The notes beneath the pieces were generated by a model, which was not told the origin of the DNA, made no database searches, and worked only from the letters and a program-made list of their open reading frames with translations. A stretch of 47,880 nt of DNA, taken from positions 1 to 47,880 of the forward strand of contig JAGQMC010000028.1 of the NCBI GenBank assembly GCA_020428815.1, written 5' to 3'. Of the stretch, positions 1 through 47,880 are shown piece after piece; position 1 is the first letter of the stretch, and every line of letters starts with the position of its first letter. Both the position numbers and the translations under genes were made by a program. The DNA comes from Candidatus Kaiserbacteria bacterium. Its GTDB lineage: Bacteria > Patescibacteriota > Minisyncoccia > Phycocordibacterales > UBA918.

Positions 1-569
<569 letters not shown>

Positions 570-631
570 AAACCCCTCCAGAGGAATCTGACCCTAAGTT
601 AGCACACAATATTTTACTTTACACACTCAGC

Positions 632-1882
632 CTAACTAAAATCTGCGTACAGCTCCTCCTCAGTCAAATTTCTCACTTCACCAGTAGCACGTGTCACCAC
701 CTCAAAAGTTCCTGCTTCTTTACCCTTTTTACTAACTACCACCCGATAAGGAATTCCCAACAAATCACTTTCGGCAAACTTTTCACCCGGTCGTGCGTTT
801 CTGTCGTCAAACAACACCTCAACTCCTTGTTTTTGCAACGAAGCATAAACTCCCTCTGCCCAATCAGAAATTTCCTCATCGTCAGTATTAAGAGCGACCA
901 AATGAACCTTAAACGGTGCAATACTTTCTGGCCAAACCAGCCCTTTTTCATCTGCCTTTTTTTCTACCACAACGCCCATCACACGAGTGATACCAATGCC
1001 GTAAGAACCCATCCAAACTGGAGTTCTTTCGCCTTCAGAATTTTTATAAAACAAACCGGCATCTTCGGCCTTGTGTCGACCGAAGTTGAAAATGTTACCC
1101 ACTTCAGCGGTCTTGGTCTCCACCAATTCATCACGAACCACGCCCAGTTCTTCCAAATTAGCTTCTTCCAACACTTCCTCATTGATAGCAATTCCCTTTT
1201 CTTTACAAATGTAAGTAATGTCTTCACCAGCTTCACAAACAGTCTGAAATTCATGACTAAATTGCGTAAATGCTCCACCGGCGGCGAAAGTCATGTAGGT
1301 ATCTTCGCCGATGCCAACACGGTCATAGACGTTTTTATAAGCTTGCTGTTGGTCTGCGTACATTTTTTCGTGCTGTTCCTCAGTATCTGCAAAAGAATAA
1401 GCGTCTTTCATCAAAAACTCGCGACCGCGCATAATGCCACTTTTGGCTCGTAGTTCGTTTCTTAACTTATTCTGAAACTGATAAATCATCTTTGGTAAAT
1501 CCTTGTAACTAGCAATATGATTTTTCATCATGTTGGCTAAAGGTTCTTCATGACTCCAGCCAAAACCAATCTCTCCTCCAGCTTTCAACTCGCTTTTAAA
1601 CCAAACCTCAACCTTTTCATCGTCCCAACGATCTGTACGTTCCCACACTTCCTTAGATTGCATGGCGGTGGCCAACATCTCCTGACTGTCGATAGCATTC
1701 ATTTCTTCACGCACAATTTGCTTAATCTTTTCCACTACCCGCAAACCCAAAGGAAGAAGTTGGTAAACTCCAGCCATTTCTTTATGTAAATAACCTGCTC
1801 GAATTAGCAGTTGTGCGTTTTTTGCTTCCTCGTCAGAAGGAGCTTCTTTTTGAGTTTTGGTAAAAAGTTGAGATTGTCGCAT
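632..1882 (-). CDS. proS: Prolyl-tRNA synthetase, short form without the editing insertion
   Basis: Class II aminoacyl-tRNA synthetase that charges tRNA-Pro. Visible landmarks are the N-terminal RQSQLFTKTQKEAP segment typical of bacterial-type ProS, motif 2 around GREFLMKDAYSF (about residues 153-164), and motif 3 around MGSYGIGITRVMG (about 293-305). A C-terminal anticodon-binding domain follows, from VHLVALNTDD to DLLGIPYRVVVSKKG. At 416 residues it is about 150 shorter than the E. coli type. The stretch between motifs 2 and 3 passes directly from SHEFQTVCEAGED to the EVGNIFNFG segment, so the YbaK-like INS domain that hydrolyses mischarged Ala-tRNA-Pro is missing. Short ProS forms are also known in alphaproteobacteria. 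The start codon at 1882 lacks an obvious Shine-Dalgarno. Confidence 0.96.
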   Translation of the reverse strand: MRQSQLFTKTQKEAPSDEEAKNAQLLIRAGYLHKEMAGVYQLLPLGLRVVEKIKQIVREEMNAIDSQEMLATAMQSKEVWERTDRWDDEKVEVWFKSELKAGGEIGFGWSHEEPLANMMKNHIASYKDLPKMIYQFQNKLRNELRAKSGIMRGREFLMKDAYSFADTEEQHEKMYADQQQAYKNVYDRVGIGEDTYMTFAAGGAFTQFSHEFQTVCEAGEDITYICKEKGIAINEEVLEEANLEELGVVRDELVETKTAEVGNIFNFGRHKAEDAGLFYKNSEGERTPVWMGSYGIGITRVMGVVVEKKADEKGLVWPESIAPFKVHLVALNTDDEEISDWAEGVYASLQKQGVEVLFDDRNARPGEKFAESDLLGIPYRVVVSKKGKEAGTFEVVTRATGEVRNLTEEELYADFS

Positions 1883-2032
1883 AGTAGATAACTAATAAGT
1901 AAAAATTAAGAATGAATAAACTAATTAAGAATTAAAAATAATGCCAAACCAAGTACGTTAATAATAACTGATTCTAACGAATTTATGAGATTCAGCAAAC
2001 CTTAAACCTGAGGCTTTTAGAAGACGAAGATG

Positions 2033-2181
2033 CGAGGTGAGAAAGTCTGGGAGACTTTCGCAAGACCTTGACTGCTATTTTGGAGCTTGCGAACAAAATA
2101 GTGACAAGGTGTACAGTTCCTGTAAGGAAGACAAGAAATAATAATTTGAACGGGACACCAGTCCAGTGAAAATTATTTTTC
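2033..2181. repeat. Structured intergenic repeat, copy A
   Basis: The core (2033-2114) matches copy B (10810-10891) over 82 aligned positions with no gap and about 8 differences. It folds into a GAAAGTCT/AGACTTTC hairpin followed by a long stem (ACCTTG...CAAGGT outside, CTATTTTG/CAAAATAG inside), then a small TTCC/GGAA hairpin at about 2117-2129. Two of these helices show compensatory changes relative to copy B. A third AT-rich hairpin with a GGAC/GTCC tip follows up to 2181. Long ORFs that can be read through it (for example 1992-2183 minus) are by-products of the repeat. Function is unknown; the orientation of any transcript is not known. Confidence 0.8.
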
Positions 2182-2229
2182 ATAGTCTGATAAAGCAGAT
2201 TTACCCTATAATAGCCTTAGGATTTATTT

Positions 2230-2350
2230 TAAGGTTGCTAGAGACTACAGATGCGAGGCGTAAGTGGAAAAATTTACGAGCCGTACTTCCTGTACGGTGA
2301 GTAAATTTTTCCACGAAGCAACGAAGAAGATGTTGCCTATAGCAACCTTA
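2230..2350. repeat. Composite hairpin, copy C, nested in the rseP 3' end
   Basis: An outer 11-bp perfect stem (TAAGGTTGCTA at 2230-2240 with TAGCAACCTTA at 2340-2350) encloses a 13-bp perfect stem (GTGGAAAAATTTA at 2264-2276 with its complement at 2302-2314) and an inner CCGTAC/GTACGG stem (2281-2286, 2292-2297). The right outer arm is the last three codons and stop of rseP. The inner GCCGTAC...GTACGGTGAG block recurs in copy B at 10926-10947, and the GCGAGG start and GCAACGAAG end also resemble copies A and B. The 1883-2336 interval has no credible gene; this element and copy A fill most of it. Confidence 0.8.
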
Positions 2351-3428
2351 AAATGTCGTTGTAGGTAACCGCAATCATCAGCAGCATCAAAATAGCAAAC
2401 CCTGCCAAATTAACTCGTCCAGCCCACTCTGGAGGAATTTGTCGACGTGTCACCGCCTCAACCGCCACAAACACTAGACGGCCACCGTCTAAAGCTGGAA
2501 ACGGTAGCAGGTTGATGATAGCCAAGTTTAGAGAAATAATGGCAGTGAAAGTCAGAAGAGCTGTTAAGCCAAATTCAGCAGCATCCCCTACCATACCCAC
2601 AATACCAACTGGCCCGGCCACCTGAGAAAAGTCCGCTTGTCCGACAAAAGCTTGGCTAACCAATGAGTAAAGTCCAACGGCAATAGCAACTAAGCCATCT
2701 ACGGTTGAGATTAAACCATCCTTAATAGCTACAAAAAATGATTTCTTAACTATGTCGATAGTAGCCAGCGAAACTCCCACCGCATATCTACCCTCATCTG
2801 ATTCAATCAATCCTTGAGACGGACTCATCGTCAATATTTTTTCCTCACCAGCATACTCATAGGTAACAGATACTGTTTGACCTTCTGAACCTGAAATAAT
2901 CTCAGTAAAGTCGCTTTGGGTAGGCCCATAAGTGACAGAACCAGCTAAATCAATGGCGACGATTTCTGCCCCGATTGGTAAATCAGCAGCTGGACTATCC
3001 GGCATTACTCCCACCACTGCCACATAAGCTTGGGGAGAGGCTGTAGTTTCATCGACTTGTGTCGGCATACCAACCATATAAGTAACGCTGAACAAAAGCC
3101 AGGCAAATAAAATATTCATAGTTACCCCAGCTACCAACACCAACGCTTGCGCCCAACGTGGGCGTGAGCTAAATCCTCTGGGATCTTTGTCGATATGTCC
3201 AACTAATTCATCCTCGTAGTTCTCTCCGTAAATTTTCACAAAACCTCCGATTGGTAAAGCGTTAAACGTATACTCTGTCTCTCCCTTTTTAACTCCAAAT
3301 AATTTCGGTGGAAATCCAATACCAAACTCGTCCACTCGCATACCAGTTTTCTTGGCCACTATAAAATGCCCCCACTCATGTACTAAAACTAAAATAAACA
3401 AGACGAGTAAGAAAATCAGGACTGACAT
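2337..3428 (-). CDS. rseP: Site-2 intramembrane zinc metalloprotease, RseP family
   Basis: Polytopic membrane protease of the RseP/SpoIVFB type that cleaves transmembrane segments of anti-sigma factors or signal-peptide remnants. The zinc-binding HEWGH motif is at residues 17-21 in the first membrane helix, and the C-terminal LDGGR motif (within LLPFPALDGGRLVF) supplies the third ligand. A single PDZ domain sits between them (about residues 125-215, VVGVMPDSPAADLPIGAEI). Length (363) fits the family with one PDZ. The ATG at 3428 is 2 nt after the frr stop, so the two are cotranslated. The last codons form one arm of the 2230-2350 composite hairpin. Confidence 0.95.
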   Translation of the reverse strand: MSVLIFLLVLFILVLVHEWGHFIVAKKTGMRVDEFGIGFPPKLFGVKKGETEYTFNALPIGGFVKIYGENYEDELVGHIDKDPRGFSSRPRWAQALVLVAGVTMNILFAWLLFSVTYMVGMPTQVDETTASPQAYVAVVGVMPDSPAADLPIGAEIVAIDLAGSVTYGPTQSDFTEIISGSEGQTVSVTYEYAGEEKILTMSPSQGLIESDEGRYAVGVSLATIDIVKKSFFVAIKDGLISTVDGLVAIAVGLYSLVSQAFVGQADFSQVAGPVGIVGMVGDAAEFGLTALLTFTAIISLNLAIINLLPFPALDGGRLVFVAVEAVTRRQIPPEWAGRVNLAGFAILMLLMIAVTYNDILRLL

Positions 3429-3430
3429 GA

Positions 3431-3970
3431 TTATTTGTGAAGTTCTTTCTCTTTAACTGAAAACAATTCTTCTAACTCCTTATTTATTTTTTCTACTCCA
3501 GTTTGAACTGTCTCTTTCTCTCCAAATAGCTCGTCTTTACTTAGTTCTCCTGACTTCTCTTGCTTTTCTAGTGATTTCATTGCTTCGTCGCGCGCTGCTC
3601 GCACCGCAATACGCGCATCTTCTAACTTACTCTTTGCCAGTTTTAACAATTGTTCTCTCCGTTCAGCTGTAAGCTCTGGAAAAACTATTCGTAAACCAGC
3701 TGAGTCAGTCGCGACTGACACCCCCAAATCCGCATCGGCCACAGCTGTTTCTATCGCCCCAATCATTGCATTGTCCCAGACTGACACCCGCAAAGTGCGA
3801 GCATCCTCAATTCCAACTGTGCCTACCTGGTTAATTGGTGATTTGGCGCCATAGTTATCTATTTTAATGTTGTCTAGTAGAGCTGGACTGGCTTGCCCAG
3901 TTCTGATTCCAGCGTACTCTTTCTGTAACCAATCTTTTGTTTCCTGTAACTTTTTCTGTAAATCTTCCAT
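3431..3970 (-). CDS. frr: Ribosome recycling factor
   Basis: Splits the post-termination ribosome together with EF-G. The protein has the family signature from YAGIRTGQASPALLDNI through the beta domain (GAKSPINQVGTV) to the C-terminal helix GVEKINKELEELFSVKEKELHK. I place the start at the ATG at 3970, giving 179 residues that begin MEDLQKKLQ; the frame stays open 7 codons further to a TTG at 3991, but that extension (KIININ) is not typical. No clear Shine-Dalgarno precedes the ATG. Forms an operon with rseP. Confidence 0.95.
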   Translation of the reverse strand: MEDLQKKLQETKDWLQKEYAGIRTGQASPALLDNIKIDNYGAKSPINQVGTVGIEDARTLRVSVWDNAMIGAIETAVADADLGVSVATDSAGLRIVFPELTAERREQLLKLAKSKLEDARIAVRAARDEAMKSLEKQEKSGELSKDELFGEKETVQTGVEKINKELEELFSVKEKELHK

Positions 3971-4037
3971 GTTTATATTTATTATTTTCAAATACTAACA
4001 CTATAATCAACTCCTACAAAGCGAAATATCAATAATC

Positions 4038-4643
4038 TTACAGGCGCGTCCCCAACAATAAGGCTGCGTGTTCTAGCAACATTTTATTAGAAGCCCCTCG
4101 GGTCAAAAGCTGTCTAGCCACATACTCCAAACCCTTTAGGGAATCACTTTGGACATCAGATTTTGCCACATGGTTTATCAATCCTCGTTTTATGGCTTTT
4201 TGCCAATCTATATCCTTGGCCTTTATCGCCTTATCTATTGCACTCAGTCTATCTTGGTAACTGCCGGTAATAAATACTTCGAACTCTGCTATAGTATCTT
4301 CTGACTGAAAACTGGTGCTATTTAAACTAAAACGGGACAACAAAGTAGGTAACATAGAAAAATCACTAGCTACCACGAACACAAACCTAGTGGACACGGG
4401 TGGTTCTTCCAAAATTTTAAGTAAAGCGTTTTGCGCCTCAAGGGTAATAAAATCTGTTCTTACTACCAACACAAGTGCTTCAGCATTTAACGGTCGACCG
4501 TGTGCCTTTTTCACGAGTTCCCGAGCGTCATCGATACCAAACTTTTCTACAAACTGATCGTGCTTTTCAACCGCACCAAAATCCACTGTTACTTTCTTTA
4601 CAGCACTATTAAATATTAACTCAGCGTGATGAGCTGCGTTCAT
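4038..4643 (-). CDS. holB: DNA polymerase III delta-prime-like clamp-loader subunit, short
   Basis: The 201-residue protein carries the sequence TLEAQNALLKILEEPP (about residues 68-83) and the sensor-like segment FVVASDFSMLPTLLSRF, which are the hallmarks of the delta-prime/DnaX AAA+ core. It is much shorter than E. coli HolB (334) and starts after the region where a P-loop would be, so it is a non-ATPase clamp-loader subunit reduced to the sensor and lid parts. It follows the 571-residue gene with a 7-nt gap. The function is by family; partners (dnaX, holA) are not in the window. Confidence 0.85.
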   Translation of the reverse strand: MNAAHHAELIFNSAVKKVTVDFGAVEKHDQFVEKFGIDDARELVKKAHGRPLNAEALVLVVRTDFITLEAQNALLKILEEPPVSTRFVFVVASDFSMLPTLLSRFSLNSTSFQSEDTIAEFEVFITGSYQDRLSAIDKAIKAKDIDWQKAIKRGLINHVAKSDVQSDSLKGLEYVARQLLTRGASNKMLLEHAALLLGTRL

Positions 4644-4650
4644 TCTTTAA

Positions 4651-6366
4651 TTATGAGCTTCCCTTGGCTTTTTGTAAATCTAAGATATGTCGAATAACTC
4701 GACGCAGATAATGCTCAAAATTCTCACCCTGTTGATAGATAATACCTTGTTCGTAACGCCAGCCATTCATATAATCAGTAATACTTTGTTTAATTTCCTG
4801 AGTTGCGCCTTCAAAGCGACCAGCTAGCAACAACGGTATCTGTAGACCAGCGATTTTCTTAAACAATGGGTGTTCGCGACCTTTAGGACCAGTACCAAAT
4901 AAACCACTTTTCTTAAAAATCGGCCATTCAGACAACAACTGATTCAATCCTTCGTCTACTTCTTTTGTGAACAATGGATCTCCTTGGATTGAAGAAGTTT
5001 CTAAAGAAGATGCAGCGGGCAAATCATCTGGTGAACGGAGTTTATTTTTAGCTTGAGCTAGTGATGCTAGTTTATTAACAGTCTCTGTCGCAGGTTTCTG
5101 TTCTACAGCTTCTCTTAATGGCGGTTGGGCAGCTTGGCCTACTGGTTGTGCTAGTGGTCTAATCGGCTGTGATTCATTGTCCCATCTAGTTTCTACACCA
5201 AGTGTTGATGAAGTTGTTTCTGCAGCGGTATTTTTACTAAACTGTGCTGCTAGTGAATCACTAACGGTTGGAACCGGTTCAGATGGTTCTTGTTCTGCTG
5301 CTTTTGTAACATTTGTCTCAGGTTGAGCTATGTTAACAACTGGCGCCTCAATCTCTTCTGCTTGACTAAATGCGGGTTTAATTGGAGCTTGCTCAACAGT
5401 ATCACTGCTTTCTACTGAGACGGTAATCGGTTCTGGACTGGGACTCGGATAACTTAATGGTTCGACTGGTGTAGGTATAGTCTCTACGGGAGATTCTACT
5501 GGAACTGATTCAGCTGGAGTTAGTTCGGCAACTGATGTTTCTGCCGGAGCAACGGGTGCTTCAGCCTGCTGACTATTATGTTCAGAAACAGTTCTCTCAA
5601 CTAATAAATAAGCTTCTTCCAGTCTTTTCATCGCGGTGACAGCTGCTCCCCCAGCGCTAACCTGCTTCATTGCATCTAGCATCGCGGCCATGTATTCACG
5701 ACCAACTGCATTATCAATATCCACCAAATTAACCGGATTACCGATTTTTTCATTCACCTGTGACTTTATTTCTTTAATTCTTGCTAAATTATCACCATTG
5801 ATTGGGGCGGGAATAGATTCCGTTGTTGGAGGAGGTACGGGTTGGACTGGCGGAGTAACAGGAGGTAGAGGAGTAGTTGAAGCTGGTGGTGATGTCGGTA
5901 AAGGTTGGGCTGTTGGTGTAGGTGCGACTTGTGAAGGCGGAGATACCGGTTGGACTGTCTGAGCGGGAGACGATGCAGGTGTAGAAGCAACTGTTGATTG
6001 CGGAGTGGTTGCCGATGGGTTCACCGATGATTCGGCAGGTTTAATAGAAGCGGCAGAAAAACTTGGCGCTGGTCTTGAGGCACCGAAATCTCGTACTGGA
6101 GCTGGTTCAGTCACTGGTGTCGCCGGTTCAGTTACTGATACTGGAGTAACTTGATACTGAGTAATTTTTTGTTCAAGAGTTATTCGTAAAGACTGATCCT
6201 TTCCACCGTTCATGTATAGGAAAATCAAGTCTCTCAACTCATTTCTCTCTTCAGGAGTCAAACCGCTAGCTCGAACAGAAGCCAGCAGGTGCATGATTCC
6301 CTTTTGTGTATCTAAGTCAAATGTAAAATGCGCTGGGCCTCCCCCCAAAGAACTGTCATTCACCAT
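4651..6366 (-). CDS. Unrecognised protein with a long Pro/Thr/Ser linker between helical domains
   Basis: 571 residues, not recognised. A short helical N-terminus (about 1-70, containing GIMHLLASVRASGLTPEER) is followed by a low-complexity region rich in Pro, Thr, Ala and Ser (about 75-190). Next comes a second helical segment (about 190-265, LVDIDNAVGREYMAAML), another acidic Pro/Glu-rich linker, and a C-terminal helical domain (about 460-571, DPLFTKEVDEGLNQLLSEW). There is no signal peptide or membrane helix. The layout suggests a scaffold that tethers partners. A TATGAT -10-like box (6375-6380) ends 8 nt before the ATG. Co-oriented with and 7 nt from holB; upstream is the 370-residue/ATPase pair. 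Confidence 0.85.
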   Translation of the reverse strand: MVNDSSLGGGPAHFTFDLDTQKGIMHLLASVRASGLTPEERNELRDLIFLYMNGGKDQSLRITLEQKITQYQVTPVSVTEPATPVTEPAPVRDFGASRPAPSFSAASIKPAESSVNPSATTPQSTVASTPASSPAQTVQPVSPPSQVAPTPTAQPLPTSPPASTTPLPPVTPPVQPVPPPTTESIPAPINGDNLARIKEIKSQVNEKIGNPVNLVDIDNAVGREYMAAMLDAMKQVSAGGAAVTAMKRLEEAYLLVERTVSEHNSQQAEAPVAPAETSVAELTPAESVPVESPVETIPTPVEPLSYPSPSPEPITVSVESSDTVEQAPIKPAFSQAEEIEAPVVNIAQPETNVTKAAEQEPSEPVPTVSDSLAAQFSKNTAAETTSSTLGVETRWDNESQPIRPLAQPVGQAAQPPLREAVEQKPATETVNKLASLAQAKNKLRSPDDLPAASSLETSSIQGDPLFTKEVDEGLNQLLSEWPIFKKSGLFGTGPKGREHPLFKKIAGLQIPLLLAGRFEGATQEIKQSITDYMNGWRYEQGIIYQQGENFEHYLRRVIRHILDLQKAKGSS

Positions 6367-6439
6367 ATACGAGAATCATACCACTTTTTTTAATAGCACT
6401 AACTAAAAAAATCAAAAAAACTGTGTATTAAGTTGCTAG

Positions 6440-7552
6440 TTATGCCGAATTTCTTCGCTGGTGTTCTGCCACCATCCATTTAGCATACAATTCACCTAAA
6501 GTTGTTTGGTCTGTAGCTTCCACCAAATCTAACATCTCTGGTATTTTATCTACCCAAAGCAGAAAGGCGTCATACTTTATGTTTTCCTTACCAAGCACAT
6601 CTCGTCGATCATCCTGCTTCGATAAAGTATAGATTTCATCTAAACGAAAATCTTGTAAGTAGGCGAAAGGGCTAGCGTACTGCGTATTAAACCAACCTTC
6701 TAGTCGGTCATAGGCTCTATTTTCTAGGTGTGAAATATTGCTATCAAGAATTTTTTCAAAAGCGGCTGGCGTACTAAAGAACTGCGCCAAGTAAGACACT
6801 GACTTGTGGTCCGAAAGATATTTCTTAGTCAAAGAAGTTTCTTCGTGTACCTCATCAACTGGGTACAGATGTGAAAAGTTAGTTGGAGTTAATTGACTCT
6901 TGATGCCCCGGCTACCAAACTGCCCAATCGGAGCCCTATTGGGGTCTAAAACACTTTGGGGAGTAAATAGATTGGGGGTAGTAGTTTTTTTAGTTTCTTC
7001 AGCCAGCGTGCTTTCTGTACGCTTAGCTACAGTGATAGCGATTTCCCCTTCATCGTTAGCTGCCTCAATCACCATTTGTTTACCTTTTGATTTAAAGTAA
7101 CCGATTATCTCCTCTGGGTTTTTCCTAGATATCTGGCTGACTGAGCTGCCATATGCGTTGTAAATGTGATTGTAAAGCAGATTAATGTGATTATAGAGTA
7201 CCTGCACTTCACGAACATCTTCATTACCAAGTATGTCATCCTCCAATTTGTCGATCTCAGTCTGAATGAGGGAATATTTTTTATGCAACAACTCAAAGAC
7301 TTGCTCCCCCGTCACATCTTCAAAAGCCACCAAGCGATAACTATCCTTCTCTGCTGTAGCCGTTAATTCTGTTGCTGCCACATAAAGATTATCTATATTA
7401 TTTCTAAACTCAGTAATATCTTTAGCATCTGACAAATCTAACTGCTCATAACCTTCACCACTGACCATCACTGAATCCCCTCGCTCTTCATCAGCGGAAT
7501 GAATTTCTAATCTGTTGTTACCAATAGTATTTAAAGACATGACTAGACACAT
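6440..7552 (-). CDS. Unrecognised protein paired with the VirB4/TraD-like ATPase
   Basis: 370 residues if translated from the ATG at 7552, which is 1 nt after the ATPase stop; an ATG at 7540 (MSLNTIGNN) is equally possible. Not recognised. It looks soluble and mostly helical, with a charged N-terminal half and no membrane segment. Residues 196-204 read FTPQSVLDP, nearly the same as FTPQTILDP at residues 55-63 of the ATPase encoded just upstream. That suggests both bind a common partner or each other. The tight spacing implies translational coupling with the ATPase. Confidence 0.85.
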   Translation of the reverse strand: MCLVMSLNTIGNNRLEIHSADEERGDSVMVSGEGYEQLDLSDAKDITEFRNNIDNLYVAATELTATAEKDSYRLVAFEDVTGEQVFELLHKKYSLIQTEIDKLEDDILGNEDVREVQVLYNHINLLYNHIYNAYGSSVSQISRKNPEEIIGYFKSKGKQMVIEAANDEGEIAITVAKRTESTLAEETKKTTTPNLFTPQSVLDPNRAPIGQFGSRGIKSQLTPTNFSHLYPVDEVHEETSLTKKYLSDHKSVSYLAQFFSTPAAFEKILDSNISHLENRAYDRLEGWFNTQYASPFAYLQDFRLDEIYTLSKQDDRRDVLGKENIKYDAFLLWVDKIPEMLDLVEATDQTTLGELYAKWMVAEHQRRNSA

Positions 7553-7553
7553 T

Positions 7554-10316
7554 TTAACCCAAGGCTGGATTCGGCGGTACTGGTGGCACCGGTTTATGAT
7601 AACGAGCTTGAATTTCCGCTTCTACTTCGTCACGCGGTCGGCCGTACTGAGCAACACTCTGTTCTTTTAATGTGCTGGCTAAAGTTAGATTGGTTTCCGG
7701 CGGAGCACTGGCAGCCAAACTAAATGGTATGGTTGGAGTTCCGTTAGCCAACACTCGTAGAGCGGCATTCCAATTTGGAGTATTCATTAAATCACTCGGA
7801 CTAAATGTCGGTGCAAACTGTGACTCTAATTGTTCAGCGTCTTCACTACCAACCCGAAACGCAGCCAATGATCCTACGTTACCAAATACAGCGTCTCGGA
7901 TAACCGGATCTAGTTGAGCAATAAATTGATGGGCCATGGTAAGACCCAACTTGTACTTGCGGGCTTCAGACAAAATAGAAGCGATAGCCGGCGTAGAAAT
8001 ATTTTGAAACTCATCAATGTGTAAGAAAAACGGCGGGAAACTTTTGGTCGGATCATCCACTCGCGATAAAGCTGCCATCAAAATCTTTCCGACAATAATC
8101 ATACCAATGAGATTGGCGTTGATGTCACCTAAACGACCTTTGGATAAGTTAACCAAGAGAATCTTCCGCTCATCCATAATCTGTCTAAAATTAAACGAGC
8201 TGTGCTGTTGGCCAATGATTGGTCTAATGTAATCATTGGCAGTTAGTGGATCCACTTTAGAGACAATGTACGGCACAATATTTTCTAAAGAGGCTTCGCC
8301 TCCCGCTTTGGTGGCAATTTCTCGCCAAAATTGGATGGTAGTAGGTTCCTTGGCTACCGATAATTTTTGTCGGCGAAAACGGGCGTCTGACATTACCCGA
8401 CTGATATCCATCAAAGTGTTGCCACTAGCCGGATCCTCCATCACCAACATGGTCGAGTTACGAAAGTATTGCTCAAACATTGGACCCATGGACTCGGGAT
8501 TGTCACCGTACAATTTTTTAAAAATAGACAAAAGCTCGTTGACCACAAACGTTTTTTGCTCCGGCTTGTTTATATCGTACTCGAGCATATTCAGACCAAT
8601 CACTCGATCCAATCTTGAAGGATCAAAATAAATAACATCTTGCTGTCGTTCGGGCGGAATGGCACCTAACACCTCTTCGATGTCAGTACCATGAGGATCT
8701 ATCATACAAACACCAGCTCCAGCTTGGATATCTTGCACTATCATGTTTTGTAAGAAAACTGATTTACCAGTACCAGTCTGTCCAATCACATAAAAATGAC
8801 GCATGCGGTCCATTTCTGTAACATAAATTTCTTTATCGATACCACGATGCTTATTAATACCAAGTAGAGTTCCTTCAACCGGCATGTTAGTTGGGGCCGG
8901 TGCCGTCTTACTGTGTGACTGTTTAAACTGCGGAGCAATATGTGTTTCTTTACCAGGGAAATGCATCAAGGTTGCAAACTCAGTCAGGTTGAGTGGTAAC
9001 AAGGTCTTTTCTGACAACTGACGAAACGAGAAAGCTCTCTGCGCTTGTCGCAGATGAACTCCTTTCTCAACCCTAAAGGTAATCTGGTTACCATTAGTCG
9101 AATCGAATTGATTAAAAGCTGATTGCAACTCAAACAAAATCCTTTCGGCTGTCAGCAAATCTTTAGCGGATACAACAATGCGAATATTAACTTCGATTAT
9201 GTCTGAGTTAATCTTTTTCTTAAATAACTCAACCGCCTCATTATCAACTTCTTCTTTGGCTTTTATTTCATCAAGCTCTTCTTTACTTTTATTAGCATTA
9301 AACAAACCTTCTTTGAGCGTATGAAAGACCTCACCAGTGATAGTACTGCGAGCAATGGCTTCCCTTGGTGTCGTACCTTTTTCGACAGCTTTTCTGATAT
9401 CGTCATAGGTCTTACGATAATTCTTCCGAGGATGACGGACAATATATTGGACTGCCGCTCCCCCTTCGTGCTCAATTTTTGAGAACGCATTCATAATTAC
9501 CGCCAAGGGATCAACAGAAAATTCTTCCTGTGTTTTTAAGGGATATACAGCATCTTTCTTCAGTCCTACATCGGCCACCAAAGTGTGCCCACCATCTATG
9601 TAGATATTGTAGTCGTGGGCCTGTTCATACAAAACTGCCTGTGGGAATAATGACAAGGTCTGTTTTTCAAACAAGCTTCTAAACTCATTTGGCACCGCAA
9701 CGTAAAAAACAATATCGTCAGATTTATTCGCAACGGCAATTTCAAGTGCAAAATGATTACCTTGCTTGGCTTCACCGATAGTACGTAACCCTAAGAGCAG
9801 CTGCTCCATCGCCCCAGTCAATTCAGACAAAGACTCCTCTTCCTCGGGGTTAGCAGGAAAAGTTACTTCATACAATGTCATATGTAAGACATGCCAAGGC
9901 GGCACACCTTCCTTTAAATTTGGCGGCTCTACCCCACCTTTAATCTGTTCAATCAATTTTCGGTGCACCTCATCTATCACGTATGCATTGTTTGTTTTAT
10001 CCAATACCGATAAAGCGTTGTGAATCCCTTTTTCCATCGCAAGCTGCAAAACATCCTCTACTGGGTCATATGAGGTCTCAACTGTTTCTACCGACTGAGC
10101 CAGTTCTTCACCCTTGAGTTCGTAGCTGGGGTCAAGGATAGTTTGAGGGGTAAAACTGACATATTCTCTGATTTCTTCCTTACCAATAGTTTCAACGTCA
10201 GCATTATCAACTTCAGGTGTACGGTCTAACAGCTCCCGTTCTCGTTCGGCAATCTTACGTCTCAAAAAAGCAATCTCCTCCTCTGGCGAGGAAAATTTAG
10301 TTGGCCCACTTTCCAT
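7554..10316 (-). CDS. VirB4/TraD-type (HerA-FtsK superfamily) DNA-translocase-like ATPase
   Basis: 920 residues. A long N-terminal part without transmembrane helices is followed by a RecA-fold motor with Walker A GQTGTGKS (residues 512-519), the ICMIDPHG-type strand after it (VCMIDPHGTD, 537-546) and Walker B LHIDEF (765-770). The C-terminal part holds the AHQFIAQLD and FRVGSEDAEQLE segments seen in type IV secretion coupling proteins and conjugation ATPases. Such ATPases move DNA or protein substrates through a membrane channel, but no other type IV secretion genes are in the window and there is no N-terminal membrane anchor. Its role here (DNA uptake, chromosome handling or pilus-like machinery) is open. 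It heads a two-gene unit with the 370-residue protein. Confidence 0.85.
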   Translation of the reverse strand: MESGPTKFSSPEEEIAFLRRKIAERERELLDRTPEVDNADVETIGKEEIREYVSFTPQTILDPSYELKGEELAQSVETVETSYDPVEDVLQLAMEKGIHNALSVLDKTNNAYVIDEVHRKLIEQIKGGVEPPNLKEGVPPWHVLHMTLYEVTFPANPEEEESLSELTGAMEQLLLGLRTIGEAKQGNHFALEIAVANKSDDIVFYVAVPNEFRSLFEKQTLSLFPQAVLYEQAHDYNIYIDGGHTLVADVGLKKDAVYPLKTQEEFSVDPLAVIMNAFSKIEHEGGAAVQYIVRHPRKNYRKTYDDIRKAVEKGTTPREAIARSTITGEVFHTLKEGLFNANKSKEELDEIKAKEEVDNEAVELFKKKINSDIIEVNIRIVVSAKDLLTAERILFELQSAFNQFDSTNGNQITFRVEKGVHLRQAQRAFSFRQLSEKTLLPLNLTEFATLMHFPGKETHIAPQFKQSHSKTAPAPTNMPVEGTLLGINKHRGIDKEIYVTEMDRMRHFYVIGQTGTGKSVFLQNMIVQDIQAGAGVCMIDPHGTDIEEVLGAIPPERQQDVIYFDPSRLDRVIGLNMLEYDINKPEQKTFVVNELLSIFKKLYGDNPESMGPMFEQYFRNSTMLVMEDPASGNTLMDISRVMSDARFRRQKLSVAKEPTTIQFWREIATKAGGEASLENIVPYIVSKVDPLTANDYIRPIIGQQHSSFNFRQIMDERKILLVNLSKGRLGDINANLIGMIIVGKILMAALSRVDDPTKSFPPFFLHIDEFQNISTPAIASILSEARKYKLGLTMAHQFIAQLDPVIRDAVFGNVGSLAAFRVGSEDAEQLESQFAPTFSPSDLMNTPNWNAALRVLANGTPTIPFSLAASAPPETNLTLASTLKEQSVAQYGRPRDEVEAEIQARYHKPVPPVPPNPALG

Positions 10317-10376
10317 TAACCATATTTTAACTCAATATAGTTAGCAAAATTCACCTAATCCCCCAATAATTTTAAA

Positions 10377-10421
10377 CAAAAGAAAACCGCCTAACGCACA
10401 ATGATTGCACCCTAGGTGGTT
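10377..10421 (-). terminator. Intrinsic terminator after the small gene 10439-10705
   Basis: On the minus strand AACCACCTA pairs with TAGGCGGTT (one mismatch) around an inner GC-containing loop, followed by TTTTCTTTTG. Confidence 0.6.
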
Positions 10422-10438
10422 AGCAGCATGTCGAGAAG

Positions 10439-10705
10439 CTATTTATAGTAATACCAGCGGTAATTGCCGCGCCGAGAAAATTCGATACAGACAGCATTTG
10501 CAAATCTCTCAGGGTCATGATGAGCTAAATATTGAATTCCTTCACTGAATTCAATCCCGTAACAACCAGCCCATTTTTCGAACTCTACCGGACCAGATTC
10601 AACACCATCATATCCATGTTCGATTATTCTTTCAGATATAACACCATACTCAGACAGGGCCTCTTCGACTATTTTCTTAATCTTATCGATTTTAGATTGT
10701 GACAT
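10439..10705 (-). CDS. Small acidic hypothetical protein
   Basis: 88 residues, not recognised. An N-terminal amphipathic helix (SKIDKIKKIVEEALSEYG) is followed by an alpha/beta-looking body ending in a tyrosine-rich tail (RRGNYRWYYYK). There is no membrane segment. A strong Shine-Dalgarno (GGGGAGGAG) precedes the ATG by 3 nt, an upstream promoter is visible (10746-10773) and a terminator follows, so this is an independent transcription unit. No function can be proposed. Confidence 0.8.
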   Translation of the reverse strand: MSQSKIDKIKKIVEEALSEYGVISERIIEHGYDGVESGPVEFEKWAGCYGIEFSEGIQYLAHHDPERFANAVCIEFSRRGNYRWYYYK

Positions 10706-10745
10706 GACTCCTCCCCTGAAGTCCAGAACAATTAATTCAAACTAA

Positions 10746-10773
10746 ACTATATTACAAAAATTAGATGGGTCAA
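10746..10773 (-). promoter_or_regulatory. Promoter for the small gene 10439-10705
   Basis: Minus strand TTGACC (10768-10773), 16-nt spacer, TATAGT (10746-10751). Confidence 0.6.
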
Positions 10774-10809
10774 TACCAATTTCAAGTGCCACAGAAAATC
10801 TAGCAAGTT

Positions 10810-10978
10810 CGAGGTGAGAAAGTCTGTGAGACTTTCGCAAGACCTTGCCTAGTATTTTGGAGTTTATGAACAAAATACTGACAAGGTGTACTGCGCCTGT
10901 AAGGCGATGAGCGAAAAATTTTTAAGCCGTACTGATTGTGCGGTGAGCGCTCGATTGCCGAAACGCAACAAAGTAGCT
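10810..10978. repeat. Structured intergenic repeat, copy B
   Basis: The 82-nt core (10810-10891) aligns without gaps to 2033-2114. Its inner stem is GTATTTTG/CAAAATAC where copy A has CTATTTTG/CAAAATAG, a compensated pair. The next small hairpin is CGCC/GGCG where copy A has TTCC/GGAA. Further on, CCGTAC (10927-10932) pairs with GTGCGG (10938-10943), matching the tip of copy C, and GAGCG/CGCTC flank it. The element fills the space between the second mreB stop (10999) and the promoter of the next gene. No credible ORF is present, although both strands can be translated for 70 or so codons. Confidence 0.8.
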
Positions 10979-10998
10979 GTCCAAAATATGGTGATTGA

Positions 10999-12012
10999 TT
11001 ATTTTTTGGCGAGGACGGCGCGTTTGTATACATCTAAATGCTCAAGGGCAGTACCAGTACCTTTAGCCACACAAAACAGTGCTTGGTCGGCTACGTAAGC
11101 TTTCACTCCCGTTCTTCTTCTGATGAGCTCTGGGAAGTTCCTTAGTTGTGAAGTACCACCGGTCATAATAATTCCCCCGTCAATGATGTCGGCCGCTAGC
11201 TCAGGTGGCGTATTTTGAAACACATCTTTGATTGCCTTTATCATTTCTCGAAGTTCTTTATTGATAGCTTTCACCACTTCATTACTTTTGATTTCAGTGG
11301 TGCGTGGCAAGCCGGTCACCATATCTCGACCTTTAATTTCCATTGATAATTCTTCCTCTAACGGCAAGGCTGAACCAACTATAATTTTAATTTCTTCAGC
11401 TGTTTTATCACCAATTGATAAATTTCTAGTCTTTTTTACATAATCAATAATTGCAGCATCAATACGGTTACCAGCACATTTAACTGAGTTGGCCGCCACA
11501 ATTCCACCCAGAGAAATCACCGCTGCATCGATAGTTCCTCCACCAATATCAACAATCATATGCCCTTGTGGTTCATAGATTGGAACTCCGGCACCAATGG
11601 CAGCCAAAATTGGCTCTTTTACTACAAAAGCATTCTTTGCTCCGGCCTTAATAGCTGCTTCTACCACTGCCCGCCGCTCAGTTGAAGTTACCCCAGCTGG
11701 CACCGACACCATTACGTCTGGACGCAACAAGTGATAGCGACTCATTGATTTGCGCAAAAAATAACGCAACATCGCTTCAGTCACTCGATAATCGGCTATC
11801 ACACCGTCTTTCATCGGACGATAAGCTCGTATATTTTCTGGAGTACGACCAATCATGAGTTTAGCTTCAGTACCCACTGCTAGTACTTTATTGTCGTCTG
11901 ATACGGCAACTACTGATGGTTCATTAAGGACAATTCCCTGTCCGGGTACAAATACCAAAATGCTGGTCGTACCTAAATCAATTCCAACTTTTGGAGTTAA
12001 ATTGCCAAACAT
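10999..12012 (-). CDS. mreB: Second MreB/actin-like protein
   Basis: 337 residues from the ATG at 12012 (MFGNLTPKVGIDLG); an upstream extension to 12057 exists but is not MreB-like. It shows phosphate-1 GIDLGTTSILVFVPGQG, EPSVVAV, phosphate-2 MIVDIGGGTIDAAVI and adenosine motif GGIIMTGGTSQLRNF, in the right order and at full family length. Relative to the partial MreB at the window start it is clearly diverged at the N-terminus, so it is a paralogue and not a copy. A TACTAT box (12021-12026) lies 8 nt before the ATG, suggesting a very short or absent leader. Divergently transcribed from HTH-murA, both being cell-wall functions. Confidence 0.94.
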   Translation of the reverse strand: MFGNLTPKVGIDLGTTSILVFVPGQGIVLNEPSVVAVSDDNKVLAVGTEAKLMIGRTPENIRAYRPMKDGVIADYRVTEAMLRYFLRKSMSRYHLLRPDVMVSVPAGVTSTERRAVVEAAIKAGAKNAFVVKEPILAAIGAGVPIYEPQGHMIVDIGGGTIDAAVISLGGIVAANSVKCAGNRIDAAIIDYVKKTRNLSIGDKTAEEIKIIVGSALPLEEELSMEIKGRDMVTGLPRTTEIKSNEVVKAINKELREMIKAIKDVFQNTPPELAADIIDGGIIMTGGTSQLRNFPELIRRRTGVKAYVADQALFCVAKGTGTALEHLDVYKRAVLAKK

Positions 12013-12072
12013 GTAGGACAATAGTACCCGTTTTATAGAAATACACAATCTAAACATTAATAGTGCTTTCCG

Positions 12073-12092
12073 TATAGCGTTTATGCTATATT
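12073..12092 (+). promoter_or_regulatory. murA promoter overlapped by a TATAGC/GCTATA palindrome
   Basis: TATAGC (12073-12078) and GCTATA (12085-12090) form an inverted repeat with a 6-nt centre. The right arm overlaps the -10 box TATATT (12087-12092), which ends 8 nt before the murA ATG. A dimeric HTH protein bound here would block murA. MurA itself carries an HTH_3 domain, so autoregulation is an obvious hypothesis. Confidence 0.5.
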
Positions 12093-12100
12093 AAGTTCAT

Positions 12101-13600
12101 ATGCAACATATCGGAGACAAAATCACAGATTTACGAGAGACCATCGGTTTAACCCAGACCGAACTAGCAAAAAAGATTGGCACTACCCAAAGTGCGGTTG
12201 CGCGAATAGAAAGTGGCAAACAAAATGTCAGTGCTGACATGCTAAAACGCATCAGTAAAGCTTTAGGTAAGAACTTAATAACTCTGTCCCCCGGTACAGT
12301 TAACGTTCGAATTACTGGTGGCAAAAAACTATCAGGTACAATAGAGACAAACACCTCAAAGAATGGTGCGGTTGGATTACTTTGTGCTTCACTACTGAAT
12401 CAAGGGACCACAACACTGCATCGTATGCCTCGAATAGAAGAAGTTCATCGAATTGTTGAGGTTTTGGAAAGTATTGGTGTAAAAGTGGACTGGCATGGCA
12501 GCAGCATCAACATCACACCACCAAAAAAGTTTGATCTAGCCAAAATCGATCGCGAGGCAGCTGAAAGGACTCGCAGCATCGTAATGTTTATAGGACCGCT
12601 AATCCACAAGCTTAATAAATTTTCTTTACCGCAATCTGGCGGTTGTAAGTTGGGTAGTCGGACAGTTCGTCCTCATTTTTACGCTTTGGAAGAATTTGGA
12701 GTCGATATCAAGACTACTGATGACTCCTACGAAGTATCCGTTAAACACAAAACACCTGCAGAAATTATTCTCTACGAATCTGGTGACACTGTTACTGAAA
12801 ATGCCGTGCTAGCAGCTGCTCTCAATGTTGGCACTACCACCATAAAATACGCCTCTGCTAATTACATGGTGCAAGAGTTGTGTGTTTTCTTGCAACAACT
12901 GGGCGTAAAAATTGAAGGTATCGGCACCACCTCACTAACCATTACTGGTGTCCCAGAGATTAATACCAATATTGAGTACACCCTAGCTGAAGACCCAACC
13001 GACTCAATGTTTTTCCTAGCTACTGCGATTGTTACTAACTCTGTCATTAAAATTACTCGTTGTCCGATTGAATTTTTGGAGTTGGAATTACTAACTCTAA
13101 AAAAAATGGGCTTTAAATACACCCAGTCCAAACCTTACATTGGTCATAATGGACAAGTGAAATTAGTGGATATAACCACCAAAACTTCCAAATTAAAAGC
13201 GGTGGCTGATAAGATACACTCAAGACCTTATCCAGGTATCAACGCTGACAACCTACCGTTCTTTGCTGTTATCTGCACCCAAGCATCTGGCCAAACTTTA
13301 ATTCACGATTGGATGTATGAAAAAAGAGCGATTTACTTTACTGAGCTTGATAAATTAGGAGCTGAAACTGTCTACGCTGACCCACACCGAATTTACATTA
13401 ACGGCCCAACCACGCTACGTCCGACCGAGATTGTGGCCCCGCCAGCACTAAGGCCAGCGACAATTTTGCTGATAGCAATGTTAGGCGCTAAAGGAGAATC
13501 GGTCTTACGAAACATCTACAGCATCAATCGTGGTTACGAAAAGATTGTTGAGCGCCTAGCTTCGCTCGGCGCCTCAATCGACTATCTAGACGAATTTTAA
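12101..13600 (+). CDS. murA: UDP-N-acetylglucosamine 1-carboxyvinyltransferase with an N-terminal XRE-type HTH domain
   Basis: 499 residues. Residues 1-60 are a Cro/C1-type helix-turn-helix (ITDLRETIGLTQTELAKKIG and QSAVARIESGK). Residues 67-499 are MurA, which adds enolpyruvate from PEP to UDP-GlcNAc as the first committed step of peptidoglycan synthesis. Catalytic residues are kept: Lys87-Asn88 in TSKNGAVG, Cys182 in GGCKLGSR (the fosfomycin-target position), Asp383 in INADNLP and Arg451 in ALRPATI. The extra domain is fused in frame with no stop and the ATG at 12101 belongs to it. Predicted leader is near zero. Downstream is a terminator region shared with the convergent gene. Confidence 0.95.
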   Translation: MQHIGDKITDLRETIGLTQTELAKKIGTTQSAVARIESGKQNVSADMLKRISKALGKNLITLSPGTVNVRITGGKKLSGTIETNTSKNGAVGLLCASLLNQGTTTLHRMPRIEEVHRIVEVLESIGVKVDWHGSSINITPPKKFDLAKIDREAAERTRSIVMFIGPLIHKLNKFSLPQSGGCKLGSRTVRPHFYALEEFGVDIKTTDDSYEVSVKHKTPAEIILYESGDTVTENAVLAAALNVGTTTIKYASANYMVQELCVFLQQLGVKIEGIGTTSLTITGVPEINTNIEYTLAEDPTDSMFFLATAIVTNSVIKITRCPIEFLELELLTLKKMGFKYTQSKPYIGHNGQVKLVDITTKTSKLKAVADKIHSRPYPGINADNLPFFAVICTQASGQTLIHDWMYEKRAIYFTELDKLGAETVYADPHRIYINGPTTLRPTEIVAPPALRPATILLIAMLGAKGESVLRNIYSINRGYEKIVERLASLGASIDYLDEF

Positions 13601-13627
13601 AAAAACCGCCTCGCAGATTGTGAGGCG
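13597..13627 (-). terminator. Intrinsic terminator for the minus-strand gene 13649-14056
   Basis: CGCCTC (13607-13612) pairs with GAGGCG (13622-13627); on the minus strand it is followed by a run of seven T. It overlaps the end of murA and may also stop murA transcription. Confidence 0.7.
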
Positions 13628-13648
13628 ATTGTAGTGTCAGTATGTATG

Positions 13649-14056
13649 CTACTCGCGTAGCAAATATGCTGTAAAGCACAGGAGTACACCCAACACCAGA
13701 ATAAACCAAGAAAAAATAATGAACCACCCACTCTGGACAAACTGCGACACCGGTTTCTTTTTTTGAGCCTGACATGCCTGTATAATCAGCCACACACCAA
13801 CTGTTAAGAGCCCTCCCCCAAACACAGTCAACCAGCCAAAGACATTTAAATCCAGCAAGGATTGTGGGCCAAAGACGGGCACGTTAATCAGTACGGCCAA
13901 TAAACCACACACAGTTGATACTAACCAAACAATAGCCAAAACCTTTCTTTTAAAAGAAAAATCTTGAACAGAAAAACCTGGACTAACCATTTCTGGCTGC
14001 TGTATAAACCACAGCAGACCTAAGAAATTGCTGATATTCCATCCTATCATGAACAT
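13649..14056 (-). CDS. Small four-helix membrane protein, unrecognised
   Basis: 135 residues from the ATG at 14056, which has GGGAGG 8 nt upstream; a GTG at 14065 is less well placed. Hydropathy by eye shows four membrane segments (FMIGWNISNFLGLLWFI, VLAIVWLVSTVCGLLAVLI, WLTVFGGGLLTVGVWLII, GWFIIFSWFILVLGVLL), with KKK on the loop before the last one. It has its own terminator and is convergent with murA. No family recognised. Confidence 0.8.
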   Translation of the reverse strand: MFMIGWNISNFLGLLWFIQQPEMVSPGFSVQDFSFKRKVLAIVWLVSTVCGLLAVLINVPVFGPQSLLDLNVFGWLTVFGGGLLTVGVWLIIQACQAQKKKPVSQFVQSGWFIIFSWFILVLGVLLCFTAYLLRE

Positions 14057-14135
14057 AGCTACCACCTCCCTTTAACTTTTTCAAGTAAACCACTCTTTGT
14101 TGAATTGTCAAGTATATTGAGCTTACTCTGGCCAC

Positions 14136-14183
14136 AAAGGCGGTCTTTTGACAATTCTGTCAAAAGACCGCCTTTGCTATAAT
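14136..14183 (+). promoter_or_regulatory. 18-bp palindrome overlapping the promoter of the PriA-like operon
   Basis: Perfect arms at 14136-14153 and 14158-14175 (each reading AAAGGCGG... with TTGACA at the centre) with a 4-nt loop. A consensus TATAAT -10 box is at 14178-14183, just past the right arm, and the ATG used is at 14205. The left side of the arm-loop covers where a -35 would be. It has no trailing T-run on the plus strand, so it is more likely an operator or promoter-proximal stem than a terminator. Confidence 0.6.
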
Positions 14184-14204
14184 GCTTATAATTTATTCTT
14201 GTTT

Positions 14205-16085
14205 ATGTTTGTGGTTCAAGTTACTCCCTTAATTCGCGGCACTAAACTTGAATCTCTGTCATATTTCTCGAGTGTGGAATACCCTATTGGCAGCTTTGTT
14301 GAAGTACCGATTCGAGGCAAAACTCAAAATGCCATCGTGACTGAAATTAGACCAGTTAGTACTACTAAAACCGCTTTGAAAGCCGCTACTTTTTCATTAC
14401 GTAAACTCCCTCAACAACCAGATCCGGCAGTGTTACCGGAAACTATCCGAAGTACAGCAACCGAACTAACCAAGCTTTACCCAACGACTGTTGGAGCTTT
14501 ATTATTCCAACTGCTACCAACTGATATTAGAAACGGCTCACGACTTTATCCACCATCTGACACTTACCTTCATCAAGAAGAGACAACCCCGCAGGTATTG
14601 ACCGCTCGCATAGATGAACGGTACGTAGCGTATCAAAGCTTTATTCGTACTACCTTTGCCCATAAAGGTTCAATCATGATTGTTGTACCAACAGCGGTTG
14701 ACGTAGAACACACAGTGAAAGAACTCCAGAAAGGTATCGAAGATAGACTTGTTATTTTCTCACCTAACCAAACCAAAAAACAACGTGATGGTGCCTACCG
14801 TAAGCTTTCAGATACTACTGCAGCTAAACTCATTATCACCACCCCGTCACACGCCTATTTAGAACGCGGTGACTTAATGACAATAGTAATAGAACAGTCA
14901 TCCAGCAGTCACTACGTGATGCGACAAAGACCCTACTTAGACCATCGTACCGCCCTCATCACTTACGCTAAAGTTTCAGGTCGTTCTATCCTACTAGGTG
15001 ACACTGTCCCTCGCACTGAAGATGAAGTGAAACGCCGTCAGGAGCAATACCTAACCTATGGAGAAGATGCTAAGAGAATCGCCTTTACCGCTCCCCTTTC
15101 AATTATCACTCAAAAAGACAAGCCCAAACCTGAACAACCTTTTAAACTATTTTCCAATGAATTAGTTACCAGTGTCGAAAGAGCTTTAGAAGCGCGTGGT
15201 CATGTATTCTTTTACGCAGCTCGTCGCGGTCTTGCCCCAGTTGTTGCTTGTATTGATTGTGGTCATATTTTTCGCTGCCCTGACTCTAACACGCCATACT
15301 CACTAATTCGCACTCAACAAAACGGAGAGGAAGAGCGTTGGTTCATTAGCAGTACCTCTGGTAAACGAGTACGAGCCGCCGACGTTTGCCCCCAATGTGG
15401 CTCTTGGCGTTTGCGAGAGCGTGGGATTGGTATCCAATCAGTTTACGATGAATGGCAAAAAATCATGCCTGATTCTAACGTGACCCTACTCGACAATATT
15501 ACTGCCCCTACCGCTAAACAGGCCACTAAATTAGTTGAAGAATTTTTTGCCAAAAAATCTGGAGTATTGATTGGGACTCAAGTAGCTTTACCTTTCTTAT
15601 CCCGTGGTGTAGACGTCAGCGCTATTATTTCACTTGATGCCGCACGCACTATTCCCACTTGGCGAGCTGATGAATACCTGTTCAGGCTACTACTCAGACT
15701 ACGAGAGTGTAGCGCTAAGGAAGTGTTGGTCCAATCTCGTTCAGAAACTGACAACTTACTAATTCACGCCACCCGCGGAGCTGTGGAGAGATTCTATGAT
15801 GAAGAGATAGCCCTGAGAGAAATGTTGCAATACCCTCCTTTTTACACTTTCGTACTATTGACTTGGCAGGGTAATAAAAAAACTGTCTTAGATATTGAGA
15901 AGAATGTTAGTAGAGCTTTGTCAGACTATAATCCGCAGTTTTATTACAATCCTAATAACCAACCAGATAAAGTTGAACGTCATGGTTTGATTAGAATTAA
16001 GGAAACAAATCAAGAATTTATTACCAAATTACGTGGCTTACCACCATACATAAAGATCCAGATTAACCCAGACCGAATAGTATAA
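14205..16085 (+). CDS. priA: PriA-like primosomal protein lacking helicase ATPase motifs
   Basis: 626 residues from the ATG at 14205 (MFVVQVTPLIRG); the frame runs upstream into the palindrome but has no better start. The N-terminal 3'-DNA-binding domain (SVEYPIGSFVEVPIRGK) and the C-terminal PriA layout are recognisable: CIDCGHIFRCPD, VCPQCGSWRLRERGIG, GVLIGTQVALPFLSRGVDVSAI and LQYPPFYTFVLL. However, the position of Walker A (family GVTGSGKTEVY) reads TTFAHKGSIMIVVPT, the DEEH Walker B reads IVIEQSSSSHY, and the QVAGRAGR motif VI is absent (RLLLRLREC). Only about four of the usual eight zinc-binding cysteines remain. So it probably binds forks but cannot unwind DNA. It heads an operon with def and fmt. 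Confidence 0.85.
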   Translation: MFVVQVTPLIRGTKLESLSYFSSVEYPIGSFVEVPIRGKTQNAIVTEIRPVSTTKTALKAATFSLRKLPQQPDPAVLPETIRSTATELTKLYPTTVGALLFQLLPTDIRNGSRLYPPSDTYLHQEETTPQVLTARIDERYVAYQSFIRTTFAHKGSIMIVVPTAVDVEHTVKELQKGIEDRLVIFSPNQTKKQRDGAYRKLSDTTAAKLIITTPSHAYLERGDLMTIVIEQSSSSHYVMRQRPYLDHRTALITYAKVSGRSILLGDTVPRTEDEVKRRQEQYLTYGEDAKRIAFTAPLSIITQKDKPKPEQPFKLFSNELVTSVERALEARGHVFFYAARRGLAPVVACIDCGHIFRCPDSNTPYSLIRTQQNGEEERWFISSTSGKRVRAADVCPQCGSWRLRERGIGIQSVYDEWQKIMPDSNVTLLDNITAPTAKQATKLVEEFFAKKSGVLIGTQVALPFLSRGVDVSAIISLDAARTIPTWRADEYLFRLLLRLRECSAKEVLVQSRSETDNLLIHATRGAVERFYDEEIALREMLQYPPFYTFVLLTWQGNKKTVLDIEKNVSRALSDYNPQFYYNPNNQPDKVERHGLIRIKETNQEFITKLRGLPPYIKIQINPDRIV

Positions 16086-16164
16086 AAACCTCACACTTAT
16101 GATTACTGTCTAAAAAATGATTTTGGATGATCTAAATATCCTTTATCTTTTAACCAGCACACGC

Positions 16165-16170
16165 TATATT
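16165..16170 (+). promoter_or_regulatory. -10 box 6 nt before the def start
   Basis: TATATT with exactly 6 nt to the ATG at 16177, predicting a leaderless def-fmt mRNA in addition to read-through from the PriA-like gene. Confidence 0.5.
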
Positions 16171-16176
16171 AACAAC

Positions 16177-16698
16177 ATGAACAAATTAGTGCCCCAGAAC
16201 CACCCTGCCTTACACTCCATTGCTGAAGAAGTAACAGCCGAAGAATTTGCTGATGGTACCGTCGCTAAAATTCTTAAAGGGATGCGAACTGCTATCAAGA
16301 CCTATAATGTAGACGGTTACGCTGCAGTGGCTATTGCTGCTCCACAAGTTGGAGTCGCCAAACGTATTTTTTTGGTGGAAGACCAAAATAAAGAGAGAGA
16401 CGGAGAACTGCCAACTGTCGTAGCTATTAATCCTCATATTGTAAAGACCTCAAAGAAAACCCACGAAGTTGGAGAAGGTTGTTTATCAGTTCCAAATACC
16501 TACGGTGTCGTTAAGCGACACAAAAACGTAGTCATGCGTGCTATTGATGAAAATGGTGAACCTTTCGAACGTGGTGCTGGTGGACTGCTGGCACAAATTT
16601 TTCAACATGAATGTGACCACTTAGACGGCACTCTCTTTATTGATCGGGCTGAGAAATGTTGGCATAAAGATGATAAGCCTTTAGCTGAAGAGCTTTAA
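16177..16698 (+). CDS. def: Peptide deformylase
   Basis: Removes the formyl group from N-terminal methionine. 173 residues from the ATG at 16177 (MNKLVPQNHPALHS); an in-frame extension to 16117 is not family-like. All three metal-site motifs are present: AAPQVG, EGCLSVP and HECDHLDG, where the usual HExDH reads HECDH. Two nucleotides separate it from fmt, so the formylation and deformylation genes form one unit, as is common in bacteria. Confidence 0.96.
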   Translation: MNKLVPQNHPALHSIAEEVTAEEFADGTVAKILKGMRTAIKTYNVDGYAAVAIAAPQVGVAKRIFLVEDQNKERDGELPTVVAINPHIVKTSKKTHEVGEGCLSVPNTYGVVKRHKNVVMRAIDENGEPFERGAGGLLAQIFQHECDHLDGTLFIDRAEKCWHKDDKPLAEEL

Positions 16699-16700
16699 CT

Positions 16701-17582
16701 ATGAATAAAACATCCCTTAAATTTGTTTTCTTTGGCGGTGAACCACTGGGCGTTCCAGTCTTAGAAGAGCTGAAAGCTGCCAGCCTCACCCCAGAGCTGA
16801 TTATCTGCAACCCTGATCGACCAGTTGGTCGAAAACAAAAATTGACTCCTCCGCCAGTAAAATTGTGGGCTGAGCAGAATAATATTGAAACCTTTCAACC
16901 AACCTCATATAAAGACGAGGGTGAGTTAACTAGACTAAATCAAGAAAAGTGGGATTTGTTTGTAGTAGTAGCATATAACTTTATCTTACCCAAATGGTGT
17001 TTGGAGTTACCAAAGCATGGTGTCCTTAATGTTCACCCCTCACTATTACCCAAACTAAGAGGCGCCAGTCCTATTCGCACTGCCATCAAAGACGGCCTCC
17101 GAGAAGACATCGGTGTAACCATCATGCAAATGGATGAAGAAATGGATCATGGTCCAATTCTAGACCAAATTTACGTACCGATTGCCGATGATAATTGGCC
17201 GGTATCTGGACCCGAGTTAGACTTGGCTCTCGCCCACACCGGCGGAACCTTGCTAGCTGATGTTATTCCAGAGTGGCTGGCAGGCAATATCGACCCGCAA
17301 GAGCAAGACCATGACACCGCCACCTACTGCGGTAGACTGACCAAAGAAGATAGTCGTCTGGACTTAAACCCATTGAATCTACCAAGTGGTTCTGAAGCAC
17401 TTGTTTTACTACAAAAAATCAAAGCGTTTGAAGGTATCGGGGACACTTTTTTTATACACAACGGAAAACGGGTAAAAATAAAATCAGCTCTAATTGAAAA
17501 TGAAAAACTAAGCCTCAAAACAGTCATTCCAGAGGGAAAAAATGAAATTACTTTTTCTGATTATTTAAAGAATACAGCATAA
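16701..17582 (+). CDS. fmt: Methionyl-tRNA formyltransferase
   Basis: Formylates Met-tRNA(fMet) from 10-formyl-THF. 293 residues, somewhat shorter than the usual 310-315. Shows the N-terminal FFGGEPLGVPVLEEL strand-loop, the NPDRPVGR loop and the formyl-transfer signature VHPSLLPKLRGASPI. A C-terminal OB-fold-like domain follows (from about residue 205). Starts 2 nt after def and is followed by a clear terminator. Confidence 0.95.
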   Translation: MNKTSLKFVFFGGEPLGVPVLEELKAASLTPELIICNPDRPVGRKQKLTPPPVKLWAEQNNIETFQPTSYKDEGELTRLNQEKWDLFVVVAYNFILPKWCLELPKHGVLNVHPSLLPKLRGASPIRTAIKDGLREDIGVTIMQMDEEMDHGPILDQIYVPIADDNWPVSGPELDLALAHTGGTLLADVIPEWLAGNIDPQEQDHDTATYCGRLTKEDSRLDLNPLNLPSGSEALVLLQKIKAFEGIGDTFFIHNGKRVKIKSALIENEKLSLKTVIPEGKNEITFSDYLKNTA

Positions 17583-17588
17583 ATATAA

Positions 17589-17610
17589 AAAGCCCTGCAA
17601 GCAGGGCTTT
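17589..17610 (+). terminator. Bidirectional intrinsic terminator between fmt and the convergent secreted-protein gene
   Basis: AAAGCCCTGC / GCAGGGCTTT with a 2-nt loop, with A-run upstream and TTTG downstream. Confidence 0.75.
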
Positions 17611-17634
17611 GTGTCTGGAGTGTACCCAGATGAG

Positions 17635-18054
17635 TTAAAAATCAATCCCAGCGACAATGTCGGTAGCAAGACCGTCACCTCCTGGGGACGGCAGGGCAAG
17701 TGCGACAGTGGCGGAAAGGCCGGTCAGGCCGATGTAACTCAAGGTTGCGTCAGATTCAGCGGTGTAGACGCGGTTATCGTTACCGACTGCAGGTGGGTAT
17801 GTTTCCTGCAGATCAGCTCCTGCGACAGTGATGACATCGGGCGCGACAATCGAATCAGCCGTCAGAACAACCTGCATGAGGTTGTGGTCGGAGATTTTAT
17901 ACCACCCCACTTCCATGGGTGTGGCACTAGCCACCGTACTCCCGTAGTCTCCCGCAACCGCAACGGGCATGGACATGGCCGAAAGGCCAGAGCTCCACAC
18001 TATCGCGAATGCTGAGAGCAGGAGTGGCGTTAACAAACGTCTCGCTTGAAACAT
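17635..18054 (-). CDS. Secreted hypothetical protein, GC-rich
   Basis: 139 residues, not recognised. It begins with a typical Sec signal peptide: MFQARR, hydrophobic LLTPLLLSAFAIVW, then SSGLSAMSMPVAVAGD with cleavage probably after AVA. The mature part (about 105 residues) is rich in Val, Ala, Thr and Asp, has no Cys, and looks like a beta-rich extracellular domain. A purine-rich AGAGGAAG Shine-Dalgarno precedes the ATG. Base composition is visibly more GC-rich than its neighbours, which suggests recent transfer. The opposite-strand reading at 17611-18015 lacks these features and is rejected. Confidence 0.75.
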   Translation of the reverse strand: MFQARRLLTPLLLSAFAIVWSSGLSAMSMPVAVAGDYGSTVASATPMEVGWYKISDHNLMQVVLTADSIVAPDVITVAGADLQETYPPAVGNDNRVYTAESDATLSYIGLTGLSATVALALPSPGGDGLATDIVAGIDF

Positions 18055-18185
18055 AGCGACTTCCTCTCAGTTGGTTTATAGGAAAGATACCGGAGAACAA
18101 AAGTACAACCATGCAAAACGGCATCCTATCTGATAATACACCATTTAAATAATAAATAAACTGATTCTGGGCAGGTTGGATAAAT

Positions 18186-18226
18186 GAAAAAAGCCGGCAG
18201 GAACTTCGTTCCTGCCGGCTTTTTCT
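18186..18226 (-). terminator. Strong terminator downstream of the hibernation-factor gene
   Basis: A near-perfect stem AAAGCCGGCAGGAAC / GTTCCTGCCGGCTTT with a TTC loop and A/T runs on both sides, so it can act in either direction. Confidence 0.85.
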
Positions 18227-18242
18227 TAGCTTACTTACTCCC

Positions 18243-18605
18243 TTATTCCGTCATCATTGCTTCCTTAACTTCACGACCAGCCTGTTTTTCTAAATCAGCC
18301 TGTTTTTCTTTAGCTTGGCGCAATTCCCGATCTAATTCTGATTTCACCTCATCAATCGCTTTCTCAAAACTTTCTTCTGTCGCAGTAGCTCTAAACGAAT
18401 TACCATCAATCACTAGCATTGCCTCCATTTTGTATATTTCACCGTTCTGTTGGGGTGCTGTTTTACTAAACACAATCTCACAAGCAGAAGACTGATGCCC
18501 GCCAAAGTACTTTGCTAGAGCAGCATATTTCTGCTCTACCAAATCAGTCAGCGCCTGAGCTTCTTCAAGGTCATTAAATTTGTAGTTGATACTTGGAAAT
18601 GTCAT
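18243..18605 (-). CDS. hpf: Ribosome hibernation promoting factor / RaiA family protein
   Basis: 120 residues. The beta-alpha-beta-beta-beta-alpha pattern of HPF/YfiA proteins is visible: SINYKFNDLEEAQALTDLVEQ, the KYAALAKYFGG turn, CEIVFSK, KMEAMLVIDGNSFRATATEE and the long final helix FEKAIDEVKSELDRELRQAKEK. It binds the 30S decoding centre to silence ribosomes in slow growth. The C-terminal dimerisation domain of long HPF is missing. Lies 21 nt downstream of the glutaredoxin gene. Confidence 0.85.
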   Translation of the reverse strand: MTFPSINYKFNDLEEAQALTDLVEQKYAALAKYFGGHQSSACEIVFSKTAPQQNGEIYKMEAMLVIDGNSFRATATEESFEKAIDEVKSELDRELRQAKEKQADLEKQAGREVKEAMMTE

Positions 18606-18626
18606 GTTGATATGAACTTAAAACTA

Positions 18627-18935
18627 CTAACCTTCGCAAGATTCACAGGTCGAACCACCAACGTGAATACGCGGCTTAGCCACCTCATCTACGCCAGAAT
18701 TCGCATAGTTATCTCGCAGATATTCGATAATATCACTCGATTCATACATGGTTACCGACTTTTCTGAATCAACTAAAAATGGCACCTGTTTCTCACCCCC
18801 TTTATCCAATAACTCAGCCATAGCAGCTCCATCTTCTGCAACGTCTTTTATTTCCAGATTGACTTTAAGATTTTCGGCCATCTGGATTACTCTCTGGCAA
18901 AATGGACAGGTAGACTTTGAGTACAGTGTTAACAT
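18627..18935 (-). CDS. Glutaredoxin-like thiol-disulfide protein
   Basis: 102 residues with a thioredoxin fold: LTLYSKSTCPFCQRVI with the CPFC redox motif at residues 10-13, the cis-Pro segment KQVPFLVD, and MYESSDIIEYLRDNY like glutaredoxin/GST N-terminal domains. It would reduce disulfides using a thiol pool. A second Cys pair (CESC) lies at the extreme C-terminus and may act as a resolving or metal site. The upstream TATAAT (minus strand, about 18975-18980) and a perfect AAGGAGG lie 29 nt before the ATG. That is too far for initiation there, so the leader is odd or the Shine-Dalgarno serves no ORF. Confidence 0.88.
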   Translation of the reverse strand: MLTLYSKSTCPFCQRVIQMAENLKVNLEIKDVAEDGAAMAELLDKGGEKQVPFLVDSEKSVTMYESSDIIEYLRDNYANSGVDEVAKPRIHVGGSTCESCEG

Positions 18936-19115
18936 TTTGTTTATTTATTATCGATACTTGGTAACCTCCTTCACATTATACTACGCAGTTAAAGACAGGG
19001 CCATTCAAGCATAATTACCCCAAAACACATCAAGCATGTGTCAAATTAATATTTTTGTTCCAAATTCCCCGCCAACACACATTAGCAAACGACTCTAAAA
19101 CACAAATCCACTAAT

Positions 19116-19403
19116 CTAATTTAGCTTTCGATACAAGGTGCCAGTAAACGCCAAAGTCACTAAACCAACCACCAAAATCATTTCTGGGTGACTAGCAAAA
19201 AAACCAACTTCATCAATCACTTTTTCAAAACCATACAAAGTAGCCACTAAACCAAAAGTGGACAGTAACATGAACACCACTGGGAACCGTGTAAAAGCAG
19301 AATCCCGTAGTTTCTTGGCTTTACCAGACAACGAACCGCCCATGTCTTCTAATTTACGTATTTCTGCCTCAACCAGTTGTGTTTGCTCACTTATTTTGCT
19401 CAT
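19116..19403 (-). CDS. Small membrane protein with two helices, unrecognised
   Basis: 95 residues: a charged helical N-terminus (SEQTQLVEAEIRKLEDMGGS) and two hydrophobic segments (FPVVFMLLSTFGLVATLYGF and MILVVGLVTLAFTGTLY). Similar short proteins are common in this type of genome but I cannot name a function. The 180-nt stretch between it and the glutaredoxin gene holds that gene's promoter and nothing else I can identify. Confidence 0.7.
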   Translation of the reverse strand: MSKISEQTQLVEAEIRKLEDMGGSLSGKAKKLRDSAFTRFPVVFMLLSTFGLVATLYGFEKVIDEVGFFASHPEMILVVGLVTLAFTGTLYRKLN

Positions 19404-19445
19404 ATAAAAAAATTATAACAAACTTCTAACTACTTGATTAATAAA

Positions 19446-19471
19446 GAAACCCCGAGCCTTAGCCCGGGGTT
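19446..19471 (-). terminator. Terminator of the CoA-transferase/GNAT gene
   Basis: ACCCCG (19449-19454) pairs with CGGGGT (19465-19470); on the minus strand TTTCTTTATT follows. Confidence 0.75.
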
Positions 19472-19479
19472 CAGAAAGA

Positions 19480-21483
19480 TCAAGCGACCTTGCGGTCGGT
19501 GTTATTTGTTGAAGGAGCTGGATTAGTCATGTCTTTGTCATAGCAGACTTCGCTAATGTCCTCAGAGTTGACGGAACTAACAAAGTCTGAGGTTTCAAAG
19601 CGATACCGCATTTTTGGATTCTTCTGTCGATAAGTGGTTGCGTGGAAGTGTTGCACCTCCGGCTCTTTATAACCCCACTCCAACAAGTAGTCCATGAGAT
19701 AGGAACCTATCCCTTGTCCCTCCAAATCACTTCGCCGCGAAAAAGCTACTTCGTACCAACCTTCTTTTTCTTCAGACCAACCTTGATCGTTTCTCATGGC
19801 AAAGGCGTGAGCAATGCCGAGAATCTCCTCCTTAGCTTCCAGAATGAAAGCAGCATGATCGATGTAATCCAAAGAATCACCATAGCGCTCCTTGAGTCGC
19901 GCAGCCGAGGTTAGTGCTTCCACGGTCGTGGTCATCATGTATCTAGTACCGATATCATCGGTACTAAGACACCTGATATAAGCATCGACTTTGGTAATAT
20001 CCTCTGGCGTAGCGGGACGTAAGATAGCTCGAGTTCCGTTGCGCAAAGTCACTAGGCGAGGATTCATAACTTCAATCCCCTGCAAAGCCGGCATCTTCTG
20101 TATTTCTTTTATAAGATGCCGACGAAAGCCTGGGTCAGCGACACGAATCATCGCCCTCACCCGGTCTGTGTCGTCCAAATAACGCAAATCGGCACAACCA
20201 CGCTCGGTCACCACTACCACTGGCAAATCTGCACCGATGGTGTGATGGGCACCAGCCTCATGATGAGCAACAATCTTGCTTTCTACCGCTCCGTTTCTCA
20301 ACTGAGCAGTAGACGAAAGAGCAATAAACGACACTCCTCCCTCACTCAAGCTTGCGCCGTAAGCAAAGTCAAACTGACCACCGACATCACTATGTAGTTT
20401 CTTGCCAATGGTAGCCGCCGCCACTTCACCCGTTAAGCTAATACTCAATGTGCTGTTGATACTGCACATATACGGGTTTCGCGCTATCTCAGCTGGATTA
20501 TTGACATACTCCTGTGGCACAACCGCAAAATGTGGATTGTTGGCCATGGTTTTGTACAACTCCAGGCTTCCAACCACAAAACCAACTACTGCCTTGTTGC
20601 GCAGATACGTGCCGTCAAGACCCTTGATTTGATTATTTTTATACAGCTGTAACACGCCGTCAGAAAACATCTCTGACCAAATACCAGACACTGACAAACC
20701 TTTGCTAGCAATAAGCTCCGCTACAGCATTTGGGATTGTCCCAATGCCAAGCTGGAGCGTATGTGGCAAACATTGGTCTTCAGTTTCTTCCAGCAGATAG
20801 TCGAGGATATGCTCGGCGACCATAGTAGCCTTAGCACGCTGACTTTCCTTTGGCACCATGGTATGAGCCATAAGCTCTTCCTTGATTTGTACCACCAAAT
20901 CAAATTCAGACAGATGCATTGCGCACCCAACTTCAACTGATTTACCGGTTTCTGCATCGGTATATATACCGATGTGCCAATGCGGAACATTTTCGTTAAC
21001 CACCGCTACCCGAAAGCGCGCTTCCTTAACTGGAGTGTAATCCAGACCAGCGTTGAGACCAAGAGTTACTCGACCCTTTTTATCAGGTAGAGAACAATGA
21101 GCAAATGCTACATCCGCTCGCCAAGCATCACCACGAGATAAACGTGGCACCTGACTTAAGTTGCAGCGGATGTTTTTTGCCAACCCGCGATTAACCAAGT
21201 CTCTCAGTCCACCCCCGATAAAGGGAGTGACCGGTATTACACCTCCTGCCACTGCCCGCTCCCAACCTTCGGCTGGTCCCATAGACAGGGTTTGAAATGC
21301 ATAAGTACCGGAAATCTCTGATGCATGATTGTAAATCCACTCTTCAACCGCATTGATTCGCCCACAGTTACCAGGTAAATAGCAAACTGGCCTGTCCCCC
21401 AAACTTTTTTCTCGTCTGAGGCGTTCACTAACTTCACCCATAGCTTCAGTTAGCGATACCGTCCGAACGCCTAATGTCTTCAC
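19480..21483 (-). CDS. Acetyl-CoA hydrolase/CoA-transferase fused to a GNAT acetyltransferase
   Basis: 667 residues. Residues 1 to about 465 are a family I-type acetyl-CoA hydrolase / 4-hydroxybutyrate CoA-transferase, with the active-site Glu in SEMFSDG and the FDFAYGASLSEGG and VTERGCADLRYL segments. From about 485 to 620 is a GNAT domain with the acetyl-CoA loop GQGIGSYLMDYLLEWG. It could move CoA between acetate and another acid while the GNAT domain modifies a protein or senses acetyl-CoA. The start is taken as GTG at 21483 because AAGGAG lies 6 nt upstream; a TTG at 21501 is in frame but sits on that Shine-Dalgarno. It is a single-gene unit with its own promoter and terminator. Confidence 0.9.
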   Translation of the reverse strand: MKTLGVRTVSLTEAMGEVSERLRREKSLGDRPVCYLPGNCGRINAVEEWIYNHASEISGTYAFQTLSMGPAEGWERAVAGGVIPVTPFIGGGLRDLVNRGLAKNIRCNLSQVPRLSRGDAWRADVAFAHCSLPDKKGRVTLGLNAGLDYTPVKEARFRVAVVNENVPHWHIGIYTDAETGKSVEVGCAMHLSEFDLVVQIKEELMAHTMVPKESQRAKATMVAEHILDYLLEETEDQCLPHTLQLGIGTIPNAVAELIASKGLSVSGIWSEMFSDGVLQLYKNNQIKGLDGTYLRNKAVVGFVVGSLELYKTMANNPHFAVVPQEYVNNPAEIARNPYMCSINSTLSISLTGEVAAATIGKKLHSDVGGQFDFAYGASLSEGGVSFIALSSTAQLRNGAVESKIVAHHEAGAHHTIGADLPVVVVTERGCADLRYLDDTDRVRAMIRVADPGFRRHLIKEIQKMPALQGIEVMNPRLVTLRNGTRAILRPATPEDITKVDAYIRCLSTDDIGTRYMMTTTVEALTSAARLKERYGDSLDYIDHAAFILEAKEEILGIAHAFAMRNDQGWSEEKEGWYEVAFSRRSDLEGQGIGSYLMDYLLEWGYKEPEVQHFHATTYRQKNPKMRYRFETSDFVSSVNSEDISEVCYDKDMTNPAPSTNNTDRKVA

Positions 21484-21536
21484 TTTTAGCTCCTTTTTCA
21501 ATTAACAACGGCCAACAACCTGTCGGCACCGGCAAA

Positions 21537-21564
21537 ACTATACCATTAGATAGTACAATGTCAA
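21537..21564 (-). promoter_or_regulatory. Promoter of the CoA-transferase/GNAT gene
   Basis: Consensus TTGACA (21559-21564), 16-nt spacer, TATAGT (21537-21542) on the minus strand, about 54 nt before the GTG start. Confidence 0.75.
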
Positions 21565-21589
21565 AATAGTTATCATACTCATTACAGTA

Positions 21590-21613
21590 AAAAGTCGCAC
21601 CTGACGGTGCGAC
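21590..21613 (-). terminator. Terminator of the NlpC/P60-like gene
   Basis: GTCGCACC/GGTGCGAC stem (21594-21612) with TTTTTAC on the minus strand. Confidence 0.8.
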
Positions 21614-21618
21614 GTAAT

Positions 21619-22110
21619 TCAAATACCTAGTTTCGGGTGCGTGTAAAAAGCATCTACCTCCCTCAACGCCCCTCCTTCAGTAAGTAGTTCGTAGACTCCA
21701 TGCTTTCTCGGTGATCGGCCAACCGGACAATTGCTGACAGCCCACTCACAATCAACACATATACCAATATGTCTATGGGGACCGTCTGAACACATCTTAC
21801 TGGACCACACCACCACTACTCCAGCAGCCGGTCGCAATGACTCTACCCAGCCAGACCGCAACATATCTTCTACCGTAAAATCAATCGTGGTATAAAAACC
21901 ACCCTCTATTAGGTGAAAGTGTCGAAGTACTGAAGATACAAAATACGCACAAGACAAATCACCGTTATCTGTCACATCAATCTGACCACCTGCTTGCCTA
22001 TCAATATGAACGTTACGGTAAGCAGCTGTGCCCACACTGTTATTTACAAAGTCGAGATAGGTTTTAAGAAGAACTAGAGAACCTCCTTCTTCTTTCTCTA
22101 TTGTGTGCAT
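21619..22110 (-). CDS. NlpC/P60- or CHAP-like papain-fold protein
   Basis: 163 residues. The Cys54 in DLSCAYFVSSVL at the start of a helix, and His114 in HRHIGICVD at the start of a strand, fit the Cys-His pair of the NlpC/P60 superfamily; AAGVVVVWSSK before it matches the usual GDVVVW strand. No signal peptide is present, so it may act in the cytoplasm or be exported otherwise. GGAGGGTG lies 6 nt before the ATG. A function in cleaving cell-wall peptides is possible but not shown. Confidence 0.65.
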   Translation of the reverse strand: MHTIEKEEGGSLVLLKTYLDFVNNSVGTAAYRNVHIDRQAGGQIDVTDNGDLSCAYFVSSVLRHFHLIEGGFYTTIDFTVEDMLRSGWVESLRPAAGVVVVWSSKMCSDGPHRHIGICVDCEWAVSNCPVGRSPRKHGVYELLTEGGALREVDAFYTHPKLGI

Positions 22111-22171
22111 AATACACCCTCCAAAAAAAAGACTTCTTTATCCTATCATGATACAGATTGGAACACCCTAC

Positions 22172-22624
22172 TTAAGCTGCCTGCTGTCTGTCTATAACTG
22201 AGAACACACTAACATCTACCCCTTCCGGTAAATTGTAAGCCATGTAATGATCTCGGCCAGGTACTGGTATCCAACCGTGCCGTTCGTACATCCCATCTGC
22301 CTCTTTAGCATTAGCTTTATTTATACCAACCACATCAAACAATAGGCCAGATACATTCTCAGTGCTAATTTTCTCTTCCAAAGCTTTCATCAATTTTGCT
22401 CCATACCCATGACTTCGTTGGTCTGGGTTTATATATATTTCACTCAATTTGTAATGTGGTATTGGTAAATCATGGAAAAATATCTCTGCTGTACCAACCA
22501 ACTTCTCATCAACCCTCATTTCTAAAATCGTCTCACTGGAATTTTCTAAAATACACTCTGTAATATTAAAATTTGTCTCATCACCATTTTCTTGAACCAA
22601 AGGTGTACATTCATAATTATTCAT
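22172..22624 (-). CDS. GNAT family N-acetyltransferase
   Basis: 150 residues. Acetyl-CoA-binding motif A is seen as INPDQRSHGYGAKLMKALEE (Q/RxxGxG/A at about residues 68-77), preceded by the YKLSEIYI strand and followed by the ADGMYERHGW segment typical of GNAT proteins. The substrate cannot be inferred. Stands alone between the NlpC-like gene and the alpha/beta hydrolase. Confidence 0.88.
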   Translation of the reverse strand: MNNYECTPLVQENGDETNFNITECILENSSETILEMRVDEKLVGTAEIFFHDLPIPHYKLSEIYINPDQRSHGYGAKLMKALEEKISTENVSGLLFDVVGINKANAKEADGMYERHGWIPVPGRDHYMAYNLPEGVDVSVFSVIDRQQAA

Positions 22625-22684
22625 CTATCTAGTATAACAAGAGTTGTGTTTTCTAAGAAAAAGATTTACTGACTAATAATAATG

Positions 22685-22708
22685 AGACCCTGCTAAAACG
22701 CAGGGTCT
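22685..22708 (-). terminator. Hairpin downstream of the alpha/beta hydrolase gene
   Basis: AGACCCTGC / GCAGGGTCT, 9-bp perfect stem with a 6-nt loop. The T-content after it on the minus strand is weak. Confidence 0.55.
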
Positions 22709-22729
22709 TTAGAGTACAGATACACTAAG

Positions 22730-23422
22730 TCAGGCTGACAACATTTCATGCTCATCATAATAGTGCTCATAGTCACTTTGAATATGCTGAGCAATGTATA
22801 CGATTGTCCGACCAGATAAACCAAGACCCACGTGACTGCATCCCAGCACGATTTGATTTTGCACCCACTCACGCAGTAAATGGTCTGGCAAAAGCGCATC
22901 TTCTCGCGGAACAATCATATCTACTCCACCAATAATGGAGGTGTAGGATATGTTGGCCGGTGGCATCGGAGCAGGTTTTTGTAGTTCGAGCATAATGGTA
23001 CTGATATCTCGCTTTATTTCCTGCAGACCTTTTCCAACCTTGCTATGAATCAAGCAAGCCAATTTGTCGACAAAAGTTTCCTTGCCCTCATGAAGAAAGC
23101 CGGGGATATCATCGAGTGAACGTAGGCTGTTGGGCCAAATCGGTGAACCAATAGTGACGATACCAGAAACATAATCTGCACCGAGGATATTAGACAACTT
23201 TAAAGCCATTCGACCACCTTTGCTCCAACCAATTAGCTCGACAGGACAATCGTGCTTTCTGTGGATGTCGTAAAAAACCTCAAGTAGCTTGGGCCGAAAC
23301 TCTTCAAACCGTCCATGATTTCTTCCCTGTTTCCAGGTATAGGGTGTGTAACCCAAAGCCCGCAATGCCCAAACCAGAAAAATTAGCGAACCATCTGTGG
23401 CCGTAAAACCAGGCAAAATCAA
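22730..23422 (-). CDS. Alpha/beta hydrolase, main reading frame of a frameshifted gene
   Basis: The frame carries ILPGFTATDGS near its start, the nucleophile elbow GWSKGG, IVTIGSP after it, GGVDMIVPRE for the acid region and CSHVGLGLS with the catalytic His. This fits the PHA-depolymerase/lipase-like hydrolases. The annotated first codon (TTG at 23422) is inside the first core strand, so it is not a natural start. The frame is open upstream to the T6 run at 23485-23490, reading AWHIAKGDIKRGNGQ. The real start is the ATG at 23568, in a different frame (see next entry). As it stands the gene needs one inserted base to be whole. Confidence 0.85.
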   Translation of the reverse strand: MILPGFTATDGSLIFLVWALRALGYTPYTWKQGRNHGRFEEFRPKLLEVFYDIHRKHDCPVELIGWSKGGRMALKLSNILGADYVSGIVTIGSPIWPNSLRSLDDIPGFLHEGKETFVDKLACLIHSKVGKGLQEIKRDISTIMLELQKPAPMPPANISYTSIIGGVDMIVPREDALLPDHLLREWVQNQIVLGCSHVGLGLSGRTIVYIAQHIQSDYEHYYDEHEMLSA

Positions 23423-23460
23423 AATTGGCTGTCCGTTTCCTCTTTTGATATCCCCTTTGG

Positions 23461-23568
23461 CTATATGCCATGCGATAGTCTGCCAAAAAAGGTCATCTCA
23501 AACGCCGCTGAGCCGAACTCAACACCTAACTTAGGAGTAAACCTAAGCAATTCTTTCAAGGTACTCAT
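23461..23568 (-). pseudogene. 5' fragment of the frameshifted alpha/beta hydrolase gene
   Basis: An ATG at 23568 preceded by AGGAGGTG opens a 35-codon frame (MSTLKELLRFTPKLG...) that stops at TAG 23461-23463. If one T is added to the T6 run at 23485-23490, the frame passes through FFWQTIAWHIAKGD into the hydrolase at 22730-23422, giving a protein of about 279 residues. Cause may be an assembly or sequencing error in a homopolymer, a true mutation, or slippage. Confidence 0.75.
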
Positions 23569-23670
23569 TGTCCACCTCCTATGTAGTGTATAGACTGGAC
23601 CTGATTAATAATATCGTATTACTGACTAGTTACAATCAATTTAAGGAAAAATTGGTCATTTCAAAACTAA

Positions 23671-24594
23671 CTAGGCAGTTCGTATGACAACACTGCCTTT
23701 CTTTCGTCCTGAATCAACATAGTGATTCGCTTCGACAATTTGATCTAAATCATAGATCCTATCGATGGTTGCAACCAACTTACCTGCGTCATACATCTCG
23801 GATAGTTTCTCTAGACCAGCGGACGCTTCTTTTGCAACATCAAGACTGTCGACGGTAACATAGTGACCTCCAATGGCAATCAGATGAGCTGCTGACTTTT
23901 TTGAAATCTTCCCGACGGCGTCGAAAACCACATCAAATTTTCCATTTATATTTTCCAGTGGAGTTTCTTTGTAGTTGTAGACCGTAGAAGCACCAAGCTG
24001 TTTGGTGAGTTCCATACCATCAGGACCACTTACTGCCGTCACTTCAGCCCCAAGATATTTAGCTACCTGCACCGCTGAGGTGCCGACCGCACCAGTCGAG
24101 CCATATATAAGCACCTTCTTACCTTTACCAGTCCCAGCTTTACGCAAAAAGTAAAAAGCTGTATTACCACCAAAAGGTAAAGTGCTCGCTTCCTCAAAGT
24201 TTGCCGTCTTAGGTTTGAGAGCAATGGTACCATCCTCAGGCAATACACAATATTCCGCGAAAGCCCCAAAACGAAAACCAGCCATTGCATACACCTCGTC
24301 ACCAACCTTGAAACGAGCAACATCATCACCCACCTCTACCACCTCTCCTGCTAGAACACTGCCTGGAATTCGTTTTGGTCTGGTAATCCCAACCAATAAA
24401 CGGATTACAATCTTGGCTACAAAACCTTTCACCCCATCACCACCATCAAGTGCACGCATTCGTACATCACCAGAATTGAGTGATGCTGCCTTTACTTTTA
24501 CCAAGATTTCGTTACTTTTCGGTTTTGGCTTTGGGACTTCTTGTACACTCAAGACCTCTGGTACACCGTAGCCATTTGCAATAACTGCCCGCAT
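23671..24594 (-). CDS. Zinc-free MDR-type NAD(P)-dependent oxidoreductase (quinone oxidoreductase-like)
   Basis: 307 residues. N-terminal GroES-like domain (EILVKVKAASLNSGDVR, PGSVLAGEVVEVGDDV) and a Rossmann domain with KVLIYGSTGAVGTSAVQVAKYLGA (AxxGxxG-type loop) and KFDVVFDAVGK. The structural and catalytic zinc cysteines of alcohol dehydrogenases are absent, so it belongs to the quinone-reductase/enoyl-reductase branch that uses NADPH. Substrate unknown. The ATG overlaps by one nucleotide with the stop of the preceding small membrane-protein gene. Confidence 0.9.
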   Translation of the reverse strand: MRAVIANGYGVPEVLSVQEVPKPKPKSNEILVKVKAASLNSGDVRMRALDGGDGVKGFVAKIVIRLLVGITRPKRIPGSVLAGEVVEVGDDVARFKVGDEVYAMAGFRFGAFAEYCVLPEDGTIALKPKTANFEEASTLPFGGNTAFYFLRKAGTGKGKKVLIYGSTGAVGTSAVQVAKYLGAEVTAVSGPDGMELTKQLGASTVYNYKETPLENINGKFDVVFDAVGKISKKSAAHLIAIGGHYVTVDSLDVAKEASAGLEKLSEMYDAGKLVATIDRIYDLDQIVEANHYVDSGRKKGSVVIRTA

Positions 24595-24722
24595 TATTTT
24601 TTGTTCTTATTGAAGCAACCCAGGCCCCAAAAAAGAATCCCCGTGCCAGCTGCTGATAAGAAAAAGAAGAGTCCGATACCAATCGGTGAACCCCAGTGCA
24701 AAATGTATACAATATATTCCAT
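24594..24722 (-). CDS. Tiny single-helix membrane protein upstream of the oxidoreductase
   Basis: 42 residues from the ATG at 24722: MEYIVYILHWGSPIGIG followed by a hydrophobic stretch (LFFFLSAAGTGILFWGLG) and a Lys/Asn tail. Its stop overlaps the start of the MDR gene, suggesting translational coupling. The frame continues upstream into the tRNA intron, which is not coding. No family recognised. Confidence 0.5.
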   Translation of the reverse strand: MEYIVYILHWGSPIGIGLFFFLSAAGTGILFWGLGCFNKNKK

Positions 24723-24769
24723 AGAGTTATTGTACCAAAAAGCGCCCTTAGTTCTAAGAATGCTTCGTC

Positions 24770-25076
24770 TGGCTCCGCAGGTAGGATTCGAACCTACGAC
24801 CAATTGGTTACACTTATCCATGCGTTTCTGCACGGGGTGGACTATATCATCATCCACTGGGGATGCGAGGCGCTTCGACCCATTTCTGGGGCTACTCCAT
24901 AAAGGATAGTCTCTGAACCTTTCTCAAAATGAGACTTGGCTGCTGATTGCCCACGACTGAACGTTTGGGGTTCCAGCAATTCACCTCGTTTGCAACACAC
25001 ATTACTGTGTGAGGCTGCTATTTAGAACATTTGTTCAATGTTACAGCCAACTGCTCTACCACTGAGCTACTGCGGA
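24770..25076 (-). tRNA. tRNA-Asn(GTT) interrupted by a group I intron, CCA encoded
   Basis: Exon 1 (25043-25076) holds the acceptor strand TCCGCAG, D-arm and anticodon 5' side ending CTGT. Exon 2 (24770-24810) begins TAACC and holds the T-arm with GGTTCGAATCC, acceptor strand and GCCA. Joined, the anticodon loop is CTGTTAA, anticodon GTT (Asn), and the acceptor pairs TCCGCAG with CTGCGGA. The mature RNA would be 75 nt including the encoded CCA. The intron splits the anticodon between its second and third nucleotides. Confidence 0.92.
24811..25042 (-). ncRNA. Group I self-splicing intron in tRNA-Asn, 232 nt
   Basis: On the minus strand the exon ends in T and the intron ends in G, as required. 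Conserved-core pieces are visible in order: P-like AATTGCTGGAA, Q-like GGGCAATCAGCAGCCAAG, R-like GTTCAGAGACTATCC and S-like GATATAGTCC. These match the pattern of the small subgroup IC3 introns of bacterial tRNA genes. No ORF is encoded inside, so any homing activity must come from elsewhere. Confidence 0.88.
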
Positions 25077-25144
25077 ATATTTAATTGTTACTCAAATGAG
25101 TTCGCCTATCTTACAGGTTTTTACGTGCAATTTCAACAGCAATA

Positions 25145-25486
25145 TTGAATATTAACTCATGGTATACACAACTGTGTATACCAAAAGATAAACGTACCTA
25201 CGCTGACAGAGCAGAGTACTTAAAGAAAGCTGCGTCTGAAAGAAGGAAAAAGTTAAGAAAACAAGCTGTAGACTACGGCGGTGGAAAATGTAAACTTTGT
25301 GGGTATAAAAAGTGCCAAAGGGCACTTTCCTTCCATCACCTTGATCCAACCAAAAAAGACTTTGGGTTGTCTGCTAGAGGACTGACAAGGTCATGGGATA
25401 AAATAAAAATTGAGTTAGATAAGTGCATTCTGGTCTGTGCCAACTGCCACATGAAAATACATGAAGGTGTCACTAAGATAGATTGA
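25145..25486 (+). CDS. HNH endonuclease domain protein
   Basis: 113 residues. Two CxxC pairs (CKLCGY, CANCH) bracket the HNH core: LSFHHLDPTKKDFG with the catalytic His pair and ILVCANCHMKIHEG. A Lys/Arg-rich helix (RAEYLKKAASERRKKLRK) precedes it. Such small HNH proteins are frequent as free-standing genes and some act in intron mobility. It lies 68 bp from the 5' end of the intron-bearing tRNA gene, divergently. The frame opens at a TTG at 25145; the true start is uncertain because a perfect 22-nt palindrome (25161-25182) lies in the first codons and no Shine-Dalgarno is seen. Confidence 0.85.
   Translation: MNINSWYTQLCIPKDKRTYADRAEYLKKAASERRKKLRKQAVDYGGGKCKLCGYKKCQRALSFHHLDPTKKDFGLSARGLTRSWDKIKIELDKCILVCANCHMKIHEGVTKID
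25161..25182. repeat. Perfect palindrome at the HNH gene start
   Basis: GGTATACACA / TGTGTATACC with a 2-nt centre. It could be an operator for the HNH gene or part of its leader; if translation starts later it is entirely upstream of coding sequence. Confidence 0.5.
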
Positions 25487-25990
25487 CTACAGTTTTCTAG
25501 AATCGTATGCCCAGTGTAAAATAGCTTGTTTTTGGCGCGGTCGACAGGAAAAGTCACCTGGCCGGCAGTTGTGTACCACTTGTGCAATGTGACGATTTAT
25601 AGCCTTCCAACGTTTTATTTGTCGTTCATCGTCTTCATGTCGTCTCCCTAGGTAATACCGACAATACCACTGAAACCAACCTAACGGATCATCCTTATTA
25701 ATCCAACCTTTCTGTTGCCATACCTCTAGTGGCTGACTAGCATTTACTCCAAAGTAATTTAAATCTTTCTCTGCCTTCCCTGTTTTAGATATCTTAGCTT
25801 TCTTGAACCAACTCTGTGGAAACTCGGCTGGCATTTCAAAGAAATAATTACCACCAAAAACACCTAGTTCCAGCATTTCTTTGGGAGTTAGGTGTGGTTT
25901 AAACTCTGAGTCAAAATTTTTTCCTATTGGTTCAGACAGCTCGTATACGTAGTTTTTTTGCCCGTTGTCGTTCACTGTCACTATTTTCAT
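25487..25990 (-). CDS. Conserved protein of unknown function, Trp- and Arg-rich
   Basis: 167 residues. The C-terminal half contains NYFGVNASQPLEVWQQKGWI, DDPLGWFQWYCRYYLGRR and CRPGDFSCRPRQKQAILHW, a pattern I have seen repeated in proteins of both bacteria and eukaryotes but for which no function is established to my knowledge. No membrane segment. The stop codon abuts the HNH stop (convergent), and an upstream 8-nt gap separates it from the small membrane gene at 25999. Confidence 0.8.
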   Translation of the reverse strand: MKIVTVNDNGQKNYVYELSEPIGKNFDSEFKPHLTPKEMLELGVFGGNYFFEMPAEFPQSWFKKAKISKTGKAEKDLNYFGVNASQPLEVWQQKGWINKDDPLGWFQWYCRYYLGRRHEDDERQIKRWKAINRHIAQVVHNCRPGDFSCRPRQKQAILHWAYDSRKL

Positions 25991-25998
25991 ATATCTTA

Positions 25999-26259
25999 CT
26001 ATCTCCTTTTTCCTGTCATGCGCTCATAAACCTTAACAAAATCTACATGGTCGGCGATTAGTTCGCCAACAATTGCAAATGGGATGGCTAGTAAAATAAC
26101 AATGCCCACCATCGTCCAAGTAATAGTTTCTCCAGTAGTGATATGGACTGCCACCAAATCTTCAGTTACGCCAATTACGATACCAAATAAAAGAAACTCG
26201 AACATTACTTCATAACGTTTCTTTTTCGCATGAGTAAATTTCTTTCTTCTTTTTCTCAT
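25999..26259 (-). CDS. Small membrane protein, two helices
   Basis: 86 residues from the ATG at 26259. A very basic N-terminus (MRKRRKKFTHAKKKRYE) precedes two membrane helices (FEFLLFGIVIGVTEDLVAV is weakly hydrophobic, WTMVGIVILLAIPFAIVGELI strongly so). The -10 box TATATT (26266-26271) is exactly 6 nt upstream of the ATG. A longer in-frame reading to 26388 runs into the mutM promoter and is not used. Unrecognised. Confidence 0.7.
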   Translation of the reverse strand: MRKRRKKFTHAKKKRYEVMFEFLLFGIVIGVTEDLVAVHITTGETITWTMVGIVILLAIPFAIVGELIADHVDFVKVYERMTGKRR

Positions 26260-26314
26260 GCATACAATATATCTCAAAAATATCTCAAGATTTCGCTTTT
26301 TTTGTGGACTTGGG

Positions 26315-26320
26315 TACAAT
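26315..26320 (+). promoter_or_regulatory. -10 box of mutM
   Basis: TACAAT with 6 nt to the ATG at 26327. Confidence 0.5.
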
Positions 26321-26326
26321 GCAAAT

Positions 26327-27187
26327 ATGCCAGAACTCCCTGAAGTAGAAACAGTTCGACTGCAACTTAAACACAAAGTAGTTGGCAAAACTATCGACTC
26401 AGTCGAGGTTTTTCATGGTAAATCGGTAGAAAATAACCCAGAAATTGAAGACAAATTAAGCGGAAAAACAATTGGAGATATTGACCGCGTTGGAAAGCTG
26501 ATGATTTTTTCCTTTAAAAAAGAACCAGATTTATTTTTGCTAGCGCACCTTAAAATGACCGGGCAGTTCTTCTACGTCGATATGAGTGGCGTGGTTGGCG
26601 GCGGCCACTCCATGACTGAAGCTGATATGGACCTGCCGATGAAGCATACACGAGTTGGTTATCATTTTACCGACCATACTTCCCTATACTTCAATGACAT
26701 GCGCCTCTTTGGATATAATAAACTTGCCAATGCCGAAGAAGTTGCCATAGCTAAGAAAAAATTTGGACCTGAACCGATTTATGAAGATTTTGATGCGGAC
26801 TGGTTTTATGAAAAGTTAAAAAAAAGAAAGACACCAGTAAAGGCGGCTCTGCTAGATCAATCTTTCATTGCAGGCCTGGGAAATATCTACGTTGACGAAG
26901 CGCTATGGCGAGCTAAGGTAAGTCCGATGCGGAGGGCTGATAAGGTGACCAAGAAAGAGGCGGCCGCTTTAGCGGCCGCCTCTGGAGACGTCATGAAAGA
27001 AAGTATCGCTGTCGGTGGCACAACATTTCAACACTTTAAAGACACTGGGGGCGAAAATGGTAACTTTACCGACTACCTGCAGGTCTTCGGCCAACAAGGT
27101 AAAAAATGTTCACGTTGTGGCACTGAAATAAAGAAGACTCGGTGCGCTGGCCGTGGTACTCATTACTGTCCTAAGTGTCAAAAATAA
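26327..27187 (+). CDS. mutM: Formamidopyrimidine-DNA glycosylase
   Basis: Bifunctional repair enzyme for 8-oxoguanine and formamidopyrimidines. 286 residues, starting MPELPEVETVRLQL with catalytic Pro2-Glu3 after Met removal. The helix-two-turn-helix region LDQSFIAGLGNIYVDEALW and the C-terminal zinc finger (CSRCGTEIKK...YCPKCQK) are intact. An upstream in-frame extension to 26258 is not family-like. Residues near 211-218 (EAAALAAA) are encoded by a perfect GC-rich palindrome (26957-26982). Divergent from the membrane-protein gene at 25999. Confidence 0.96.
   Translation: MPELPEVETVRLQLKHKVVGKTIDSVEVFHGKSVENNPEIEDKLSGKTIGDIDRVGKLMIFSFKKEPDLFLLAHLKMTGQFFYVDMSGVVGGGHSMTEADMDLPMKHTRVGYHFTDHTSLYFNDMRLFGYNKLANAEEVAIAKKKFGPEPIYEDFDADWFYEKLKKRKTPVKAALLDQSFIAGLGNIYVDEALWRAKVSPMRRADKVTKKEAAALAAASGDVMKESIAVGGTTFQHFKDTGGENGNFTDYLQVFGQQGKKCSRCGTEIKKTRCAGRGTHYCPKCQK
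26957..26982. repeat. Perfect GC-rich palindrome inside mutM
   Basis: GAGGCGGCCGC / GCGGCCGCCTC, 11-bp arms with TTTA loop, encoding an Ala-rich helix that replaces a normal family segment. Confidence 0.8.
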
Positions 27188-27201
27188 AAAATCTAAAAAT
27201 G

Positions 27202-27227
27202 AAATCTTATCATATATGATAAGATTT
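27202..27227. terminator. AT-rich palindrome between mutM and the DUF2061 gene
   Basis: AAATCTTATCATA / TATGATAAGATTT, a perfect 26-nt palindrome with T/A runs beyond. It sits between two convergent genes and may work as a weak bidirectional terminator. Confidence 0.55.
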
Positions 27228-27243
27228 AATTTTCTCATTTAAA

Positions 27244-27471
27244 TTAAGAACGCGCTATAGACTTCCCCCACTCAACATGGCCCCAGGCTCGTTCGTGGAA
27301 GTAGTAGAAAGCTAGTTTAATTATCACATCTGCCACACCGATGGCCCCAGCTAGCTTTAAATCTCCCGTTGCTGCATAAGCTAGCGCCATAGTGGTACTC
27401 GTGGCGATTGCTCGCCAGGTCAACGCTTTGATTATGCTGCGAGTTCTAAATTCCTTTGTGTTACTTAACAT
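27244..27471 (-). CDS. DUF2061 family small membrane protein
   Basis: 75 residues. The family pattern RSIIKALTWRAIATSTTMAL and KLAFYYFHERAWGHVEWG is clear. These are two-helix membrane proteins of unknown function. The -10 box TATACT (27478-27483) is 6 nt before the ATG and overlaps the ung -10 on the other strand. Confidence 0.9.
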   Translation of the reverse strand: MLSNTKEFRTRSIIKALTWRAIATSTTMALAYAATGDLKLAGAIGVADVIIKLAFYYFHERAWGHVEWGKSIARS

Positions 27472-27491
27472 GTTTCTAGTATAATCGCTCT
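27472..27491. promoter_or_regulatory. 20-bp bidirectional promoter between the DUF2061 gene and ung
   Basis: On plus, TATAAT (27480-27485) is followed by 6 nt and ATG (ung). On minus, TATACT (27483-27478) is followed by 6 nt and ATG. Both -10 boxes overlap by 4 bp, so the polymerases cannot occupy both at once. Confidence 0.6.
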
Positions 27492-28160
27492 ATGAATGTG
27501 ACCATCGAAGACTCGTGGAAAACCACGCTCAGTGAAGAATTTAAGAAAGACTACTTTAAACAACTTTCAGCTGAAGTAAAAGGAAGCTATTTACTTAACG
27601 AACCACCAATCTACCCTCCTGCCTCACTAGTTTTTAATGCTTTTAATCTCACTCCACTCGATGAAGTGAAGGTGGTGATTTTGGGTCAAGACCCTTACCA
27701 CGGCATTGGACAAGCTCACGGTTTGTCATTTTCAGTTCCAGACGGAGTCAAAATACCCCCGTCACTACAAAATATTTATAAGGAGATTAAGAATGACATT
27801 GGTACCGAGATTCCCGAAAGCGGCAACTTGGAGCGCTGGGCCAAACAAGGTGTATTACTTCTTAATGCCACTTTGACAGTGCCCGCCGGCACAGCCGGCG
27901 GGCACCAAGGTCTCGGCTGGGAGACCTTCACCGACGCAGTCATTAAAAAAATTTCAGACAAAAAAGAGCATGTTGTCTTCCTCCTCTGGGGTAATTTTGC
28001 CCGCTCTAAATCAAACTTAATTGATAAAAAGAAACACCTAGTTCTAGAGGCCCCACACCCTTCCCCCTTCTCTGCCCATTCAGGCTTTTTCGGATGCAAA
28101 CACTTTAGTAAGACCAATACTTACCTAAAAAATAACAATTTGTCAGAAATTGATTGGTAG
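27492..28160 (+). CDS. ung: Uracil-DNA glycosylase, family 1
   Basis: Removes uracil from DNA. 222 residues with all motifs: GQDPYHG (catalytic Asp), the LLLNATLTV strand, VVFLLWG and HPSPFSAHSGFFGCKHF with the catalytic His. The loop after LLLNATLTV reads PAGTAGGHQGLGWETF where the family usually has a short KxHxGxGWE loop, and the PAGTAGG part is encoded by a perfect palindrome (27879-27905). Predicted leaderless. Confidence 0.96.
   Translation: MNVTIEDSWKTTLSEEFKKDYFKQLSAEVKGSYLLNEPPIYPPASLVFNAFNLTPLDEVKVVILGQDPYHGIGQAHGLSFSVPDGVKIPPSLQNIYKEIKNDIGTEIPESGNLERWAKQGVLLLNATLTVPAGTAGGHQGLGWETFTDAVIKKISDKKEHVVFLLWGNFARSKSNLIDKKKHLVLEAPHPSPFSAHSGFFGCKHFSKTNTYLKNNNLSEIDW
27879..27905. repeat. Perfect GC-rich palindrome inside ung
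   Basis: GTGCCCGCCGGC / GCCGGCGGGCAC, 12-bp arms with a 3-nt loop, in frame, within a surface loop of the enzyme. Confidence 0.8.
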
Positions 28161-28306
28161 CAAATACTTGTTTTTTTGACAAACGAGAGTATCGTTAATT
28201 TTAGATGAAAGTTTTGTTTTGCTGTTACGTCTATATATGAAGATTATGACACTCCAATGAAGTATAAACACTTAAAGAAGAGTTAATAATATAAATTTAA
28301 TTAACC

Positions 28307-29062
28307 ATGAAAAATATAATATATATCGGTGTGTTACTGGCTATCATAATAGTAGTCGGTATTTTTACACTAAATAATTCAAATACAGCTGAGTATGTGG
28401 TGACGGTAGATAATGAAATTACTCAACTAGAAAACGAACTCGCCGAACTAGATTTAGCAGTCGAATCAGGCACCCTAACCGAAGCACAAGCCACCGAAGC
28501 CAAGGTAAAAATTCTAGCTCGCCTAGACTCAATCAACGCTTCAATTTCCAGTTCTGAAAAAGCTAAATTAACACCAGCTCAACAAAAACAACTATCGGAA
28601 GGCTTGGATAGACTAAAAAATATATTAGTTACCTATCAAGCAACCTTGTCAGTAATTGATGATAAGGCGGTAGAAACAGAAGTGGTAGCTAAAACTAAAA
28701 CTCGCAAAGGTGGTAGCGTTAAAAATATCAGCTCAGAAATTGTCGGAACAATCGATATAGTGGAGGACAATATTGAAGAAGTAGTTGAAGATTATGTGCC
28801 AGATGAACAGTTGGATGATCAAATCGAAGAAATAATAGCTGAAGAAGAAAACGAAACAGACACTGATGACACCAGCACTTCTACTGAGGATACTGTGGAT
28901 GACACTGAAGATGAGGTAACAGAGACTGATGATGACACTACCGAAGAAGCAAGTGAAGATGCTGACTCTGAGGATGAAGGGGTTAACAACAATAGTACTT
29001 CGACCGAAGATGAGGTTGATGAAATAAGTGAAACTGAGGAGGAAGCTAGGCCAGTAAACTAG
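28307..29062 (+). CDS. Membrane-anchored protein with an acidic tail
   Basis: 251 residues, unrecognised. One N-terminal hydrophobic segment (IIYIGVLLAIIIVVGIFTL) acts as signal anchor. A helical middle (about 30-115, EITQLENELAELDLAVESG) looks like a coiled coil with a hinge at TPAQQKQL. From about residue 145 the chain is Glu/Asp/Thr-rich (STSTEDTVDDTEDEVTE), a disordered acidic tail that would lie outside the cell. Such tails often bind cations or adhere to surfaces. A TTGACA is present at 28177-28182 but no well-spaced -10. Confidence 0.8.
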   Translation: MKNIIYIGVLLAIIIVVGIFTLNNSNTAEYVVTVDNEITQLENELAELDLAVESGTLTEAQATEAKVKILARLDSINASISSSEKAKLTPAQQKQLSEGLDRLKNILVTYQATLSVIDDKAVETEVVAKTKTRKGGSVKNISSEIVGTIDIVEDNIEEVVEDYVPDEQLDDQIEEIIAEEENETDTDDTSTSTEDTVDDTEDEVTETDDDTTEEASEDADSEDEGVNNNSTSTEDEVDEISETEEEARPVN

Positions 29063-29083
29063 GTCACGTCTGCCAAATAAACC

Positions 29084-29111
29084 ACAAAACCGCTATAGCT
29101 AGCGGTTTTGT
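29084..29111 (+). terminator. Terminator after the acidic membrane-anchored protein gene
   Basis: CAAAACCGCT / AGCGGTTTTG, perfect 10-bp stem with a 6-nt loop, then TTTAT. Confidence 0.75.
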
Positions 29112-29114
29112 TTA

Positions 29115-29135
29115 TCCCGAGGTCCATCCTCGGGA
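29115..29135. repeat. Hairpin downstream of atpD
   Basis: TCCCGAGG / CCTCGGGA with a 5-nt loop, 26 nt after the atpD stop on the minus strand. Confidence 0.6.
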
Positions 29136-29160
29136 CAGGTACTGACTGGAATTCGCCAAT

Positions 29161-29805
29161 CTAGCTGTTTTGAGCAGCCTCCTCTTTGGCGAGAATCATC
29201 GCCTTCACTCGCATAGTCGACACCACTGCATCACGATTTCTTTCATCTAGTTGCATAGTAATGAACTTGATAGTGTCTTCCAAGTTAGGAATTCTGACAT
29301 TTTCCAGGGCCGAAACTCTACGTCGTGTCTTTTCAATTTCTTCGGCTAAGTTCTCGGCGGTTTTTTCCAGTTCAGCCAAACGAATAATATCTACAAAGAC
29401 CATATCGAACTTTACCATCGCGTTGTCTAGGTCTCCGGTAGTTTCTAGCATTCCGTATGAGAAAGCTGAGCCAGACTTCTCTACCTTAAACTCTGGAATC
29501 TTTACTGACATTACACTCTTCACCTCTACATCCAAATCAATTTTGGCGTTAGGTAACATTAGTGCTGTGTTAAGGGCCGCTGAAGCAGTCATACTAGTCG
29601 CCCGAGTATATGAATCGAAAGCTGAACCCAACCGCTCTTCAACTGAAACCCTAAGATCTCTGGTTTCATAAATCACACTCATAAACTTCTTCACGAGCCC
29701 GTCTCGCTTATCTTTAAGAAGTTTATGACCTTTTTTTGCAACTTTGTGTTCCTTTTTCAATCTGAGCAAGGATACTCTAGTTGGATTCACTTTAAGGATG
29801 GCCAT
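29161..29805 (-). CDS. atpD: V-type ATP synthase subunit D (central stalk)
   Basis: 214 residues; the archaeal/V-type D subunit that runs through the A3B3 head. The N-terminus AILKVNPTRVSLLRLKKEHKVAKKGHKLLKDKRDGL and the C-terminal helix RRVSALENVRIPNLEDTI are diagnostic. Helical hairpin with an unstructured end. Last gene of the V-ATPase operon; 74 nt separate it from atpB. Confidence 0.95.
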   Translation of the reverse strand: MAILKVNPTRVSLLRLKKEHKVAKKGHKLLKDKRDGLVKKFMSVIYETRDLRVSVEERLGSAFDSYTRATSMTASAALNTALMLPNAKIDLDVEVKSVMSVKIPEFKVEKSGSAFSYGMLETTGDLDNAMVKFDMVFVDIIRLAELEKTAENLAEEIEKTRRRVSALENVRIPNLEDTIKFITMQLDERNRDAVVSTMRVKAMILAKEEAAQNS

Positions 29806-29851
29806 GGTGATTAATTAGTTTATTGTAACGATTTAATATAATTTCTCATGC

Positions 29852-29883
29852 GCCTAGGCCAGACCTAGGCAAGCTTGCCTAGG
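29852..29883. repeat. CCTAGGC palindrome cluster at the atpB stop
   Basis: A 20-bp perfect palindrome (CCTAGGCAAG / CTTGCCTAGG, 29864-29883) overlaps the atpB stop codon, and a third CCTAGG stands just beyond it at 29853-29858. No T-run follows. Confidence 0.7.
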
Positions 29884-31282
29884 CTCCGGCGGTTTCGGTT
29901 ACCTGCTCGCTTTTCGGCATCCACTTTTCAATTTCAGCTGGTTTTACACGCTTCAGTGAGGTTACTGGTAGCATTGATAGCAACTTCCAACCAATATCTA
30001 GTGATTCTTCTACCGTTCGGTTTTCGTATTCTCCCTGTCCGACGAACTCAGCTTCGAAAGCATCAGCGAACTTAAGGTGGGCTCGATCTGACTCATCTAG
30101 TGACGCTTCTCCCAGTACCACTGCCAGCTCACGAGCTTCCTTACCGGTCGCATATGAAGCGAACAACTGGTCCTTTAGGTTCTTGTGGTCTTCACGAGTC
30201 TTACCTTCCCCTACTCCGGCTGCCCACAGTCGTGATAGTGAACCCTGTACATCCACTGGTGGGAAGATACCACGTTGGTATAGTTCACGAGAAATCACGA
30301 ACTGACCTTCGGTAATGTAGCCGGTCAGGTCGGGTACCGGGTGAGTCTTGTCGTCGTCCGGCATAGTTAGGATAGGAATCTGAGTGATAGTTCCGTCCTT
30401 ACCCTTTACGCGACCAGCTCGCTCGTAAATAGTTGAAAGGTCGGTGTATAGGTAACCCGGGTAACCTCTTCGCCCTGGCACTTCCTTACGGGCTGAAGAT
30501 ACCTCGCGCAATGCCTCACAGTAGTTGGTAAGGTCAGTCAAAATAACTAGTACGTGCTTTCCTTTTTCAAAGGCTAAGTACTCAGCCGTTGTTAGGGCCA
30601 TACGTGGTGTAGACACACGCTCAACCACTGGGTCAGCTGCTGTGTTGATGAATAGCACAGAACGTTCTAGCGCTCCCGCTTCTTCGAATTCACGTCGAAA
30701 GTATTCCGCTTCCTCAAAAGATACGCCGAGGGTAGCGAACACAATCGCAAACTCCCCACCATCCTTCACGGTTGCCTGACGAGCAATCTGTGCTGCTAAT
30801 CGTGCATGTGGAAGACCAGCTCCTGAGAAAATTGGCAGCTTCTGACCTCGTACCAAAGTGTTCATTACGTCGATAGAACCAACTCCAGTCTGAATGAAGT
30901 CGTTCGGAAATTCTCGAGAGTATGGGTTGATTGGTTCACCAGCAATGTCTCGTCGTTGCTCTGGGACTAATTCTGGACCACCATCAGCCACTTCTCCCGC
31001 ACCATTAAACACTCGACCAAGCATATCTTCTGACACACCAAGTTTTAAAGTTTCACCACGGAAGCGAGCCCGTGTACCATCGGCTGTCATTCCAGTGGTC
31101 GAAGCAAACATCTGCACTACTGCTCTATCTTTGGCGATATCTAGCACCTTACCAAATCTCGGCTTTACTTCCCCTGGTACGTTCACTTCTACTAGTTCTT
31201 CATATTTTGCTCCCTCAACGCCTTCTACCACCATTAGCGGTCCGGCGATTGATGAGATATCTGTGTATTCTTTTTGACTCAT
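29879..31282 (-). CDS. atpB: V-type ATP synthase subunit B (non-catalytic head subunit)
   Basis: 467 residues, the expected size. It has the V-type B sequence from [14 protein letters not shown] to the C-terminal helical domain, including [25 protein letters not shown] where the P-loop is degenerate, as normal for B. Downstream of atpA by 17 nt. Confidence 0.97.
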
Positions 31283-31299
31283 GATACAAATCTTAATTA

Positions 31300-33102
31300 T
31301 TACGCCAAGGCGTTAATTTCCGACCGAACTTGGTCTTGGAATTTCTGATAATCTTCTTTCTTCCACTCTAGTTCATCCTTCAAAGTCGCTACTTTTCCTA
31401 AAGTTTCTATAGCAGTGAAAGAGCTGAATTCAAAATCAGATTTTACCACCACTTCTCGTCCTACCTCAAAGAAGGTGACGATTGATTTTAGGATTCCGTA
31501 TTGTCGTTCTAGCGGAGTATATGCATCATCCTTATCGAAAGCATCTTGAAATAGGAAGTCCTCTCGAATCATTCGTGCCACCTCCAGTACTAGCCGGTCG
31601 CCATTACTTAATGACTCCATACCTACGAGACGAACAATTTCCATTAGCTTTGATTCTTTTTCTAGTAGACTCATCGCCGTCTTACGAACCTCAGCATAGT
31701 CTGACGCTACTTCTTTCGCCCAGAAACCTTCGAAGTTTGGTGCGTATAGCGAGTATGAAGTTAACCAGTTAATTGATGGGAAGTGCTTCTTATATGCCAA
31801 GTCTGAGTCTAGCGACCAGAAAGTTTTAGTTACACGTAGAGTTGCTTGTGATACCGGCTCTGAGAGGTCTCCACCTGGAGGCGACACTGCACCGATAACA
31901 GTAAGTGACCCAGTTCGGTCATCACTACCTAGGGTCTTTACAATACCCGCTCGTTCGTAGAATTCAGCCGTCTTTGATGACAGGTAGGCTGGATAACCTT
32001 CCTCTCCCGGCATTTCTTCTAGACGTCCTGAGATTTCACGCATCGCCTCAGCCCACCTGGAAGTTGAATCCGCCATCAGCGCTACGTTGTAGCCCATGTC
32101 ACGGTAGTACTCTGCAATAGTGATTCCGGTGTAAACAGAAGCTTCACGTGCTGCTACTGGCATGTTTGAGGTGTTGGCAATAAGAATAGTTCGCTTCATG
32201 AGTGGTTCGCCAGTGTTTGGATCGATAAGGTGCGGGAACTCATCAAGTACTTCGGTCATTTCGTTTCCTCGTTCCCCACATCCGATATAGACGATAATTT
32301 CCGCGTCACAGTACTTAGCGATTGACTGCTGAGTCACAGTCTTGCCTGCCCCAAATGGTCCAGGGATACAACCGGCTCCACCCTTAGCAATTGGGAAGAA
32401 AGTGTCGATTGATCGACCACCAGTACGTAGGGGTTCACTTGGGAAAATCTTACGATTCTTCGGACGAGCCGCTCGAATTGGCCAGTACTGGAGCATTTGC
32501 AGAGCTTCTTTTTCTCCATCAGCAGTTTCAAGAATTATCACATCTTCGGTTACAGTAAATTCACCACTCTCGACAGCAGTAACCTTTCCTCCTTTACTTG
32601 GAGGCACCATGACTTTGTGGGTAATCACAGAAGTTTCTTCCACTTCGCCGATTACATCACCTTCTTTTACTTCGTCGCCCACCTTTACTGTTGGCTTGAA
32701 GTTCCACTTCTTAGTCATATCGATAGCCTCTGCTTCGATACCACGCTTGATGAAGCAGTTCCCTGCTGCCTCCTCAATCTTCATGAGTGGTCGCTGGATA
32801 CCATCGTAAATTGACTGAAGTAGTCCTGGCGCTAGCGCAGCCGACATAGTTCGTCCAGTTCGATACACTGGATCACCTGGCCCAATACCAGCGGTTTCCT
32901 CATATACCTGAATCGCGGCTACGTCACCGTGCAATTCAATGATTTCACCCATCAATTTTTCTTCTGATACCTTAACCACCTCATAGAGCTTAGCTTCACT
33001 CATACCGTGTGCTCGCACTAGTGGTCCAGTCACTCGATCAATCACACCTCCTGGGATGTCGGTGCTTTCAGTCTTGACTGTTGTTTTCTCTGTATTAGTC
33101 AT
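31300..33102 (-). CDS. atpA: V-type ATP synthase subunit A (catalytic)
   Basis: 600 residues. P-loop GPFGAGKT at residues 248-255, the bulge domain (about 125-215) that marks V/A-type A subunits, and [37 protein letters not shown] and [16 protein letters not shown]. Hydrolyses or makes ATP with B. The 138-nt gap to the upstream F gene carries a long hairpin. Confidence 0.97.
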
Positions 33103-33172
33103 GGTTTCTAAATTTGTAATATTTTGTTTCTAATTAATTAATTTGAATCACTGCTGATGATTCTTTATGTCT

Positions 33173-33226
33173 CTCGGAGACTGTATTCGAGCAACCAATC
33201 TGATTTCCCGAATACAATCTCCCGAG
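33173..33226 (-). other. Intercistronic hairpin before atpA
   Basis: Arms 33173-33189 and 33209-33226 (CTCGGAGACTGTATTCG with its near-complement) pair except for one bulge and one mismatch, 70 nt before the atpA start. It could protect the downstream A-B-D mRNA or attenuate; there is no T-run. Confidence 0.7.
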
Positions 33227-33240
33227 TTTGCTTCAATGAA

Positions 33241-33603
33241 TTAAATCACTGATGCCCCAATAGCTTTTTCTGCTAAACTTCGTAATCGTTCGACAGCAAA
33301 GCCACTGCTCCCCTCTGTGCCAGGCAACAATACTACTGCTGGCAAAGGTCCATCTACCACTTTGGCGTATTCATGTTGATCTACCAACGACACGAGATCT
33401 TCAATCACACAAACTACTGCGTACTTAGCACCGGAATCTGGATTAAGAGTATGTTCTTTAATCTTTTTCAACTGGGTCAGAGCCTCGTCGGCGGTAGACG
33501 CTGGGAAGGAATCAACTCCCAACGCTTTAAAACCTGACACCGTATCTTCGGGGCCTACAATGGCAATTTTGTACTCACTACTTTTTTTGTTATTCGTTGA
33601 CAT
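33241..33603 (-). CDS. atpF: V-type ATP synthase subunit F
   Basis: 120 residues, larger than the usual 100-110. Contains YKIAIVGPEDTVSGFKALGVDSF, ending with the LPAVVLLPG strand and RLRSLAEKAIGASVI, matching the Rossmann-like regulatory subunit F. Overlaps the end of atpC by 14 nt. Confidence 0.88.
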   Translation of the reverse strand: MSTNNKKSSEYKIAIVGPEDTVSGFKALGVDSFPASTADEALTQLKKIKEHTLNPDSGAKYAVVCVIEDLVSLVDQHEYAKVVDGPLPAVVLLPGTEGSSGFAVERLRSLAEKAIGASVI

Positions 33604-34576
33604 AGGCCATTCTTAAGTTAGCTCGGATTGCCGACTCTTTCTTTCCGCTGTTTATTCCCACCACAATATTTCGGATATTAGCAGCAGCCTGTCGGCACTT
33701 GAGGTAATACAATACTAATGAAGCTGAAGTGAACATGCCATAACTAGCTTCTTTAGTGAAGATAATCATGTACTCTCCACTACGCGCATCAAGGCTAGTG
33801 GTGTTACCAGTCTTTTGATAATACTCGATGGCCTCTTTCCAGTAGTCAGCTCCGCCAAATTGCGCAAAAGTAGCCAAGGTTGTTTCTTCAGTTTCCAATT
33901 TATCTTCGGCAATAGTACCGCCAGCTACAAAAGCTGGTTTGAAATTAAACGACTCATTCTTAAGGACACGCAGTCGAGCCTTAAGATTATTTAAGTCGAT
34001 TAAAGTTTGCAGGTAAGACCTCATAAATGAATCACCTACTCGGTCAGTAATATGAAGAGAAGTCCGGTAATACAATTCGTCTAAGATGCCATCTACTTTA
34101 TCAATCTCTCCCGCTGCTACTGATTGTATAGCTTGATCGTATGATTGCTGCCAGTCTGGCTGCAAGGAACTGAGGGTGCCATTTTGAGCATTGTTATATA
34201 AATACTCACAGTCATAAACTCCTCGTTCTGACATCAGAGACTTACATTCCTCAAAGGTTAATTCTTTAGCTGAAGCTTTCGCTAACACGCGTAGATTATG
34301 AATATCATACTGAATCCACAATACTCTAAACATGTCACCTTCAGGTGCAATCCGATGAATTAGTCGTTTGGCGTCTATTAAAGTCTTCTCCACCGCTAGC
34401 TCAAAGTTCTCACCTGGAACCTGAACAATGTATGGAGCTAGATAGGTTTCCTTAAGAGCAGACCGCAAATCTTCCCCGGGATCAGCCACCAACAAACGTT
34501 CAATATCCGTCTTACTAAGTAAGTATTCAGATAGCGTGTTGACTCTTGATACACTGTAGATATATGAAGTCTGCAT
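33590..34576 (-). CDS. atpC: V-type ATP synthase subunit C
   Basis: 328 residues, all helical as expected of the funnel-shaped subunit C/d that joins the central stalk to the K ring. SYIYSVSRVNTLSEYLLS and the FRVLWIQYDIHNLRVLAKA segment are typical; assignment rests on these and on position between E and F. Confidence 0.9.
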   Translation of the reverse strand: MQTSYIYSVSRVNTLSEYLLSKTDIERLLVADPGEDLRSALKETYLAPYIVQVPGENFELAVEKTLIDAKRLIHRIAPEGDMFRVLWIQYDIHNLRVLAKASAKELTFEECKSLMSERGVYDCEYLYNNAQNGTLSSLQPDWQQSYDQAIQSVAAGEIDKVDGILDELYYRTSLHITDRVGDSFMRSYLQTLIDLNNLKARLRVLKNESFNFKPAFVAGGTIAEDKLETEETTLATFAQFGGADYWKEAIEYYQKTGNTTSLDARSGEYMIIFTKEASYGMFTSASLVLYYLKCRQAAANIRNIVVGINSGKKESAIRANLRMAYVNE

Positions 34577-34580
34577 ATTT

Positions 34581-35150
34581 TTAAGACTCTACTTTATTAA
34601 CTACCACCATTTCTAATTCAGCTCGTTTTTCACTCATGATTCGATTGAGAGTAACATCGTACACACCATCCTTGGCCCGTACCACTAGACCTGCTTTAAT
34701 AGCAGAATCTGCCTTTACTTCCCCTCCCAATCCTGCTTCTTTGATGATTTTGGTAGTTTCATCTACCCGCTTAGTTGGAGCATGTACGTGCTCTACTTCA
34801 GTGTCAGATGGGACAATCTCCTTTACATACTTCACAAAGAATGACACATAAGCATCAGCGTCTTGCCCAGCCAAATCTTCTGTAACTGAATCAAACACGG
34901 CGTTGATTTGTTTTCGCTTGGCAGTTTGCACGGCAATGTTACCGTTTTGTTTAGCTTTTGAAACTGCCACCAACTCCATCTGAGCCTTTTTCTTCTCTAG
35001 ATTGACGGTATGAGTTTCTGAAAGCTTAGCTACTTCAGCCTCAATCCCACTTTGGATTGCAGAAATCTCAGCCGCTCCAGCCGCTTTTATTTCTTCCACC
35101 GCTTGCGCGGCGTCATTTTTGATTTTTTCAATCAGGGTGTTTTGAGACAT
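34581..35150 (-). CDS. atpE: V-type ATP synthase subunit E (peripheral stalk)
   Basis: 189 residues. A long Ala/Glu/Lys coiled-coil N-terminus (NDAAQAVEEIKAAGAAEIS) and a globular C-terminal end with the GLVVRAKDGVYDVTLNRIM segment. Pairs with subunit H/G. Confidence 0.9.
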   Translation of the reverse strand: MSQNTLIEKIKNDAAQAVEEIKAAGAAEISAIQSGIEAEVAKLSETHTVNLEKKKAQMELVAVSKAKQNGNIAVQTAKRKQINAVFDSVTEDLAGQDADAYVSFFVKYVKEIVPSDTEVEHVHAPTKRVDETTKIIKEAGLGGEVKADSAIKAGLVVRAKDGVYDVTLNRIMSEKRAELEMVVVNKVES

Positions 35151-35171
35151 GTTAAGTAATTTTTAATTGAT

Positions 35172-35654
<483 letters not shown>

Positions 35655-35685
35655 TTATGATTTATTTCTAAAATTTAGACTTCGG

Positions 35686-35739
35686 TCGAAGCCTGTCTTA
35701 AGCTCGTTTGAATTTAACTGGGCTTAAGACAGACTTCGA
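35686..35739 (-). other. Intercistronic hairpin between atpI and atpK
   Basis: TCGAAGCCTGTCTTAAGC (35686-35703) pairs with 35722-35739 over 18 positions with one non-Watson-Crick pair; about 38 nt separate it from the atpK ATG. Confidence 0.8.
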
Positions 35740-35746
35740 ACTACTA

Positions 35747-37699
35747 CTAATCTTCCTTAACTACAATATGTTTTTCAGTTCTACTTAGCGGTGAAAACTC
35801 TCGACCAGTTCCCATCACAAACTTGCCGAAAAACTCCACGAACTGTAGACGAGCACTGTGAATGAAAGCTCCCAGTGTATTAACTGCCAAATTGAATAAG
35901 TGTCCAATTAACAAGATAATCCCAGCCAAGATATACCCCACATAAGGTGTGCCCACCACCATGCCAGCAATTAGATTGACCGCAAATGCTAGCGCAGTAG
36001 TTGCTAGGCCTAAAGCCAGTAGACGCGAGTACGACAGAATGTCTGAGAAGTATCCGATACTGTCATACAAGCGAGCAGCTGAAGACATAATCTTGCTGAA
36101 GAACCCGCCTTCTCCTCGATAAAAACCAGATATAGCAACCATGGCTACCCCAACGTAAATCAAATTAACAATCGTGACCATAGGCCAGACTGCCACATAA
36201 CCAATTGAGGTTAATAAAGCAAAGATAGCCATACAGAAAGTGAAGAACCACGGACCTTGTTCGATAATTCCACTAACTAAACGACCATTTTTATATTCAC
36301 TATAAATTTTCAACAGCATACCGACCATGACTTGGAAGACTCCCAGCGATAAGGCCAGATAGAAGACCGGCAAAGGATTTCCAATTGGATCAAATTTTTG
36401 AATTGCCTTGAGAGATTCTGGTAATAGTTCAGGATTAATTCCAAGATAACCGGCAAATAAAGCACCAACCAATACTGTAGCCAGACCAACAAAGAAAAGT
36501 AATTTAGCAAACACTTTAGTGGCATCAGACACCTTAAACAGCGTAATTACTATCGCTGACACAATCATTAAAAATAGACCATAACCAACATCGGTCAATG
36601 ACAATCCAAAAAATAGGAAAAAGAAACCAGCCAAGAACGGTGTTGGGTCCAAATCAGTGTGTCCAGGCATACCGTACAGTCGAGTCACAGCCTCAAACGG
36701 TTTAATCATTGCACCATTCTCAATCTCTACTGGCGGCTCTTCGCCTTCTGTTAGTTCCAACTCTGAAAAGACAGCGGCCAACCCCTGCTCTTCAATCTCA
36801 GCTTCAATCACCGCTCGTTTATTCTGATTAAGCCAGCCATCAAACATCACTGTGTATTCAGTAGCAGCAGCTTCAGCAATCACTTCAGAACGTTCCTTCA
36901 GCCAAGAAAGAATTTCGCCAGTAATTTGCAACTGCTCGATGTGAGTGTGAGCAAAGTGTTCAGCTTGATCGTGCAGTAAAGCTAACTCGCCTTTTGCTTT
37001 GGCTAACTGCTCAGACACAGCTGCAAATTCAACTTCTGGTGTTTCTTTACCAACCGGCGGCGTCACCACTTCTAAATCTAGAGCATTTAACACCGACTCA
37101 ACCGCAACATCATGCGGGACTGTGAGTGCAAGATGATCTACTCCAATGACTGTAGTACAAAAGTCAATCTGGGCCTCAACCATAGCTTCTGATACCAACG
37201 TATCGAGCGGTGTGTCGACAGCTTGGTTTTTACGTTCTAATAGCAGAGTTTTGGTTTTTTCAGTTTTAAAATCAGCTAGTCGAATTGGTAGACTTAGCCA
37301 AACTTTCAATAGAGCGTGCTGTTCTTCAAGTTGACGTAATTTTTCGTTTACTTCAGCAAATTCAACCTGTAGTCTTTCAAAATCTTCTACTAGAGGATAG
37401 ACCACATCCATGTTGGCCTTCTTTTGTAAGAGCTCCTTTTCAGTTAACTCAGTTCTAGTACCTTCTCTTAATGACTGCCACAAACCCTTCTTTGGCACAT
37501 ACGGACGCAAAAACTGCACTGCATGCAATACGCGTGGATGTAAGTCAGCATGAGGAAAATCTAAAGAGGGTTCAATTAGTTCTGATGCATCAGTTGGTGT
37601 AAATTCAATCGCCCCAGCTTTTTGAATAATAGAAAGAGTCTGATTTACATCAGGACCATAAACAGACAATCGGACTTTTTGCATTGGAACAACTGACAT
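35747..37699 (-). CDS. atpI: V-type ATP synthase subunit I
   Basis: 650 residues. The N-terminal half is cytoplasmic and coiled-coil-rich; from about residue 350 there are seven or eight membrane helices (LAGFFFLFFGLSLTDVGYG and later). Holds the stator half channel; the conserved GLALTT- and LAGIILLIGHLFNLAVNTL-type helices carry the ion-channel Arg region. Follows subunit H by 9 nt. Confidence 0.95.
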   Translation of the reverse strand: MSVVPMQKVRLSVYGPDVNQTLSIIQKAGAIEFTPTDASELIEPSLDFPHADLHPRVLHAVQFLRPYVPKKGLWQSLREGTRTELTEKELLQKKANMDVVYPLVEDFERLQVEFAEVNEKLRQLEEQHALLKVWLSLPIRLADFKTEKTKTLLLERKNQAVDTPLDTLVSEAMVEAQIDFCTTVIGVDHLALTVPHDVAVESVLNALDLEVVTPPVGKETPEVEFAAVSEQLAKAKGELALLHDQAEHFAHTHIEQLQITGEILSWLKERSEVIAEAAATEYTVMFDGWLNQNKRAVIEAEIEEQGLAAVFSELELTEGEEPPVEIENGAMIKPFEAVTRLYGMPGHTDLDPTPFLAGFFFLFFGLSLTDVGYGLFLMIVSAIVITLFKVSDATKVFAKLLFFVGLATVLVGALFAGYLGINPELLPESLKAIQKFDPIGNPLPVFYLALSLGVFQVMVGMLLKIYSEYKNGRLVSGIIEQGPWFFTFCMAIFALLTSIGYVAVWPMVTIVNLIYVGVAMVAISGFYRGEGGFFSKIMSSAARLYDSIGYFSDILSYSRLLALGLATTALAFAVNLIAGMVVGTPYVGYILAGIILLIGHLFNLAVNTLGAFIHSARLQFVEFFGKFVMGTGREFSPLSRTEKHIVVKED

Positions 37700-37708
37700 A
37701 CTCTCTTT

Positions 37709-38014
37709 CTAGCTTACAAAACTATCCCTAATCTCTTTTTTCAAATTATCTGCGGCGGCGGCAAACTTTTCTTCTATTTTCGCAACCTTGACCTTTGTTT
37801 CAGCCTCGATCTTATCGGTAACTTCTTTAAGACTTGATTTATGTGCTGAAATAACAGCGTTTTCCGCTTCACTTAGTTTAATTACTTCCTCTTCAATCTT
37901 CGACTTGCGCTCCCCTCTTGCCTTAGATACAAGTTCAGCCATCTCAGCCTTAGCTGTTTCTATCGATTGCAAAGCCTCTTTTTCAGCAGTTAAAATATCA
38001 TTAAAAGCGGTCAT
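37709..38014 (-). CDS. atpH: V-type ATP synthase subunit H/G-like (peripheral stalk)
   Basis: 101 residues, almost all one Ala/Glu/Lys helix (SKARGERKSKIEEEVIKL), the size and composition of archaeal AhaH. Assignment rests on composition and on its place first in an H-I-K-E-C-F-A-B-D operon. Confidence 0.8.
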   Translation of the reverse strand: MTAFNDILTAEKEALQSIETAKAEMAELVSKARGERKSKIEEEVIKLSEAENAVISAHKSSLKEVTDKIEAETKVKVAKIEEKFAAAADNLKKEIRDSFVS

Positions 38015-38028
38015 AAAAAATAAAAAAC

Positions 38029-38045
38029 GTTTAAAAAGTTTAAAC
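38029..38045 (-). other. AT hairpin followed by T-run just before the V-ATPase start
   Basis: GTTTAAA / TTTAAAC with a 3-nt loop, then GTTTTTTATTTTTT ending at the ATG at 38014. It looks like a weak intrinsic terminator placed right before the first gene, so it could be a switchable element. Confidence 0.45.
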
Positions 38046-38065
38046 TAATCTCAAGTCTTGGAGGA

Positions 38066-38124
38066 GGTGTTAGGCACGGTATCCAAATCCTTGGCAAACG
38101 CGTCTGCGGTCTTACCCGTGCACC
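38066..38124 (-). promoter_or_regulatory. Structured leader RNA of the V-ATPase operon
   Basis: GGTGCACGGGTA (38113-38124, minus strand) pairs with TACCGTGCCTAACACC (38066-38081) allowing a bulge, enclosing two small hairpins (GCAGA/TTTGC and CCAA/TTGG). It lies just inside the predicted transcript start and ahead of the AT hairpin at 38029-38045. Possible riboswitch or attenuator; the family is not identified. Confidence 0.5.
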
Positions 38125-38135
38125 TTTGCGACTGC

Positions 38136-38163
38136 ATACTACTACTTTAATATGTGTCGTCAA
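38136..38163 (-). promoter_or_regulatory. Predicted promoter of the V-ATPase operon
   Basis: Minus strand TTGACG (38158-38163), 16-nt spacer, TAGTAT (38136-38141). It predicts a leader of about 115 nt. Confidence 0.6.
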
Positions 38164-38237
38164 GTGGATAGGCTGGATAATAGGATAAAAATTTAAAGCG
38201 TCAAACATATCTAAAGCATTTAGATAAGACGGGGCAC

Positions 38238-38264
38238 AGCTGCCTAGAGTAGACCTAGGTAGCT
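38238..38264. repeat. Imperfect CCTAG palindrome upstream of the V-ATPase promoter
   Basis: AGCTGCCTAG (38238-38247) and CTAGGTAGCT (38255-38264) pair with one mismatch. The same CCTAGG/GCCTAG words recur at the atpB stop (29852-29883). Otherwise the 38170-38280 stretch holds nothing I can identify. Confidence 0.5.
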
Positions 38265-38284
38265 AGACATTTCAGAGTTTTGTA

Positions 38285-38317
38285 CAAAAACGGTCACTTC
38301 GGGGTAGAAGCGACCGT
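38285..38317 (-). terminator. Intrinsic terminator of the small gene 38339-38611
   Basis: ACGGTCACTTC (38290-38300) pairs with GAAGCGACCGT (38307-38317) with one mismatch; on the minus strand TTTTTG follows. Confidence 0.75.
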
Positions 38318-38338
38318 CACTTATATACTAATCAGTTG

Positions 38339-38611
38339 TTATTGCCCTGAATCCCAAATCACACTCTCGGTGTTGCAGCAAAATCTACCTAACCTACCCT
38401 GGTCATTCTTAACCACACCTCGAGCACTTATTTCAAAGTATGACTCTGGCAGGAGTGGATTTAGCTCATCTGTATCTACACAGATTACATTCCAACCCAT
38501 TCTTGTCATACTGACCCGCACCTCCACGGCCCAATATGGACCGTCTATATGCAAAGCGTTCAGATACTTTGTAGTTATTCTTTGCAAATTAACATCAGAC
38601 TTGATGGACAC
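38339..38611 (-). CDS. Small hypothetical protein
   Basis: 90 residues, unrecognised, starting at GTG 38611 with AGGGGAAG about 5 nt upstream. It is mixed alpha/beta (WAVEVRVSMTRMGWNVICVD) with no membrane segment. Its length, composition and strand content recall the 78-residue protein at 40711, but I see no convincing sequence match. It has its own terminator. Confidence 0.65.
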   Translation of the reverse strand: MSIKSDVNLQRITTKYLNALHIDGPYWAVEVRVSMTRMGWNVICVDTDELNPLLPESYFEISARGVVKNDQGRLGRFCCNTESVIWDSGQ

Positions 38612-38737
38612 AAAACTTCCCCTTTTGTATGAACTATTTTACCAACCTCGAACAGTGTCGAGCCCGTCGACATACTAGCACTATTATTTTAATACACAAC
38701 TAATTTTCTACCCCTGACAACTTGCTATAATTAACTT

Positions 38738-38821
38738 ATGAAATATATCTTACTAGCTATTGGGGGTTTTATACTTTTAGCAATGGTAAACAAATTTTTG
38801 GGTGGCACTCCGTGGGGCTAG
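38738..38821 (+). CDS. 27-residue predicted membrane peptide
   Basis: A reading frame too short for most gene finders: MKYILLAIGGFILLAMVNKFLG and a GTPWG end. One hydrophobic helix. A perfect TATAAT (38726-38731) stands 6 nt before the ATG, the same design as five other genes here, and a hairpin follows. Could be a small regulator of a membrane complex, or a toxin-like peptide. Confidence 0.45.
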   Translation: MKYILLAIGGFILLAMVNKFLGGTPWG

Positions 38822-38826
38822 GCACC

Positions 38827-38860
38827 GCATTAATTCCCGCACTAGTGCGTGAATTAATGC
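38827..38860. repeat. Perfect hairpin between convergent genes
   Basis: GCATTAATTC / GAATTAATGC arms with an inner GCAC/GTGC pair. Without a T-run; may still act as a terminator for the DUF393 gene and the small peptide gene. Confidence 0.65.
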
Positions 38861-38873
38861 TGTCATTCATATT

Positions 38874-39218
38874 TTAAAGTCTAATACGACTTCTGTTGTT
38901 AGCTATTTTGCGATAAGTCCATTCCCCCAACCTTTTCATAAACCTCGGCTTACTTAAAGGTACCAACCATTTTAAAATTACTGAACATTTAGCCACTTCT
39001 ACCCCAGCCGCAAATGTTGTGAAATGTCTTCCTGTCCCATTTTCGACCACCCAGGAGTCTTTTTCCTGCATTATTCGGTAAATATGAGAAATATCTTGCG
39101 CTGGTCGCACTTCGCTGGTACGTACTCTAAAATACTTAACAATCAATTCCACCGAACGCTTACAAAAACCACAATCACCATCGTAATAGATTGAAACTTT
39201 AGAATACTTGTCTTTCAT
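38874..39218 (-). CDS. DUF393 (DCC family) thiol-disulfide protein
   Basis: 114 residues starting VSIYYDGDCGFCKRSVELI, the DCC motif with a CGFC redox pair at about residues 16-19. The family occurs in bacteria and plastids and is thought to act on disulfides. Uncharacterised in detail. Confidence 0.9.
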   Translation of the reverse strand: MKDKYSKVSIYYDGDCGFCKRSVELIVKYFRVRTSEVRPAQDISHIYRIMQEKDSWVVENGTGRHFTTFAAGVEVAKCSVILKWLVPLSKPRFMKRLGEWTYRKIANNRSRIRL

Positions 39219-39268
39219 GCCAAATTCTATAATATACTGTCACCAAAGTAGCAGTTGGAGCGTTCTAG

Positions 39269-39296
39269 GAATCTGCGCTAGGAGAGGCGCAGATTC
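39269..39296. repeat. Hairpin upstream of truB
   Basis: GAATCTGCGC / GCGCAGATTC perfect 10-bp arms, loop of 8. It is in the 135-nt gap between the DUF393 gene and truB and not followed by T. Confidence 0.7.
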
Positions 39297-39353
39297 AGAA
39301 CTAAATTCATAATAATCGCTACGCTCATTTATTCATTCATCATACTCTCTCGT

Positions 39354-40196
39354 ATGTTCAAGTATATCACTCTCGAAAAAAAAGTTGGTCAAACTCCCCT
39401 GTCTTGCGCAGAGGCTTACCGAACTTTGCACCCTGAACTAGCAGGAGTACCGATGGCTTACGCCGGTCGTCTAGACCCAATGGCTTCAGGGAAACTTTTA
39501 GTACTTCTAGGCGATGAGTGCAAACACCAGGCGAACTACCATGGATTAGATAAAGAATATGAATTTTCAGTCCTACTAGGAATTGAATCTGACTCGCAGG
39601 ATGTGATGGGTAGATTATCTGTATACAAGGGCGACGGAAATCAACTTTCTGAGAGACTAAGACTCGGGCAAGCGCCCCAGAGCGGTCTTGAAGAAAGTTT
39701 GACTTCCGTCGCCCAAGACTTCATCGGCAAAATCGAACTTCCTTATCCAATTTTCTCAAGCAAGACTGTCCAAGGTAAGCCGCTTCACACTTGGACAATG
39801 GAAGGTCGCTTGAACGAAATTGATATACCCACCAAAGAATCAGAAATTTTTGAACTTGAGTTTACTAAACTAGAAACCATTGAACGTAATGATATGGTCA
39901 AGCAAGCACTGGAGAAAGTAAACTCAGTTCCACCAGTCACTGAACTACGCAAGGCGCTTGGTAATGACTTCCGTCGCGTCGATGTACGTAAGGATTGGGA
40001 CCAGATTTTAAACGACAATTCACTACCAAACGAATACCAAATCGCCCACTTCCGCTGTGTCGCCTCATCCGGCACCTACATGCGTACCTTAGCGCAAGCT
40101 ATCGCCAAGAAACTAGGTACGACCGGTCTCGCTTGGCACATCCACCGCACCAAAATCGGTAAATTTTCTAATGGTTCTTGGGTGAAACTATTCTGA
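39354..40196 (+). CDS. truB: tRNA pseudouridine55 synthase with an inserted segment
   Basis: 280 residues. GRLDPMASGKLLVLLGDECK holds the catalytic Asp (LDP), and LPYPIFSSKTVQGKPLHTW and SSGTYMRTLAQAIAKKLG are the other conserved blocks. It makes pseudouridine 55 in the T-loop of tRNAs. Between ESDSQDVMGRL and IGKIELPYP the protein has about 30 residues (KGDGNQLSERLRLGQAPQS and on), about 10-15 more than the family norm. This part is encoded by the 86-nt inverted repeat at 39629-39714. A CATACT box lies 7 nt before the ATG. Confidence 0.95.
   Translation: MFKYITLEKKVGQTPLSCAEAYRTLHPELAGVPMAYAGRLDPMASGKLLVLLGDECKHQANYHGLDKEYEFSVLLGIESDSQDVMGRLSVYKGDGNQLSERLRLGQAPQSGLEESLTSVAQDFIGKIELPYPIFSSKTVQGKPLHTWTMEGRLNEIDIPTKESEIFELEFTKLETIERNDMVKQALEKVNSVPPVTELRKALGNDFRRVDVRKDWDQILNDNSLPNEYQIAHFRCVASSGTYMRTLAQAIAKKLGTTGLAWHIHRTKIGKFSNGSWVKLF
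39629..39714. repeat. 86-nt near-perfect inverted repeat inside truB
   Basis: The outer arms GGGCGACGGAA / TTCCGTCGCCC are perfect over 11 bp. Inside, TCAA, CTTTCT and AGAC on the left pair with TTGA, AGAAAG and GTCT on the right, leaving short internal loops. The whole element is in frame and translated. Confidence 0.85.
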
Positions 40197-40303
40197 AGCC
40201 CGCTATCCACAAACATAAAATTATTTTTTGTGTTATAAAGAGCGCGCGCAACAGCAACATATTTGTTATTGGTGCGCAAAGTAACTACCATTAGGAGGTA
40301 AAA

Positions 40304-40513
40304 ATGTACATTGTAGGTTTGTTGTGTTTCTTCATTGGTATGTTCGGTGAGATATACAACCACGACGGCGGTAGCAATAGTCGACTATATAACCCAAGTC
40401 ACAACCAAAGTGACACGACTCTGCCACGACTGCCTCGTTGGGCCGATATACCCTTAGTTTCATTACTTGTAACCGGTCTGATCATAGTCACAGCTGTCAG
40501 ACTGGTACAGTAG
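40304..40513 (+). CDS. Small membrane protein, two helices
   Basis: 69 residues: hydrophobic N-terminus (YIVGLLCFFIGMFGEIY), an Asn/Ser/His-rich exposed middle (GGSNSRLYNPSHNQSD) and a C-terminal helix (IPLVSLLVTGLIIVTAV). A strong TAGGAGG lies 5 nt before the ATG. Unrecognised. Confidence 0.75.
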   Translation: MYIVGLLCFFIGMFGEIYNHDGGSNSRLYNPSHNQSDTTLPRLPRWADIPLVSLLVTGLIIVTAVRLVQ

Positions 40514-40593
40514 CAACCATCTTCCCATAAGAATAACTTCTGCTTTCTCTGAAAGCTAGGGGCTAAATAACACATAACCTAGTAGTTCCAGCC

Positions 40594-40622
40594 AAGCCCG
40601 CGATAGATTTCGTGGGCTTTTA
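40594..40622 (+). terminator. Intrinsic terminator of the 40304-40513 gene
   Basis: AAGCCCGCGA / TTCGTGGGCTT with TTTTAAC after it. Confidence 0.75.
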
Positions 40623-40640
40623 ACTTGTTAATTCATAAGA

Positions 40641-40668
40641 TTGACTTGTCTATGTTTTTTAGTATGAT
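40641..40668 (+). promoter_or_regulatory. Promoter for the 40711-40947 gene
   Basis: TTGACT (40641-40646), 16-nt spacer, TATGAT (40663-40668). Confidence 0.65.
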
Positions 40669-40710
40669 TTTGCCCTCACAATTCATTTACTTCTTACGGA
40701 GATTATTGAT

Positions 40711-40947
40711 GTGATCCCTAATGTTCTTCAAAAAATAAATGTCTCGGTCCAGATAGAAACCGAGTCAGACTATCTTATAATTCAAGCTAAGGTCTACCGT
40801 GGATTTCAACATTTATTCAGTACTGAAATCTCTCACATTGGTACAAACGACATGTCATTAATCGACATGACAGTTAACACCAAGAAGCGAAGGTGTGTTC
40901 TCTGGGCCAATACAAGATATCCTGGAGAAGAAGTTCATATCGGATGA
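40711..40947 (+). CDS. Small hypothetical protein
   Basis: 78 residues beginning at GTG 40711 with GGAG 10 nt upstream. The sequence (VSVQIETESDYLIIQAKVYRG) suggests a small beta-rich fold. It has a good promoter and terminator of its own but no recognised family. Confidence 0.65.
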   Translation: MIPNVLQKINVSVQIETESDYLIIQAKVYRGFQHLFSTEISHIGTNDMSLIDMTVNTKKRRCVLWANTRYPGEEVHIG

Positions 40948-40966
40948 CTAACAAGCTAAGCTTAAC

Positions 40967-40990
40967 CCCCTCATAATGAGGGGCTTTTTT
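40967..40990 (+). terminator. Intrinsic terminator of the 40711-40947 gene
   Basis: CCCCTC / GAGGGG with a 5-nt loop, then CTTTTTT. Confidence 0.85.
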
Positions 40991-41048
40991 GTGGTTGCAT
41001 CAATTCCTTAAAGTGGTCTGAGTGACTTGAAGACAGACAAGTGAGCGC

Positions 41049-43019
41049 CTACTTTTTAAGCATTTCTAATTTTTCTAGATAGGCCTGTACTGCCATCACA
41101 AACTCTGCATGACTCCAAACTAGCGGTGCGGTCGATAGCTGTTCACGAGTATCGGGATGCATCTGCTCGGCCAACACCCCACCACGAGTAGCGTGTGAAG
41201 CGGTCCATTCAAGTAATTCTAACGCCGGTTTCAAGTCTTTCTGATTTTGTGCCAACTCAATGTAATAGCGAGCAATCCACAACGTTGTAATCACCCAAGG
41301 ATTTGGGGAGTCAGCGTCCTGCTGTTGGTAATACGCATCCTTTTCATAGCGCACAAACCCCTTACTGTTGCCGTGCACCTGCAACTTTTGCTCTACCACT
41401 TTGAGCATACTTTGCATACGTTCATCTTCAACATCTAGTACCCGAAAGAGTAATAAGCCATACAGGCTACTGGAATCTACTGTCTGGTCGTACTCCAATT
41501 CCCCATCCTCTGTATGAGTAACCTGCTTTACAAAAGCACCAGTTTTTTCATTAAACAACTCTTTAGCGATTGCTCGTTGCATACGCTCGGCAATTGCCTG
41601 CCAAGTTCTGGAAGCATCATCCTTACCTAGTAAGTTAGCGAACTTGGCAGCCGCCATCAGGCCACCATAGACTGAAGCGGCAGTATAGGTTGATGTACCA
41701 TACTTCTCCTCCCACAAATCAAAAGAAGCTTGCGGCAACCCAGTCAGAGACTCAATATACTCTCCTAAAAACTCGGCGGCTGGTTCAATAAAGCGATTGT
41801 ATAGAGACTCAATAAATTCTATATCTTTATAGCGTTCATAATGTTCCCACAGTACAAACAAAACACTAGCTGTTTCATCCTCTTGAATCGGCAGTTGTGG
41901 CTTACCGTCTGTCATCCAAGGATGCCATGAACTACCCAAAACACCATCACTACGATACTTGTGCATTAAGTAGCCAGCTGGTTCTAACCTATCAGCAATA
42001 AATTCAAAGAACTTACGAGCCACGTCACGATAACCAGTACGGTCTAGCGCCAAGGCAATAAAGGCAGCGTCTCGGGGCCAGACATAACTGTACGTATCAC
42101 GACCATGATGCAACATATCAGTATCACTAGACGCAATGATGCCTCCGTTATTATCAGCATGAACACGCATGACTACTAAAGACCGTTTGTATAGTGTCTG
42201 CAATTCGTGGGACAGAGCACTCACATTAGATTGCTCCTTCTCTAGCCAAGCGCTCCAATATGCTTCGGTTGAAGCAATTAAACGATCGGGTCCTTCTTTA
42301 ATCACCAACTCATCTATCGTGTGCACTTCTGGCACTGACTGACCGCAGACCACCCAGTAGTAAGCGTCTTTGGAAGCTTGAGGCGGAAGTGATAAATCCA
42401 GTTCAATTACTGAATCAACTGAACCATGTTCGATTGGATTCTGTTCTAAACGACCGTCATTAGCGTCAAGGTAGGTACCTTCTTTACCTTCTATGCCAAA
42501 CAAGCCGATATTGTATGAAGTAAATGGTTTGCCATCCGTACTAGCATTAACCAGAATTGTGGTATTACCTTTGTAGTGAATAATAGCGTTTACTCTCGGG
42601 TCAAAAAAACCGGTATCGCCCCGACGTGATTCATGAAGTCTAAATTGTTGTGCTAAATACAACTTTACAGTCCGTTCTTCATCACAATGATTATGGATAG
42701 TAAAATGCCTCACGAATACATTGTGTTCATTGTGAACAGCATCGCTACTAGATATTGAAATGCCCAAGGTTTGGTTCTCAGCAAACATTGAACCTATACC
42801 GGAACTTTCATTGAGGCCGGCAGTAACCCGCCAACTTGGGTCATCCAACCAAGACATCTCGCCATCAACAAATACTCCTATTCGGTGCACATAATTACCA
42901 CTAGCGCCACTAACGTGATTGGCCTCGCCGACAAAAGGAAAATACAAATCACGCACCTGACCTCGCATATCAAGACCAACCAGCAGTTTGCCGTTTCCAA
43001 TTGTGACAGAGCGTGCCAT
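41049..43019 (-). CDS. Glucoamylase-like glycoside hydrolase, family 15
   Basis: 656 residues. N-terminal beta-sandwich domain (about 1-250) and (alpha/alpha)6 barrel with RDTYSYVWPRDAAFIALAL, the acid QEDET (Glu382) and a second Glu in LAEQMHPDTREQLSTAP near the C-terminus as base. It releases glucose from the non-reducing ends of starch- or glycogen-like chains. No signal peptide, so it probably acts on an internal glucan. It ends the operon that starts with the GT4 gene at 46124; the next upstream gene ends 5 nt before its start. Confidence 0.93.
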   Translation of the reverse strand: MARSVTIGNGKLLVGLDMRGQVRDLYFPFVGEANHVSGASGNYVHRIGVFVDGEMSWLDDPSWRVTAGLNESSGIGSMFAENQTLGISISSSDAVHNEHNVFVRHFTIHNHCDEERTVKLYLAQQFRLHESRRGDTGFFDPRVNAIIHYKGNTTILVNASTDGKPFTSYNIGLFGIEGKEGTYLDANDGRLEQNPIEHGSVDSVIELDLSLPPQASKDAYYWVVCGQSVPEVHTIDELVIKEGPDRLIASTEAYWSAWLEKEQSNVSALSHELQTLYKRSLVVMRVHADNNGGIIASSDTDMLHHGRDTYSYVWPRDAAFIALALDRTGYRDVARKFFEFIADRLEPAGYLMHKYRSDGVLGSSWHPWMTDGKPQLPIQEDETASVLFVLWEHYERYKDIEFIESLYNRFIEPAAEFLGEYIESLTGLPQASFDLWEEKYGTSTYTAASVYGGLMAAAKFANLLGKDDASRTWQAIAERMQRAIAKELFNEKTGAFVKQVTHTEDGELEYDQTVDSSSLYGLLLFRVLDVEDERMQSMLKVVEQKLQVHGNSKGFVRYEKDAYYQQQDADSPNPWVITTLWIARYYIELAQNQKDLKPALELLEWTASHATRGGVLAEQMHPDTREQLSTAPLVWSHAEFVMAVQAYLEKLEMLKK

Positions 43020-43024
43020 GAAAT

Positions 43025-43474
43025 TTAAGAGGTATACCCCAGGGCATCTTCTCTGCCTCCGGCATTCACCTTATAAAATTTTAGATGTTTAACAATCACC
43101 GTTCTAGCAGAACGTGGAGTCTTGGCTTTACGCAAGTCGTTGGCGCAAGCTGAGTCTTCCAACACAATCTCCACCCATTGCGCAAAATCATTTTGCCAAC
43201 CATCTGCATGGTAGGCATAAACATCTTTTTCCATAGCATCTAGAGCATCGCGTAATGCTAGTAAACTATTCAAAATTTGACCGTCAGTCACCCAGAATGA
43301 CTGCTGGTTGTTAGCAATCCTTAAAGCTTTCTTGGTAGAAGTTTTTGTCTTAGTTGCTTTTTTAGCAACTTTGCTAGAAACTTTTTTTGCTGCTTTTTTA
43401 ACGGTTTTTTTAGCAGTCTTTTTTGTTGACTTGGTAGCGCGAGCTGTCTTAGCTACTTTTTTAATTGTTGGCAT
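43025..43474 (-). CDS. DUF5752-like protein with a histone-H1-like lysine tail
   Basis: 149 residues. Residues 1-50 are a Lys/Ala/Thr-rich disordered tail with repeated KKTAKK/KKAAKK words like bacterial histone H1-like proteins. Residues about 57-149 (QSFWVTDGQILNSLLALRDAL) are an alpha-helical domain like DUF5752, which often travels with glycogen-metabolism genes. Between GH57 and GH15 genes with 16- and 5-nt gaps. The tail may bind DNA or a polyanion. Confidence 0.75.
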   Translation of the reverse strand: MPTIKKVAKTARATKSTKKTAKKTVKKAAKKVSSKVAKKATKTKTSTKKALRIANNQQSFWVTDGQILNSLLALRDALDAMEKDVYAYHADGWQNDFAQWVEIVLEDSACANDLRKAKTPRSARTVIVKHLKFYKVNAGGREDALGYTS

Positions 43475-43490
43475 AATAAATTAAGAACTT

Positions 43491-44885
43491 TTAACCCCTT
43501 CTAAAGAACGATAAAACACCTGATATCCTCTGCCGCCAGCGTTTTACCGTTGCCGCTAGCACAGATTCTATTTGCTTAGGCCTGTCTGACGCAGACACCA
43601 CTTCATCTCCCATCTCTTCAGTATCCTCAATAACCTCCAAAGCGTTTGTGACTGCTGCTTTAGCAGAATCTTTGGCTTTACGTTCAGCCGCCACTTGGCT
43701 TACTCTTAATTGTAAATCACTCAAGGCATTCATGAAAGCAATATATGCATCATATGGGGATTGATAGGGACTGAAGTAAGCGTGCACATCACCATCGTTG
43801 GACCATTTGGTACACATGTAATAAAAGTGATCGGAAGTTTGTAGTTTTCGCCAAGTTTCAATTAATTTCTTTTTGCGAGTTCTCATCACTTCTTGTTCCA
43901 TGTTATAGGTAGCAGCAATTGCATCACGTTGAATATCATTCCCAATCCAAGCGGTCAAATCTCTATCGGTGTCTGCCCAAGTTAGTACATCTGGTACATC
44001 ATACTCCCCCGCCACATCGTAAGCTTCAACGGTTTCGGTAGCGGTACGAAAACTAGTGTCAGGGTGTCGTAAGACCATCTCAGGCAGAGCGCGCAAAAAA
44101 TCAAAGATGCCAGTGTCCTCCCACTGATGTTCACCAAAGCTCTCGTAGTCCATGAATAAATTGACCGTTTGACCATCACCATGGTGGGCGTGTATCCAGC
44201 TAGCAAAAGTATCAGCTGACAACGGCCAGCTCGCCCATTCTTTATTACCAAAACGAAAAGCTACGTCGTCTGAAAGTTTATAGTTCTTCAAGAGTACTTT
44301 AATTTTGTTGCAGCCAGCTGGTCGATACAAGTAGTTTGGACTGCGCCAGCCAAGATATTTATCCCAGCCCTCAGCCATAATTCCTAAATAACCATTATCC
44401 TCACACCATTTAGCTAAATCATTACGGTAAGATAACTCTGTATTTCTAAAAACCCGTGGCTTAACTCCAAACAATTTCTTTATTTTTCGTTCATGTTGTT
44501 TAACCTGCCTCTCAAATTCAGGTACAGAATAGAAAAAAGCCAGTGAATGATGATAGGTATCAGCCAAAATTTCTACCCGGCCAGTGGCTACTAACTCTTG
44601 AAAAGATTCGAGTACGTCTGGAGCATACTCCTCAAATTGGTCTAGTACCGTTCCTGAAAAAGACAAATTAAAACGAAACTCAGGGTGTCTGTCCAACAAT
44701 TCCTTTAAAACCTTGTTGGTTGGTCGATAAGATTTATTGGCAACCTTTTCAACTATAAAACGATTATCTAGGTCAGTGCCACTTCCATCATTAAAATATT
44801 CAGTGTCGTTACCAATATCAAAAACCCGATATTTCTTTACTCGATAAGGTTGATGAACATGAAAATAAGGACAGACTGTTAGCAT
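43491..44885 (-). CDS. Glycoside hydrolase family 57 (alpha-amylase/branching type)
   Basis: 464 residues. Begins YFHVHQPYRV; nucleophile Glu150 in FRNTELSY and acid Asp246 in LFMDYESFGEH, the two GH57 catalytic motifs. Adds or cuts alpha-1,4 or alpha-1,6 links in glucan. A C-terminal extension (after about 390) is acidic, ending in a basic WRQRISGVLSFFRRG. Confidence 0.93.
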   Translation of the reverse strand: MLTVCPYFHVHQPYRVKKYRVFDIGNDTEYFNDGSGTDLDNRFIVEKVANKSYRPTNKVLKELLDRHPEFRFNLSFSGTVLDQFEEYAPDVLESFQELVATGRVEILADTYHHSLAFFYSVPEFERQVKQHERKIKKLFGVKPRVFRNTELSYRNDLAKWCEDNGYLGIMAEGWDKYLGWRSPNYLYRPAGCNKIKVLLKNYKLSDDVAFRFGNKEWASWPLSADTFASWIHAHHGDGQTVNLFMDYESFGEHQWEDTGIFDFLRALPEMVLRHPDTSFRTATETVEAYDVAGEYDVPDVLTWADTDRDLTAWIGNDIQRDAIAATYNMEQEVMRTRKKKLIETWRKLQTSDHFYYMCTKWSNDGDVHAYFSPYQSPYDAYIAFMNALSDLQLRVSQVAAERKAKDSAKAAVTNALEVIEDTEEMGDEVVSASDRPKQIESVLAATVKRWRQRISGVLSFFRRG

Positions 44886-44897
44886 GGATGTGTGCGA

Positions 44898-46124
44898 CTA
44901 AGTTGTTACATATTGTAACAGACTTTGATAAACCCGTTTAACTTTCTCTGCCGCATGTCGCCAGGTCATATTAAACATCTGCCATTTCCCCTCTTTGACC
45001 AACTGTTGACGCATTACTGGATAGCGCAGACTAGAGAGAATCTGATTGGCCATCTCCTCAGTATCCCAAAAATCTACCTTGAGAGCATGTGACAGTACTT
45101 CGGCTGCTCCTGACTGTTTTGAAATAATTGATGGCGTGCCATTCTGCAAAGCTTCAAACGGCACTAAACCGAACGGTTCTGATACCGACGGCATCACTAC
45201 GAGGTCAACACTTTGCATCAAACGATCTCTGTCATCAAACCAAAGAGCACCGGTAAAAATGAAGTTCTTTGAAAGACCTAGCGACCCCACCAGTTCAATT
45301 ATTTGATGAGTCATATCTCCTGACCCACAGATGACAAACATTACATTAGGATCATTATCGACCACTCTTCTGGCTGCTCGCACAAAGTGGTCAACCCCTT
45401 TCTGAATAGTAATACGCCCGACATAAAGAACCACCTTCTTTCCTTGCTTTTTAAGCTCTGCTAAAGCAGGTGCCTGCCTTGGCAAATCCTCTGGGTGACA
45501 GCCATTATGTACCACCTCTACCTTAGCGGCAGGAACCTCATGTTTTTTAACAATAATATTTTTAGTGTAACCACTCACTGTCACCACTTTATCAGCCATG
45601 GCAAAAGCTTCACGTTCTATCTTAAAGATTGCAGGATCTACATTGTTACTGGCAGCCTGATCAAAAGAAGTCGCATGTACGTGTAAGACAAGGGGTTTAC
45701 CGGTAGCTAGTTTGGCGGCTACCCCTGCCAAATAGGAAGTCCAGTCGTGCGCATGAATAACATCAAACTCTTCTTCCCTAGCAATAATAGAAGCCTGGTG
45801 AGCGAAGCGGTGAGCTTCCTCGATAATAGTTCGAGATTTGATAATTGGTTTTCCTGATTCATCGTAACCAACAATGACATCAATCGTGCTGTTAGCCTGT
45901 TGGTATGGAATTGGACCAAGATCAGCATGTCTAACTCTCAATAATCTTTCTTGGTCGGCAAAGACAAAGCGGGCATTACCATATGGACTATCTTGGGTTT
46001 TAGGTAGTACAAAAATGACTTCCACACCTGATTGTAGAAGTTCTTGAGTTAAGCCTTGGCACGCAAAACCAAGACCACCACTTTGGGCCGGTGGAAATTC
46101 CCAGCCAAATGTAAGTACTCTCAT
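44898..46124 (-). CDS. GT4 glycosyltransferase, glycogen-synthase-like
   Basis: 408 residues. RVLTFGWEFPPAQSGGLGFACQGL (donor-side GGL motif), HAHDWTS, VLYVGRITIQKG and MPSVSEPFGLVPFEALQNGTP are all GT4/GlgA-type marks. It would extend a glucan using ADP- or UDP-glucose. First gene of the glycan operon. Confidence 0.92.
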   Translation of the reverse strand: MRVLTFGWEFPPAQSGGLGFACQGLTQELLQSGVEVIFVLPKTQDSPYGNARFVFADQERLLRVRHADLGPIPYQQANSTIDVIVGYDESGKPIIKSRTIIEEAHRFAHQASIIAREEEFDVIHAHDWTSYLAGVAAKLATGKPLVLHVHATSFDQAASNNVDPAIFKIEREAFAMADKVVTVSGYTKNIIVKKHEVPAAKVEVVHNGCHPEDLPRQAPALAELKKQGKKVVLYVGRITIQKGVDHFVRAARRVVDNDPNVMFVICGSGDMTHQIIELVGSLGLSKNFIFTGALWFDDRDRLMQSVDLVVMPSVSEPFGLVPFEALQNGTPSIISKQSGAAEVLSHALKVDFWDTEEMANQILSSLRYPVMRQQLVKEGKWQMFNMTWRHAAEKVKRVYQSLLQYVTT

Positions 46125-46274
46125 AGTCCTAATAAACCACTACGCTGTGTGCACCATTAGCGTGAGCTTAACCCAATATTATCACGGTGAATTACCAAAT
46201 TGATGAATCAGGTGGTGTATAAACTGCTATTTTTTATACTATGACATAAAAAATTGATTTTTTGTTTTAAAGTA

Positions 46275-46302
46275 TTGACGAATAGCTTGAATCTGTTATG
46301 CT
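46275..46302 (+). promoter_or_regulatory. Promoter of rpmG
   Basis: TTGACG (46275-46280), 16-nt spacer, TATGCT (46297-46302); the ATG at 46313 leaves a very short leader. Confidence 0.65.
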
Positions 46303-46312
46303 GGTGGCCATC

Positions 46313-46492
46313 ATGTCACAGGATTTACTTATAAAGATGGTGTCAGCAGGCGACGAAAACGGCGTTGGAAAAGGTCATGTTTACTACACTCGGTATAACA
46401 ACAAGAACAAGAAAGACCCGGGGGCAAAGTACGAAACAACCAAGTACAATCCTGTCGCTAAAAAACACACTGTCTACAAACAAAAGAAGTAG
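46313..46492 (+). CDS. rpmG: Ribosomal protein bL33, zinc-free form
   Basis: 59 residues from the ATG at 46313. LIKMVSAGDENGVGKGHVYYTRYN and KYETTKYNPVAKKHTVYKQKK follow the E. coli L33 pattern (GTGHFYTT..., KKFDPVVRQHVIYKE), without the CxxC pairs of zinc-binding L33. The N-terminus is a little longer than usual. A solitary gene with its own promoter and terminator. Confidence 0.9.
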   Translation: MSQDLLIKMVSAGDENGVGKGHVYYTRYNNKNKKDPGAKYETTKYNPVAKKHTVYKQKK

Positions 46493-46501
46493 CATACAAT
46501 T

Positions 46502-46525
46502 AAGACACCTTGACGGGTGTCTTTG
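46502..46525 (+). terminator. Intrinsic terminator of rpmG
   Basis: AAGACACC / GGTGTCTT with a 6-nt loop, then TGCTT. Confidence 0.7.
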
Positions 46526-46557
46526 CTTATACTCTATGCTATCTCTTATCAAGAAAA

Positions 46558-46580
46558 GCCGCGCAGCAAAGCTGCGCGGC
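46558..46580 (-). terminator. Terminator of the DAHP synthase gene
   Basis: GCCGCGCAGC / GCTGCGCGGC perfect 10-bp stem, AAA loop, minus-strand TTTTCTT after it. Confidence 0.85.
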
Positions 46581-46598
46581 GTTATTTTTCAGTTAGTG

Positions 46599-47666
46599 TT
46601 ACCCGAGTGATTCGTAGGTCTTGCCTAACATCTCCTTAGTTAGTTCGAAGCCAATACAAGCATCAGTAACAGATTGGCCATACTGTAGCTCACTAAGTGG
46701 AGCCGGGTCTTGTCTTCCCTCCACCAGATGACTTTCAATCATTACCCCAGACACAGGATAATCAATCGAATGACGATGTTTGAGTACAAATTGTAGTACA
46801 TCATACTGTTTCCGAAAATCACCCTCAGCGTTAGCGTGACTACAGTCCACCACCATATTTGCCGACAATCCTCGGTTAACTAAAGCTTGTCTAGCCTTAA
46901 CAACTGAGTCTACATCGTAGTTGGGACCATTAGTACCGCCCCGAAGGATTAACTGCGAAAACTGATTGCCAGTTGATTCAAAACTAAACTGACGTCCAGT
47001 CTCTTCATCGATACCCAAAAAGGTATGAGGATGTGCGGCTGACAGCATGGCGTTGATTGCAATTTCTACACTACCGCCAGTTCCATTCTTGATACCAACC
47101 GGAAAAGATAACCCGGAGGCCATCTCACGATGACTCTGACTCTCTGTAGTACGAGCCCCGATTGCTCCCCAAGCAATCAAGTCAGAGAACACCTGAGGAG
47201 TTGATGGGTCCAAGATTTCAGTTGCCACTGGCAATCCTAGCTCGTTTATCTTGAGAAGAATTTCTCTTCCCAACAGACGACCAGCATCAAAATCAGACGG
47301 ACCGACAATGGACGGTGTGGACATGAGACCTTTCCAACCTATTGTCGTACGTGGTTTTTCGAAGTAAGACCGCATGATTACACAAAGTTTATCAGCGTAC
47401 CTAAGTCGCAATTCATTCAACCTCGCTGCGTATTCGTAAGCTGATTCTGGGTCATGAATTGAACAAGGGCCTACTATCATCAAGAAACGGTTATCCCGTC
47501 CAATAATAATGTTCTCGATTTCCTTTCGCCCCATTAGTACTGTCTGCTTAGCTTTGTGACTAAGTGGAAACGCGTTCCTGACTTCTCTCGGAGTCATGAT
47601 TGGCGTCTTTTTACTAATGCGGACATTGTCTAAATCAAATTCCATAGTTTCTACTACTTGAAGCAT
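46599..47666 (-). CDS. 3-deoxy-7-phosphoheptulonate synthase (DAHP synthase, AroF/G/H type)
   Basis: 355 residues from the ATG at 47666 (MLQVVETMEFDLDNVR), preceded by GGGGGTG. The marks are LMIVGPCSIHD, MRSYFEKPRTTIGWKGL, GARTTESQSHREMASGLSFPVGIKNGT and the metal-binding VVDCSHANAEG. Joins PEP and erythrose-4-phosphate, the first step toward aromatic compounds. Which of AroF, AroG or AroH it corresponds to cannot be told. No other aromatic gene is in the window. A terminator-like stem lies about 50-80 nt upstream. Confidence 0.94.
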   Translation of the reverse strand: MLQVVETMEFDLDNVRISKKTPIMTPREVRNAFPLSHKAKQTVLMGRKEIENIIIGRDNRFLMIVGPCSIHDPESAYEYAARLNELRLRYADKLCVIMRSYFEKPRTTIGWKGLMSTPSIVGPSDFDAGRLLGREILLKINELGLPVATEILDPSTPQVFSDLIAWGAIGARTTESQSHREMASGLSFPVGIKNGTGGSVEIAINAMLSAAHPHTFLGIDEETGRQFSFESTGNQFSQLILRGGTNGPNYDVDSVVKARQALVNRGLSANMVVDCSHANAEGDFRKQYDVLQFVLKHRHSIDYPVSGVMIESHLVEGRQDPAPLSELQYGQSVTDACIGFELTKEMLGKTYESLG

Positions 47667-47715
47667 CTTACACCCCCTTAAGTGGTCATAGAATAACACC
47701 TGAGTGTCAAAGAAC

Positions 47716-47748
47716 AAAAAATGAGCTCTGGTTCGAGAGCTCATTTTT
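47716..47748 (-). terminator. Terminator/attenuator-like stem upstream of the DAHP synthase gene
   Basis: AAAAATGAGCTCT (47717-47729) pairs with AGAGCTCATTTTT (47736-47748), loop 6 nt, with T-runs on both strands. It ends 50 nt before the DAHP synthase ATG on the same strand. It is either the terminator of an upstream gene beyond the window or an attenuator of this gene. Confidence 0.6.
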
Positions 47749-47763
47749 GGAGTAAAGTATTTT

Positions 47764-47838
47764 TAACCACAAAAACCAGACCTCGAACGGGCAGTGTCGA
47801 AAAAATAAAACCAAAAGAAAGTTCGAGTTATGTGGTTA
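47764..47838 (-). promoter_or_regulatory. Possible structured leader before the DAHP synthase gene
   Basis: TAACCACA (47764-47771) pairs with TGTGGTTA (47831-47838), and CTCGAAC (47782-47788) with GTTCGAG (47821-47827). The terminator loop at 47716-47748 contains GTTCGAG on the plus strand (CTCGAAC on the minus), so it can compete for the same partner. 47749-47880 has no gene. Confidence 0.4.
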
Positions 47839-47880
47839 CTAATCATATTTTGATGATAGCGCACTATCTAAAAATTGCCA

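Follow-up and report, generated by a model that had tools for sequence, protein, structure and literature searches.

A dispersed, structured repeat family of Patescibacteria that interrupts duplicated pieces of tRNA, 5S rRNA and protein genes

We identified a previously unnamed family of dispersed, structured, multi-copy repeats that is restricted to a single order of Patescibacteria and is represented twice in the 47,880-nucleotide stretch of DNA analysed here (the window), a contig from an 883-kb Candidatus Kaiserbacteria genome assembled in 65 contigs. These loci are likely to represent a mobile, non-autonomous repeat that has a conserved multi-helix single-strand fold on its + strand. The element is ordinary in size; it is unusual in its strongly covarying fold, in its preference for tRNA genes, 5S rRNA genes and leaderless-looking gene starts, and in duplications that spare the gene and end where RNAs end. 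Patescibacteria genomes are tiny, yet a structured, apparently mobile repeat is scattered through a whole order of them, entering highly essential small genes and sparing them through duplication of a gene piece.

Two copies in the window and their relatives

A repeat search of the window returned a single long direct-repeat family, at 2033-2127 and 10810-10904, with 88% identity over 95 nt (Table 1). The first-pass annotation, made by eye, had put the identity of these two intergenic copies at about 90%, and both copies are real; their location was correct, the proposed length of 82 nt falls short of the family consensus (~95-100 nt), and the proposed range of 2033-2181 reaches slightly too far, the conserved part ending at 2132 and copy-specific flank occupying 2133-2181. 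Minus-strand genes lie on both sides of both copies, the neighbours of copy 1 being a class II tRNA-synthetase gene and an M50 peptidase gene, and those of copy 2 being mreB and a HerA-like gene. Folding compared with shuffled sequences gave z-scores of -6.0 for 2025-2340 (copy 1) and -4.0 for 10800-10985 (copy 2). The differences between the copies preserve helices, as had been noticed from the letters, and both stem pairs named at that time are present in the sequence: CTATTTTG/CAAAATAG in copy 1 (2075-2082/2094-2101) is exchanged for GTATTTTG/CAAAATAC, and TTCC/GGAA (2117-2120/2126-2129) for CGCC/GGCG.

Table 1. Coordinates of the element copies, of the helical domains of copy 1 and of an adjacent palindrome in the window
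Feature	Position	Strand	Description
Element copy 1	2036..2132	+	Full match to model R1, 102.5 bits
Element copy 2	10813..10909	+	Full match to model R1, 106.1 bits
H1	2038..2062	+	Hairpin G-AAAGTC/GACTTT-C closed by TG..CA; columns 5-34 of alignment A1; 4/6 pairs double-changed
H2/H3	2065..2110	+	Outer ACCTTG/CAAGGT, inner CTATTTTG/CAAAATAG; 11/15 pairs double-changed
Linker and H4	2111..2129	+	Conserved GTGTACAG linker, hairpin TTCC-TGTAA-GGAA; 5/5 pairs double-changed
Separate palindrome, ~130 nt	2226..2354		Self-complementary, TTTAAGGTTGCTA ... TAGCAACCTTAAA ends, right after copy 1; not of the element family

BLAST found 14 matching places in the host genome, and a covariance-model search, the check that the first-pass annotation had proposed, recovered 12 full copies there and hundreds in relatives. 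Within the genus, 36 of 38 genomes carry the element, with up to 62 copies each, and over the order the covariance model, whose E-values come from a short calibration, places it in 96/217 genomes and 71/146 genera, the data being draft MAGs. Matches in a phylum sample of 192 genomes fell in same-order genomes only. Named contigs matching the element core were Patescibacteria MAGs, mostly Kaiserbacteria, Zambryskibacteria and Parcubacteria, plus some unnamed bacteria, and the core pattern was absent from 2.9 million viral contigs. At Rfam 15 gathering thresholds no family matches the element, and permissive thresholds gave chance-level matches only, in agreement with the initial impression that no named family fits. 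A search of the literature on palindromic repeats or non-coding RNA in Patescibacteria, Parcubacteria or Kaiserbacteria returned nothing relevant.

Covariation of the fold

We aligned 30 copies obtained by BLAST of the host genome and 59 relatives (alignment A1), and measured covariation as the count of double-change cells relative to 500 shuffles and to slid structures. The alignment folds into three helical domains, with 97.3% of cells paired and double-sided compensatory changes at 20 of the 26 base pairs. Double-change cells numbered 106, compared with 25.6 in the shuffles, of which none (0/500) reached the observed value, and no slid structure approached it. Conserved motifs border the first helix (GGTGAG-stem-CGCAAG), the outer helix of the second domain is swapped in relatives from ACCTTG/CAAGGT to AGGTTG/CAACCT, and the family consensus continues after H2/H3 with GTGTAC(A/T)G and then an H4 of NNNNCTGTAAGNNNN. 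Furthermore, G-U exceeded A-C by 22:5 in this alignment (p=0.0015), and by 70:23 and 42:4 in model-based alignments, which lean to the model, and this excess is easier to reconcile with single-stranded folding of the + strand than with a symmetric DNA cruciform. The comparative data thus strongly support selection on the element to fold as a single strand, and the earlier suggestion of selection for structure is borne out in these 30 copies.

The compensatory changes might instead arise from quasi-palindrome template switching during replication, with no selection on the fold, and the H1 and H4 stems do vary widely while pairing perfectly even between close copies. However, this mechanism predicts neither unpaired motifs that are conserved as much as the stems nor an excess of G-U over A-C, and we consider it very unlikely. 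The element could also be a functional structured RNA, cis-regulatory or small, that is kept for the host and whose repetition is secondary; the strong covariation, the G-U bias of the + strand, the conserved unpaired motifs (GGTGAG, CGCAAG, GTGTAC-G and CTGTAAG) and the sense orientation to tRNA genes described below would all be in keeping with such a role. It is nevertheless quite unlikely, given that the element has no constant gene partner, occurring beside tRNAs, 5S rRNA and unrelated enzymes and inside isoleucyl- and arginyl-tRNA synthetase genes (IleRS and ArgRS), and that its copy number ranges from 0 to 62 among close relatives.

At -15 kcal/mol, pairing between upstream and downstream flanks was in modest excess only (19% vs 10%), so copies do not generally have an outer stem, though one is clear in a class of copies that lack H1. 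Here the element follows a tRNA, a hairpin spacer and an antisense tRNA 3' end, in that order, and precedes a copy of the tRNA 3' end starting from the T loop.

In H1-less copies L058, L028, L088 and L072, a variable hairpin splits an antisense tRNA arm between its acceptor and T-stem parts, and the whole has a tRNA-like outline of acceptor, one arm, and a T arm with the element in its loop. An extra 3' hairpin domain ending in ..GTGACC(GA) lies downstream of the element in some lineages (L184, L177, L159, L139), possibly together with an outer stem to the upstream flank, and suggests a larger composite element of ~250 nt.

Duplicated gene pieces at tRNA and 5S rRNA genes

A tRNA lies within 200 nt of 82/242 copies, compared with 33/429 control positions ~500 nt away (p~3e-17), and the orientation to nearby tRNAs is sense in 73 cases and antisense in 17 (p~2e-9). 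Targets also include 5S rRNA genes, one recognised by Rfam (L005) and two by eye (L164 and L286).

Many copies interrupt a partial copy of a neighbouring gene at G|GG(T), with the intact gene adjoining. In 242 distinct copies we searched for upstream sequence that ended at the first GG and was repeated within 400 nt downstream, using a shifted control. At the detection thresholds applied, on which these counts depend, 5'-anchored duplications of gene pieces flank 56 of the 242 copies (~23%; 4 in the shifted control), and the mirror, 3'-anchored arrangement was found for 34 (14%; 2 in the control). Flank duplication was not detected in about two thirds of the 242 copies, nor at either window copy; the window copies are probably older insertions in intergenic DNA. 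The clean layout runs Y, element, a tail of 0 to ~100 nt, and then Y with the rest of the intact gene, Y being mostly 24-59 nt, and 38 sites yield the consensus entry site T(N)G|GG(T).

The duplicates derive from tRNAs, 5S rRNA and the starts of leaderless-looking protein genes, and the intact gene remains because the duplicate usually begins at the mature tRNA end or at the ATG. Specifically, 12 sense tRNA cases have a right copy that begins 0-5 nt upstream of the mature 5' end of the tRNA (exceptions exist, such as L193); in most protein-gene cases it begins at the ATG or no more than 5 nt from it, and in antisense cases (L017, L026, L156) near the end of the tRNA terminator, as judged by eye. 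Some left tRNA pieces differ from the adjoining tRNA, and simple local duplication therefore does not hold for every case. At one such locus (L158:788-881), the left piece is the 5' part of a tRNA-Gly unlike the intact tRNA-Gly alongside, and the GG of the element may complete its anticodon stem.

Taken with the dispersal of the family and with the protein-gene and in-frame synthetase insertions described next, these duplications and targets point to a mobile repeat, such that the first-pass phrase "not mere mobility" was half right and is not supported in that wording, the repeat being structured and mobile-like at once.

Insertions in protein genes

Gene starts entered by the element include those of GH1 beta-glucosidase, MsrA, RNase HII and a P-loop kinase-like gene, with entry at a Gly codon boundary in most cases. 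The beta-glucosidase gene is present in 36/38 genus genomes, and most of the starts examined are empty, with a TATACT/TATAAT-like box before the ATG. In G002, G004, G009, G014, G026 and G266 the element occupies the same codon, after ..FYW|G or its local equivalent, and the clearest filled sites have a native-looking promoter to the left of the element. Both the left and right copies in G266 carry the local variant FKW, which points to gene conversion or to insertions that happened separately, rather than to a single old one. Four genomes (L134, L147, L284 and L307) have the element in MsrA, at GGCFW|G.

A -10-like box is found 5-9 nt before the ATG in most beta-glucosidase genes (L314-L343), a spacing that suggests that leaderless mRNAs may be widespread in the genus.

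Two genus genomes (L274 and L310) carry the element in frame and stop-free within isoleucyl-tRNA synthetase, read on the + strand as a predicted insert of 32 residues (GVRQSGGLSQEVVSNSEVTKNGDNLNSSCKED), and one same-order genome (L059) carries it in frame and stop-free within arginyl-tRNA synthetase on the opposite strand; in both of these essential enzymes the synthetase family models match both sides of the insert. Element lengths range over 89-104 nt and are not multiples of 3, and the family has no fixed coding frame or conserved peptide.

Left and right copies of the duplicated coding segments differ by 37 synonymous and 6 nonsynonymous codons over 13 pairs, 9 of which come from two genes, and in two neutral simulations the nonsynonymous count was never as low as 6. 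This bias implies either that both copies are translated, through splicing or bypass, or that one copy came from a diverged homologue. It counts against our main explanation, in that the left copies are not decaying neutrally, unlike pure relics; the test being small and dominated by two genes, we did not build that explanation on it. An intervening sequence that is removed by splicing or ribosome bypass, leaving the left gene start in use, would accommodate the bias as well as entry at Gly codon boundaries. Yet an intact copy accompanied every tRNA found to be split by the element, several left tRNA pieces look eroded, the stop-free IleRS and ArgRS copies make removal unnecessary, and an intact right copy should be enough, all of which renders such a sequence highly improbable. 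A tRNA intron was rejected on the first of these grounds.

Candidate movers

The mover search covered PF00078 (RVT_1, reverse transcriptase) and PF01797 (Y1_Tnp, Y1 transposase), neither of which was detected in the host genome. Over the order, PF00078 occurs in 38/96 carriers and 53/122 other genomes (p=0.58), and, among the genomes sampled over the order, those of the host's own genus lack it. A SINE-like retroelement copied by reverse transcriptase would explain why the duplications stop at RNA ends (mature tRNA ends, leaderless-looking starts and terminator ends) and why the targets are abundant RNAs, but this distribution makes it rather improbable, and reverse transcriptase was rejected as the mover for want of association.

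Y1_Tnp is weakly associated with the element (odds ratio 3.1, p=1e-4), and is absent from 26/96 carriers, namely the host genome and 25 others (for example G002, G037, G044, G046 and G263); it was likewise rejected as the mover. This association and the small, hairpin-rich character of the repeat would fit a DNA element of the REP/MITE type whose movement depended on a DNA transposase, either Y1 (IS200/RAYT) or another. In addition to the missing transposase, however, terminal inverted repeats are absent and duplications of 24-59 nt far exceed the IS norm, the usual target duplications of IS elements being far shorter, and we regard an element of this type as unlikely. At one locus where two copies lie ~1 kb apart (L085), inspection of the intervening ORFs by eye for an autonomous parent revealed no evident transposase.

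Discussion

We favour a non-autonomous mobile repeat, which would spread as a folded single strand, either RNA or displaced ssDNA. The 5' GG of the element would join G-rich sites where the sequence is transcribed, forms hairpins or lies close to a promoter, and upon insertion the stretch of the gene between its transcript end or mature end and the entry point would be copied again, generating the mostly 24-59 nt duplication and allowing insertions into essential small genes to survive. The joining, which is the weakest step, may be carried out by a trans-acting enzyme or by replication template switching, as no reverse transcriptase or Y1 transposase is detectable here. In a more radical version, which we judge improbable, the element would be transcribed as a catalytic or protein-guided RNA that would insert into cellular RNAs (tRNAs, 5S rRNA, leaderless mRNA starts) or R-loops and return to the chromosome with a copy of the transcript end, and in protein genes the left start would be used through splicing or bypass of the element, which would explain the synonymous bias. 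Were this true, bacteria would have a mobile intervening element of a new kind, one acting at the RNA level.

Compared by features, the element is nearest in behaviour to Rickettsia palindromic elements (RPEs), and each of the four classes RPE, MITE, REP and retroelement has defining features that it fails. Rickettsia palindromic elements are short (~150 bp) dispersed hairpin repeats of a small genome that can lie in frame inside protein genes (PMC10969869). The present element is likewise a dispersed hairpin repeat found in frame in protein genes, where the frames are open and translation is predicted; unlike those repeats, it belongs to another lineage, has no constant frame or codon-fixed length, prefers tRNA and 5S rRNA genes, and duplicates a gene piece. 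It resembles MITEs in being small, non-coding, dispersed and apparently non-autonomous, but lacks terminal inverted repeats and a short fixed target-site duplication, showing long duplications and a variable 3' tail, and searches for Y1_Tnp and RVT_1 disclosed no parent transposon. REP/BIME sequences with a RAYT (Y1) are also hairpin repeats near gene ends; the three-domain fold is longer, and the Y1 transposase is missing from the carriers counted above.

SINEs and group II intron-derived elements offer an analogy as non-coding structured units that are linked to tRNA genes and make target duplications of long and variable length, whereas the element has no reverse transcriptase association and no Rfam group II match. 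Byps (mobile translational bypassing elements) and group I introns are analogous as structured intervening elements in genes; in contrast, no interrupted tRNA gene was found that lacked an intact copy, and the IleRS and ArgRS copies are open in frame.

The family is a candidate for submission to Rfam as an RNA family, and explains partial tRNA and 5S rRNA copies as well as synthetase insertions in these genomes. Its natural pairs of empty and filled sites also provide a means to study movement without a recognised transposase or reverse transcriptase.

Two further features of the window and its relatives were observed. The palindrome that follows copy 1 (Table 1) has one partial relative in the host genome (G000:C20:5216-5300). 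Group I introns in these genomes are distinct from the element and are recognised by Rfam. One (L088:1526-1765), from a different genome of the order, adjoins a tRNA that is flanked by the element, and another, at 24770-25052 on the minus strand of the window (RF00028, 80.8 bits), overlaps a predicted tRNA-like gene whose anticodon is odd and which is probably an intron-bearing tRNA gene.
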